Shown here piece by piece: positions 1 to 64,000 of a stretch of DNA of 64,000 nucleotides. Position 1 is the first letter of the stretch; the number at the start of each line of letters is the position of its first letter. The DNA comes from Diplocarpon mali (taxonomy: Eukaryota; Ascomycota; Leotiomycetes; Helotiales; Drepanopezizaceae): contig JAENRP010000015.1 of the NCBI GenBank assembly GCA_024741835.1, positions 143,517-207,516 on the forward strand. The letters run 5' to 3'. The position numbers and the translations under genes were made by a program. Below the pieces are notes generated by a model. That model was not told where the DNA came from. It made no database searches and was given only the letters and a program-made list of their open reading frames with translations.

Positions 1-1
1 C

Positions 2-2368
2 CCCCCGGCCGGCAGGGTCCCCAAGCTCACCCTGCGTACCATCACCATGGCCTGCCTGGTCGCCATGGGCGGCTTCATCTTCGGCTACGACACGGGCCAG
101 ATCTCCGGCTTCCTGGAGATGCACGTCTTCCTGGAGCGCTTCGGGGAGCAGGTTACCGTCTCCTCGGCCCACCCGACCGGCTACCGCTTCTCCAACGTGC
201 GGAGCGGTCTCATTGTCGGCCTGGTACGTTGTCCCCTCCCCCTCTCCCCCCTCGCTTGTTTTTGTTCGCTCGCTTCTGTGGTTGGCGCGCGTGTGCGGCG
301 CGTTCTGCTGCGTGGGAAGGGAGAGCCTGCGAGGTCACCGGGGGGAGCAAGGGGCTCGGAAGTGGATGGTGTACGAGCGGATGGGTCATGAACACCGGCT
401 AACCAAGGCCCTGGTACAGCTGTCAATCGGCACCCTCGTCGGCTGCCTCGTCGCCGGCCCGTTTGCCAACCGCTATGGGCGCAAGTGGTGCATCCCCGTC
501 TGGAGCATGGTCTTCATGCTCGGCGTCGTGATCCAGATGGCCATGGGTTCCGGCAAGTGGGTAGGCATCGCCATGGGGAGATGGGTGGCCGGGCTTGGAG
601 TCGGCGGCTTGTCGGTGCTGGTGCCGCTGTACATGAGCGAGACCTCGCCCGTGCCGGTGCGAGGCGCGGTCGTTTCGTAAGTGGCCCTACCTATCACCCG
701 ACTCGGAGGAAAAGGATGCGGGGAGACGGCGAGGGAGTAACGGCGAGGGAGTATCGGCGAGGAGAGAGAGAAGATGGCGGAGGAGAGGAGGGGAGGGGGA
801 GGAAGGAATGGGCAAGCACGAATCCTGGCATCAGGAGCACCTGACCTGCCCTCACCCGACCTGCCCTCACCCGACCTGCCCTCACCCGACCTGCTCTCAC
901 CTGACCTGCCCTCACCTGACCTGCCCTCACCTGACCCCATGCTGACCAGCCCGCGCCGACACAGCTGCTACCAACTCTTCATCACCATCGGCATCTTCAC
1001 CGCCGACTGCATCAACTACGGCACCGAGTCCCGCGGCGACACCGGCTCCTACCGGATCCCCATGGGCGTCGGCTACATCTGGGCCCTCATCCTCGGCCTC
1101 GGCATCCTCTTCCTGCCCGAGTCGCCCCGGCACGACTTCAACCACGACCGGCCGGCCCGGGCCCGCACCACCATGTCGATGTTCTACGGCCTCCCCGAGA
1201 GCCACCCGCTCATCGTCAGCGAGACGGGCGAGATCGAGAAGGTCATGCGCGCCACGTCGGGGCCGCACCCGTGGTACGAGATCTTCACCGCCCCGCGCAT
1301 GCCGTACCGCGTGCTGCTCGCCATGGCCCTGCAGATGCTGCAGCAGCTCACCGGCGCCAACTACTTCTTCTACTACGGCACCTCCATCTTCACCGGCGTG
1401 GGCATCCGCAACTCGTACGTCACGGCCATGATCCTCGGCGGCGTCAACGTCGGCGCCACCGTCTTCGGCGTCTGGCTCGCCGGCAGCAGGTGGTCGCGCC
1501 GGCGGGAGAGCCTGTACGTCGCCGCCCTGTGGCAGTGCATGTGCTTCCTGGTGTTTGCGAGTGTCGGCCAGTTCGTCTTCAAGGACAGCGCCGAGGGCAG
1601 CAGCACGGCCAAGACGAGCGGCTACGTCATGATCGTGTTTGCGTGTCTGTTTATCGTGAGCTTTGCCTCGACCTGGGGTCCGCTGGTGTGGGCGTGCATC
1701 TCGGAGATGTTCCCCTACCGCTACCGTGCCGTCGGGATGGCCTTGGCCACGAGTGCGAATTGGTTCTGGTTCGTCTTGCGCTCTTGCCCTGATTCTCTGG
1801 CTCCTCTTCCTCCTCGTCCTTCTCGTCCTCGTCCTCCTCCTCCTCGTCCTCCTCCTCCTCCTCCTCCTCCTCCTCCTCCTCCTCCTCCTCCTCCTCTTCA
1901 CCTGCCATTCACCTCCTCCCCCTCCTCCAACCGAATCAGTCAACTAACCAACCTCTCCCTAGGAACTTCATGCTCGCCTTCTTCACCCCCTTCATCACCG
2001 GTTCCATCAACTACGCCTACGGCTACGTCTTCGCGGGCTGCAACCTCGCCGGCTTCCTGGTCGTCTACTTGTTCCTCATCGAGTCCTCGGACCGCACGCT
2101 CGAAGAGGTCGACGCCATGTACTTGCTGCACGTGCCCCCGCGCGGCAGCGGGCACTTCTGCTTCGACGAGAAGACCAAGGCGATGATTGGCGAGGGCCTG
2201 GGCACGGACAGGATGGAGCTTGAGCGCGAGGACGGTGGGGAAGGGGGAGGCAAGGGGGTACTACCAGGGATGGGACGTATGAGGAAGAGGGGAGAGGCGG
2301 AGAGGGGGGGTGTAGTGCAGGATGAGGGGGTGTTGAGGAAGGAGGGGGAGGGGATGCGGAGTGTGTAG
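2..2368 (+). CDS. MFS sugar (hexose-type) transporter, 5' partial, four exons
   Basis: Major facilitator sugar transporter that would move hexoses across the plasma membrane. My model is join(2..223, 420..676, 965..1768, 1963..2368), 562 codons in the window, all junctions in frame. The reading frame is open to the left edge, so the true start lies outside; the ATG at 47 is internal. Visible family marks, in order: GYDTGQISGF in helix 1, NRYGRKW in the helix 2-3 loop, PESPR at the end of the N-terminal half, QQLTGANYFFYYGT in helix 7, and the WFWNF/FTPFI region restored by the last splice. It resembles the fungal RCO-3/high-affinity glucose transporter group; sensor and transporter cannot be told apart here. 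Odd points: the second-half loop reads SRWSRRRE, lacking the usual GRR spacing, and the C-terminal tail of about 70 residues is Gly/Glu/Arg-rich and unlike the family. Introns 2 and 3 hold simple repeats. Confidence 0.9.
841..937. repeat. 15-bp minisatellite inside intron 2 of the sugar transporter
   Basis: About six and a half copies of a 15-bp unit, CTGACCTGCCCTCAC with C/T variants, fill much of the second intron (677-964). Read as protein it gives a PDLPS repeat, but the splice sites at gtaagt (677) and acag (961-964) remove it. Confidence 0.9.
1801..1896. repeat. CTC/TCC trinucleotide microsatellite inside intron 3 of the sugar transporter
   Basis: An almost pure pyrimidine run of CTC triplets, interrupted by a few CTCGTC units, within the intron 1769-1962. 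The intron still ends with a normal branch site (CTAAC) and CCTAG acceptor. The tract may mutate in length but does not alter the coding frame if spliced. Confidence 0.9.
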
Positions 2369-3030
2369 GGAGACGTTGGGAAGAGTGCTGGCGTATGGCG
2401 CAGGCTGTTTACATAGTCGTTGGGCCAGTGTACCTAGAGGGTACTCAAGTACCCTACTTGGTGAATTGCAACCGGTGAGGGGATAGTGTCAGACTCAAGG
2501 TGTATATGGGCATAATTCTAATATAAATTTATAATTAAAACTGTAACTTCCGTACCGGTATCGATATTTCACTGCGAAATACAGTAGTATAAGACAGTCA
2601 AAAGTGTGTATTCAAAAGTTTGCCCTTTACAAAGGGCCGATACAATACCTTGATACCTCTGAATCACCTTCCTTCCTGTATTGCTTCAAGCCTATGATTG
2701 CTATACCCGCCGAGGCCCTCGGTCTGCAAAACCCTCCGAGGTCTATGTAAAACCTGCCCGACTTTATATAATATGCTAATACAGGATGATTCTAGGAACG
2801 AGGGGAACAAGCGTTCTTAAAGCAATCTGCGCACCGACAAAACCACAATGGGCTCCGTCCCTCTACTGCGCGCAAAGCACGAAGTATACCCTTAGCATTG
2901 TGGCTCAACTGTCCTCGAGCGTGACTTGTATTCGCGGCTGTCTCGAATACGAGGCTAGAGATGAGAACATCAGACGAAGATTCAGAGAGAGGAGAGAGGA
3001 ACCAAGGGGTGATTCCATCGAAGATCCAAC
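2369..3030. other. 3' flank of the transporter, then AT-rich sequence without a recognisable gene
   Basis: About 130 bp of GC-rich 3' flank give way near 2500 to AT-rich, TA-rich sequence. One plus-strand open frame (2786-3310) overlaps transposon debris and is not a credible gene. Confidence 0.6.
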
Positions 3031-3183
3031 TGCTACGGTGCTTGAAAATAGGCGTGAGCAGAAGCTTGTCGATTCGAATCTAGCTATATACCCGAGTTCC
3101 TTGAATAGGGTTGCTCCTGGGCTACTTTCGAGGCTGATTGTAGAAGCCGGTCCTTGGAGCTTTAGGCTCCTTGCGGCGCAATA
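3031..3183 (-). repeat. Solo LTR-like repeat, family B, copy 1
   Basis: Shares with 5515-5668 and 30213-30375 a core starting GCAGAAGCTTGT and ending GGCGCAAYA. In the minus orientation the family starts TGTTGCGCC, like an LTR. Here the terminal CAACA has become CAATA, a RIP-type change. The left boundary is approximate and no target duplication is clear for this copy. Confidence 0.55.
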
Positions 3184-3363
3184 CACCCTTTGGGTAGGGA
3201 GTAGCTCTTGGCTAGGCTTGGCTGTATTCCGCTTGAAGACTAGTTTACAAAGCTCTTTTATATATGCTCGTGAGTTCGAGAATAATGAAATTTGCCTATT
3301 TAGGCTGTAGTAGTTGAAAAGGAAGCTAAGCGCTTCTCATTATAGAAAAGACGCTAAATCAGG

Positions 3364-3664
3364 TGTAGCACCTCGGAGTTGCACTTTTGGCATTTTAAAG
3401 TTACGGCGTTTAAGGCTTTTGATTTATCATACAAGGTAGGGATACCCCGATTCCACCCTAATAAGATGGACTAGGATATCCTTGCGTAATATCACGGGAA
3501 CGGGCTACAGGGCTTCTGGCTTGTGTATTTATGTAAGGAGACTCTCCCTTACAAACTCTATAATTCCTTCGTCTACTTCACATTAGACCTATAGAATACG
3601 CCTTTGCACCTTATTCATACTACTATACTTGATCCTATAATATAGGCGGCTCTATATTATTATA
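3364..3664 (+). repeat. LTR of a second, truncated copy of the 37-kb Ty3/gypsy family
   Basis: Aligns with the 307-bp LTRs at 37173 and 44430: TGTAGCACCTC at the start, the shared segment CCTATAGAATACGCC about 60 bp from the end, and a TATTATTATA terminus followed by TTGGATAAAGAAG, the position of the primer binding site. It is more divergent from the two intact LTRs than they are from each other. Confidence 0.75.
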
Positions 3665-5410
3665 TTGGATAAAGAAGTTCTTCTCTATTAAGGACGGCTT
3701 TCAAATAATATCCCAACCTCCTAAGATTTGACAACTCCGTTTCTACGATACTTCAACATTGTCTCTTGATAAATTCAGGATCCTAGAGATCTCTTAAACA
3801 GACTAGGAGCTTAAGTGTAGCTCATTCAAACTAGTATAACCAAGAAACGCTTTTATTAGCCGGACTTTCTCAACCACTCCTTTCGTAGAAGTGCTACGGG
3901 CAGAGTTAAGGAGAGCATCACGCTACTGGAACCCTTTTTTTGCAGAAGCTATACAAGACCGAAACAACGCCGAACCAGAGATGGCAAAACTCCCTAGGAC
4001 CCAATGATGAGGAAAAAGCCAGACAGCACAATTTGTACCTCAATCGCTCAACGATTCGGGTGCAGCCTCCAGAGGCAATTCACCTACTCCAGCCGCAAGA
4101 GCCAGACCTTCCTCTGCTCCCAAGGGGAAGGAAGGGCCGTGAACGCCTTGGCCGAGCGAACCGCGACATGTGCGATTCTTCGAATACAGACGTATTATAG
4201 GGAACCCGTCTGTTGTGCAGCATCGGTGGAGTCTCCACTTATTCTGGGGAATCTCCACGTGACTAAGCTTCGTCACGTGAACCTCATTTTTCCCTTTGAA
4301 GTCTCCTAAAAACTACATAGGATAGAACACAATAAATCAATCATCTTCAGCCAATGGAGCGAGCCTCCTAAGCGACCCAATGAACGGCCCTCCAGCCGAC
4401 CGCACAACACCTCAGCTTAGAACAATCTTTGCAGCGATAGCAGCAAAGCTAAGCGTAATCGAATCAACAGCTGCACGACGAGATCAAGAGGATAGCGCAG
4501 TCTATCACCAACTTAAATAACCTCGCTCGACGAAGCTACGAAACCCCGGAGATAGCGCCGCGCGTTTCTCCAACTATCGAGCGGAGATCTACCTAGCTCC
4601 TTGGTAGTAAATCTCACACAACCCCTGGGCTGGATACGGACGGCAAACGGGCCAAAATCCAGCTAATTGAAAGGATCACCCCCTAAGACGATAGGACCTC
4701 CCTCCTATATAAGCAATAGTAAGCCTTAGTCCGGGACCGACTACAAGTCAATTCCGATCTGTATTTGTTGGTACGCAGATTCCTATACAAGAGGCAAGCT
4801 GCCCTCGTTCCTAGGGTCATCCTACACAGCTGTACCATATGCGATATGAGGGGTTTCATATGTATTTCGGACGGCTGTTCAGCCGGAGGACTTCGGAAGG
4901 ATGTCTACAAACGGCTAGGAGGGACTATAGGAGGGAGGACATTCAGATGTATAAAGGTACCATCTCGGTCATGTATAGATAGACAGACATTACAATAGAT
5001 TCTTTTTGATAACAAGTACTCAACTATATTCACGTGAATATCGATTACCGGTATAGAACCTACAGTATTCGAATAAGCGAGCTCGCCGAGCCCTTATTTG
5101 GGGATCTACGATAGGCCAAGCCCGAATATACTTGGAACCTCAGTACCTTTTAAGACGAATCGCTTCTTAGATTAAAGGGAAATGGTGGAACTGTTAAGCA
5201 GTTGCTTACTAGTAGGTTAAGAAGTAGATCCATTTAGGTCTATTTTCTATCATATTTATATAAAAGAAGCCGGATATTCTTGTGAAACTTTCTCGCGGTT
5301 TCGGACCCGATTCCACTCTGCCACATTGTAGGGGGAAGTGTCAAGGTCAGAGTGGTTCTTTATGTGGAATAAAATCACACCGTGGAGGATACGTATGCTT
5401 CTGAGCGAGG
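3665..5410 (+). pseudogene. Truncated gag-side internal region of a Ty3/gypsy element
   Basis: Collinear with 37480-38690 in the intact-length element. Matching landmarks are GAAGTTCTTCTCTATTAAGGA just after the LTR, TTTCGTAGAAGTGCTA near 3880, and CCCTTATTTGGGGATCTAC near 5093. Homology stops near 5405, so protease, reverse transcriptase, integrase and the 3' LTR are missing. The stretch of about 310 bp from 4757 to 5070 has no counterpart in the other copy; it is either an insertion here or a deletion there. The copy keeps more GC than the 37-kb one and a few short open frames (3940-4309) but no full gag frame. Confidence 0.7.
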
Positions 5411-5514
5411 GTGAATCATGAACTTATGATGAAACTTCTCTAAGATGACCCCTAATTTTCAATGGTTTATAATCATTGCTCTCAAGAGTAGCAGATAGTG
5501 CTGATGACTGTCGT

Positions 5515-5668
5515 GCTTGATAAATAGGGAGGTGTCCTGGTAGTAAGCAGAAGCTTGTCAATTCGAATCTAGCTACATATCTGAATTCCTTAAGGTTGCT
5601 CCTTGGCCACTTTAGAGGCTGATTACATAAGCCGGTCCTTGGAGCTTCAGGCTTCTCACGGCGCAACA
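5515..5668 (-). repeat. Solo LTR-like repeat, family B, copy 2
   Basis: Same family as 30213-30375, ending GGCGCAACA at 5668. The five bases after it are ACTGA and the five before 5515 are GCTGA, a target duplication with one mismatch. Boundaries follow from this and from alignment with the 30-kb copy. Confidence 0.6.
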
Positions 5669-6455
5669 ACTGATCTAGCACAGGTTGGAATAAGGCGAAA
5701 ATATCTTTGCTACATAGGTAGTCACCTGAGATTCGGATCGAGGGGTTATATATGTCAAGGGGCTGAGTCGTCGGACGGGCGCGGCGGGGCTAAGCGTCCC
5801 TCGGCCGGCCGCTGGGATGTAGCAGGACGCAGAACAACTGATATCATTCGACTTCGGGACTGAGGGCTGAAGATGGCCGTGACATGGCAGGTGATGGAGG
5901 CGAGAGGAATCTCCGACTCGCGAGGCGATCTGCAGCTTCGGAGCTTGGTCGTCTGCCCTCGCCCTTCCCCCTCACCGGTCTGCAGCCGCGTGCGGCAGCG
6001 AGGAACTGGCGAGCCGCGGGTATAATCAGACGTCCTCTGCAAGCGTGCGATATCTCGTACACGCTATGTCGGTAGCACCCTCACGTTTCACCTGGGAAGC
6101 AGTCAGAGTTACATGTTCTTCGCGCGTGGGCATCGGTCTCGCTAACCTCCACGTTTAATCAAGCCATAGGTGCCCAGAAGACGCAGGCCGCCGGCGGGGT
6201 AGGCGCATCCTCCGCGGGCCCATGTCCTTCTCTGCTATGATGCCGTGATGTTGTCGGGCCGCGGGGAACGAAGCTTCTCCCGGGCCTCATTCCCGGCCCG
6301 AAGATGACGCTGTTGAGCCGGGCGTCGGCGCCGGGAAGAACGGAGTCGGGCATACAGAGACCAAGATGCCAGGCCTGGACACGTTCGGGAGGACGGCGGT
6401 TGTGATCTGTTGACAAGCCCCGCGGATACGCCCGCCGTGTTCGCTTAGCGGAGTA
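5669..6455. other. GC-rich intergenic sequence, no gene recognised
   Basis: GC rises sharply after 5750. Open frames on both strands are short and overlap one another, and none shows a family motif. The frame at 6159-6416 (minus) could be a downstream part of the fragment at 6456-6602, but I could not join them into a recognisable protein. Confidence 0.4.
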
Positions 6456-6602
6456 TCAAGCCCTCAACGACACCTGGAGCTTGGCAACCGAGAGGACCCA
6501 GAACGCTGTGAAAGCCACGGCCAGGACGCTACTGGTCGTGACGAGCTTGAGTTGGAAGAGTAGTGTCTGCTGGAGGTCGGGGATGTGAACCAGCGCGCCC
6601 AT
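6456..6602 (-). pseudogene. Possible N-terminal membrane-anchor fragment, 48 codons
   Basis: An ATG at 6602 opens a 48-codon frame: a short polar start with IPDLQQ, then one strong hydrophobic segment at residues 21-39 (LVTTSSVLAVAFTAFWVL), then KLQVSLRA and a stop. This layout resembles the signal-anchor start of fungal cytochrome P450s or other ER-anchored enzymes, but no catalytic part follows. A GTGTCG sequence after KLQ could be a weak splice donor with an acceptor near 6410, yet the next exon is not recognisable. It may be a decayed gene remnant. It was too short for standard ORF calling. Confidence 0.3.
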
Positions 6603-9189
6603 GGCTGCAGCTGGGGTGGAAGAGAGTCGGGGGTCAACGTGTGGTCGGAGACTAGCGATGAGCGCGTAAATTCCTGCAAAGTCCTGTGTGAGACAAGTGA
6701 TGAAGGCCGACGACAGTTGGCTCGGCCGCAGGATAATATATAGGGATTTCCCCTGCCGCTAACTCGACCGTCGTTTGAGCTGGGTGACGGGTGACGGGTG
6801 ACGGGTGGAGCTCGCCTAGCTTCGCTTAGAGTGGACGCGGCATAAAGAGTGGTTGGAAGCTCGGAGCTCCATTGAATGTACACAAGCCAAGGCTCGCCGC
6901 AGGGGAGTTGCTCCACCCAGCGACCCAGCTCCAAAGACCTTCAATTCGGCGCTGGCAGGCATACATTGGAAGGGGAAAAAGAAAGTCATTGACGTCATGA
7001 CCTCGAAAGCAATTCGGTTCGGTGTCAGAGCAGAGTCCGAGGACCGAGAGGCGCTTACGCAGAGCCCACACAGACCCAAAAAGAACCTCTCGCATCTCGG
7101 GCATCTCGGCCCTGAAGAGCTGTAGCATGAGATCGATGTTTGGCAGCCACCTGCTCTGTAGCTCGAGGTGCTCTGTAGCTCGAGGCTAGCCAAGAGTCGA
7201 GGAACGCAAGTGTTTCAATGTTAGGAGAATGCAATGTTCCAGGGGTCTGGGCTGGAAACAACTTGATTAAAAGCTACGTGAGAAATATAAGAAATCACCA
7301 TGTTATTGGGTGGTACAACAATTTCCTGGCAAAATTTCTTCTATTTTATCATACTCAGATGTCCCAGGCTTGGATAGTAACAAAAAGAATATAGTATCAT
7401 GGGGATACTTGCATAGGAGATTTGGCCATGATTACAGAGGTTAGATGTATCGACATTCTGATTTATCACAAGGGGTGTGTGGAGATAACAAGGTTTTTCG
7501 CGGAGAGTCATCTTTCTAGAGTTAATGAACTCCTTCGCGCTTCTGGAGACGTTGTCACTTTTGATATTGGGTCAAGCTGCGGGGGTATAGTCAGTTGAGG
7601 TTGTGTATTCCCTTATAAAATGTCGACCAGTTTGTCAATTACTGAAAAGCAGCTGGCTTTTTTCAGATTGAGCGAGGCCCTCAGAAAGCGAATGCCGATG
7701 ACAGTCAGCACTTATCTAGTTGATATTCTCTGTGAGATTCTGTGCAAGGGGCCCACAGGCGCCGCACATTAATCCACCTGAAAAACAACGTAGTATCATA
7801 CATTCTACACGTCCCAGATGAGGATATCGGCTATTCACAAGCTGCGCCATGACAGGAAGGGCACAGCTCACGTCAGAATGGTTTACCAGCCGCAGTTACC
7901 ACCAAGTGTCAAGACACCATAGCTTGCGCTGCTGGAATGTACGAACACATGACCACTTCTTCGGATTAACACCTCTTCCGAGCGGGCTCTTCGGAGACCT
8001 CTTGATTGCTGAGAATCACACCGTCATCACTGCTACTAAATCACATCTACTCCATAATCACGAAGGCCTTGTACCAGCACACCGCGCGTGTGGCCTGTCA
8101 CTTCAGCTAATTTGAACGAGAATTGTATCCTCGTGATCGTATAGACCCTTGATTCAACATTGCTGGTGTGAGGACCAGCGAATACGCCCTCTGGAATTTC
8201 ACGATCCCCTGTTTCCGGGTTACTTTCGAGTGGGAAGTTCTCTTGCGAACATCCCTCTCGGTTAAACAAGGGGTGTACCAATCTTCTACGGGGTAAACTT
8301 AATGTAAGTCAGCGTGGCCCGTTTTCTCGGCAGCTTCGAGGTTCGTGCATGTGCAGACGACATGGGTCATATTGCTAGTCTACAACTGAGAAAGTCTCGA
8401 GTATCAAGTGTCCATACCATTTGGGACACTCGACCACGTTCAAAAAGGTCCTCGAAGCAATACGATGCCAGACCGACTGAGAAGATTTTAAGCGCCAAAA
8501 AGAAATTCAAGAAGTGGGGAAGATCTTTGTGAGACTGTGGCCGCTAGACGAGTCAGACAAAAGACCGCAGGCGACTCCAAAGCAGCAAATGGAAATATGC
8601 TGAAACCGACCCTTAAAGGATGAGGCCACAATATCTTCAGTCGACATATGAAACAGGTCCTGGCCAGTATCTGAAGGCATGCAGAGGTAAGTGCCGATTG
8701 AGAGAGACCTTCCATCAGTATTGAATCGTACTATGATTAGCGCAAATAGGTTTTATAAAGGTTCTATTAATTCTCAGTTTCGTTCTTCGGGGAATATCCC
8801 TAGAAGAGTACTATCGGGAGTACATATCTGCATATCGAGACCTTCTTTATCTCCTCGGCGTAATGCTAAAGGCGCACTAAATTCATACACAAAAAGGCAT
8901 CTAACGAAATTAGGCGCCCTAGGACCAAATTTTATAAAGATGCAGCTACCTAAGAATCACCCATAATATTGAGGATTATGAACCTAGTTCACCATAGGTC
9001 ACTAATCGAGAACTATACACCTGCACGCGGCCTGCTTTCTGACAAGGTTTCTAGGTAGAGAGGATGCATAATACTGTAGGAGAGCAGGGGCCTAAAACAT
9101 ATAAATCAAGGTCTTCCCCCCGTCTAGTTTTGACCCTAAGTATAGACCTCATGTTTGACTCCCTAGCTTAGTAGATCGCTTACACTCTA
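6603..9189. other. Intergenic sequence without a recognisable gene
   Basis: Short, mutually overlapping frames only. From about 7260 the sequence is AT-richer and looks like degraded repeat; the frame at 8691-8966 has no known motif. Direct repeats TGACGGG (6785-6803) and CTCTGTAGCTCGAGG (around 7160) are the only local structure noted. Confidence 0.45.
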
Positions 9190-9930
9190 CCGGAGCTTGG
9201 AGTAATCTGAGCAAATGCTCGATTCCCTCGCACGACTACTACTACCACTACGAATACTCCTTTGACCACTTCTCGTTTCACCTAATCTTCCCCAACCCTC
9301 CTTTTTCTCCTCCTCGATATCATTTTATATCGCTTCTGATCCTCCTGGTGTCCTTCTATCCTGCTCTCTTCTCCTATCCTCACACTTTCATTCTTTATCC
9401 TTTTATCTATAAAATCCATCTATATCTTATAAGCCAATTCTTCCTAATTTCTCTTGATTATCTCTTATTTCCTTTTAATCTTATCCCCATCTCATAACTT
9501 CGCATCTGCTTTTCACTTTTCCACTTGCCTCCTTATATTTTTAAGAAAGTACTTTAATTTCTTATAATGCTAACTCTTACTTTGTATACATAATTTATAC
9601 TTCTTACTTCCTACTTCTTCCCTACTAATATTATGATAATGCCTTTAACTTTCATTACTTCGCACCCTTTCCCTCTTAATTATCCATTTATACTAATTCA
9701 TATCCCTTTACATCTTCTCTTCTCTTCTCCTCTCCACTCTTCTCGCATCCCATTTTCCTCACCTTTTATCACTCTTTCGTCTCTTTCAACTCCCCCCTTT
9801 TTAATTGTTACCTCTTACCCCGCGAATTCATTTCCCTGTTCGCACCCCCTTACCCTCTTCTCTTTTTAAAACCCTTTTACATATTACAATAATACTCCTC
9901 ATTGATTTAATACTTATTTCCCTTACCTCT
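9190..9930. repeat. Long pyrimidine-rich tract on the plus strand
   Basis: About 700 bp strongly enriched in C and T on the plus strand (TTCTCCTCC, CTTCTCTTCTCCTCTCC and similar), and again at 10290-10500. Frames through it are low-complexity Ser/Pro/Leu/Phe and are not believable proteins. It does not resolve into a fixed repeat unit by eye. Confidence 0.6.
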
Positions 9931-10883
9931 ATTTGAGGAGAGCGAGTGGTATTGATCCAACGGATGCGCTATGTAGGTCGAAGAAAAGACAAGGAGGGAA
10001 GAGAGGCTAGCCCTGGTAAGGCAGAGCGATAAATACAAGAAACACCCCTCCACTTACACAGCTGCTCCTATTGGACGCCTTGTTCACCGCCTTGTTCACC
10101 GCGCCTGCCGTCGGCAAGGCACCTCCCTTACCCTCCCGCCTCTCACTGCTAGCACGTGCATAACGTGGCTCTATGCATATATGCTCGTAACACCTCTTGT
10201 CCCTATACATTATTACTGATCTCCTGGGTTCCTTTACTTCCCCTGACCCACCTCTAAATATCCTCATCCTCTTATTCTATAAAAAGCCCTTCTTACTTGA
10301 ATTATTTTAATAACTTGACAATTCTGCCTCTATCTCCGTTTATCCCTTCATATCCCCCCTCACCCCATTTCACTTCTCTATTCTCACTTATCACCGATTC
10401 AGATCTTGACTTCGATTATTTTAATTACAAACCAGCTATCCCCTCCCCTCTTCCTATTTGGATCCTGGCAACCCCTTCCCAGCTGTAGCCACCCATTTTT
10501 TTGGTATGTACAAAAAGTAGAAAGAGTGAGAAAAAAAAAAAAAGAGGGAAAACATACAAGCTCCGAGAGTGAAAACAAGAGCCTGAGCTAGAACTGGAGA
10601 GCACCCGGCGCCTCGCTTGCCTGCTTTCCCTTGCTTTGCTGTACGATCGCTTTCCAGCTAGATCCGTGATATGGGTATGTAGATGTGTATTGACCAGCTT
10701 TCCAGACCAAAACAAGCCGTCCAACGAATTCAATATACCGCCTCTTCCTTCCCGGCACTGTCGCTGCCCACGACGCTTCACAACACTCCACCCACTTCAC
10801 AAATAGTAGAACCTCAAAACGTACTCCCCCCCCCCATCACGCCCAGGGCATAAGCACGCGACGCGAACAACCCGCACACTCAT
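9931..10883. other. 3' flank of the Zn2Cys6 gene and low-complexity sequence
   Basis: Contains a short direct repeat (GCCTTGTTCACCGC, 10078-10101), a 15-base A run near 10530 and further pyrimidine bias. Nothing coding is recognised. The regulator's transcript should end in this interval. Confidence 0.45.
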
Positions 10884-13860
10884 CTACCCCTGTCCCCCAC
10901 CCAAGAAGAGATCCAGCTCGCCCTGTGACCCGCGCGAGCGTTCGTTCTCAGCCAGCTGCTCCAACAGTGTGAGGAAGGGATCTTTCTCGTCGGATGCCGT
11001 GCCGCCCGTGCCCGTGCTCTCGCCACCGGGTGTCCTGCCGCCATCCCCGCCGTTATCGTTGCCGTTGCCGTACGCAAACGACATGCCGAACATCGGGTCG
11101 TACCCGGCGTCCTGCGGGCCGGGAAAGGCGTAGGGAGACGAGAAGGTCGGGGCGGGAGAGGGCGGGGGAAAGGGTTGCGGATGCGGGTGCGTGTGGGGGC
11201 TGTCGAGCATAGAGCAGGATGTGGATTGTTGCTGCGTGTGCGGGTTCTGGTCCGAGGGGAACGAGGCATCGCTGTGCGCGCCGTTGGGGGAGAGGAGCGT
11301 GTTGTTGTGCTGGTTGTCTGGGCGGGAGGTGGAATGTGGGTTAGGACTGGAATTGGAATGGCGGAGTGCGAGTTTCAGATCGACGTGTCTTCTGCGAGAC
11401 GCGGACGACATCTTACGCTTCAATGCTACCGCGTGCGCAAGATCCAAGATCGGCGCGGAAGGGCTGGCGCTGGAGACCAGAGGAGCGGAGAGACAAGCAG
11501 AAGCGCTGCCGCGGCACGCGTAGAGGTCGTGGCCGGTGTATTGCTCCGGCGACAGGGACCCGGGCAGGACGTCGGCCAAGGAGACGTGTGCGCCGTCGAA
11601 GAATGGCCCCAGGTCCGAGTAGCGGTCGAAGAAATCCTCGCGGTGGAACACGGGGCTGTAGCGCATGGGGCTGCTGGCGAGCGACCTCACGAGCTCCGCG
11701 TGGCAGCCGTAGATGGTCTGCAGCGTGTCGCGCTGGTGCTGCACCGACGACCACGCATACCGCAGTTCCGAGAGCTGCTGCATCTCCCGCGAGAGGAAGT
11801 TGGCCGAGGCCGAGAAGACCTCCCCCTCCCGCCGGCCGTGGTAGTGCGTGCCGTGTACGTGGACGGTGCCGGCGGTGCAGATGCAGTACCCGACGATTGC
11901 GGGCCATTCGATGGAGGCGGACTGCTTGCCTGGATCTCATCAGCCTGGGCTGGTGGGGAGATGGGAGGAAGCCGGGTGAAGATGACGAAGAAAGAGGAGC
12001 GGAGAGGACGAGAACAGGATGAAGAGCGGCATAGAGGATAGGAGGAAAGCGGGCTCACCAAGCTCCACCAACTCGGCTATGGCATTGGCGTGGAGGAAAC
12101 AAAGATGCGTCGCTTCAGTCTGCCAGGACTGGTGCTGGCCCGTCCCAGCCAGCTCCGCGAGATCAATCGGCAGGAAAGGGCGGTAGATGAGGCAGTGGAT
12201 GAGGTGGTAGATGAGTTTGCCGAGTACCAGCGTCGTGCTGTCGGGCTGTCCGAACAGCGTGTCGATCGAAGTAAACACGTCGTGGGTCCCCGACGCCCAG
12301 ATATCCAGATCCTGGCGGATCTTGGAGAGATTCGACAGCGAGTGCCAGGGGAAGTGGCTGTCGCCCTTGACGCCGCCCGCGGCCAGGTACCGGGTCGTGA
12401 TGCCGAGGATGCGGACGATGTCGATGAGCATGCCGCTGCTGCCCTGACATTTCTTGCCCAATCCCGCGTGGTACTGGAGATTCGATCCGGCCTGGAAGAA
12501 CTCCCCTTCCACGGGCAGTGCTGCCGGTCCCGGCGACCAGGATGGGAGCCGCAGTCGTATACACTTGTCGGCGATCAGGGAAGGCCGCCTCGACCCGCAA
12601 GGCATGAAGCGGTCCATGAGATAGCAAGTCCAGAAGAGGCGCCGCCGCATCTCCCTCTCGACTGGCGTCATCTTGGTCTTGGGGTCGGATTCTCGATGCA
12701 GCTCGAGCGCCATGGTCATGCCCACCCCACTCGCTACAAGACTGTCAGCATCCTCGATCAGGGCGTGCTGCCGCTTAAACCATACATATCATCATATGCG
12801 CCTTCTTTCCCTTTCCCGCCGCCATGAATGCCACGGCGAGCAGCAGCAGAGCCTGCAGGCAGTCGACTGATGGTTCGTCCATGTCCAGTTCGGATCTCGC
12901 GCGGGCCGCATAATCCTCGCTCAGGCGCACCGTCGCATGATATCCGTTCGGATGCGCCGTGTACCTGTCCACATGAGCTTCCTTCGTGCGCCAGCAGGGT
13001 GGCTGGCGGTCCTACCGTGCGCTCACGGCATACATGGCAAACACCAGGTACGACGGGAGTTGATTGAGCTGCATGCGTTGCCGGGTGGTGCTCTCTTCGA
13101 GGACATAATAGGCCTTTCCGTGGCAGCGCGAGAAGTACGTGTCGAGCAGGAAATCCGGCTGAACCGCGGTCGGCGAGGGCTCACTACTCCCAGGGTCAGT
13201 CCGCCTGTCGAGCTTCTCGGATGAAGAGATGCCTCCTACCTGATCGGCGGAGGCGAGTACACGGCCGACTCGTTGGGGAGGTTTGCCGTCTCGAGTTGCA
13301 GTCGTTTCGGCTTCGCGTCGCGGCTGGGGCTCTGCCTGTCCGCGGCCGTGGCGCCCTCATGACTCGACGCATTTGACTTCTTCTTCTCGTCCTTCAACCT
13401 CTGCTCCAGCCCGTCGACCCTCTTCAGCAGGGCCTCTAGCACATCCGTCTTCGGGCCTCGTTTCTTGGGGACGGCGTCTACTCCGTAGTCAGCGCGGGGA
13501 CCCCGACCAGAGGGGTGTGAATGTGGATGTGGATGTGGATGGTTGCTGCGACTGGGCGAACCCACCATAGACACACGGGCACTGGAAGACCTGACACGCC
13601 TCGCACGTCGGGCGCAAGCGATTGCACTTGATCTGGGAGAGGCATTAGAAACCGGGTCAGAATGGCATGAGAGTGGCATCGCAATCGCATCAACATGGCA
13701 TCTCATCTGAGCACCGGGGAAGCTGTCTCGTGAGAAGGGTGGGCATGGGCTCGCTGACCTTCCGCTTCCTACAGCTCTTGCAATTCATCAATTCTCGCGG
13801 CTCGTCGCTCATACGACGGGGTGGGAGTCGCTCGATGCCCACCTGCGGCCGAGCAGACAT
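10884..13860 (-). CDS. Zn2Cys6 fungal-specific transcription factor, seven exons
   Basis: Nuclear DNA-binding regulator. Model: complement(join(10884..11929, 12059..12733, 12786..12964, 13016..13183, 13240..13477, 13566..13632, 13759..13860)), 824 aa, in frame throughout. The cluster follows Cx2Cx6Cx6Cx2Cx6C with Cys27, 30, 37, 44, 47 and 54; intron 1 splits it after [24 protein letters not shown] next to it is the usual linker and coiled-coil dimerisation element. The middle region has the fungal-specific transcription factor domain (PF04082 type), with [22 protein letters not shown] and [15 protein letters not shown] conserved block [10 protein letters not shown] follows, and the last 170 residues are Ser/Pro/Asn-rich, a likely activation region. 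The start at 13860 sits in CACCATG; frame upstream is a CTG repeat. Target genes are unknown; a link to the rhamnosidase 10 kb away is unproven. Intron 3 (56 bp) could use an acceptor 21 bp earlier, also in frame. Confidence 0.9.
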
Positions 13861-14807
13861 GGTGGGGAGCAGCAGCAGCAGCAGCAGCGTGTGCCTGGCC
13901 TGGATCGGCAATAGTGCGTTGAGGGGGGCGGGGGTGTCTTGAGCAAACCAGCCCGTTGCATTATCAATGGAAGGCTTAGTTATGGTAGATAGATTTATCT
14001 GGAATTACCCAAGCGACATGGCGTATGGGCAGCTCACCGGTTGGTGGCCTCGACCTCGCAGGATCGCCCTCTTGCGGGAGACCTGGAGGGGTAGCCAGAG
14101 GGGAAAGGCGATGAGCGAATGCACTGCACAGTACAGCACCGAGAAATCCACTGCACCGAGAGATACGCGGCCGTGGCTTTTGTGGTGGTGGGTTTTTGGA
14201 TGCGGATGCTCAAGGGCACGATGAGATGGGGCGCCAATAGTCTCCGCAGCTGGCACCTCGCTGATCGGACCGAGCTGCGCCCCAGCTTTTTCTCTCTCTC
14301 CGTTTGACTCCACCAGGTGATGTGATGTGATCAGTTGACAGAAGCAGTGGGCTGTCCTTCGGGTAGATGGCCGAGATCGATAGGTATAGGGAGGGAGGCG
14401 CGTCGTTGGATTGCAAACTGGCGCGGGGGATGCTCTGCACGGGTGCTAGAGTGCAGGACTTGATCGATCTCGGTTCGGTGCGAGATTGAGGTTGAGGTTG
14501 CAGGGAGGTGAGATGGATAGAGGTAACGGGAGGTGAGGTGAATGGAAGGTGAGGTGAACGGAGGTAAAGGGAGGTGAGGTGAGGCGAATGGAGGTAAAGG
14601 GAAGGGAAGCGAGGCGAGGTAAGCTGGAAGCGAAAGTGAACCGGAAGCGAGGTAGAGCGAAGCGAAGCAAAGCAAAGCAGAGAAGCGAGGATCAGAGAGA
14701 GGTTTCTATCAATTTTTCAGCATCGCAGCATTAGAGTGCAGTGCCATCGACATCAAGCTGGATGTCTCGACAAAGCGGAGGAGCGACGTGGGAAGTACTA
14801 ACCTAGG

Positions 14808-14810
<3 letters not shown>

Positions 14811-14853
<43 letters not shown>
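14811..14853. repeat. CT dinucleotide microsatellite
   Basis: Twenty-one uninterrupted CT units, about 950 bp upstream of the regulator's start codon (minus strand). On the gene's strand it is a GA tract, of the kind common in fungal promoters. Confidence 0.95.
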
Positions 14854-14856
<3 letters not shown>

Positions 14857-14962
14857 GTCCCTCTGACTCTCTATATCTCTAGCCGACGCGGGGCTCTCCG
14901 CCGACAGAAGCTTGGAAATGCGGGGGGAGATCTCTCAGCAGCAGCTGGGGCCAGGTCGGTTG

Positions 14963-14987
14963 GGGTTTGGGTTTGGGTTTGGGTTTG
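14963..14987 (+). repeat. Four GGGTTT units
   Basis: Short array of GGGTTT in the regulator's upstream region. It is not the fungal telomere repeat TTAGGG and is far too short to be an internal telomere. Confidence 0.8.
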
Positions 14988-17960
14988 AGCTCGAACGAGG
15001 ACAAGGACGAGGACGGTAAACAACGGATAAAGCACAGAATACCGATAGCATGGGACGGGATGACGCTCAAGAGCCAAGTCAACTCGAGTCCAGCACTGTA
15101 CGCGAGCTGGTCCGTACGCACGCTTGATTCGAGTAGAAGCCGCTGCTGACCCTGACTCGGCGAAAGGGATAACAGATTCGCAGAGGGGGAAGAGCACGAT
15201 TCATAACCAGCTAGCCATCGAGAGATGCGACGAGCAGAGAGCCCTATCTATCATCCGACACGGTGCACAGTCGAGTGGATATCCGTCCCATCCAGGATAT
15301 CTATCATCCTGTCCAGGATGCTGGCTCGAAGGCTTCGGACAACTTCGCCCCTGGCCCTTACCTCGCCTCACATCGCCGTGCCTTGCCCTGCTCATGTCGT
15401 GCACTTTGAACATTTCCATGTCATCCGTGATGCGATGTGATGTGATGTGAGATGAGATGGAGCCTCTCCACCCCCCTCCCCCTCTCTTTGCTCGTACCCT
15501 ACCCTACCATCCCCGTCCTGTGCTACCCTCCCCGTACCTTGCGGACCAGATGCCACTTTTGACGCGAGACGCCCGAGCTGCACCCAGCTGTCCCGGACCT
15601 GGCGTCGCTGGCCTGGATCGCTACTCTACATAGGACATGCTACGCCGTAGGTGCGGCTCCCCCCTCCCCCTCCCCCGCGGCGGATGCTTGCCTAGGAACC
15701 TGTACTGTGCTTCTCTCCTCGTCCCGGGTAGAAAGCTGGTAAAGGGATAAGGGGGAGGGGGGGAAGCGGGTAGGGGGCCTCCCTGCATCTGTCATTCGCG
15801 AGGTTGCACGCGAGGGATTTGTTGGAAAATTTGGAAATAACAATTATAATAAAACCCAGTTCGATTCGGAGGTACCGGTACAGAAGTTCAGCGGTTATCT
15901 TTTGTCCCTCGTTGAAAGCAGGGCGTTCATAGCGGCGGGGGTGAGAATTCGGTGGCTTAAATCTACAAGAGTAATAGTACACTCACTACTTGTAAGTACT
16001 GGGATTTGTACAGTCCCTGTTTAGGCTGAGCGTGCTACTCCCGAGTTGGATTCCCTGTCGACAGGCTGCAAGAGATAACCGCTATACCTTGTAATGGACT
16101 CATGCAAACACTGGTTGGTACTAGATTTATTTAGATAACAATAAAGATGAAATATTTTTTTGCTTCTTCTTCTTCTGTTACCTCCGCAAATCGTCGCCCG
16201 ATTTCAAGAAAAATCTAGCAATTACTAGGCTTGGTTGATCAGATAGACGGCATGCTTGCAATTGGTTTGGAAGTAGAATAGGCTGTCTGTAAATCATAAC
16301 AGAGTCACGGTATGGGGCATCTGATTTTCCCGATGCTGCTCGGTTAGGCAGAGCAGCGTGACCCTGCAACCGACCTGGTATAAAAGATAACCGCCGTACC
16401 TCTACTAGCCATGCAATACATCTCCTTGGTTTGGCACCGCTCGTTCTAGGGGTGCAATACAGGTTTGGAAATGTTCGCACGTGATGGTCCACTTCTGCTC
16501 TCTGCTCGGGACAGAAGCGCGGAGTTCTGATATGGCGTGGTTTCCGCCGTTCCTCAACTGCAACCCCTCCCCCGTCCCGCCCGCAAACGATGGATCCAAA
16601 GACCTAACGCGTACAAATCTTGATCTGATATCAGAAAGGTTTTGGGGTGGTAATTTAAAGTACGAAGGCTAAATCCGAAGAGCTAGAAAACTGGTCGGTA
16701 TGTGGTCCACTATCTCCGAAATCAATGAACAGTATAGGTCAATCCGTTTCCGAGAGAGCAGAGAGAAGAGGACTTTTAAACCCAGTAATTGTTACTACTA
16801 CCAGCCTGTGTGGATAAAGTGTATTCTCTCTTCTAGCAGCACTTACCGAACTCACACATACACATACATATGTAGATATATATAACATCAACCGCCAGCC
16901 TTTCAGTCCAGGATCACCAAGGAGAACACCCGACCCCTCGAAAGAACGGAACCACTTTCAAATGCGGCCCACTCCCTCACGCACGCTGCACGCGGCACAC
17001 GGCAAAGCAGCCAGAAGAGACCCCAGGGTCCGGCTAGAGATGATATACACAGTCCTATGGACATGGGAGAAACAAGATGACAGGACGGCCCCGCGGACGA
17101 GAGGGATCGGCACAGCAGGTCCACGTTCCCTGCCCTCCTGCAGCAAGGTAAGTAGCCGTGTTTTCCCCATGATTGGCGCGCGTCCGCGACTCGAGTAGAG
17201 TCACTACCGGCCCGAGTGCAGAGCTGGCGCTACTCGCATTTTCCTCTTTCTCGTGTTCGAGGACAAGGACGTGGGGGTAGGAAAAGACCAAGAAACAAAC
17301 ATATCGCATGGAACTTCACCCGCGCCGCTGGAGCTTATTTTGGATGATGACTTGGAGAGCTCGGCGGTTGTATAGAATAGAAAATCCATCGTGAACAACA
17401 TCGCCAAGTAATTCCCAACAAGATTGAGGATAGCAATTAGACCCTAGGAACTCGAAATCACGTGTAATATACAACTGTATATAATAGTTAGCCAGAAGGT
17501 AGCTAGTACTAAAATTACTATTTGGACTGATATTCAACGACTAGGTAGGTACGGTAGATCCAAGAAGAAGTAGTTTTGTTTCTCAGAGTAGCTGGTACCA
17601 CCTAAAGACAAGTTTAAAAGTTGGTATTCGTATGTCTCATGGCCTTATACTATTTCGATTCTAATCAAACCCCGCCACCGCCCAGCAGGACAGCAGGAAG
17701 GAATCTTCAGCGGCAGTGCAGCGTGCAGCAGGCGAGCCGTACAGTAGCGAAGCGGCTGAAGCAGCAGGTCAGGCTGGCAAGACATGTTTGTGGTGAGCTT
17801 CGGCTCGACATGCGCTGGGCTCGGAGAGGAGTCCGCTAGATCCTGATCTCCTCACGTCGCACGGCTTGGACTCAAGTAGAGTACTCATACGAGTACCTTC
17901 GGTACAGAATAAACACAACAAAAGAAAAGAAAACATGTCCCGCCGGGTTTTGCCATGGAT

Positions 17961-17999
17961 NNNNNNNNNNNNNNNNNNNNNNNNNNNNNNNNNNNNNNN
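17961..17999. other. Assembly gap (39 N)
   Basis: Run of N between CCATGGAT and AGGCCCATGG. Frames drawn across it are meaningless. Confidence 1.
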
Positions 18000-18575
18000 A
18001 GGCCCATGGCGACAACGCAGACGCAGACGCAGCCCTCAAAGGTTCTAGGAATGTATGTGTATAAATCACGTATTAGTCACATGGGTATAAGACGTAGGAG
18101 GCCTACCTAGCTCGGTAGTAGTATATTATGGCCCCTCAGGCCATTCGACTTACAGACCAGACACAAGGAAATAAACTACGGGAATTCCTATTGGTAATGT
18201 GCCTCACCACCGCTGTGAATCGTCATAGGTGTCTGGCAATGCTGTAATACGCAATACGATGGACTAGTCCCCTCTTTCCGGTTCTCTGGTTTGACTTCTC
18301 GCCTCTGTTACGTGCTACCACTTCCTGAGATAATACGTTTGAAGTAGAGGGGGGTGGGAGCGTAGTACTACGACGTAAAAGTAGACTTTTACTCCATTGC
18401 AGGTCAATGAAATGCCATATTAGCGTGTGTGGAAGAGTGGGTGGAAGAAGGGGGAGAGGGGGGGGGTGTTGCAGATGTGAAATAATATATTCTCATGCAG
18501 TATTTATCTGGCTTTGCGACTAAGAACTTGGCCTAAGCGCACTTACCTCTGGAGAAATTGCTGACGTATATTATA

Positions 18576-18824
18576 CTTAGTACATGCCCGAAATAATGTA
18601 CAAGTGCTGTCTGTGCGTAATTCTACCGGTTCCCATTAACAGGGCTCATATACAGGGGGTATAGCCAATGATTTATCTATGACGATTCGCCGCTTTTTGC
18701 ACTGAAAATCAACACTTTTACTATGGATTGTATATAAAATACTAGAGAAAAGAATAAAAGCAGCATTGCCAAGTATCTAGTGTGCACGGCCTAGAATTGT
18801 ACATTATTTACCCATGATACTAAG
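18576..18824. mobile_element. 249-bp Tc1/mariner MITE (internal-deletion derivative)
   Basis: Flanked by TA on both sides (18574-18575 and 18825-18826). Imperfect terminal inverted repeats of about 28 bp: CTTAGTACATGCCCGAAATA on the left against CTTAGTATCATGGGTAAATA on the right strand, both followed by ATGTACAA. The left 150 bp matches the reverse complement of 45030-45173 and the right 80 bp matches the reverse complement of 36324-36400. Those are the two ends of the dead Tc1 element around the 37-kb retrotransposon, so this is a small non-autonomous relative with the transposase removed. It carries far fewer RIP-type changes than the large copy. Confidence 0.85.
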
Positions 18825-18826
18825 TA

Positions 18827-21800
18827 CACCGTGTACTTGAGAGTACTTGATCATTAAGGTTAAGTTTAGAGTTCATGGACGGAGGGGTCCCCGTCTCACT
18901 GTAAGAATGCGATGTATGGTTCTTTTTCGGCCACGGGAAATAGAACGAGAAAAGGCGGATTCCAGAGCAAAGTCGCGGTGTGAGAATGCGTGGCGGGGCT
19001 AGATTTCGACGGCGGTTGGAGAGAGCTATCCTGAAATCAAGAGATCTCTCTTTACTCTGTACGGTAGACTCTGGTGTCTCGAGTCGATTTCTGCTTAGCG
19101 AGCCCCTTGTACCCCACCTCGCGAACGATCAGCAGGTAGCATTGGTAGAGTAACGTCAGGTAAATATAGGACATGGATATAAACAGGCATATATAGCTCA
19201 ACCCAAAAGAGCCTAACCCCTCTGTCACTTATTCCCCATTACCACTCCTCTTATTCCCGATCCCTGCTCCCCGGATCAGATGCCGGGTCACGTCTCGAAA
19301 AACCAGACTCCCGAGAGAAATAATAGAGTAACGCAAGCCGGAAAAGACGAGAAACGAAAAGAAAAGCAGACAAGGACGAGAAGGTTGTCACTCTGCCATG
19401 TCCCCCATGTTTTCCTTTCCCCGGCATCCCCGTACCCTGCACAAGGTGACTGAAACGCGCTGCCGCTGCAAGCCGCAAGCCACCAAGACAGCATGCCTCC
19501 CCCCCTCATCTCATCTCAACCGAACCCGTCCCATCCTCCACAGTAACATACACAGCACGGCAAAGCCTCCTCAATTCTTTCGGCACTGCAGTCTCCCCGC
19601 AGACAACCGCGCAAGCTCTGCCCCTTTCATCTGGCTACCTGCACCGTCCACTCTACCCGTGACCTCCGCTAGACCCCAAACAAACCCCAACTCCCGGCTC
19701 TTGACGATGCTCATCTACCCGGCCTTGAATTCCTAGAATACCTACTGAGTACGCTCCGTGCTGTACAGTGCGGGGTCCGGTACTCGTACAGCCGTGTGGA
19801 ATTTGAAACCCTTCACAGAGCCTGCGGAGCCACGGCGGCCGCTTCTTCTGTCGACGCCGCTGATGGGTGTGCGACGGTAGATTCGATTGGGTTGGTCTGG
19901 AGTGCCGTTCTGAATAACGCGAGGATTCTCAGGGCGACCGACATTATACACTGTGTACGAAGTACCCAGATCATCATACCATGCGCCTGTCCTCCACTTT
20001 TACCCTCCTCTCGTGATCAGTCGGCCTTCCTAGTAGTGCGCTTGAAGTCTCCACCGAGGTATCCTTCCTGACCGCCCGAGCGGTTTACTGTCTGTAACTT
20101 CAACCATATCTTAACCTTAAGCTCTCCGCAGGCTTGGGTTGCGAATCCTAATGCTAGAATTCGCTAATTAGACCCAACCCGTGGTCAAATCCTGCTTTAT
20201 GATGAGAAGAAAAAAAAGAGATGTGGCGTGCGTTGACTTGAGTCTCTTCGAATTGGACGTGTCGTCTTCTATACCACACACCTGTCGCCAAAATAGAGCA
20301 GATCAAAATGTAGTCGTCTGGTAATGTCCTGGAGATAATAAATTAGAGCGCGCGCATATGTCTGTCCGTCGCATGTGGCAGCCCGACGATTGTCACATCT
20401 TGTCCTCGGCTATTTTTCCCTTGGAGCCTCGCTTGTCTTGTTTTGATAGGTCTTGCTCCTTCGATACCTCTCTCCGATTCCCACTTCCACGTCAATATAT
20501 TCCTTATCCATGCCTAGTTTCTTTCCCCTCATTCCCGGCCCGAGGCCGCTCGCGCCCAATGGAGCCCTGACGTCCGCGTGAGAGCAGAGACGAGGCAAAT
20601 CATCTCGGCCCTTCTCCGATGCGCGTTTCAATCTCCTCGTCTAGGTCGACGAACAGCGTGGGCTCTCGTCCCGCATCTCCCAGGCCCCCTTTATTTCTTC
20701 GCTTCCAGGTTCCGTTTCTTCTCCTATTCACTCGACGGGTTGGGGATGCAGAGAACGATGCAGATGGAGGGCAGGGCTGCGCAGCTCCGCACTTCACGTG
20801 TCGTGCTCGCGCCGGACGAGATTCGCAAGTGTGGCCTTCTGTCTACTTGATTTCGATCCTCCCCATCCGCGTCGATGGATTGCGGGGTGCAGGCTGCAGG
20901 GCGAAGAGATGCCGCACTGGCATCCTCTTCTCCGCATTCTGCTCTCTGCTTTCCGGCTCTCTGCTCATCCCTCTCGTGCGCTCGCGAAACCAAACGGATT
21001 GGAATTGATAAAAAGCCCCATTTCCGAGAGCACACCTGTTCCAGTGCAGAAGAGATACTCGCAGAGGTAGGATGAGATTCCTCCCACGTACAGTATCCAT
21101 ACCTATAATTGCCTTGCCCTCGGGGCAGCTAGCATACGCGCCAGCACTTGTCACTCTCCACCTGCCCAACGAGATGTTTGGTGTGCGATGCGCGAACGAG
21201 AATGTCTCTCTCCTCAGGATCTGGGAACCGGGATCCCTACGACATCTGCAGCAAGTCCGGTCCTGACATCCCGTCACCAGCTTCCACACCGAGTTCGCGT
21301 GGCGAAGGCGAAGGCTGCATCTCCTCTCGACTGCGAAGAGAGTCGGTCATATGACTAGCCCCTCTACCTACCGTGTGCTCAACACACCACCCCTCGTTCT
21401 TTTTCTCATTCTCTTACGTTTTCAAAACGCACCTCTGTTTATCATCTCTGCGAGGGACCGGGTGCGACTGGCTTCCTCGCTCGGCTATCGATTTTTGGTG
21501 TGTGAGTCGGACATGAGGCATACGCCCACACACGCCACACTACATCTCGGTGACCTTTCTGGTCTTACTCTCCGCGCCTAGTTCTGCCATCCCGTCGGTA
21601 GGTTTCCTCGCCTTCCCGCCTGGTGAGTGCGTATCGAGATGGTTGTATCACGCTGCATCAGATCCTAGTCCTTGGTTCCGAGTGACGGTCTTGCGGCTCT
21701 TTGATATGTTTTGACAGCGGGAGGAAAAGAGAGTGGCGTATATTAGTTGCAGTATCACTGCTATTGATTTGTATCTTAAAAATCTCTATATGTGGTTGTA

Positions 21801-22653
21801 AGTTGCCACGGTATAGGAATACGTATAACTAATTGCCGCCTTGAAATACCCGGTGAGGAACCGCTGTATTGTGAGAACATATTGTAGGAATTTGGACTTG
21901 GGGATATATAATGTGAAATTTCCAGACTATTATGAAGGAAAATTCCCTTTCTGCCTTGCCAAAAGTTACCAGTGCTAGGATCCAAAGGTATCTGTAGGTC
22001 CAAGGTACTATAGAGTTAAAAGAAGAGCATGGACTACTCGATGAAAAACAAAGCTCACCCTTACTTGAACGAGTTTAATTTCATTCTCCAATATTAGTTA
22101 AGCTCTATAATAAGCCAGTGTCCCCGGTGGTCCTGTGACGAACGTCTTACATCTTCCTATCTATAAACAACTTGGGCTGCTCCTAATAAATAGAAAAAGT
22201 ACTACAAGCTCGATTGCTTAACCGCCTATCGCTAGAACGGGGTTCTAGCTGACTAGTAATAACACCCCTGTGATGAATTATAGTTCTTTTCACGTATCCT
22301 TTGCGCCGACAGGCCGCCCGACGTACAGCTGACATTTGATATGTAATGATCCGAAAATCGGAGAAAAAGATTGCCTTCTAAGGCTGACATTATAAATATA
22401 AGTTTTCAGCCTCAAAGCTAGAAACTAGTCCTTGCTTATCGGTTGCTAAAGAGGAGCATGGACAGCTGGATAAATAACAACGCTTGCTCCTCGGGAGGGT
22501 TTCAATTGTACTATTCTATTACCGTGTTCTTCCTCGGACCCCTCGACAAGCAACGAGATCAATATAGGAACAGCAGTAAGACTGATTTAGCAGGTTATTT
22601 AGCTGTATAGAGCAGCACAGCTGCATCACTATTTCCTGACGTATAAAAGAAGA
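18827..22653. other. Gene-free intergenic sequence
   Basis: Moderate GC, especially 19200-21600, with only short overlapping frames on both strands. The longest (20843-21289, minus, 148 codons) shows no family motif and overlaps plus-strand frames of similar quality. Nothing here can be supported as a gene. Confidence 0.45.
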
Positions 22654-22887
22654 TGTTGCGAAGACGCATATCACATGTGTGTCACATGATCTGTCATATG
22701 ACATGTCATATGACTTACCACATGACTTAGTGGCCGTGCCAAGAAGGCACTTACCTTGAATAGCTCTTAGTTAGAGAACTCTCTCTCAGACCTCAAGACA
22801 ACCAATATCGTCGTTTGCACTTCATACTTTCTCGTGCCCACTTCTAGCTTACTATTACGTTTACTATCAGAGAACCTCCTCACGACA
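22654..22887 (+). repeat. Solo LTR, family A, copy 1 (234 bp) with perfect target duplication
   Basis: Begins TGTTGCGAAG and ends CCTCACGACA, giving TG...CA termini. The five bases before (22649-22653) and after (22888-22892) are both GAAGA, a perfect 5-bp target-site duplication, so this is a bona fide solo LTR left by recombination. Its right two-thirds matches 59500-59670. A run of ATGTCATATGAC-type palindromes lies at 22670-22730. Confidence 0.88.
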
Positions 22888-23335
22888 GAAGATATGTGAT
22901 ATATCATTTGTACTATCTTGTTTTGTCGTCAAAGGGGATAACCCTAACCCTATGACTATCAGAACTTCAAAGCTTGACGACTTTGTTGAAGTTCTTGCTC
23001 ATTATTGGAACATATATATCGTGGTAAACTGATTTCTTCGACTTAATTCTCGAAGGCTTCTTCTAGGCCGCAATTTCATCCGGCCTGCCTGGAGCAAACG
23101 GATTTCACCGGCCTGAGCAGCACATGCAATTAACTGCCATCCCTTGGCTCAGTCGCACTTGACCTACAACGAACGACCTGAGCTTCAAGACCGCGAGGGA
23201 ATTCACGAGTTGAGAGTGGAATCGTTCTTTCCCTCTAATTTCAACATGGAGCCCTACGATTTTTATGAAATAGTTTTCCAGGCTGGCCGTGAGATATTCG
23301 GCGCCCTTGGAACAATAGAGTCTGTCTTACTCAAT
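22888..23335. promoter_or_regulatory. Upstream region of the rhamnosidase-like gene
   Basis: Includes two CCCTAA units at about 22938 that are too few to be telomeric. A frame in phase with the hydrolase extends back to a TTG at 23144, but that stretch has no ATG in phase before 23336 and would hide the signal peptide, so I treat it as leader sequence. Confidence 0.45.
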
Positions 23336-25484
23336 ATGATCATTCATCATTTTGCGTGTATATTGTCCGTATTTTCATCTGCTCGAGTCTATGCTTCTTT
23401 ATCAGCACCATCGTGCTGGCGCGACACTCCCTGTAATGCCCGAACGACTCCGTCTTTCCCTGGACCCTGGGATGTGAACAATTTCTCACCGGATTCGAGA
23501 ATTGTCTCGCCGGTCAGCATATTTAATCACGACTTCTCGCTTCAGAACACATATCCAAAAGAATGCGATCTCTCCTCAAACATGCTTGTTTATGATTTTG
23601 GCAAGGAGGTGGGGGGTATTGTTACCATCTCCTACAAAGCTGCTGGCTCGGGACAGCTTGGCTTAGCATTCTCAGAGGCGAAGAACTGGACAGATCAGGC
23701 GTCAGATGGGTCAAATGGAAGATACTTACCCGGAGGAGATGGCGCATTATTTTTTCCAGTATCAAATACAAGCGCAAGCACATACACCATGCCAGATGCC
23801 AGCATGCGCGGCGGTTTCCGGTACCTCTCTCTGTTCACTGCTACCGATCATTACCTCAAAGTACAGATCACATCAGTCACCTTGGAGCTGTCTTTCCAAC
23901 CTACTTGGCCGAATCTTCAGGCCTACAGTGGATACTTTCACTCAAGTGACGAGCTGTTGAATAGGATCTGGTATGCTGGCGCCTACACACTTCAGATTAA
24001 CGCAGTCCCGCCTCAGACCGGTCGAGTATGGCCATTACTGGAAAAAGGCTGGAGAAACGACGCCTGGTTGGGCACAAATGGAAGCAGCATTTTCGTCGAT
24101 GGCGGTAAACGCGATCGTGCTACATGGGCGGGGGATCTTGGAATCGCACTTCCCAGTGTCTTTGTGAGTACGGGGGACTTTGAAAGTGCCCGGAATGCGC
24201 TGCAGCTGCAGTATGATCTCCAGGTTTGTTATCCTAATCTCATGCCTGCTATTCTCTAAATCTGTATAGTCAAAAGCAGGAGAGCTTCCCATGGCTGGAC
24301 CCCCTCTGAATTTTTTCGGCTCTGATACCTATCATATGGCTTCCCTGATCGGAACTTATGAATACCTCCTCTATAGCGGAGACCTGGAGTTCCTTTCGTT
24401 CAACTGGGTGAAATTCCGACTGGCCATAGAATTCATTACGGCCAAACTCGATCGCCCGAGCGGTGCCCTTTACGTTACTGGGAGTGGAGATTGGGGAAGA
24501 TATGCTCAGGGCGGGTTGAACACTGCTGCTAATGCTATGATGTTCAGGACATTGATTACCGGTGCACTGATGGCCAGATGGCAGGGCTATCCGGCCTTGG
24601 CTGCAAACTGGGAGGAGATGGCTTACACTCTGAAGGCTTCAATGAATTCTCCAAGGTATAATTGGGATCCAGCTGTCGGGTAGGTCCTGGCCGTATGGAT
24701 ATATGACAGACTGTTATTGACGATTTTCAGGGCATTTAAAGATAGCAATCTCGATGCATCGGTATATCCCGAAGATGGAAATAATCTTGCGTTGTACTAC
24801 GATATGGCTTCTTCCCTCTACCACCAAAACATAAGCGATAGACTCGTCACGAACTGGGGTCCTATTGGAGCGAAATGTCCCGAGCTTTCATTCAACATTG
24901 TCCCGTTTATCGAAAGTATGGAAATCAAGGGCCATCTTTCGGTTGGCCAAGCTAATCGAGCCCTGGAACTGATCCGTCGGAGCTGGGGCTGGTATCTAAA
25001 CAATCCCTATGGAACTCAAAGCACGTTCGTCGAAGGCTACCTCCAGGACGGCTCGTTTGGATATCGAGCATGGACAGGCTACCAGCAGGACTACTCATAC
25101 ACGTCGCATGCACATGGTTGGAGTACAGGTCCCACGCACGCGTTGAGTCATTATGTTTTGGGTCTGCAGTTGGTCTCGCCAGGCGGCTCGGGATGGATCT
25201 TGGCGCCACAGTTTGGAGATTTGACGTTTGTCGAAGGCGGTTTCACTACACCGCTGGGAAAGTTTTCCGCGAAATGGTCGCTGGTTCCCGGCGGGTACGA
25301 CGTGGTTTATGACGTTCCGGCTGGTACGATTGGCAAGCTGACATTACCGGCTGCTAAGTCTGGACGACCGACAGCGAGTTTGGACGGAAAAGAACTCCAC
25401 ATTGACGTGTACGAGCAGTATAAGGGGCAGATAACGATCTTAAACGCAGCAGGTGGCAAAGCGAAGATTAGAATAGCCTATTAG
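23336..25484 (+). CDS. Secreted GH78 alpha-L-rhamnosidase-like glycoside hydrolase, three exons
   Basis: Predicted to remove terminal alpha-L-rhamnose from plant glycosides or pectin side chains outside the cell. Model: join(23336..24223, 24270..24679, 24731..25484), 683 aa, introns 46 and 51 bp, all in frame. The ATG at 23336 begins a signal peptide (MIIHHFACILSVFSSARVYA, residues 1-20). The N-terminal half is beta-rich (VYDFGKEVGG, GGFRYLSLF); the (alpha/alpha)6 barrel has NRIWYAGAYTLQ, then DGGKRDRATWAGD at residues 255-267, the GH78 RDR..W.GD block carrying acidic catalytic residues. The C-terminal VEGYLQDGSFGYR, HGWSTGPTHALSHYVLG and a closing beta domain with LVPGGYDVVYDVPAGT also fit fungal GH78 proteins. 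No frame damage is seen. Substrate is not readable from sequence. It converges on the BBE-like gene 565 bp away. Confidence 0.88.
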
Positions 25485-26048
25485 ACGTGCAATTGGAAGC
25501 TTGCACCTCCAAAAAGTTATTTCTTGGAAAGAAAGCCGCATAGTGCATTTTGAAAATGAAAGGAGAGACGCACAGCAATATATCCCATCCACAGCGCGGT
25601 GTTCTCAGCATATCTTGTGTAGTTTGAAAGTACGGTCGAGTACCACGTCTACAGTTTCAATGCTGGATTTACTACAACGGGGTCAACGGGTTGTTCTTTC
25701 ACTTCTCCTCAATATCTTCTCCGGTATATCTGCTCTCAGTACAGGGGAAGTTGTATCGTGAATCACTTTGCGATGATAGTCGCCCTGAGCCTTCGGCTCA
25801 AAACATCTGGTATCAACAGAATTATCAGAGAAGGTGAGCATACTAAACTAGAAAGCAACTGGCATATGATTAGATACCCCACAACAGCACCAGGTCAAGC
25901 TATCACACTCTGGTTTGAATGAACTTTGACAGTCCCTGCCTCCGTAGGACGACTCCGTCGTGGCATCTCATTTACGCGAGAAACAGCCCGAGATAACCGA
26001 GACTGTGTTTACAAGACACGGCAATGAATGTCTCTTGCCACTGATACC
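25485..26048. other. Intergenic space between convergent genes
   Basis: 564 bp between the stop codons of the rhamnosidase-like gene (plus) and the BBE-like gene (minus). It must hold both transcript ends. The frame at 25501-25761 has no signal-peptide or domain features that convince me. Confidence 0.6.
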
Positions 26049-28141
26049 TTACCCTACTCGACAGAGGCGTCCATCGCTGTCCGGCCTCCACGCCTCACTC
26101 CCCACCGCCGTTGTAGCGTAGAAGACGTTGTCCGGGTCGTAGCGTGCCTTGATGTCCAGTAAGCGAGGATAGTTCTCGCCGAAGAACTCGTGCTGCCAAT
26201 TTGGCTGCAAGAAGTTCGCCTCGTTGAGATACGTTCCCGAGCCTGGCGTTGCCGCTTCCAGTCCCGGGACAATACTGTTTGTCAACTCGGTCTCTCGTGC
26301 TTCCATCACGCTGTGGGGGACCGTCCCTGGTCTGGTGTCAGCCCATGCCTCTTGTTTGTGTCATCAGTGTTCGCACGTGAGCATGAATCCTCTCGGACGC
26401 CCAGTGCGCGTGAGTGGGACGGGATGCTACTTACAATCCCAGTCTGCCAGGACAATGCAATGCATCAGAGTATCCCGCCACGCTGGGTGTACTGCATTCG
26501 TCGGTGGTCGGCCCTCCGACGACGCTGAAATCGGCAGGCCTGCGTTCAGCCCAAGACAAGCCATGTGGAAGATCCCGCTCTGCACGGTGTTTTGAATGGC
26601 TCTGTGGACCACTTCTGGCTGGCCTGCGACAGCTTTCCGTGGAAATAGTCGGCTCGCGGTGAGACCACCCACGGGGAAGATCCCCCTCGGTAGGGGACCA
26701 AAGGTGGCAGAAAACCAATCGAAATAATTGTCAAAGTGGCTCGGGATCCAGAGAAGCGGGATCGACTTTTCTGAAAGCTTCGAAAGGAAAGGAGACAAGA
26801 GAGCTGTGACCTCCTCCGCGGTACGATTTGGCGCTGCGACAGCGCCGATGATGAACAGCCCGTTGGTGACTTGGTACGAAACCGTGGCACCGGTGTCAAC
26901 AATCCCAGGTAGGGTGGCGTGGAAAGTCCGAATCGCTCCCCAGAAAGCTTCCGGCCCAGTGAGAGTCTTGTTCAACACCAGTAAGCCACCGCCGATGGGA
27001 CCGTCTGCGTGAAGCCGAACTGTCATCGACAGCACCACGCCGAACGTTCCGCCGCCGCCACCGGACAGCGCCCAGAACAGGTCTCTGTTTGCCGTCGGCG
27101 TGGCTATCAGATGTCGTCCATCAGCAGTCACAACCTCCCACTCCAAAACGTTATCGGCACCAAGACCGTACAGCCCACTGAGTGAAGAGTGACCTCCTCC
27201 CTGAGTATAGCCACCAGCGAGGCCCACAGTCGGGCAGCTTCCACCCACGATTCGATAACCCTTCTGGTGGGCAGCGGGGTATGCGTCGGCGGCGATAACA
27301 CCGGCGCCCAATCTCATGGCGGGTCCAGAGTAGTGCGGGCTCGTGAACCTTTCAATGATCTGCTTCGAATCGAGGTGATGCATCCAGAGTGCCAGACCTC
27401 CTTTGCCTGTCTTGAGTACGGGCGAGTTAGTAGTTGCTTCGCTAGGAGTGTCTCGGGAACATCTGTGTATAGGGGCAGGTCTCGTGATTAGGATCTGATA
27501 TTTCCCTAGAAGAGAAACGAGAGATCCTCCGATAGCTTACAGACTTCCCTGCATAGCTAAGCGTCAAAATCAGCATTTGCGTCTCAACTCGGCAAACCGT
27601 TTCTTGGCCTCACTCGTGTCCTGTGTTCTTGACGACCAACCGAACATTATTACCCCTAACAAATTTTAACCCAGCAACGACGTCTCTCGCGCTTGTCACG
27701 TTGATGGAATAGCTAACAAGATTCCCGAGGGTACAGGGTGTGGATCGCGTCGTGAACGGAACGCAAGATTCATTCTGGAATAGAGCCGTCACGATCTCGG
27801 CCGGGGCACCGATGCTACAAGCTTCATTAGCACGTCTCCTTTACTTGGGCAAATTTCTGCGGAGCGGAAAATCGATAGAACGACCGGAGCACTCGCTGGG
27901 GCAAAGGAGTATCCCATAGCTCTTTCAGAGCCGAGCAAGATACATTGTTGAATCCAGGGTCGTGGCACACAGATGCCACGGGCAGCGTTGCAATCAGCCT
28001 CCCCCCGACCGTCATGTTCAACTGGTGCCATTTCGGTTGCGACGGCCACCCGTGATCACCAGGTATGTATCGGCACGATGGAGAGCCATGATACGAGGTT
28101 GCGGATCCGACGGAGAGCAGCAGAAAGACAAAGAGTTCCAT
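26049..28141 (-). CDS. Secreted BBE-like FAD-linked oxidase, five exons with a 16-nt microexon
   Basis: Flavin oxidase of the berberine bridge enzyme-like/VAO superfamily, which oxidises carbohydrates, alcohols or phenolics with O2. Model: complement(join(26049..26326, 26435..27410, 27541..27556, 27614..27814, 27885..28141)), 575 aa. The start at 28141 opens a signal peptide (MELFVFLLLSVGSATS). FAD_binding_4 marks: VVKNTGHDYAGKSTG, with His152 the expected covalent FAD ligand, and GGSCPTVGLAGGYTQGGG, with Cys217 the expected second ligand, hence probably bicovalent FAD. The C-terminal BBE domain ends YLNEANF...NYPRLLDIKARYDPDNVF. The 16-nt exon at 27541-27556 supplies YAGKS and is needed to restore the family motif. 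The first donor is uncertain (27885 or 27882, both in frame). Substrate unknown. Confidence 0.88.
27541..27556 (-). other. 16-nt microexon of the BBE-like oxidase
   Basis: CTATGCAGGGAAGTCT lies between a GCTTAG acceptor (27557 side) and a GTAAGC donor (27540 side). Joined to the GA at the end of the previous exon and the ACAGGC after the next intron it encodes the D-Y-A-G-K-S-T link of the FAD-binding loop. Without it the frame is lost and the conserved GHDYxGKSTGKG motif is broken. Confidence 0.85.
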
Positions 28142-30212
28142 CCTCGTGACGCAGAGCCAGGAAATCATGATGCGCAGTGTGGCTTCGAAGGATGTGTGTT
28201 GACGTGTTATCATTCAAGATCTAGATCGTTCTGGATGTAAGCTTGAGCGCCGAAGAGGGGATGTGTGAATATTGTAAAAGTACAAAACATTCCGCGAAGA
28301 TTCCCTGCACACGGGACGCTATATATACCTAATGCAAGTGTTTTCAGCTACGCTGATATGTCGTCTCTTTGAGCTGCGTCGATACATGGTAGACTGGAAG
28401 CGTGCGGCTGGCGTCAGATGGTCCCTGAGCCTGCGATGGGGTGTACATAATACGCGTGTGGCAGCGTACAGATAGTTCAGCCTATCATCTCCTCTATGTA
28501 TTTACCTTTTCGAGTTGACATAGCTCCAGACGTTCAGCTGCAGCGCGATATAGCAACGAAGAGGGGTACGCGACGCCCGCCGCTGGCTTGACGAGATGCA
28601 ATGGGACGGTGCAGTACAGTAAGCTTACTGACCACAAGCGAGGCCGTAAGGACACCCGATCTCCCCCCTATCTAAACCTCGCTTTTGCGATTTAATCGAA
28701 TATGCAGTCATAACCGATGTAGCAGTCAGCCGTGAGCTCCCTCGCTCGGAGATCTCATTGTATTGATAGCTCAGCCGACTTCCATGCACTCTTCGATTCT
28801 GGTTTTTTTTTTTTAGATGTCTACCCCGGCCGGCTCATAGCCTCGAATTGCGTGCAGAAGCGGAGATGCACCCTCCTCTATTCGTGACACGGGACTCACA
28901 TGAAAAGTTCAAGCCTGAGTTCCCAAGCCGAGAGAAATACTTCAGATACCCACCTGTGGTCCGCCAGCTTAGCCATGGTCAGGTGTTGGCTTCCATCTGC
29001 CATAGCACGGGACGTCGAATGTGGCATCGCCAGAGCTTGCGGGCTATTCTACCACCACTAGGACGCCCTCTTCCAGGTCAAGTACTTGGCCGCGGTTACG
29101 AACGTTTTAAATAAATCTTTCCAAGAGGAATTGCGGTGTTATGATATAGGTTTCTATGCGCGTAGTCGGGATCGCCTAAGCGTAGAATGATGCATTTCAC
29201 ATGTACCTCAAAAATGGGATGATTCTGGATTTAAATATTTATCTTGATGTGAGACGAGTCACAGGTTATACTATTGTCTCGCGATCACTTTTTAAGAGAG
29301 GGCGATACGCTTGCTAGGAGAGAGCACAGGAGCACCTGATGTGTGCCAAGTTGTAGAAAATCTCTGGTCCGTGCCCTCTGTTTACTTCTTATATCTCGGC
29401 ATTCCATTCTTGTCCGACCATTTTCAAGGCAACACAACTTCCGGTGCTAGACAACCTTTTGATTCTGATCGTTCACTTCCAAAATTTCTTGCCGGGACAC
29501 CAGGCCCTGGCTCAGCTTTGGAATGGTTCGCGCGATGTACTATCCTACGCCACCTCGTGAGAATTCGCCCTCTTTTGCCTCTTAACTACATGCCAACTTC
29601 TCTGCCCCTCTCGCCTCCCAGCTCATCCAAGTCCACAGGATCCATCGCCAGCCGCGACAGAGAGAGTGAAACAACTTGAAATCTGAATCGGTCTTCTTGA
29701 CGGTCTCGACTTTCCTTCTACACCGTCTCCTCCGCTAGGATCTCGGGCCAGCCGGCTCGTGTTCCAGGGAGCAGCAGGCATTCTTATGTCGACTGCTGTG
29801 ATAATTCCTGTGGTTTTTTCCAAGACCGTGGATTTCAATACTCGAATTGAGAGCTTGTGCTTACGCTATTGCTCAGTGGCGGTCGGTGATGTGCCTGGTA
29901 ATCTCAAACCACCTATCTATCCTTCCTATCACGATAGTTTTGTCGCGAAAACGCCAGAGATGCTTGATTTTATGATCTTCTAAAGATAGATGTTTAATAC
30001 TTACATCAATTTGACAAATATAAGAGTACAAGTGCTCACCTCTTAACGAGATAAAATTTTCTATAAGTCGTACTACTAATTCCCTTAGCCTACAAAAATA
30101 ACTAATCTGAATAACAACTTGACTGCCGCAGCTGAGCCTATATAGAGAGCAAGTTTCGTATAGGAAACTACGTCATTTGCATCCATGTAATATATAAATC
30201 TGAAAGGGTTTT
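28142..30212. other. Upstream region of the oxidase and gene-free sequence
   Basis: The first few hundred bases are the promoter side of the BBE-like gene, including TATATATA near 28320. Later frames (28848-29114, 29311-29679, 29759-29983) have no motif and uneven composition. From 30000 the sequence becomes AT-rich, the start of the RIP-affected block. Confidence 0.45.
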
Positions 30213-30375
30213 TGTAGTGCTGTATTTAGAGGTTGATTCCTAGTGGTGGCAGAAGCTTGTAAAATTCTAATCTAACTGTATATCTGAGCTCCCTTTATAG
30301 AAGTGCTCCGTGGCCACTTCAGGGGTTTATTACATAAGCCAGTCCTCAGAGCCTGAGGCTCCTTATGGCGCAACA
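30213..30375 (-). repeat. Solo LTR-like repeat, family B, copy 3, with target duplication
   Basis: Runs from TGTAGTGCTG to GGCGCAACA, 163 bp. GTTTT precedes it (30208-30212) and follows it (30376-30380), a perfect 5-bp target-site duplication. This copy defines the boundaries used for copies 1 and 2. Confidence 0.75.
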
Positions 30376-30380
30376 GTTTT

Positions 30381-32175
30381 TTATAATTGGAAGTCAAGTA
30401 AGTCGACGAAGCCCGTGAACATCGCCAAACACAAGCCACTCCAGCACTCGACGAGCATTCTGAAAGACCTCGGACCTGTATTTTTCCTCTAAAATGATCA
30501 CTCGCATATGCATTAGCAATTCAATGTGTTGGGAAAGCGACTCACCTTACTACGATGATTCATTTTATAATCTGATCTTATGCCTTGTTCACCACCACAA
30601 GATAACCCACCGATGTCTTGTATTAACCAAGGTGTATTACAACTACCTCTTAGTACACTTATCATTAGCTAATTATACTAACGAAAAATAACATCTAAAG
30701 CAGAGCAAAGATATCCCACTAATCTCTTACAAGTCCCTTTTTAAGCGGCAACCACTAACTAATAGAGGTCTTTCTTGCATATCCTTTCAACAACTTTCTA
30801 CAAAGCCTCCTAAATATCTAGATACGACCTAGTAGACGCGGTGTACCGAACAGAGTGTAGATATATCTGAATTATCTTTCACATGCCAAACGGCCACAGG
30901 CGCATTCAGTAAATGAGGAGCAACAGATGGTTGTGGGTAGAAAATAGAAACGTGATTTCGGCTTTAGCAAACTTACCGTAAGGGTTAAGGGGAGTGGTTG
31001 AGAAGCGTCAAGGGGGGTGCGAGACCGCTAACCAGCTCAGAAACTCGAATTCATAAGAAGAAGCGTTGGTTCTAAAACGCGGGCTTACGCACAGCCATGT
31101 CTGTGCATTTCATTGTGTAATATGCAAAAAAGCTTCAACTTCTATGCATCTGCATCTCCGCTTGTCAAGACACAAAGGCAGACACAGCTGTTGAGATGGT
31201 TCCCTATAGAGTACGGTCTCCTGTACAGAGGGATATGCCCGCAGACGAGTACAGTACAGTACGACAGTGCTACACAAGGCAGTATCTCCTAACCATCGCA
31301 GTAGGGACAGGCGGGTCCTGAGCGGTGCTGTCTACTCTGTTATCACTTTGGCCATACATGATGAAGCGGGAGAGAGATCTTCTGAATCCCTGGACGTGGG
31401 CTCGTCTCCATGCTACTGCTTCAATAAAACGACTCCCTCACTTGATTGAAGAATATCCCAGTCCGTTCATCTTACTAATCGCCTGCAATAGAAATCTTCC
31501 TTGGGATAAGCTAGAGGAGGAAATCCTTTTTTCGTTGATAAAAATAGCAGCGTGCCAAGAGATGGCCATAAGAGGATCACCTGTAGAATCTTTTTCTTTT
31601 TTCGTTTTCGATTTTGTTTCTTTTATTCTCGGACAGATTCTGATTTGAAGCAAGCTGACCCTGGTAGCAGGGTTCTGGAGTGCTCTAGGAATGACTATGT
31701 ACTTTATTAGCAGCCAGATGAACACCACCCTAGCATTAGGTGTAAAAGAGTGATGTTCTGTGGGTTTGCAAGGTTTCAGATACTTTCACATAGTATTATT
31801 TTCTCCCCTCTTGATATTGCATATCAGTTCTAAGCTATATAGTATAAGTGAATACCGCTTTAGTTTTACTGCCTAATAGGATGAAAACTGATATAAAAAC
31901 TCCATGAATTCGGTATTTAGCATGTTGTACTTTTAAGAGGCTTTAATTTCTAAGATGAGAGTCCTACCTAAGCTTAGTTAATGATTATTCTCTCCAGTTC
32001 TTAGGCAGGTATATCCTTAAAAAGGTGCTTAGCTAAGTAGAGTTGCTCTAGGTTCCCCATCTCAGGATAAGTCTTGCTAATAGTGGCTATTTATTGAATT
32101 TCTTTAAGCATCTTACTAGGGGGTAGCGTCTGTTTTTAAAAATTTTTCTCGTTGGCTTTAGCTTCAATGGAAAGC
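30381..32175. other. AT-rich degraded sequence, no gene
   Basis: Beginning of the RIP-affected block. Frames are short and interrupted; 31325-31648 is the longest and has no recognisable motif. No terminal repeats identified. Confidence 0.5.
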
Positions 32176-32905
32176 TTTTAAAGGAAATCTTCAAAGCTAT
32201 TTAGCTTCAAAATATATCTTTTCCTCACTCCTTATTTATAACCTGTAATATGCCTTATTTCTCCTAATATTTACTTTTAAGCCCTTCTTTTGATTACAGG
32301 TATATTTAAATAATCCTAAGGTATATAAATAAAGATCGAATGGAGAGGGTAGTTATTAAAATATAAGAAAGAAATTTTTTCATTTCAAACCTTTTAGAAA
32401 ATTCTAGCTCTATTTAAATTAAGACTTGATATTTCTCAGTTGAAAGCGCTTGATGTCGGCTTTGCGGAATTTTTTAAAAAATCTACGGATTCGTAGAAGA
32501 CACCGCGTGGAGGCGTTGAGCTGTCGTCTCCCTAAGAGAATTTTTAAAGCTATGAGGCTTCGAGATATATCCTTTCCTCTCTCCGTATCTCTTGTATACC
32601 ATAACCCGCCTTAACCCCCTTCGTATTTATTATCAAACCCTTTCTCTAGTAATAGGTATACATTCAAATAATGCTGAAGTACGTCAGTAGAGGTCCGAAG
32701 TAAAGGGTATAAAATAGGTAAGTATAAATAAATTCGCTATAAATTTTCAAAAAGTTCTGGCTTTATTTAACACTTGGTTTAATATTTTACAGTCAAAAGG
32801 TCTTGATCTCAGCTTTGCAAACTCTTTGGGAAGAATCTTGAAGATATGCAAGCTTGTAGGAGACACCGCACATAGGTGCTGAGTCGCTGTCTCTTTTTAC
32901 ATAGT
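32176..32905. repeat. Tandem duplication of a roughly 360-bp RIP-mutated unit
   Basis: Unit 1 starts near 32176 (AATCTTCAAAGCTATTTAGC) and unit 2 near 32535 (AATTTTTAAAGCTATGAGGC). Both continue through ATATATC.TTTCCTC, a RGTATA.ATT.AAATAAT block and a TTTTTAAAAAATCT/GAATCTTGAAGA block, and both close with GACACCGC...GCTG..TC. Differences are dominated by C/T and G/A changes. Confidence 0.7.
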
Positions 32906-33231
32906 AACAGTTGGGCCTGCGACAGAGTAGCTATTTATCAATCAAGTTCTCATCTACAGCATAAACCCTGCTCCATACCATAAATCTCTTATTGTGGTAG
33001 GTAGTGTAAGTGACTTGTCTTTTTATACAATGTAATACCAATGCGAGTAGTTTCTTTGAGGTTATAGACATTATTGAAACAACTTTACTATTGCATATTT
33101 TTACTCAAGAATAATCTATATTTTAATTTACACTGTAAAAAGCTGTCTCAGAGTACTATTGCTGCCTATAATCTTAAATGCAAAGAATGTCACTTACCTT
33201 GGTATAAAACACCTGAATCTACACATTACTG

Positions 33232-33337
33232 TATCGCAGGCTAGAAAAAATACCATATTAAAGTAGAACTGAACCTTAGAACCCCATGTTAAACCTCCTT
33301 GCAAACGACGCTAGCACAGTATCTATTTAGCCTGCAT
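33232..33337. mobile_element. Short TIR element (GTCGCAGGCC family), about 105 bp
   Basis: Left end ATCGCAGGCTAGAAAAAATA, right end TTTAGCCTGCAT. Internal sequence (GACGCTA.C..GGTAT region) aligns with the copy at 34091-34194. Ends carry C to T changes. Confidence 0.55.
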
Positions 33338-33470
33338 CAAGTATATTTGTCGTGGCTATGTAGCAGCTAATCGTTTATAAACAACTAGTTATCTATGCCA
33401 ACTACCATAGGAGGTAGCAGTATAGGGCTATTTGGGGATGCATTAGTACTGATATACTCTATCGCAGGCT

Positions 33471-33585
33471 TAATAAATAGATAGATACTACTTTAACGTT
33501 AATTGTAAGAGCGGGTTGTAGTAGAGGGCCAGTAGGGTTGCAATGTTCAAATCTACTTTCAACTAGTGTTTCTTACGCCCGCGAT
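33471..33585. mobile_element. Short TIR element (GTCGCAGGCC family), variant
   Basis: Left end ATCGCAGGCT, right end GCCCGCGAT. The segment around 33537-33570 (TTGCAATGTTCAAATCTACT) matches the variant at 57473-57596, so these two form a sub-family. Confidence 0.5.
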
Positions 33586-34090
33586 ATGTAGAGTATAGTA
33601 TTATTTCATAAAGTAGATCCTAGGCGGAGCTTAACAACTATTCTCTTACATAATAAACCCTTGCTTACCATGGTACCTAATCATAGGCCAGGTTAGTCTC
33701 TATATAAAGATAAATTCAGGAAAGGGGATTGAAATGAATTGCAAGGTCGCTAGGTCTAATCTACTTTCGTACAGACTCTTCTTGGCCAGCGACCAAATAG
33801 AAATGATGTAGAGCACGTGCTATACAGTAATAAGCCCTCAACTATTAAAGATTAAACCATCATACGAGAACAAAGCCAAGGACCGAGGAAAGTCCGATGC
33901 ACTCCTCGAATTTATCAGCAGCCCCTGAGAACTCCAGGACAGACCAGATATTGATCCGTTCGCAAGAGCCCAGGCTGCTAGATAAGAAGTTTTTAATAAA
34001 ACGAGTGCAAGGGCTAACTCCTTATTTACTCATTTTTAAAAATCGTAGCAAGAATGGGTTGAAATCCACTAATCTACATTCCGCTACTGC

Positions 34091-34194
34091 GTCGTAGGCT
34101 AAACAAACACCATATGAAAGTGTGGTTTGAACTTGCTCGCCTACAGTAATCCCCCTATAGATGACGCTATCGTGGTATTCATTTGGCCTGCGAT
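34091..34194. mobile_element. Short TIR element (GTCGCAGGCC family), 104 bp
   Basis: Best-preserved copy: left GTCGTAGGCTAAACAAACAC, right strand ATCGCAGGCCAAATGAATAC, terminal inverted repeats of about 24 bp. No coding capacity. I could not define a target duplication, so the superfamily is open. Confidence 0.65.
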
Positions 34195-36323
34195 CAAGCA
34201 ATGTGATATCAACTACTTAGAAAATAATAATTACCTTTGGAGAATTGCAGTTTCACCTTTGTATAAAGATAAAAGTACACTTTCGACTGGCTTTTGTACT
34301 TGTGATTTTAGGATCTCACGGACTAGGCTGAAGTTTGTATAGCTTTAGTATGAACCCTAGCCTCTGTGTCATCTAAACAGCTTTTAGGATTTGAGCTTCT
34401 TCGAAACATTTTCCCAAAGCCTAAAATACAGAATTTCATTCTGAGCAACTATTATCTCTCTTTGTAAAGTATTGATAGGTAAGTTTGAGTCTGTATTATC
34501 TTGAGATCCAAGAAAGTATCGACTTAGATGGAGAAGATTAAGTGCCCAGAACGCAAAGAAAGTCGATCCGCGCGTACACCAGTCTATACCAGATTTAACC
34601 TACGGTTACCATGGGAGGGTCGATTATTTTTCATGCATCTACTTTTCCAAATTGTATATCCTATGCCTTGCCTACTTAAATCTGCCTGCCGCTCTATGCA
34701 GGGTAATGCTCTCTTATGATCCACGCATCGTCAAGTAAAAAATCCAGAAGCTGTGAAGATAGAGATATAAGCCTAAAAAATATCAAGAACTGAAACTATA
34801 CGTAGAACTCATTAATAAATACTATATACTTTAATTTTAATATACCTCTGATTCCTCTTATTATAATAGGTTTGGCTATAACAAGAGCATGTAGCAGGTA
34901 CTACTAGCTTTTCGAGCATATCTCTTATTTCTCTTCTCTCTTCTCTCTATTGCGCTTTTCCCAGCTTTATTTTCTTAGGCACCCGCTTGTATCGCTGATC
35001 AAATCTGGCCTACTATCGTCGATTTTGTGAAAAATCTCTGATGGACAGTCTCCCTGTTCCCAAATACCGCATTTCGCCTTTTATTTAGCTGTACTAGCAT
35101 GGCCGCATAGCAGTCGCCACTCTTGAAATCGAGATCATGAGAGGTTATCATTCTGCGTAGTATGGTAGACAGACTTAAATAAGCGAGGCATTGAAGATAA
35201 TGTTTCAGAAAAGTCGAGGAATATGAAGCAATCGACCCTATGGAAGGGAGCGAATCGTGCAGAGAGCTAAGCAGCGCAACCAAAACGGTATTGCCACCTA
35301 ATGAATATCTCTTTTCAATGGGCTGTAGATGTGGATCTTAAACTCTAAGGGGAAAGTGAGTTCTTGATCAGTCAAAGTCTGTGTAATTTAGTTTGTCGCA
35401 AGCTGAATACAATTTAAATACCATATCAGCATTCTCTAGCAAGGGGTTAAATAATATCTTTATAAGGTTAGACTTCTTTTCTATGTGATGTTCATTTGGC
35501 CTGCGACGAAGTAGCAGCCGACTGAAACAACGGTCGTATCACGCCCAATTATATGATATATAAAGTCAGTTCGGATCTCGGCTGTGGACAGGTGGACCAA
35601 CTCAAACTCAACTCAGTCGCTGGGCTCTCTGCTTAGCTTCAGCTGCTTTAGTATTTAGGTATAGCGGTTAAGTATTATTTCTTGATAAGAAAGGGACCCC
35701 TGGAGTTTTGCATTCAACACTATGTAATACTCTTAATTCTTAATAGAACTTCGCAACAGAAATATTAGAATACTCCTGAGATATGCCCAAATAGTATATG
35801 TGATTTCTTGCATTTCTTCTATTAATATGGCTAATTTGCAGAGGAAAATATTTCATACTGAATAAAATTCGCAAAATACTCGACCGCTGTACCTCTAGAG
35901 CTAGGGATAACAATATTTAACATAGCTGTAGTGGCAAAAACGGGCTCTTTCCAAGCCCAAGACCAGATGTTCCTAAAGAGGCTTTATTATCGTAAATGAG
36001 TGCTATATTACTGATTTTTACTACATCAGCATGTTAGCGTAATTGTGCTATTAGTTCCCCATATATCAGTAAATACCAACGCCTTCGAGGACTTACTTAA
36101 TCTTTTAAACAATACTAATTAGCTACAAAATGTAGTCTTACCCAGCGTGCAAAGGTAGGATTTCATAGCAAAACTTGCAAAACGTCGCTTAGCGAGCAGT
36201 TGCGCTCGAGGCTCTTCTCCACTTGATTCGTCAGCAATCCTCAGCATAACTCGGCCAATCAGAGGTACCGTGGTTAGCTACTACAACTTGTCGCTCACAG
36301 GGGGGTTCAAATAGGAGCGTCTA

Positions 36324-37172
36324 CTTCGTACCATAGGTAAATAATGTACAATTCTAGGCTATGTATACTAGATACTTGGCAATGCTGCTTTTACAATTTC
36401 CTTAATATTTTATATAGCCTCCTCCTACTGCGATCATAGCTTTATATCTCTTTAGCATTTCCTTAATTAATTCTCTAATCCTTTTAATTGTTATCGATTC
36501 TTACGCTTCTTTTATAGCTTTATATAGTCTCTTATAGGATCGATAAACCTTTAGATGTTTACCCTTAATATAATCTTTCATTTTATCCTATACTATCTCG
36601 ATTGGGTTTAAATTAGGAGAATTCGTAGGCTAAAAGATAGGGGTAATCCCGATTGCTTCAAATACTAATTAGGTATATTTAGAAGCATACCCTTTTACAT
36701 TATCCTATTAGAATTCAAGCTTAAGATATTGCTATAGAATCTCTTAAACCTTTAGGATAATAATTCTAGAGTATAAACCTTTATTTATTATTTCTTAATC
36801 CTTTTCTTAAAATAACCCTTAATGCTAACTGTATTTCCCTAATATTATTTTTTAAAACATCTATCTAATCTTCCTTTAATATCGATCCTTAATACAATTA
36901 GGGTGATATTCTTCTTAAGACCCGATTTCTTATATAATCTATTCCTTTATATATTTCCTAGGATTAACCTACGTTTCATTACTTTATAAGACTGAAAACT
37001 ATTGCTCTTTAGTCTAATTCTTATACTTAAGAGCCTATTAAAGTCGAGAGATCTGATTTATATATATAAGGACTAGTTTTCAATAAGCAATTCGTCAAAC
37101 AAAGCCTTCCTTCTCAAAAGCTATACAAATAGCGTAAAAGCCGACGTTCTAATAAAGAATCGAAGGAATATT
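36324..37172 (-). mobile_element. Dead Tc1/mariner element, transposase C-terminal side (left piece)
   Basis: Left piece of a Tc1/mariner element interrupted by the retrotransposon at 37173. TA at 36322-36323, then a terminal inverted repeat matching the 18.6-kb MITE. Minus-strand translation gives a DNVKGYASKYT segment, its Asp at 36702-36704, then SPNLNPIE with Glu at 36597-36599. Exactly 34 residues lie between them, the DD34E spacing of Tc1 transposases, followed by DKMKDYIK. Stops at TGG- and CAR-type positions show inactivation by RIP. With the right piece (44742-45173) the original length is about 1281 bp, close to the compact fungal Tc1 elements such as impala. Confidence 0.88.
37168..37172. 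repeat. Target-site duplication ATATT, left
   Basis: ATATT immediately before the 5' LTR, identical to 44737-44741 immediately after the 3' LTR. Confidence 0.93.
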
Positions 37173-37479
37173 TGTAACGGCTGCACCTCCACTTAGTGCA
37201 ATTACCTGGGAGTGCGGCGTTTTAAGGTTTCGCAATCTCGATTCGATATAGGGTTTTTTCGAATCGACCCTAAAGGTGCAAAAGGATATTCTTATATAAT
37301 ATTATATAAATAGACAAAGAGCCTTAAGCTGCTTATATATATAAGGAAGAAGGGCTCTCCCTTAAGGAGGGCTCCTTAACTTCTTCGTTTCCTTTGTATT
37401 AAACCTATAGAATACGCCTTTTGCACTACTTCTTACTCCTATACTTGATCTCGCACTTTAGCGGTTCTGTATTATTATA
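37173..37479 (+). repeat. 5' LTR, 307 bp
   Basis: Starts TGTAACGGCTGCACC and ends TATTATTATA; the original end was probably GTTACA, giving a TGTAAC/GTTACA inverted terminus. Against the 3' LTR I count about 22 differences, all transitions. TTAAATGAAGAAG follows, where the relative at 3665 has TTGGATAAAGAAG; this is the expected primer binding site, its tRNA not identified. Confidence 0.93.
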
Positions 37480-39100
37480 TTAAATGAAGAAGTTCTTCTC
37501 TATTAAGGACGGCTTTTAATAATATCCTACCCCTTTTAGAATTCAATTTGCAGTTGTTTCGACTTTCGATAGAATCAGGATCTTAAAGATCTTTTAAATA
37601 AATTAAAAGCTTAAGTGTAGCTTATTAATTAGTATAATCGAAGAACGCTTTTATTAGCTGGATTTTCTTAACTACTCCTTTCGTAGAAGTGCTATAGGCA
37701 GAAGTTAGGAGAGCACTATATTATTAGAACCCTTTTTCTATAGAACCCCTTTTTAACCGAATTACTACTAAAACCAAAATCGGTAAAATGAATTCCCTAC
37801 TAGCTAGAAGCTAGCAAATATAGAATATACCTAGTTTGTTTAAGGAACTAGCTTCTATAGGGAGTACTCCTACCCTAGCCCTTAAGGCCGGACCTTCCTC
37901 TACTGCTAAGGGTAAGAGACTATAACGCTATAGCTAAGCCAACTAAGATAAATAAGACTTTTTAAACCTAAATGTATTATAAAGAATAGTCTTAGGTTTA
38001 AAGGAATCCTTATAATATTAAGATTAATCTAATCGATAATTATAAAGCGAGATTAGCAGGATTGCCTAAGCTATCTCTAGCCTAAAGACCCTAGCTTATT
38101 AAAGCTAAGAGATAGCTTAGCGCGTATATTAGACTATTAAGCGAGAATCTACCTACTCTTGCTAAAGCAAGACTTAGCCTCTTTTAGAAGTCGATACAAA
38201 TATAAAATAGCTAAAAATTCAGCTAATTGAAAAGATCATCCCCTTTAATAATAGGACCTCCTTAATATATAAGTAGTAGTTAGCTTTAGTCTAAAACCGA
38301 TTGCAAGTTAATGCTAACCTATATTTAAATGAGTAAGCTTGCTAAGCCCTTATTTGGGGATCTACTATAGGATAAGCCTAAATATACCTTAAACCTTAGT
38401 ACCTTTTAAAGACTAACCCCTTTCGAAACTATTAAGAAATAGTAGAATTGCTAAGCAGTTACTTTTTAATTAGCTAAGAGGTAGACCTATTTCGATCCAC
38501 TTTTTATTACCTCTATATAAGAGAAGCCGGTTATTCTAAAGAAACTTTCCCTTAGTTTTAAGCCTAATTCTAATCTACTGCGATCTAAAGAGAGGTCTTA
38601 AGATCTAAGTAGTTCTTCTTTATATAAAATAAGATTACCCTTTAGCTTAGAGCTACTTACGCTCTAGCTAAGGCCTCTTAAGGGAAGGACTATACTATTA
38701 TAATTAATTAATTAAATGCCCTTGATGCTAAATGCTAAAGTAACTAACTTCTTAACCCTTCGACTAAAAGCAAGGCGACCTTAGTATTATACTAAAAGAC
38801 ATCCGGTTCGCTCCTTAATAAGGCCGCTTGCGGTCTAAGCGCTAGAAATACCACCTGAGTTTCTAAGCTACTAGCCCTAAAGCCTACTACCCCTTTTTAT
38901 TAAGATACGCCAGCTAAGGCTAGTTCTCCTACTTTGCCCTTTAAGCAAGCTACCTACTAGACTTATAGCAAAACTAGTTATTATAAGACTAAGTGCCCTT
39001 TTGCAAGTAAGATTAATACTTTAAAAGATATAAAGGAAGATAATCTGACTTTAGACTTAATTAAAAATAGGATTAAAATAGAGGAAGATTAAGAAAATAA
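37480..39100 (+). pseudogene. gag remnant with a mutated CCHC zinc knuckle
   Basis: Region between the LTR and the protease. At 38955-38996 the codons TAC, TAT, TAT and TGC stand at the spacing Cx2Cx4Hx4C; the first three are what TGC, TGT and CAT become after G to A or C to T mutation, which fits a destroyed nucleocapsid zinc knuckle. An intact frame does not remain. Confidence 0.65.
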
Positions 39101-39130
39101 AGAGGCCTAGGAAAAGACTCTTACTTAGGC

Positions 39131-39364
39131 TTGCGAAAGTGCGACTTATCGAAGCTAGATCTTAACTCTTTAATAAGAGAGAAGCAATTCCTAACCTCTT
39201 ATACTATTAGTATAAATGGACTTAGAGTATTATTATTAGCTTTAATAGATACTAAAGCCTTTAATTACCTATTTTTAAATCATTCCCTTTTTATATATCT
39301 TTTAAAAGCGATTAGCTTTAAAATTCTTCCTTTTCTAGCCCTTATTCCTATCTATAGATTTTAA
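39131..39364 (+). pseudogene. Retrotransposon aspartic protease remnant
   Basis: A surviving 77-codon frame reads INGLRVLLLALIDTKAFNYL. The DTKA at 39248-39259 occupies the DTGA/DSGA active-site position of retroviral-type proteases; the Lys codon AAA is explained by two G to A changes from GGA. Not functional. Confidence 0.8.
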
Positions 39365-40169
39365 AATACCATTTGCGTATAAGCTATATACTATATACGC
39401 TTTTATTTAATAATTGATAAAAGGCATATTTATAACTGCCCTTAGGTTATTCTTGACTTAGGCCAGCGTAATACTATTATTAGAGCCAAATAGATATACC
39501 GATTCCGATTTAAACTTAATCCGAAGGAAAACCGATTTATATAGCCTTTATATTACCTCCTATCTTCCTAATTCGCAAAGGAAATTATTATTTATCTTCC
39601 CCCTTTTAAAGGACTTTAGATCTGATCTGACTATTAAGCTAATATTAATCGTAAAGAATAAGAAATAGCTATAAATAAAGCTTAATAGATTAATAGAAGA
39701 TAGTCCTGCGTTAATTTAGTAGCTCTAACTAAGCGTAAGATCCCTATTACTATTACTAAGCTAGCGCTCCTACCTATAACTAAGCTAGATCTAGGAAAAT
39801 AGTCTAATACAAATCGACTATAATCTAACCTTATTTGCAAATGCCTTAAAGCTGCAGTTCCTATTTGCGAAATTAGTACTAATGCCTTTTATTATAATAT
39901 AAAGCGTAAGGAGATAGAGTTCTTTTAAATTAGTATTTACAAAGTAGATAGGATTCTAAAGGAAAGATATAAGCCTAAGAATCCTAATGTTAAAAAGCTA
40001 ATTAACAATCGATTCTTAAAATAGTACTAATCTCTAAGATAAGCTTTCTTAAAAAGGGATGCAAATACCCTCCCTCCCTATTAATACTACGATTATAAGA
40101 TATAGTTAAAAGGGCCTTTGCCTAATGCCTATTCGCCCCTCTACTATCAATCTATTAAAGAGCTTAAGG

Positions 40170-41300
40170 TTATAAAGGAGTACTTACTTAAGAATTTAAA
40201 CAAAGGCTTTATTAAAACAAGTACTAGCCCCTTTACTTCGCTAGTACTATTTATAAAAAAGGCCGATAGTAGCCTTTGATTTTGCATAAACTACCAGAAG
40301 CTAAACGTACTAACTTAAAAGGACGCTTACCCAATTCTAAGGATAGATAAGCTCTTAAAGCGAGTATCTAAAGCTAAGATTTTTATAAAACTAGATATTC
40401 GAGCCGCTTTTAATTAGATACAAATAGACCTTAAATCAGAGGAATATACTACTTTTTAAATAAGGTATAGATCCTATAAATGCAAAGTTCTCCTATTTAG
40501 CCTTTATAATAGACCTAGTACTTACTAGCAGTATATAAATAACATTCTCTTAGATTACTTAAATGATTTTTATATAGTGTATTTAGATAATATTTTAATT
40601 TACTTTAAGAATATTAAAGAGCATTAGGGTTATATTGAAAAGGTATTAAAACGACTTTTAAAAGCTAGCCTTTAAGCAGATATTAAGAAATGCGAGTTTT
40701 ATATTACTTAAACTTAATATCTTAAATATATTCTAATAACGACCAGGATCGAACTAGACCTTAAAAAGGTCGAACCGCTATGCAATTAGAAGTACTTGAA
40801 AACTGTCACTAGAGTAAAGTCCTACTTAGGATTTTGCGAGTTCTACTAATAATTCATTTGCAACTTTAGGCTAATTGCTAAACCCCTTTCTATTTTAACC
40901 TAATCAACAGTACCTTAGAATTAAATAGAAAAGTGCCGAATCGCTTTTAAAGAGCTTTGCAAATAGCTGCTTTCGATTCAGCGGATTTACTATTTTAACC
41001 CTGACTTGCCTATAAAGCTAGAAACTAATACTTCTAATAGCATTATCGCTAGAGTACTTTCTTAGCAATACTCCGATAAGTAATAGTACCTAATTAGCTT
41101 CTATTCGCATATACTCTTTAGCTACGAACTTAATTAAGAAATATATAATAAGGAACTCTTTACTATTATAGAATCCTATTATAAATGGAGACTTAAGCTT
41201 ATATCACTTAAGGAGCGAGTTGATATTTACTTAAATCACTACTCCTTTAAGTACTTTATAATTACTAAGGTTCTAACTACGAAATAGTACTAATAGATGG
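40170..41300 (+). pseudogene. Reverse transcriptase and RNase H remnant
   Basis: Interrupted translation shows the RT blocks in order: SPFTSLVLFIKKAD, CINYQKLN, KLDIRAAFN, KVLLFSL and the catalytic box as YLDNILIY at 40580-40603, where the second Asp codon has become AAT (from GAT). RNase H-like sequence follows (KLETNTSNS near 41020, ELFTIIES near 41155). Many TAA/TAG codons at CAR or TGG positions. Confidence 0.88.
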
Positions 41301-41789
41301 AATTCCTATCTGACTTTAATTTTCGAATTGTATATACTTTAAGTAAAGACAATTAGAAGGCTAATATTCTTAGCTGCCGAGAGCAGAATATACTAGTTTA
41401 TAAATAAGCGAAGCTAGATAGCTGATCCTAGGTTCTGATTTCCCTAGCCTAGTTAGACCTCCGAATTAATACCGAACTGGCCGACAAATTTCTTACCAAA
41501 TCTGCCGAAGGCACCTTTGCCCTAATATTAACCAATGCTCCTAATTTAATCTTAAATCGACCTAAGGATTCCTTTAATTTGATCGAAAAGCTTTATTAAG
41601 ATAATTGCGAATCCTTTTAAGAGATTTATACCAACTTTCCTAAAAACTACTCTTTAAAAGACAGATTGCTTTACTTTAAGAAGCGTCTTTGCGTATGCTA
41701 TAATACTCTCTTATATACTTATCTAATTTAAGAAGCTTATAACTAACCTTTAAATGCGCACCTTAATAGCTTAAAGACCTATTAGCTAC

Positions 41790-42800
41790 TTGCTCTTAAG
41801 TACTATTAGGTTAAGATAGGTTTGAATTATAAAAGATTTATTGCAAACTGCAGACCTTATTAATTCTCGCATTTAAAGACAACTAAATAATAAGGCCTCT
41901 TATAGCCTTTTCCTATTCCTAACTATCCTATATAGCACTTATATATAGATTTTAAGGATTTCCCTCCTAATAAGCATAGTTTTAATCGAATCCTAGTTTT
42001 TATAGACCGACTTAGTAAGAGTGCTATTACAATCCCTTATTATAAAGATATCGACGCTTAAGGAACTGCCCGATTATTCGTTCAATAGATATATCAATTC
42101 GGCTATACTCTAGAGATAATTACCTTAGACTAAGGCCCCTAATTCGTCTCCTTATTTTAAAAAGAGTTCTACTATATTATTAGTATTAAGATTAAACTCT
42201 CTATAGCATACTATAAGGAGACTAATAGCTAAACGGAGATTATAAATAAGTATATTAATTTAAGGCTATAGCCTTTTATTAATTACTATTAAGATAATTA
42301 AAGTAAACTGATTCTATTAATAGATTATATGCAATTGACTCTCCCTTATACTTCAATTAGTATAATCCTATATTAGCTTAAGTATAGAGTTACGCCTTAG
42401 ATAAGTTGGGACTAGATCTCTTTAAAACCGTCCAGCTTATAAGAGAGACTGAACTAAGCAGAGGCTAGGCTAGTAGTAGAAAGAATATATATAGCTTAAG
42501 AAGTAGCAAAAGGCAATATAGAACGCGCCTAAGAGAAAATGCATAAGTTTATAAATCAATACTAAAGGGAGATTAATTAGAAACCTAAAGATATAGTCTA
42601 CCTTTTAATAAAGAATCTTAAGAACTACCGCCCTAATAGGAAACTAGCTAATTAATAGGATAGTCCTTTCAAGGTCCTTAAGAAGGTAGGCAATTTATAT
42701 TAGATCAAGTTGCCTATAGGTTTTATAATATATAATATCTTCGCGCTAGAGCTACTATTTAAAGATCTGCAGAACCCTTTACTAAGTTAAGAATAACCTT
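41790..42800 (+). pseudogene. Integrase remnant, D,D35E core
   Basis: First Asp at 41948-41950 (YIDFKDF), second Asp at 42128-42130 (TLD before GP.FVS), Glu at 42236-42238 (QTEI after ETNS); 35 residues separate the last two, the retroviral-type integrase spacing. VFIDRLSKSAITIPYYKDID fits the Ty3/gypsy integrase core. Stops throughout. Confidence 0.88.
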
Positions 42801-42814
42801 AGCCTACTATAGAA

Positions 42815-43010
42815 AAGATCATTAGGTAAGAAGAGTATAAAGTATCTAAGATATTAAGTATACGCCTATCTTAAGGGAAACTAGAGTACTAGGTCAAATG
42901 GACTAATTATAATCCTGATTTAAATTAGTATTACGCCTTAAATTTTATAAGGTTATTATATAAGATTCGCGACTTTCACTAGGCTAACCCTATAAAGCTA
43001 AGACCACTTT
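42815..43010 (+). pseudogene. C-terminal chromodomain remnant of the integrase
   Basis: Interrupted frame reads EEYKVSKILSIRLS.GKLEY, then VKWTNYNPDLN, the chromodomain pattern (E-Y-x-V-x-x-I...L-V-K-W-x-x-Y). It places the element among chromoviruses, whose chromodomains in known cases direct integration to methylated H3K9 chromatin. Confidence 0.82.
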
Positions 43011-43197
43011 AAAACCTATAAGCTTAGCTAAAAGCTTAAGAAAGTAGTATAAAAGATTATAGTTACTTAAAAGATAATAAGCCAGATGCAAAATAGGTTA
43101 GTAAACAAATTTAAAAATATAAATAAAAAAAAAGGAGAAAAATAATAAAAATATAAAAATAATAACACTAAGCCTACTATCCTTTCCCCTTCTCCCC

Positions 43198-44130
43198 TTA
43201 TAACTCCTCCGACCCCTTTTCCTTTGCGCTTAAGGAGACAAGCTCCAACTCCGTTCTAGAGCTGGAACTCGCCTTTTAAATACGCCCCTGCTTAAAACGA
43301 CCCCGACCTCCTCTTGCCGCCACTGGCGCTGCCCTATTAGCTGCTGCGCTTAACGCTACCTTTGCTACTGCAAGTCCTCCTCCCCTTATAAGAGACTCTG
43401 CTACTATAGCAGTCTGCTCTACTAATATAGTAATAGACCTTAAGAGGCTTAGTATAGTTCGGCTAGATTGCTCTAACCTTACTAGTTAAGACTTAATAAG
43501 GTCGCCGCGCTCTTATAAGAAAGTTAGCAATCGATTTAATACTAATTTAAGTTTAACTTATAGCAACTATCGCCTAGATCCCCTTTAGCTGGCTTACTAT
43601 AGCCTTAGCTATAGAGCAGAGCTTTATAAGGCTAGCGCGTTTGAGTTAAATGCGGTTAGTTAAAGCCTCTGCGCTGGCCACTAATAAGAGGTTAATAAGG
43701 ATCTAGGCGCGCTAGACCGCCTCTTAATAGAGCATCTTATAGTTCCCTGCCGAAACTGCCTAAGCGTTATCATTATTATTATCGCCGCTGTTATCCTCCT
43801 CTTACTGCTAGGCAGCCTCCTCCTGCTACTTCTTAAAGGCTATAAATAGCGCCGCGAACTCCTTACTAATATAGGAGGAAAGCTGTAAATAAGTGTTAAA
43901 GCGACTAGAACTTTGGACTTAATTCAAAGTACTTATAAGGATGCACTCTGCCTTCTGCTCTTAGCATTAGTAGCACTTCTTACTACGTTTTAATTTAAAC
44001 TCGCACTTATATGCGATATCGCATATAAGGCGCTGTATATACTAGCAATAACAAACGCAGTAGGCTATTGCAAAGGCGCTTAATAGCAAGGGAATTAGCA
44101 CTACGCATATTAGACGCGATTCGACCCTAG
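43198..44130 (-). pseudogene. Decayed cysteine-rich reading frame antisense to the retrotransposon
   Basis: Between the chromodomain and the 3' LTR one minus-strand frame stays coherent for about 310 codons, ending with TAA at 43198-43200. Its interruptions are almost all TAA/TAG where Gln fits the context, the expected result of CAR to TAR mutation, with no frameshift needed. Order from the N-terminal side: a hydrophobic and Cys-rich start, a cluster Cx5Cx10Cx2Cx6C (43943-44023; KRSKKCY.C.EQKAEC), an acidic Asn/Asp/Glu stretch (EEDNSGDNNND), a Gln-rich helical region, and a Gly/Arg tail (RGGRGRFKQGR) before SSSRTELELVSLSAKEKG. Start codon not certain; an in-frame ATG is at 43735. Function unknown; zinc binding and nucleic-acid contact are guesses. 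Confidence 0.55.
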
Positions 44131-44429
44131 ACTAGGGCAAACTTACTTATAGTAGTTGGTAGTAGTAGTAGTAATTGTTTCTACTACTATGCATTAGCCC
44201 TACGCTATAGTAGTAGGAGTAGGGGACTTATACGGTTATATATAATTATTATACTAAAGAAGGAAGATCTTATAGAGGGAAAAACAAATTTAAGTATATA
44301 ACGCAACTTACGCTAAACCAAATATAGAATAGTACTATTTATATAATAATACGCTAAGTACATTACTATATAAAAATCATCTTAACCTACTAACGCTTAT
44401 AGGCAAGCGTTCTTAAAGGGGGAGGGTAG

Positions 44430-44736
44430 TATAACAGCTGCACCTCCACTTAATGCAATTACCTAGGAGTGCGGCGTTTTAAGGTTTTACAATCTCGATT
44501 CGATATAAGGTTTTTTCAAATCGACCCTAAAGGTGCAAAAGGATATTCTTATATAATATTATATAAATAGATAAAGAGCCTTAAGCTGCTTATATATATA
44601 AGGAAGAAGGGCTCTCCTTTAAGAAGGGCTCCTTAACTTCTTCGTTTCCTTCATATTAGACCTATAGAATACGCCTTTTGCACCACTTCTTGCTCCCATA
44701 CTTGATCTCGCACTTCGGCGGTTCTATATCGTTATA
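44430..44736 (+). repeat. 3' LTR, 307 bp
   Basis: Starts TATAACAGCTGCACC (TG to TA at the terminus) and ends ATATCGTTATA. Same length as the 5' LTR with no insertion or deletion. Confidence 0.93.
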
Positions 44737-44741
44737 ATATT
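44737..44741. repeat. Target-site duplication ATATT, right
   Basis: Matches 37168-37172 exactly. Confidence 0.93.
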
Positions 44742-45173
44742 AGCCTAAGGAGTACGTCGATTTACTCTTAAGGCTATAACCTATTAAATAAGGTATTTTC
44801 GTTATAGAGTATTTAAGTGAGCTTTATAGCCTTAAAGATGATATTAAAAAGTCAATTAAGTCTATAAAGTGTACTAAACTTAACGTTAAGTAAGGTTCAA
44901 TTAAAGGGCGATCTAATCTTAAGTCCAATTGGCATTAAAATAAAGAGTCTAATAGCGTACTCGTTTGTTATAAGAGGTCTATTTTATAAGTGTCTTTAAA
45001 GTTGGTATATTAAATAAAGAATCCATATTAAAAGCGTTGATTTTCAATATAAAAAGCGGCAAATTATTATAGATAAATCATTAGCTATACCCCCTGTATA
45101 TAAGCCCTATTAATAGAAACCGGTAGAATTACGCTAAGATAGCACTTATACATTATTTCAGGCATATACTAAG
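44742..45173 (-). mobile_element. Dead Tc1/mariner element, N-terminal side (right piece)
   Basis: Right piece of the element split by the retrotransposon. It ends GGCATATACTAAG followed by TA (45174-45175). Its last 140 bp is the reverse complement of 18576-18740 in the MITE. The transposase N-terminus should lie at 44742-45030 on the minus strand but is too mutated to recognise. Confidence 0.82.
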
Positions 45174-45175
45174 TA

Positions 45176-47914
45176 AGTCTAAAAGGTGCCCATTCAAAAT
45201 AGTTGGCACTAGATCTTGTATTGAACCTTCTCCTGTTGATAACCTTTGCTTTGTCGCAGGCCAAGAAAAATACGAATTCCACCAAGCCTATACCGCCCAA
45301 TCAAATCAATATTGCCTTACCTAACATAGAAGATCTTTCGGGAGGCACCACTTGATAAGCAAGTAGTATCTGCTTAACCAATCAATAGTGGCGGCAAAAG
45401 ATCATGGGAAAACGCCTTATTATGGTTGCCATTATATATTGCATCCAAGAACAAGCTATCCTTAACCCTATTTGATTCCCTCTATAAAAGGTTAGTAGTA
45501 GTAAGGCTAAGAACATGCCAAGTTAGCTATATAGCTATCGTGCATGACTATACTAGTATCCACTAAGCTTCGATAATAAGGATAGCAGAGAAGGAAAACA
45601 TTGAGGAGGTATAGCTTGCAACTTGTGTTTCCGGAGACACCAGGTTAATAAGGTAGTTGGTATCAACTTTATACAGAGCGTACCAAGTTGGTGGAGTTTG
45701 CAAACTCAACATTAACGTCGTTTTTAAGGCGGGTTAAGAGTAGGTGGAATGAGCCTTCACAAGGTATCTGTTTTGTCTTTGACAAAGTAATGATTAATCG
45801 CTATACTTCTGAAATTAACCTCTACAAAAACTAACCAAGCTGTACTTTGTCATAAGCCAAGAAAATACCACAGTAGCATATCTAGTAGGGTGTTTTGCTA
45901 CAAAGAGTAGGCGTGCGAGATTAAATCGAACTTTTATATAGTGCTTGATTGGTCTGTGTTAAGCACAGAGCCGCAGCGGTTAACCACTATAACCTGTCCG
46001 CTGCATAAGTGCAGAAACAAGGGACAATAAACCTCAACCTAAACTTGAACTTGAACAGGTAATAAGATAGTTGGCAGCTGTTTGCATCAGAACCTGGATC
46101 AAACCCGAAACCAATCGCATCCAAGATTCAACTACCCCCCAACTTCCAGCCCCTGCTAATCTACTCCAACAAAGTAGCTACCTCCTCAACCTCTACGCCT
46201 CTATAGCCCAGTGATAGAAAAACGGGGCCGTTTCAGACCTGTCACCAGCACCGACCTCCAGAACCCAAGGACTCGGACCTCAGCTTGCGATCGGGGTCCA
46301 TTTACTCTGTACTCTGCATGGCATCGCACGAGCAGACGCCAAGCCAGCATAAGATCATTGCGCTTCCTCGAGGAAGCGCAGTGCTCTGGATCCAGATCCA
46401 GATCCAAATCCATCGACAGGAGAATAGCAAATGTCCTCTCTTCTTCCCGTCGAAGAAGAATTTCTTTCTAAAGAGAAAAGAGGCGGAAGCGCAGATCTCA
46501 TCTCATCATAGCTCGTCTCGTACCAAAGCAGCCAACAAATCAATCAGTCACGATGCGGGATGCGCCGTACAAACCCTGAGATCTCATGCGCCACAAATAA
46601 CTTTAACTTATAAAGTCCTCCTTCGTGCCTATTCCCCCCATCCCCGCCCCTCCGACCAAAAATAGAAAAGAAAGAGGACGAAGGAAAAAAAGAGCAACAA
46701 CAACAACAACAACAGAAAAGCCTCACCTCAAACCCCCCGACCAGCCCATCCAAACCACCGCCCTCTCCAACGCATAAACGGCATCCGCAGCCTGCACCGC
46801 GGTCGGAGACACGGCGCCCCCCGTCTCGCGCGCGCTGCGTTTCCGATCCTAAGCGCCGTTTCGCGCCGGCTCGCGGCTGTAGGTTTCGGGTTTCGGGTTC
46901 TGGCGGCTAGGTGATTCAGGTTTTGCGATTTTGCGGTGGCGAGAGGAGGGGGGAGGGAGGAGAGAGAGGGGAGACCGTCGTCCGCGTGGGCTCGCTGGGG
47001 AGGTGCATCCGAACGCTTGTTCACTTGATCCTTCTCCTTCTTCTATGTCCCCGATCGGCTCTTTTTTCTCATTCACTCGTGTATTCTATATTTTGATATT
47101 TTTCTCCTTTGAGGAACTCTAGGAATAGTGTGTCGCGTCCAGCTTAATTTTAGGTTAGGGCGCGGGCGTGCCATCTATGCTAGCCTGGTCGCGGCGTCGG
47201 AGGGTCGCTTATTTTTGTCGGTTCCGGGGTGCAGGGCGGAAGTGCGAACTGGGAATAGTATACGACAGATTTCTTTTTTGGAGGAAGGGGGAGGGGCGGG
47301 GGAGATGGGGCTCTACTGGGCCCGGTAACAACATACAATCATACGTCATCGGGGCAACGACATCTCCCGTCTCTGCAAATGTCCAGCTTCGTAGCTGGGG
47401 GAGACAGAGGGACGTAAGTGAAAGTTATGCGAAAAACTTGGATTCTATTGGGTATCTATTGACGTGGTGCTAACATCCAAAGACTCACTGACCATTCTAG
47501 GTAATACAGATTTACCATACCAAAAGAAAAAGGGACGTGAAGAAGGGAAGAAATAATCAAACGCTTCCCTCTACGCAGACCCAAGACCAAGACCAAGACC
47601 ATGACCAATCCTAGAACCTCAGTTATCTATTGCTGCTCTAATTCTATGCTTTTATTTTCCCCACGCCTACTCCGTCTGAATAAAATTTCGAGTTAGAGGC
47701 AATTATTTTTGCAGGAGGCGTCCTGCGCCCTGCGAGCGGGGTGTGATGTCGTGGTAATGACAGACTACCCGCCGCTCGCCTGTCTTACGATCGCTTTTTC
47801 GCCTTCCACCTATGTCCTGCCCTTGGCCTACCAAAGTCCTGGCCTCAAGACCCCTATCAAGTTTACCCTCTCCCTGCCCAGTCATGTGCCAGAGCAAGTT
47901 CAGATCGAGTTAGC
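45176..47914. other. End of the AT-rich block, then GC-rich gene-free sequence
   Basis: To about 46100 AT-rich debris with an unpaired MITE-family end (GTCGCAGGCC, 45253-45262). From 46200 GC rises and short frames appear on both strands. A minus-strand stretch at about 46725-46853, bounded by a TTAG acceptor-like and an AGGTGAGG donor-like site, reads smoothly (ETGGAVSPTAVQAADAVYAL), but I could not extend it to a protein or name a family. Confidence 0.4.
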
Positions 47915-49444
47915 TTAATGCGCATCCTCGTCACGGCCGGGCCAACAGATCATGTGCCCGAAGAAGGCACGGATGTGGAAGCCCATAATGAGCAGCAAGG
48001 CGAAGAAGAGCACGGTACCCATGCCAGTACCGATGAGTTGAATGGCGGGACTGCTGAGCCTCTCGCCGATCTTGATCGTGGCGATGGTGAAGCCGACGTT
48101 GGGGAAGACCTTCGCGTACCAGTTGAGATGAAAGTCGTTGTGTGGGATACCGTCGATCATGGCGACAATTGCGATGGAGAAGGCCCAGAAGGCAAGCATC
48201 CATAGGAAGATGGCCATCAGGATAGCGAGGAGCGAGAGAATGTCAGGGATTAGGGTCTGGTTGGGGGCCGATATACCATTCAGGTCGGTGTACACCTCGA
48301 ACAGCCGGGTCTCTTGAACATCTTGTGCCATGCCGATGAAAGCGAGAGCTGTGAAACTGGGCGGCCCAACGGCGATGAACATTGCGGGGCGAGAGAGGTA
48401 GGCTGGGAGGCCAGAAGTGAGGAGGCGCCCGAAGTAGAGCGGGTACATGAATAGCGAGATGAAGAACCCGAGACCTTGGTAGGAAAGACCGGCGACGAGG
48501 ATGGACATGGCGTGCTCGGGCGGTTGGGTCTTGCCGATGGCTGAAGCGATGGTGCCGACGAGCATGGCCGGGAAAATGGGCAGGACCCAGCCGGGCAAAA
48601 CGTTAGTGATGACGAGTTTCTTCACACAGAACAGGAGGTGGTAGTAGAAGATTGCGAGCAGAGTCGCGGCGAATGTGTAGATCCAGAAAGCGTAGCGGAG
48701 AGCGGTGATCAGCCAGGGCCCAGAGTTGGGGACACCGTAGGCGGTTGTATTCGAGATCATAGTCGCGATGGTGAGAAAGAACGTTGCGATGAAGAAGCCT
48801 TCGTGCGGGTTGGTGAAGGCCTTGGTCAGAGTGCCTGGGTGGACGATGAAGCGAGTTATCATGGTGCCGGTGACGGCAGTGAAGAAGATGATATTCAAGA
48901 CAAATAGAAATGTACCGAGCCCAGTCAGGCCTGAAAATCGATTTGGGATGACGGAGATCGTGAACGCCACTCCGCCTGTTGACATTGTCCAGGCGTACCA
49001 TGCAAATGTAAAGTGCTTGAGTCGCTCTTTGGAAGTATGAGGCCCGGCCGAGATGTGATGATGATCGTGGGCGGCTGGCTTGGGGATTTCGATCTCCCTC
49101 TCTTGCAAGTCCACCTTTTCCATATCATTGTTGAAGGTGTACGCATCGACAGGGAAATGACTGAAAGGTCGAGAGATCTGAGGATACGTCATGTTGTTGG
49201 AAATATCGGAAGATCTTCTTTGCGATAGAGGAGATACCGTCTTGTGGTCGTCAGTCGCGAGGAGCGCGGATTGTCGTCTCGAGATGAATTCCAGCGTTGC
49301 TTCGATGCTGCCACGAATTCGAGAATCTCTGCGTTCGTCGCGGAGGACGGTCTTTTTCCATTGAACGAGCTTGTCGACGGGGTCGATTTGGGAGGACATA
49401 TTTAGAATAAGTGAACGAAGGTAGGATTGGGAATGTGGATGCAT
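47915..49444 (-). CDS. TDT-family C4-dicarboxylate (malate) transporter, Mae1-like, single exon
   Basis: Plasma membrane carrier of the tellurite-resistance/dicarboxylate transporter family (PF03595), which moves malate and similar dicarboxylates; the related SSU1 branch exports sulfite. 509 aa, no intron. Residues 1-135 are polar and cytosolic; then about ten membrane segments starting at LKHFTFAWYAWTMSTGGVAF, the family's first-helix signature with the Mae1-type TMSTGG rather than the SSU1 type. Other marks: NPHEGFFIATFFLTIATMI, LRYAFWIYTFAATLLAIFYY, NDFHLNWYAKVFPNVGFTIA and the last helix before FGHMICWPGRDEDAH. Length is above the yeast Mae1 (438 aa) because of the long N-terminus. ATG at 49444 gives the longest form; ATG at 49399 (MSSQIDPVDKL) is an equally good start. 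No damage seen. Confidence 0.9.
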   Translation of the reverse strand: MHPHSQSYLRSLILNMSSQIDPVDKLVQWKKTVLRDERRDSRIRGSIEATLEFISRRQSALLATDDHKTVSPLSQRRSSDISNNMTYPQISRPFSHFPVDAYTFNNDMEKVDLQEREIEIPKPAAHDHHHISAGPHTSKERLKHFTFAWYAWTMSTGGVAFTISVIPNRFSGLTGLGTFLFVLNIIFFTAVTGTMITRFIVHPGTLTKAFTNPHEGFFIATFFLTIATMISNTTAYGVPNSGPWLITALRYAFWIYTFAATLLAIFYYHLLFCVKKLVITNVLPGWVLPIFPAMLVGTIASAIGKTQPPEHAMSILVAGLSYQGLGFFISLFMYPLYFGRLLTSGLPAYLSRPAMFIAVGPPSFTALAFIGMAQDVQETRLFEVYTDLNGISAPNQTLIPDILSLLAILMAIFLWMLAFWAFSIAIVAMIDGIPHNDFHLNWYAKVFPNVGFTIATIKIGERLSSPAIQLIGTGMGTVLFFALLLIMGFHIRAFFGHMICWPGRDEDAH

Positions 49445-50164
49445 AGGGAGAGCGGAGCAGGGAGGGATAATTAAGAAAGCAGCTATGTACTCATCGCCGT
49501 GAAGGAGCGGATCCCAGCGGACCCCGGTCTGCTTTGAAGGCCATTCGCATCGTATTCAAACGACCGATCTCATGCTGAGGCTGAGGCTGTTGGGGGTGGG
49601 GGGNNNNNNNNNNNNNNNNNNNNNNGGGGCAGTTCGAGAGCCCCATTTGTTACTGCCAAGTCAAGCCGCCATTAGGGATGAGCCTCAAGTTAGAGGTGCC
49701 GGGTCCCAGGTCCCAGTTGATGGGGGCCAAGGCAGCCAAGGAATCCAGGATTGGGACGAGTCGAGGGAATGCCATGTCGAGGTGGGCCGCGATCTGACTT
49801 TCATTGGACGGCCAACTGGGGGACGGCTATATGGTCAGTAGCAGCCAAGCAGCGCAGGGTCTGTTCCTCGAAATGACATCCAAACCCATATCCAGACCCA
49901 CGCCCAGAGCCGTGCCCAGAGCCGTGCCCAGAGCCGTACCCACATCAATCCGTTAGAGATCCCCCTCACTCGAAATAGCAGCAGTGGCACGTGCTCAGCC
50001 CCGGAGATAAGTCGGGTCGAGTCGCAAGCCCAGCTGGTACTGTACCGTCATTACCAGAGTGGTGGCGCGCAGAGCCTTGGATGGCCTGTGCACCAGGCTG
50101 GGCACAATGTGCAGCAACCGGACCGGTCCACATTATGTTCCACAGCAATGGATGGTAAATGTAC
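49445..50164. promoter_or_regulatory. Upstream region of the dicarboxylate transporter
   Basis: Includes a 22-N gap and a 13-bp tandem repeat at 49898-49938 (CCCAGAGCCGTGC, about three copies). No coding sequence recognised. Confidence 0.5.
49604..49625. other. Assembly gap (22 N) inside a poly-G context
   Basis: N run preceded by GGGGGTGGGGGG and followed by GGGGC, probably an unresolved homopolymer. Confidence 1.
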
Positions 50165-51162
50165 CTACGACCTCCCCTTAGCTACCGCGTTGAACTGGTC
50201 TCCGGGGCCTGCCGCTAAGAGCCAAGGGAGACACGGGATCATTCCGCTGCCATACTTCATTGACATATCTGCCTCTGCCAATGGCAATGAACGTCCATCG
50301 ACTGCTGCACTCGACGCAGACAACTCGATGCTTGACGTAGCAATGAGACTTCGTTTCGCCGAGCTGCCGACGTTTGGGTGCGGTCCTGGGACACGAGAGC
50401 GCTGGGCAGAGGTTCTTGGAGGGTGCGATCGACCGGAAAAGATGCCTAGCGTGTAAGACGACGATGGGGCCTCCTTGGCAATACCGAAGTCCAGGGTAGC
50501 TTCCCAATCGCTATCCGCCGCGGGAGATCTGCTCGCGTCAAATGTGCAGGTGGTACAGGACTCTGCCGTGCAGTAGAGGGAGTATGACACTCCTTGGTGC
50601 TTCGATCTGATCTGGGAGAAGCGGCAAAAGCATGACAGTGGTAAAGTACAGAGATCCCCATTGATCCCGAGGATAACCTGGCTGAGCGTCTCCACGCTGG
50701 TCAATCAGTACCGATTCGAGGCTGCTTAGACTTGAACAAGCAAAGGAACAACCAACCTCCTGTCCGATTGCCCTGCGAAGCTGGAGAATCAATGTCCGTA
50801 GGTAGGCCAAGTCGCGATGTGGGTGTATGTTGAGTCTCATGCTGGGTGGCGCATCACATGCATTCGATGCCAGAAGACGCCGTCGTACTCCATCATACGT
50901 GGATAACTCGATTTCAGATCGAAACCAACGCCAGGCTGGCCATCGATGTTGTGGTGGACCAGCACTCAAATCAGCGTTCCAGATCAGCATGGTGGTGAAA
51001 GAAAACATGGGCTATCAAAACTCCCAAGCTGCCCAGCGCCTTGGCCCACCCGGCAAGATGACCAGGGTATGTGCCACGATTTTCTATCTCCTTCACGAGA
51101 TTGCGTGAGGTCGCCGACCAGAAAATGTCGTATGGAGTACGTATCTCCCTTTCCGCAGCCAA
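50165..51162 (-). other. Open-frame-rich interval, possible uncharacterised gene
   Basis: Minus-strand frames at 50165-50704 (179 codons), 50538-51008 (156) and 50971-51162 (63) overlap in different phases and could be exons of one spliced gene, since the middle frame has balanced composition. I see no domain, no signal peptide and no membrane segment, and plus-strand frames cover the same DNA. Left as unconfirmed. Confidence 0.25.
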
Positions 51163-54100
51163 AGACAGAGGCCCTAAGCAAAGGACAGAGGTAGCCAGTT
51201 ATTAACAGCTACATGCCGCATGACAGCTTCCACGCCCCGCATGCCCGATGGGCAGAGGGAGATTGCCCATTCAAACTTGATCTCTGGTGTTGATAAGCGA
51301 AGGCAAACCCTGCGCAATGGGTCCACTAGTGAGAAACATTATTACGCTTCCTAGGGTTCAACTTCGTCGCAGGCCAAACAAACACCACATGAAAGAGTAT
51401 TGAGCCCTTCAGACCCACTTTAAGCCGCCATTGATAGTGCCCTGGTTTCGAGTTCGCTTGGACTGCGGTACTGTATATACTAGTTCAGAAAGATCAACCT
51501 AATTTGCTGATCAATAGTGGCCCCACCTGCAAGGACAGGAGTTGCTGGGCACCACTATTGTCAAATCTTTCCATTGTGCAAATGTGGACCTCTATTTCCT
51601 AGGAGGTAAGTGAGATTCTGGTTGATCAAAGACCTTGTAATGGACATGCCCACATTTGCAGCCCGTTGGGCGAAAAAAAAAGGGAGTATCTCCCCTCGTC
51701 GATTTTGACTGTGCTCCGCTCCAGATATGAAACGACTTGACTGGTAAATACAGCAATATCAGCACCGAACGAGACATGTTCTCCACGGAGTTTCGTCCCC
51801 CAAAGAGTCTTGGCTGACAAATTTCTGGTCCAGGTGATGGATTAAAACCTCGCGCGAACATGGTTGACGAGCTTTCAATTTTTTCATCTCCGAGTTGCAA
51901 GTATCGAGTTTTGAAACTGAAACAATCAGAAGATACAAGTTCCCGGGAGCTTTGCGTAATTTCCTGCGTGGTTTTTGTACCGTGTCAGCTTGGTCCACCT
52001 AGATGTAAATTACAAACCAGGTCGACGGCTCAGACCCGGAAAGTGATTTTCTATTCCTGCGAAGTCACAGGCGAAGGATTTGGCAAATTGATAGGTCCCA
52101 TTAGTAGTCGTTAGCCTGAAGTTCTTCGCTGAGAGATCCTAGAAAGGCAAAGAAGTCAGCTCCTCAGCTTCACTGCTACATGCAGTGCCTCGTCTCTGTG
52201 AGAGGACTGAAGCAAGATGATTGCAGCCAAGAATATGCGTCGTTGTGAGTCTGTAGGCGTCATTGTGCACAAGGTTTTTTTTGTGAAATAATCGGCGATC
52301 ATTTTTAAATTCCAAAGTCGAGATCATCAGCCAAGATGCAATTTTGGCCCAACGTGTCCGAGCCAAGAAATGCCAACAATGCAACAGTACTCGCTATTTG
52401 TACATAGGCTGCAGGCGGGTTGTGGGCCGTCATTACAAGGTCCTCGACGAGCTAGAAATCCACCTGCCCGCAGGAGTCCAAGGCTTACATTTGCAGCCAA
52501 TTAAAGAATGCGCATAATTCGCGACTCCGATCTTATGAGTTATGCCTTGGGTTTTCGACATGCCTAGCTATTAGTTCGTGATTTGAGGCTTTGGATGTAG
52601 TACTTCTTGGCCGCGTCCCCAACAGAGAAAACGGTGTCATTATAGTATCGAGTAATTGACTTCTACGACACATGTCGGCGGTGACATCTCCATGTTGATG
52701 AAAGTGCGCTTAAAAGTCTCAGTGTGGGTGAGGTCGTTGAGCCGGCCGATATGTGAGATCGACGACAAATCGACGATCCTATCGAGGGCTATGCACGAAA
52801 CGATCTTGTTGCGCTGAGAACTGAAGCGCAATAGTAGAGGAATTCACGATTCCTCCATTCTGCAGAGTCATTTATAGGTCACTTTTTGTCAGATTGCATT
52901 TGGGAACGCGAGGTTCTTTGCTCGCAAGGAGTTTTCGCTCTTGTACACTTGTGGTGGGTGCTGAAGCTCGGGTCTGCAAATTGATGCCCATGTAAGTTGC
53001 TATCCTCGAATAAAATGGGTGCAGTTTCGCGACCCTTTGCCCAGACTGCGCTTTCTTTGAGGTTGTTCCGGAACACATTTGCCAAGATTAGAAGGAGCTG
53101 GCGAGCTGATATATAAGATGCTTTTCCAAAAGAACCCCTAGGGCATCGGTATCAGCCTAGCTTTATCTTCCTGACGTTTTCATCCAACGAACCTCTCAAA
53201 AATCTGCGTCGATCTCTTCATAGGACTAGGGCTGGCTTTGAGATGGCCAAAGGCACCTACAAAAGGCAGCTGCCGAATGTTCATCTGGAGAAGATCCACT
53301 TCCTCTGTTCCTCCTCAAGACACTTCTCCGACATTATAACGTTGATCAAGAACTCGAGTTTGTAATAAGAGGACTAGAACCGAAGGGTCAGTCATCAAAT
53401 CGCACGCTGGCGAGGCTGAAGTCCAAGATCCTGAGTGAACGATCAACATGTGACCCGTGACCCGAGTATGAAGTGGCATCGAAATGGACCAAGAAAGTAA
53501 TAATACCTAAGAATGTTTATAAGAGCCAATATAAAATATGGGATCAACGCGCTATAGCACTTTGCTACTCCGTTTCCGGCTGATCTTGACCGAACACGTG
53601 CACACCAAGGCTGGGCACTCAAGAGGCTGTCGCCGAACCGCTCTGTCGTTCACACCCTGGAGGCATCATCTTCAACAATTAAAGTCCAATGAATTTTGCG
53701 TGACGAGGTTCGGCGAAGTATCTCGAGATGGTTTGTCAAGACGGTTGAGAAGGTGGGAGAGAAAAGGCGGGCAGGTGTAAAAAATATCCTGATCCGCCAA
53801 GGCGCTAGGAGGCTGGGGCTTAGCGCTTTCTACACGATTTCTTTTTTTTTTGGTCTGTTGAGATGGGTGATACAGCCATCACTCCGATGTATTGTCATGT
53901 GACCCTACTGCTTAGTCAGTAGGATGTTGACACGTATATAGCTGTAGGGAAGAAAGGGGTAACCTTCCTTCCCTAACTCTTACCAATATATCGACCATCG
54001 ACCTCTAGAAGCCTCCTTTACCTACTGCGCCGACTCACTTAAGCTCAATATGGTCCAGGTTTCACGGTCTGATCTCCATACTGGTGGCTGACACATCACA

Positions 54101-55086
54101 AAGCCTTTGATCAGCCCTTACGAATCGGCTTGACAATAAATTGTTGTCTGTCGTAGGAAGAAAAGTTGCCTTTTGCCTATGATTGCGTTTGCGTTTGATC
54201 GGCTTCATGTTCATCGATCCGAAGGGTTCTGGTTCTCATTTTTGACATTGCTCGCTAAATCATTTAGTGTGGGCTGGGTATAGCCAAGATCTAACGAATA
54301 GATTATCTTTGGACATATGTCATCGTTCGTCGATAATTTTGTCTCGTTTGCGGGGTTTGGCAGCCCGCTAACACTGATCCGAGGGTTAATTCATAGCACT
54401 TGGCAGGCTCGATTGATGCGTATAAATAGGAAATAAGTTAATATCTAGTAAGTACTCGTCCACGCTAATCTCTGTTATTTTTAGACTTCTCACAAATCTT
54501 CTGTCCTGTTTTTCCGGACCCCTATATGCCAGCAATTTAATCCCAAACAGGTTTGAAGAATGTGTAGTTATAGAAACGAAGCCTGGTCTTGAGTCAGATG
54601 TCTACAAGCCTTCAAAATAAATAAAAATGAAAGACAAAGAGAAAGAGAAAGAAAGAAAAAAAAATAGAATTGGTTTCTAAGCCTGGGTTTGGTTCACGAA
54701 TCAGAAAATCTTATTTGTAACCCATTAACCACCTTCGAATCGTACCTATATTTTAAAGACACTACACTGCCTACACTACTACAAGAAATTATTGTCGCTC
54801 TCTCGAGAATCGCTCGACAAATGCGAGATCTTGTCTCTAACCTCCTATTATTTGCTTCAGTTCCACCCTTGACATGGATCTCGACCGATTAATTAAAGTC
54901 CACGAACGATGTGTCTTTGAGATGTTGGACTTGGGCGCATATCTGCTAATACGGGTGGTGATATCTGATAAAGGCAAACCCGATGTCTGTTTAGGACTCC
55001 TTGGCATGGAACTTTCTATGATATATGAGTAATGGAACCTTCATTTTAAGTCCTCCTCAGTCTCAGAAAAACTAGTCGCCTGTATC
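51163..55086. other. Gene-free intergenic sequence
   Basis: Nothing supported as coding. A left end of the GTCGCAGGCC element family is at 51366 (GTCGCAGGCCAAACAAACAC). Short frames at 51592-52384, 52640-53085 and 53538-53902 have no motif. An A/G-rich tract (GAAAGAGAAAGAAAG) lies near 54640. Confidence 0.5.
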
Positions 55087-55299
55087 ATGGGCTTGGGATC
55101 TATTGGTCACGCGATAGAACGTAGCAAGAAAGCAAATTCTGCGAAGTTCGGAAAACATCCGAGAGTAACTCGCCTACAAGCAGACATAGATCGAGAAAAG
55201 CGTAAATTCAAGGAAGATGAGATTAATAGATACATTTTAAAGGGGAAAAAAAATCAGACTCCGGCCGGAATCTATCGCATTCAGCCAAAGTCTTCTTAA
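55087..55299 (+). CDS. Small hypothetical protein, 70 aa
   Basis: ATG frame of 70 codons, strongly basic and helical (SKKANSAKFGKHPRV, DREKRKFKEDEIN), in an otherwise stop-rich stretch. No family recognised. It may be a remnant of a repeat or a chance frame. Confidence 0.2.
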   Translation: MGLGSIGHAIERSKKANSAKFGKHPRVTRLQADIDREKRKFKEDEINRYILKGKKNQTPAGIYRIQPKSS

Positions 55300-57472
55300 A
55301 GCCTTGTTAGTCAACCTTCTCTGAGCTTTTACTATAATCGGTCTCTTTTAGCCTCGCTTTCTCTTATTGTTGACTAGCCTGCCTGACCCTCGCTGGCCTC
55401 TTGAAACCGCCTAGCCTTGATCAAAAATTACTAATAATCGTATAAATAAATTGAAGCTTGATTATATTATACGCCTATACCATAACGAGCATCTAAATAG
55501 AGGTCCAATTCATCTTTGACAAAAAATTATTTCGAAGAATCGCTACAAAAGCAGTTCCGTGCCAGATAGTACTGAAAATCAGTAATACTGAACGAATAGC
55601 TTCTCAAACGCTTCATTACCTCATCTATAAACCTTTCTATGTAATAAAGCCAAAGAACGATGCTGAAATGGATTATCCTATGAACTTATTAGAAGACAAT
55701 ACGGCTCTAAGCTAGGCTAGGATTAGCCTTTTACGACGCTGGTTTCCCCAAGAGAGTGTTTCGAGTAAGCCCGCATATTATCTGGCGAGGAATGTTTCGA
55801 TGAATTCTATATGGAAATCTCACTTCGAGCTTAATTGCGGTCCTTTGCTTTTATAGTGCTATTACAGTGCTGTTATAATGTGCTTGTAGTGCGATTCATG
55901 GTGATGCACGTTGTGTAGGCTCCTGCGGTGGAACTTTGAAGTAGTGAAAGTTTTTACTGAAGTCATTCCGATAGAACCCAACGCAATTTAGTTGATCTTT
56001 TTCTGCTGTTGTTCCGTAGAGATTGATACAATTCCAAGAGGTAGCTCAGTAGTTCAGTAACAGTATTTTGTCAACTTCAATCAATTCTTTTCACAACGCG
56101 AATAAAATAGAAAGATCGGAGTTTCACCACCTCCTTCAATAGAAAATGCTTACAATATATGTCGTGATATTACATAAAATGCCACTAAACCAAAAAGTGT
56201 AGTTAGATGTAAGAAAACAGAGGCAGGTGTAGGCAATAAAGCAGGGCAGTAGCTATCTATGTTGACTACTGGCAGCAAGGCCTTGGAGCTAAGTACTGAC
56301 TGAAAACAAAACATCTTTCTTATTTTCCTTGGAATACGGCTGGTAAATGCCTTTGAGCAATAAAGCGACTGAGCCAGATTCTGACGTATCATAAGGCAGA
56401 GCTTTGCAGTGCTTCTGGGCGACTACGCTGTTAGTGATCATAGCTGTGATGTCTTTTCTCATCGTTCTACGATGAGTGGATTGACAGATCAAACTCAATT
56501 CAGGTATGGACAGGTACAGAGCGAGTCAACCAAATACCGCAAATCAGTAATATTCCACGTAAGATATTCTTGCGTCGAGATGCTTACAAGCACGTGAGAC
56601 ACGATTGAAGATTCAAGTAGTGTTGACTGCGCAACGCAAAATTGTGTCACCCCGCTCCAGAATAATTGCTCAGGTACGGTCCCAATTACATTCACGTGAT
56701 TGATAATTTACATCCACCTGTGCGCACCTCAGACACAGTCATGACATCAGCCCCACCCAGCCGCTATCCACCATAGCGACAAAAAATCAAGGAACTGATA
56801 TCAATTAGGTCAAGGCTATTTTTAAGCCATTCGAGTACCGTGCCAATTGTTGAAATAAACATCGGCCGTGAAACAGACTCGACGCTAGTTTGTATTGTTT
56901 CGATACTCCGTGAGCAACAGGGGAAAAAAAAAAAGGATGGAGGAGTGCCTGCTCGAATAATTACAGAAAAGAGAATAACTCATATTGGAAGTACCGGAAA
57001 AGCTCAGGCAGGATAGACATGAAACAAGAAACACACATTTTACGCAAAAGTGATGTCTATTGCTATAATAGGACATAGGATTCTAAGTAATCACTGATCG
57101 GGTATACGCATCTGATCATAAAGATTTCTCAAATGTATTCCCCCTCCCCCTCTGACTGAATATCAATTGTCCGCTTTTGCAAGGCGAAGCACAGAGCCCC
57201 TGTGCCCGAGTGCTTAAATTTTCCTTGCTTTGTTCAAAGCCAAAGCCAGAATCTGGTCTAGGTAAAGACGAGGGTAGGCAGGTATAGAGACTTCTACAAA
57301 GAAAACAAGGGCTTGATTCAATTTGTATTATTAGCTACGCCTTCTTGGCGGCCACCCGCACGGGCTCCAGTTCTACTCCAGTTTCCGTACACTTGAGCGC
57401 TTGGTTAGGGACTGGGGACTGTAACCGACCCTTGTCGTTATCCAGGATTTTGAAGGATAATCATACGTACTT

Positions 57473-57596
57473 GACGCAGGCCCGATAAACACCACATTCA
57501 TTACAGAGCAAAGAGGGGATGCAAGGTGGGATTGCAAGGTTCCAAATCTGCTTTCGATTGTTGTTTACTACTGTACGTACACAATAGGCCTGCGAC
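57473..57596. mobile_element. Short TIR element (GTCGCAGGCC family), 124 bp
   Basis: Left GACGCAGGCCCGATAAACAC, right GGCCTGCGAC. The internal TTGCAAGGTTCCAAATCTGC matches the 33.5-kb variant, where the same positions carry transitions. This copy lies outside the RIP-affected block and keeps higher GC. Confidence 0.6.
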
Positions 57597-58044
57597 AGAG
57601 TACCAGTAGGAATGACGGTTTCAACTTATTAGGTAAGAGAAGTTTCGGGCCGGGACTAATAAAGATTTAAGCATCGCATCCTTGTACACGGGAATCTCTA
57701 TGACGCAACTCGCTTACTCTCCAGCCCTTTTTTAAGGCTTGGGACGTGAGCTTGGCATACAAGCGATCTGTCTATGCAGCCACCGTGTGCGCTTTATTAC
57801 ACTCTCCTGTAATAACCGGCTGCAAGCGGACTACGGCAAGACCGTAGCAGTCGCGTACCGGGGATGAGCAGTGGGCTGATCGATGGACCGGAATAGTACG
57901 TCCTGTATAGTACGTCCTGTATAGTACGACTTGAGCTCGCCCACGTATCTATCTATACACCATCTACCTACTATTTACCTCGAGGTACGTAAGGGTGAGG
58001 AGGGAGAGGTGTGTTTTAAGCCAAGTGAGGCGAGCCCTTGGTGC

Positions 58045-58095
58045 TCGGTAAGGTACCTACCTAGAGCTACCTTACCTTATAGTAAGGTAGGCACT
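58045..58095. repeat. GGTAAGGTA/TACCTACC palindromic repeat
   Basis: Clustered GTAAGGTA and TACCTAC words that can pair with one another, about 110 bp upstream of the RCR gene start. Confidence 0.5.
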
Positions 58096-58202
58096 GCATC
58101 ATCACTTCGCTTCGTACAAAACAGGTTCCCTTCTCTCTCTTCGACAATACAACCACCAATACAGCTTTTCACATCATCCATCGAGGCGCTCAACTGACAA
58201 AA

Positions 58203-58758
58203 ATGATTATCCCCCAAGACTTACAACTGCTCCCAAGAACGGAGGACGTCTTCAACCTGGTCGTGAGACAGTCCCATGTTACCAGGAGCTGGTGCGCTCG
58301 CTTTCTTCTTCACCTTTTCCTTCATAATCAATACACGAACTGACTCCAAGCAGTAGATACGGATATACCAGGTATAACAACTGTGATTCGGCCTGGCATA
58401 GATGGGGCCGCTGGCTCCTTTCTGGCGTCCTGATCTTCACCGGTATTTTCCTGGTCTTCTTCGTCTTGTAAGCCTCCCTCCTCCGTTCGTCGCCGCCGCT
58501 TGAAATTATCACAGGGTTCTAATACTACGTCATAGCTGCTGCATCCGCTGTCGCCAGCGTAGGCAAAACCGCCACGCCACGTCTACCCCCATGACTGCGA
58601 CCGGCAACCAAGGGTACGCACAGCAACAATACGTGCCTCCGCAGCAGTACGCACCACCGGCTGGAGCGCCGCCGCCGCAGTACGGTAATGAGGCATATAA
58701 TGGATATTATGGAACACAGGGGGCTGTTGCAGAGCCGCGGGGTGCGCATATGAAGTAG
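58203..58758 (+). CDS. Small RCR-type membrane protein, three exons
   Basis: Resembles the fungal RCR family (PF12273; yeast Rcr1/Rcr2, involved in chitin deposition and plasma membrane protein sorting). Model: join(58203..58291, 58354..58467, 58536..58758), 141 aa, in frame. Marks: CRYGYTRYNNCDSAWHRWGR before a single membrane segment (WLLSGVLIFTGIFLVFFVF), then CCIRCRQRRQNR on the cytosolic side and a Pro/Gln/Tyr-rich tail with repeated QQYVPPQQYAPP and PPPQYG, the layout of this family including PPxY-like sites that recruit Rsp5-type ligases in yeast. Intron 2 has a CTAAT branch and TAG acceptor. Intron 1 uses a weak donor (GTGCGC), so the first 29 residues are less sure. Confidence 0.65.
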
Positions 58759-59472
58759 AGGTGAGGGGGTGAGGAATTAAGTATTGAGGTTGGGGATAGC
58801 ATGGGCATGCATTATACCATAACGAGATCCTGGGGCCTGGTGCGTACTTACGGCGGCTGGATAGGTCTATGACTTGAATACGCGTGCCTCAGGTACTTGC
58901 TGGAATTTATCCGTCTCCTTTCTCGCAGAGGAAAGTTTGTGATGAAAATTGCTGGCTAAGGTCATATGCTCTTCCTTCCCTATTCTCAGACACAGCTTTC
59001 ATTCCTCCAAACATAGCCTTCAATTCCCTGCCGATTTTCAATTCTAAGGTGCTTTCGATTTAATTTCGCAGTAATCCACATCGTCAGTTCTCTTTCACTT
59101 AATGAGAAATAATTGAAGTACGGAATTTATGACTAATGGGCTCATGGTTTCAACAGTCTCTCCGAGATATTCTAGTTGCCTAGACTTACAGCTTCTTACG
59201 AACCCTTTTTAGCACTTCAACAATTGACGAGATAGCTCAGATGCTGGGAAGCCTCGGCAGTCGCTCGCCGATTAATTACCCTAAGTATATTCAGTTGAAG
59301 TATTTGACAATGTCCTTCGAGTATTTGTCAGCATCGAAATCTCTGCGAATTTTCGCCCCGTATGACCTTTTGATCGGGATCTGTAAAGAGATTCTGTTCG
59401 GTGACGGCAGGAGTCGCACTTGTATATGAAGAGGCATATCTTGTATTCTTTAATAACCAGAGGTTTACATAA
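58759..59472. other. 3' flank of the RCR-type gene
   Basis: No gene seen. The frame at 59241-59429 lacks support and runs up to the solo LTR. Confidence 0.5.
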
Positions 59473-59670
59473 TGTGGCAAGAATGCATGTCACATGTGTG
59501 TCATATGACTTAGGGCAGTGCCAAGGAGGCACTTACCTTAAATACCTCTTAGTTGGAGAGCTCTCTCTTAGACCTTAAGACAACCAACATTCGTCGTTTG
59601 CAACTCTTACTTTCTCGTGCACTCTTCTAGTTTACTATCACGTTTGCTATCGGAGTATCTCCTCACAATA
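59473..59670 (+). repeat. Solo LTR, family A, copy 2 (198 bp) with perfect target duplication
   Basis: TGTGGCAAGAATGCATGTCA to CCTCACAATA; CATAA precedes (59468-59472) and follows (59671-59675). It matches 22654-22887 across the shared part GTGCCAAGRAGGCACTTACC to CTTTCTCGTGC, and lacks about 36 bp of palindromic ATGTCATATG sequence present there. Confidence 0.88.
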
Positions 59671-62542
59671 CATAAATCTATAATATGATAGCTGCTCGCA
59701 AATTGGTCTTGATCTGTTTCGTTTATTCTTCAAACTCAATATACGATTAGTAGATCACAGTTCCGGCATCTAGCAATCGAGTCAGCCGACGGGCTACAAG
59801 CTACCCTCTCAAACGTCAAATAACCTCTTTCTTCCCTTCCCACACAGATTAGAATGACAATATGAATCCTGCGCGGCCGGTTTACTTTATCTCTTAGATG
59901 ACGAAGCAAGAGCCATTTTCCTGGCGCACGCTCACATAGCGGAAACTTGCACGATTCAGCCAATTCAGCTTTGCATACAAATTCGTTACTTTACCTGAAG
60001 CCTTCATCCTTTTGCCATCCAAGCCAATTTGGTACTGCATGCGTCTAGCATGTATACTCGCATTCGCTTCGGCCCTCTTGTCCTTCTCCCCCGAGCTCGA
60101 AGATGAAGTATAGCTGGTGCTAGACCCCGCCGACAAAATGACCTGCTCAAAGCCTTCTCTTCTTTTCTCCACGTCCTCATGCCTACTAGCCTCTCTGACC
60201 TTCTTGCTGAAAAATGGACTGCTGGCTCAATTATGGCGCGCCCTATGCCCTAAGGGCGGCCTTGAGGATATAAGACGCTGAGATTCCGATTGAGTTTGTC
60301 GATGACTGCTCGTTGCCAGGATAGTAGCGTTTTTGAAAAGGGCAGATGTCAGGTGATGGCAAGAGCTACCTTTTTATTAGAAATATACAAGGTACGGAGA
60401 TTGCGTACGGAACGGAGACTAAGGCTTAGTAAGCCTACCTTGTATATATACGCCTGCAGCTCTATAGAACTCAGAATCTATACCTTTAGATTCTGTCACT
60501 TTTATAGCGTAACTCTGGATATTCCAGGTAGTTACCTACAGGTGTGCAAAGATTATACTATTTAACGCAACCCGAGCTTTACACGACCTACACCGCAATC
60601 GTCTCCCATGAATAAAAGATTGTCTACGGAGAAGAAGCTGCATACCAGACTTAAGTAAGTAGAAAGGGGCCTGATGAGGCGCTAGCCAGTCTCGGCCAGC
60701 TGACAGAGATGCGATATCTTCTACAATGTGAAGATGGCTATCTGCGAGAGCTTTGCGCCTCTTATTGGGCTCCATCAAGCTTGGGATAATGCGACCTACT
60801 AAGGGCTTTTACGAACTTACATCGGGCGGGTTATCGAGGAGGAAGAATCTGAAATTCGAAAGTGGAGATCTAGATTTCAACACAATGAAGCTTGTCGCGC
60901 CTCTACAGGCGGCAATCGAAGATATCCATTATCACTATTTATTATTACTCATCAAAATATTTCTTTCAAACCTCAAGACTCCAAACTCGGCCGAATATTC
61001 GAAATGCATTAAGAATGGCAGAACTGTTTACCGTATGCCTCAACTCAAACGCGCGCGCTGCCTTAATTAGCGAAATACGGGTTTCTTTACATTCAGCGTA
61101 TTCTATAATTAGTACTCAGTATTTTTTTGAATCCCACCCCCCCTGGTTGGAAAACAAGCTCTGGTAAATCACAAACTATTATAGCTCGTTATATACTATC
61201 GTTACTCTGTCTATCTATCGTATCTATTATATTTACTTATATACCTTATTTCACATACTTCAAAATTCGCTACTCTTACCAACAAGAGAAAGCGAAAAGA
61301 GAAGGGGAAAGGAAGAGGAACGCGTGGCTCAAAGCCGCACAGTACTAAAATGCGATCCTTTTATAACTTATAATAACCTCTATAAGCGATAAAGTAACAA
61401 AGGGAGAAACACAATAAGTGGAGGGTCTTCTAAAGAACCAAAACAAAAGAGGAAGCACCACAGCTCGGCAAGCCTCGAGGAAGTGCTGGGAACAATTCCC
61501 ACGATGGAGGTGTAGTGGGAGGTTGTTGCACGCTCTCTGGTGTGTTGCGTTGCATGTCGTGTGTGTTTCCAAAGTACATGGTAGGTTCGGTATTTATCCT
61601 TTAGCCATTATATGCCAATCATATGACTTCTTGTCACGAGATCTCTTCGTTTTCAGCCCTCTATAGTAAACAATCAGAAACTCATCGTTTAATCTTCTTG
61701 ATAAGGTATAGTGTATTCTTCTTCCTGCTTCTTACCATAACGATGACCGTATCATGTATGGGATTCGTTATTCACCTCGCCATGACCTCATTTTGAGAGA
61801 AGTATTCATCGTATCGTATTGCTAGTATTGTATCTTTCAAAAGTCTCATATCCGTAACAGCAGCTCATACACCGCGGCAGGGGCTTTTAAGTAGTTGGGG
61901 CGTGCGGTAAACGGTTCTGCTGTAATCGAGGCCTTGGAAACACTCGGCCTTTGAATTTATTCAAAGTCTAAACCGAGTGGATCTACAACTGACATTCTTT
62001 CCCGATTGTAACTCGGATGGTGGTAACTGGGGAATATCCAGAGAGTGGAAGTGTGAGTTAGTGGAGACGTGAGAATGTTTGGGGTTTGGTTGATACTGGT
62101 CCTGGCCAGGCCAAGGAGCTTGTTCTGTACTCGTAGTTGTACTTTTCCAAAGTTTCCCAAGAACAAGCACTTTCTTTAACAAGGCACTGGTACTGATACT
62201 ATCTATCACTTATACTACGTCCCATAATTGAGTTTTTATTCTGTTTATATTGTATTTGTATATAATAGATACATATGTAATATTACGTAGGTTTATAGTT
62301 GACAACAAATTTTACAACAGATATTTATGACTGAAACTATTGAAATGTTGAGACTCAAGAGTATTTCATCATCTCCTTTCATATTATCCCACCCCATCCC
62401 ACCTCAGCTAAACTCGCGCCCAACTCCAAACCCCCACAGCTAAACCCAAGCGCCGACCCAAGCGCCGACCCAAGCGCCGACCCAAGCATAAGTATCGCAC
62501 CAAAGCCCAAACACCTCAAGCAAACAGAACTAGACCCCACAC
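59671..62542. other. Gene-free intergenic sequence
   Basis: Short frames only. The minus-strand frame at 59894-60172 is hydrophilic (SSSSSGEKDKRAEAN) and followed by a GTAAAG donor-like site, so it may be an exon remnant, but no family is visible. A 12-bp tandem repeat (GACCCAAGCGCC, 62444-62490) lies just 3' of the Uds1 gene. Confidence 0.45.
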
Positions 62543-64000
62543 TCAACCCTCACTCGGCCCTGAGCCTTCTCTTCCTCCATTCTCCGGATTCTCTTTCAGG
62601 CCCTCAAACGTAACGTAGCTCAACAGCATCGACTCTTCCCATCCCACCTCTCCCCCCATCCCAATCTCCATCACCCTCACCTCCGCTCTCGCCTTCATCA
62701 TCTCCAACTGCGCCTCCTTCTGCTCTGCCGTCTTAACCAGCATCACAGCTTTCCCGACAACAGCCTTCCCGACAACAGCCTCCGCCTCAGCATCAAGCAT
62801 CTCCATGCGGAAGATTTCATCCTCGACATCAGCTAGCAGCGCGCTGATGCGCGAGCGCGAGCTGGGGAGGGGGATCCCGGGAGGAGAGAGGAATGAAGCT
62901 GGAGATGGGGCCGTGACCGAAGTGGAAGACGAAGGCGGAGATGGGGCTGTGGTTGATGGAGATGTAGACGGAGCTGGCGATGAAACCTTGACTTTGGCTT
63001 TGACTTGTGATGCCTCCGCGACGGGCGCGAGACCGGACGTCTTGGTTGGGGATCGCGGCGGTGTGTTGGGTTCCCGTGGTAATGCGCACGAGGCATTCGG
63101 GGCCTGTTTTGGAGGCGGGAGGGGAAGCGCAAGGGGAAGAGGCTTTCTCCTCTCACCGCCCAACCGCAGCACCTCCTCCAAAACCTCATGCCCTTCCCCC
63201 ACAACATCCTGCCTTTCCCCTACAACATCCTGGCTCACCAGCAGCGCAGCCGCCACATGCTCTAGCAGCTTCTGCCTCACGCGCGTGCGGCGGTTTTCCG
63301 CCTGCTCCAGCTTGCAGACCCAGTCGTCGATACTCGCGTCCAGCTCGCTCAGCGCCTCCTCCTGGCGCAGCATACTCTCGTGGCTGAAGCGCGCCGTACG
63401 CGGGGACCGCAGGTAGCTGCATACCCGTGCGTGGAGGCTTCGTCGTCCTGCCCGCAGCGACCGGTGCGTCTTGAGCAGGTACCCGCAGCGCTCGTCCAGC
63501 GCCCGCAGCTCTCGTGAGAGGCACTCGACGTCTTTGGTGGCCAGCACTTGGAAGCGCAAGGCTTGACCGAGGGCTTGCTGGTGCAGCGTCGTGAGCTCGG
63601 TCGGGGAGAGGTGCGAGGCGGCGTGCGTGGCCGGGTGGCCGGTTGGGAGGTGCTCGAAGGCTCTTTGCGAGAGGAGCCTGTCTAGTTCTCTGTCTTTCTG
63701 GGGGCTGGGAGATTGGGAGTGGCCGATGGGGTTGTTCTTGGACGGGGGAGCGGGTGAGGTCTTGGGCTCGCTGGGTTGTGGTTTCGCGGGGGAGCCTTCG
63801 GAGGAAGAGCGGTTCTGGGGACGCCCGCGGTCCACGATCGAGCTGGCGCCTTCGGACCCGTGTCTTCGGTGCCCTTTCAGGGGAGAGGCCGGGTGGGCCG
63901 CGAAGGAGGGCTGGGATATATTCAGGACCTCGGAGTGTCCACGTGTGTGGCAGACGTGGTTCTGGGGGAAGTTTGGAGCGCTAGATATCCCCTTCGGCCT
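62543..64000 (-). CDS. Uds1-domain protein (up-regulated during septation type), 5' partial
   Basis: Open without a stop from the right edge to TGA at 62543, 485 residues in the window; the N-terminus lies outside. The upstream part contains KGHRRHGSEGASSIVDRGRP, a conserved lead-in in this family, so the GTG at 63835 is not a start. The Uds1 domain (PF15456) covers about residues 138-255 in window numbering: SRELRALDERCGYL, HRSLRAGRRSLHARVCSYLRSP, LSELDASIDDWVCKLEQAEN, RRTRVRQKLLEHVAAAL, a long coiled coil. Afterwards comes a Pro/Ser-rich linker and a second helical region (SALLADVEDEIFRMEMLDAEAE). Family members are named for up-regulation during septation in fission yeast; a cortical or septum role is inferred. 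No damage seen. Confidence 0.85.
   Translation of the reverse strand, partial: RPKGISSAPNFPQNHVCHTRGHSEVLNISQPSFAAHPASPLKGHRRHGSEGASSIVDRGRPQNRSSSEGSPAKPQPSEPKTSPAPPSKNNPIGHSQSPSPQKDRELDRLLSQRAFEHLPTGHPATHAASHLSPTELTTLHQQALGQALRFQVLATKDVECLSRELRALDERCGYLLKTHRSLRAGRRSLHARVCSYLRSPRTARFSHESMLRQEEALSELDASIDDWVCKLEQAENRRTRVRQKLLEHVAAALLVSQDVVGERQDVVGEGHEVLEEVLRLGGERRKPLPLALPLPPPKQAPNASCALPREPNTPPRSPTKTSGLAPVAEASQVKAKVKVSSPAPSTSPSTTAPSPPSSSTSVTAPSPASFLSPPGIPLPSSRSRISALLADVEDEIFRMEMLDAEAEAVVGKAVVGKAVMLVKTAEQKEAQLEMMKARAEVRVMEIGMGGEVGWEESMLLSYVTFEGLKENPENGGREGSGPSEG

What the first reader, a model, noticed from the sequence alone, without database searches (positions are those of the whole stretch)
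43198..44130. Antisense cysteine-rich reading frame between the chromodomain and the 3' LTR
A single minus-strand frame of about 310 codons stays coherent once TAA/TAG are taken as former Gln codons. It has a Cys cluster (Cx5Cx10Cx2Cx6C), an acidic low-complexity stretch, Gln-rich helices and a Gly/Arg tail. Ty3/gypsy elements normally encode only gag and pol on the sense strand, so an extra antisense gene, perhaps a captured host gene or a regulator of the element, would be unusual. It is the best candidate here for something undescribed.
Basis: partly seen in the sequence, partly recalled or inferred. Interest (0 to 1): 0.75.

Follow-up and report, generated by a model that had tools for sequence, protein, structure and literature searches.

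The report
Spliced antisense gene in fungal retrotransposon
A mutated fungal retrotransposon carries, on the strand opposite to its own genes, the remains of an extra gene in five pieces (spliced), whose unbroken protein is annotated in the apple-blotch fungus; such backward genes are known from other retrotransposons, and what this one does is unknown.

Summary
The window holds a RIP-damaged Ty3/gypsy element (37173-44736, target duplication ATATT) with RT, RNase H, integrase and chromodomain. Between pol and the 3' LTR, on the minus strand, lies a gene of five exons and four small introns (44190-43198), not one frame. Read with splicing and X at stops, this copy aligns to an unbroken 252-residue protein predicted in Diplocarpon coronariae: 167 of 251 residues identical, 81 of 84 differences explained by C>T/G>A damage in this copy, 0 by the reverse. 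In 49 aligned copies, exons 2-5 have no stop shared by all (also in the 40 picked without that protein), every indel there is a multiple of three (5 sites), and a few less damaged copies keep GTAAGT donors. The kind is known: brtn of Boty elements and plant antisense aORFs. Three searches gave no other homolog; kinship to BRTN could not be tested. Function is inferred only: perhaps a nuclear regulator of the element.

The parts
37173..44736 (+). Ty3/gypsy LTR retrotransposon with a chromodomain; 5' LTR from 37173, 3' LTR 44430-44736, target duplication ATATT at 37168-37172 and 44737-44741, purine-rich tract just before 44430
   Evidence: LTR pair 37175-37474 / 44432-44731, 93% identical; ends and ATATT read directly; RVT_1 4.3e-19, RT_RNaseH_2 1.5e-15, rve 1.9e-07, Chromo 1.7e-05
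44147..44190 (-). Antisense gene exon 1 (44 nt); the codon aligned to the D. coronariae start reads ATA here
   Evidence: aligned to the first residues of P0003; ATG in 0 of 49 copies, ATA 46, GTA 2, part gap 1; 4-nt gaps in 7 of 49 copies and a 2-nt gap in 1
44101..44146 (-). Intron 1, 46 nt, GTAAGT...CTAAT...TAG
   Evidence: GTAAGT in 47 of 49 copies, TAG in 41 of 49; absent from P0003
44043..44100 (-). Exon 2 (58 nt)
43961..44042 (-).
   Evidence: donor GT in 45 of 49 copies; acceptor ending AG in 34 of 49; no clear branch site seen by eye
43937..43960 (-). Exon 3 (24 nt)
43883..43936 (-). Intron 3, 54 nt
   Evidence: donor GTAAGT in 3 of 49 copies, ATAAGT in 45; acceptor TAG 42, CAG 6, AAG 1 of 49; it is the 18-residue gap in the unspliced alignment
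43562..43882 (-).
   Evidence: helix 78-111 of P0003 in a low-confidence model
43513..43561 (-). Intron 4, 49 nt, changes the frame; branch-like CTAAC/CTGAC
   Evidence: donor GTAAGT 4, ATAAGT 44, ATAAAT 1 of 49; CTRAC in 48 of 49; acceptor TAG 30, TAA 19 of 49
43198..43512 (-). Exon 5 with stop TAA (43200-43198): predicted long helix, Gly/Arg-rich stretch, acidic end
   Evidence: TAA in 48 of 49 copies, part gap in 1
42836..42925 (+). Chromodomain near the end of pol (sense), tail to tail with the antisense gene
   Evidence: Pfam PF00385, piece window:42782-43114, residues 19-48

Best explanation
A many-copy, RIP-damaged chromodomain Ty3/gypsy retrotransposon carries an accessory gene on the antisense strand between pol and the 3' LTR. 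Supported here: five exons and four spliceosomal introns that would encode a protein of about 252 residues, unbroken in a Diplocarpon coronariae annotation, broken in this copy by C>T/G>A mutation. Inferred: it is transcribed from a promoter between 44191 and the 3' LTR or inside that LTR. The introns survive transposition because the packaged genomic RNA runs the other way, where they are not introns; a sense intron would be spliced out in one round. The protein has an acidic stretch, a long predicted helix that may form a coiled coil, and a Gly/Arg-rich part; it most likely acts in the nucleus on the element's own transcription or integration, as has been proposed for other antisense LTR-element genes. 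My odds: gene structure about 0.9; protein-level regulatory role about 0.4; a role mainly through antisense RNA about 0.25.
For: Homolog: P0003, D. coronariae hypothetical protein PZA11_005919, E 1.7e-21 with the stop-as-X, unspliced reading. Spliced reading: 253 codons against 252 residues, 167 of 251 identical, 81 of 84 differences RIP-direction, 0 in the opposite direction. Stops, exons 2-5 joined, 239 codons: in 49 copies 0 shared by all and 10.0 per copy, against 3 and 24.6 or 4 and 20.4 in the shifted frames; in the 40 copies picked by DNA alone 0 and 11.0, against 7 and 26.4 or 4 and 22.2. Gap runs in exons 2-5: 40 runs at 5 sites, all 3, 6 or 48 nt; the single 1-nt insertion (L018) is in intron 4. 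Columns with transversions in exons 2-5 by codon position 1/2/3: 7/2/12 of 21 (P 0.021 for position 3); the sense pol control gives 3/0/12 of 15. Donors: intron 3 and 4 donors, RIP-prone when a T precedes, are GT in only 3 and 4 of 49, and 3 of the 4 at intron 4 have C before them; intron 1, with A before it, keeps GT in 49 of 49.
Against: No transcript seen. The D. coronariae protein is a prediction; I could not see its DNA, nor whether it lies in an element. The start codon there is ATG in 0 of 49 copies here (2 read GTA, which RIP does not explain), and 8 of 49 have gaps of 4 or 2 nt in exon 1, so the N-terminus is uncertain. Intron 2 has no clear branch site. The exon limits were fitted to P0003 before the counts. 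The codon-position signal rests on 21 columns, weakens at stricter counts (5/1/7, P 0.10; 4/1/7, P 0.066), and by a crude test only 6 of the 21 are synonymous. The 40 gap runs are 5 sites, 26 of them one site. Shared stops are a blunt test: the true pol frame itself has 8 in 200 codons, only slightly better than its other frames (13 and 9). No homolog outside D. coronariae. The structure model is poor (mean pLDDT 53.8), so the coiled coil is a guess.
Confidence: 0.87

Rival explanations
1. The sense strand codes here, e.g. an env-like protein with membrane helices.
Against: Pfam gives only PRA1 at E 0.33, far below its cut-off. The antisense spliced reading matches an annotated protein and explains 81 of 84 differences. 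The longer hydrophobic run is opposite the acidic codons of exon 4.
Confidence: 0.04
2. The antisense RNA itself is the working product: it pairs with genomic RNA to give dsRNA and small RNAs, and the reading frame is secondary.
For: Proposed for antisense LTR transcripts in PMC7264820 (section 8 read); small RNAs from LTR elements in Botrytis (PMC8365987, passages); transposon-derived antisense noncoding RNAs in a powdery mildew fungus (PMC10648671, title and start of abstract in a listing).
Against: A pure RNA role does not need an unbroken frame in D. coronariae, 3n indels in exons 2-5, or splice signals. Both roles may coexist.
Confidence: 0.25
3. A captured host gene that hitch-hikes in the element.
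For: It has introns, as host genes do.
Against: Present in 25 of 25 readable copies (2 in part), not in a few; two aberrant P0003 matches checked in the genome lie in element copies; no family or protein match elsewhere. An old capture is not excluded, but intron-bearing DNA would have to have entered by a route other than spliced mRNA.
Confidence: 0.08

Closest known systems
brtn, antisense gene of Boty-like Ty3/gypsy elements of Botrytis cinerea (Zhao et al. 2011, Virology; paper not held, known to me here only through citations and passages in PMC8365987, PMC7264820, PMC4227169 and PMC5987419)
   Same: Ty3/gypsy element of a fungus (both hosts Helotiales: D. coronariae, Botrytis recalled); antisense gene between pol and 3' LTR (PMC7264820 passage)
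   Different: BRTN sequence not available here, so homology untested; the passages I saw do not say whether brtn has introns; searches with P0003 gave no Botrytis protein
Plant antisense aORF-3R (maize Grande gene23, rice RIRE2, Silene Retand, PvRetro13)
   Same: Antisense, between pol and 3' LTR, present in most copies of a family, mostly without known homologs; Grande gene23 protein is nuclear with its own upstream promoter (PMC7264820, passages and sections 7 and 8)
   Different: Plant hosts; no sequence comparison made here
HTLV-1 HBZ (recalled; the antisense promoter in the HTLV 3' LTR is mentioned in PMC7264820 section 8)
   Same: Works-like analogy only: spliced antisense gene started at the 3' end, acidic part plus long helix, acts on sense transcription (recalled)
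   Different: Retrovirus of people; no bZIP domain found in P0003; no sequence link shown

Membership tests
Ty3/gypsy chromodomain retrotransposon | LTR pair with target duplication | tested here: met
   93% identical LTRs, ATATT on both sides
Ty3/gypsy chromodomain retrotransposon | pol order RT - RNase H - integrase - chromodomain | tested here: met
   RVT_1 and RNase H above Pfam cut-offs, rve (31.7 vs 32.6), Integrase_H2C2 (20.8 vs 25.5) and Chromo (25.0 vs 25.1) just under or under them, read with X at stops
Ty3/gypsy chromodomain retrotransposon | gag and protease | tested here: inconclusive
   no credible Pfam match in the pieces 38220-39022 and 39170-39602
[quoted passage not shown]
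brtn-type antisense gene | protein homologous to BRTN | not testable with these tools
   BRTN letters not held; searches with P0003 gave only itself
brtn-type antisense gene | carried by a Boty-like element by RT phylogeny | not tested
   no Boty sequence at hand
HBZ-like retroviral antisense regulator | bZIP domain | tested here: not met
   no Pfam domain in P0003 at E up to 0.1
HBZ-like retroviral antisense regulator | represses or tunes sense transcription | not testable with these tools
   needs an experiment

The most novel reading that the evidence does not exclude
A fungal LTR retrotransposon lineage carries its own spliced antisense regulatory gene, unrelated to BRTN, whose product switches the element's sense transcription or guides its integration: a convergent fungal counterpart of HBZ, with introns protected from loss by their antisense orientation.
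Probability: 0.2. Interest if true: 0.65.

Novelty: new member of a known kind. Interest (0 to 1): 0.42.

Why it matters
Antisense genes of LTR elements have been reported in plants, Botrytis and retroviruses, and for the plant and Botrytis ones the function is open (PMC7264820). Here the gene has four introns, so spliced reads in RNA-seq of the host would show at once whether it is expressed and on which strand, and an annotated unbroken protein exists for tests. It also shows how a damaged multi-exon gene can be misdrawn when stops are simply read through.

Tried and rejected
Sense env-like frame: rejected. Cys cluster as a zinc-binding motif: rejected, mostly intron. Apparent absence of the segment in L060 and L079: not counted, the sequence after the pol piece reads N. 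Odd matches at C130 and C240: lie in element copies. PDB sequence hits: best E 0.0061 and 0.065 with low-complexity queries, treated as chance. Fold search of the P0003 model: not run, confidence too low. Promoter scan of 44190-44740: bacterial consensus, one site against 1.9 expected in shuffles, no value. Literature: searches; no title or abstract start in those listings names an intron-bearing antisense gene of a fungal LTR element, but Zhao et al. 2011 is not held, so absence from print is not claimed.

Full report
What was checked. The finding says that a minus-strand frame at 43198-44130 stays coherent if TAA/TAG are read as former Gln. The element around it is a Ty3/gypsy retrotransposon: LTRs 93% identical, ends at 37173 and 44736 with ATATT on both sides, and RT, RNase H, integrase and chromodomain in pieces read with X at stops. 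Gag and protease gave no credible Pfam match. The stretch 36001-46000 is AT-rich (28.9-39.6% GC per kb), and the antisense segment of the 49 aligned copies shows the RIP signature: TpA 1.76 times expected, CpA 0.53, TpG 0.40.

Copies. The genome (G000, 49.4 Mb, 676 contigs, unnamed) holds many copies. A DNA search with the segment scored 40 of 197 candidates and all 40 match, at 82-100% identity, the window copy included. A search with the protein P0003 scored 150 of 384 candidates and gave 151 matches, not all listed. A search with the 3' end of pol scored 40 of 204 candidates; of the 30 fetched, 3 end within 56 bases and 2 (L060, L079) run into N; the remaining 25, window copy included, carry the segment, 23 over nearly its whole length, L052 and L063 in part.

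The key find. The minus frame with X at stops (P0001) gave one hit in the protein collection (7994 candidates scored, those sharing most words): P0003, hypothetical protein PZA11_005919 of Diplocarpon coronariae, 252 aa, E 1.7e-21, 50% identity over 39% of the query. The second half of P0003 matches another minus frame, and its beginning others again. Laying P0003 on the minus strand gives exons 44190-44147, 44100-44043, 43960-43937, 43882-43562, 43512-43201 and stop 43200-43198, with introns of 46, 82, 54 and 49 nt. The joined reading has 253 codons; 251 align, 167 are identical, 84 differ. Of the 84, 81 can be explained by C>T or G>A changes in this copy and 0 by changes in the opposite direction; 500 shuffled pairings reach 13% on average and 21% at most. 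So this copy is a RIP-damaged version of nearly the same protein, and the host is probably D. coronariae or a close relative (inference).

Introns. The 49 aligned copies are the 40 plus nine of the ten places fetched (L047 dropped as the place of L041). Intron 1 begins GT in 49 and GTAAGT in 47. The donors of introns 3 and 4 are ATAAGT in 45 and 44 copies and GTAAGT in 3 and 4. RIP turns TpG into TpA: these donors have T before them in all 49 (intron 3) and 45 of 49 (intron 4) copies, and 3 of the 4 that survive at intron 4 have C before them, while intron 1 has A before its GT. Intron 4 has CTAAC or CTGAC, a fungal-type branch sequence (recalled), in 48 of 49. Intron 2 is the weakest: GT in 45 of 49, AG in 34 of 49, no clear branch site.

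Coding signal apart from the homolog. Exons 2-5 joined, 239 codons: 0 stops shared by all 49 copies and 10.0 per copy (range 4-16); shifted frames 3 and 4 shared, 24.6 and 20.4 per copy. Because nine copies were picked by likeness to P0003, I repeated this on the 40 picked by DNA: 0 shared and 11.0 per copy, against 7 and 26.4, 4 and 22.2. The test is blunt: a sense pol piece in 30 copies has 8 shared stops in its true frame and 13 and 9 in the others. Gap runs in exons 2-5: 27 of 3 nt, 12 of 6 and 1 of 48, at 5 sites, 26 of them at one site in exon 5 and 13 beside the acidic repeat. A 1-nt insertion lies in intron 4 of L018. Exon 1 has 4-nt gaps in 7 copies and a 2-nt gap in 1; runs in the flanks are of many lengths but partly come from alignment ends. 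Transversions, which RIP does not make, fall 7/2/12 on codon positions 1/2/3 in exons 2-5 (21 columns, P 0.021 for position 3; with minor count 2 or more 5/1/7, P 0.10; 3 or more 4/1/7, P 0.066); the pol control gives 3/0/12 of 15. Density of transversion columns is 21 of 715 in exons 2-5 and 12 of 231 in introns, uneven among introns (1, 1, 6, 4). By a crude test only 6 of the 21 columns are synonymous. Purifying selection is suggested, not proven.

Four of the five cysteines are in intron 2; the 11 stops correspond in D. coronariae to 3 Gln, 6 Arg and 2 Trp; the Gly/Arg tail was read in the wrong frame. The acidic stretch is right.

Protein. P0003 has no Pfam match at E up to 0.1 and no NCBIfam match, weak PDB hits that I take for chance, and searches with the whole protein (7994 candidates scored, a capped set) and with residues 78-190 (1191 candidates) find nothing but itself. 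A single-sequence AlphaFold2 model has mean pLDDT 53.8, with one long helix 125-207 whose block means reach 70-82 between residues 151 and 190. An acidic stretch, a long helix and a Gly/Arg-rich part suggest a nuclear, nucleic-acid-associated regulator; this is inference.

How it would work. Introns on the antisense strand are not introns in the genomic RNA that is packaged, so they pass through reverse transcription, whereas a sense intron would be spliced out. Four introns in the antisense direction therefore point to a gene used as antisense mRNA (inference from the replication cycle of LTR elements). The promoter would lie upstream of 44190, towards or in the 3' LTR; I have no evidence for it.

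Known kinds. brtn of Boty-like elements is an antisense additional gene (citations and passages in PMC8365987, PMC7264820 and PMC4227169); a Monilinia transcript resembles both Pol and BRTN (PMC5987419 passage). PMC7264820 (passages; sections 7 and 8 whole) lists plant antisense aORFs between pol and the 3' LTR, function unknown. So the kind is known and this gene is a new member, with introns as its notable feature. I could not see Zhao et al. 2011, so I do not claim that introns are new for the kind.

Verdict. Very probably a real, spliced antisense accessory gene in a damaged retrotransposon copy; moderately interesting; function open.

Noticed in passing
window 36380-37172, minus strand: Directly before the element lies a damaged DDE_3 transposase remnant (Pfam PF13358, E 2.3e-06, 28.0 bits against cut-off 28.6), by eye mariner-like (recalled); three frames of the 500 bases behind the element gave no match, so whether the element landed inside it is open.
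   Followed up: partly
exon 1, window 44190-44147, 49 aligned copies: 7 of 49 copies have a 4-nt gap in exon 1 and 0 of 49 have ATG at the start seen in D. coronariae; another ATG, in a different frame, stands at 44194. The true N-terminus is open.
   Followed up: partly
L060, L079 after the pol piece; part of L081: Two element copies read N (1475 bases each in the locus) right after pol at nearly the same place, and L081 has 3361 N: assembly gaps or withheld stretches; not pursued.
   Followed up: no
L041-L050: Some copies are less RIP-damaged than the window copy (exon 5 up to 93% identical to P0003 against 70% for the window), so copies of different age or exposure coexist in one genome.
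   Followed up: partly
G000 as a whole: PMC11527701 (passages) reports 5.67% Ty3 and 20.74% Copia elements for D. coronariae DC1_JKI; how much of the Ty3 share this element makes was not measured.
   Followed up: no
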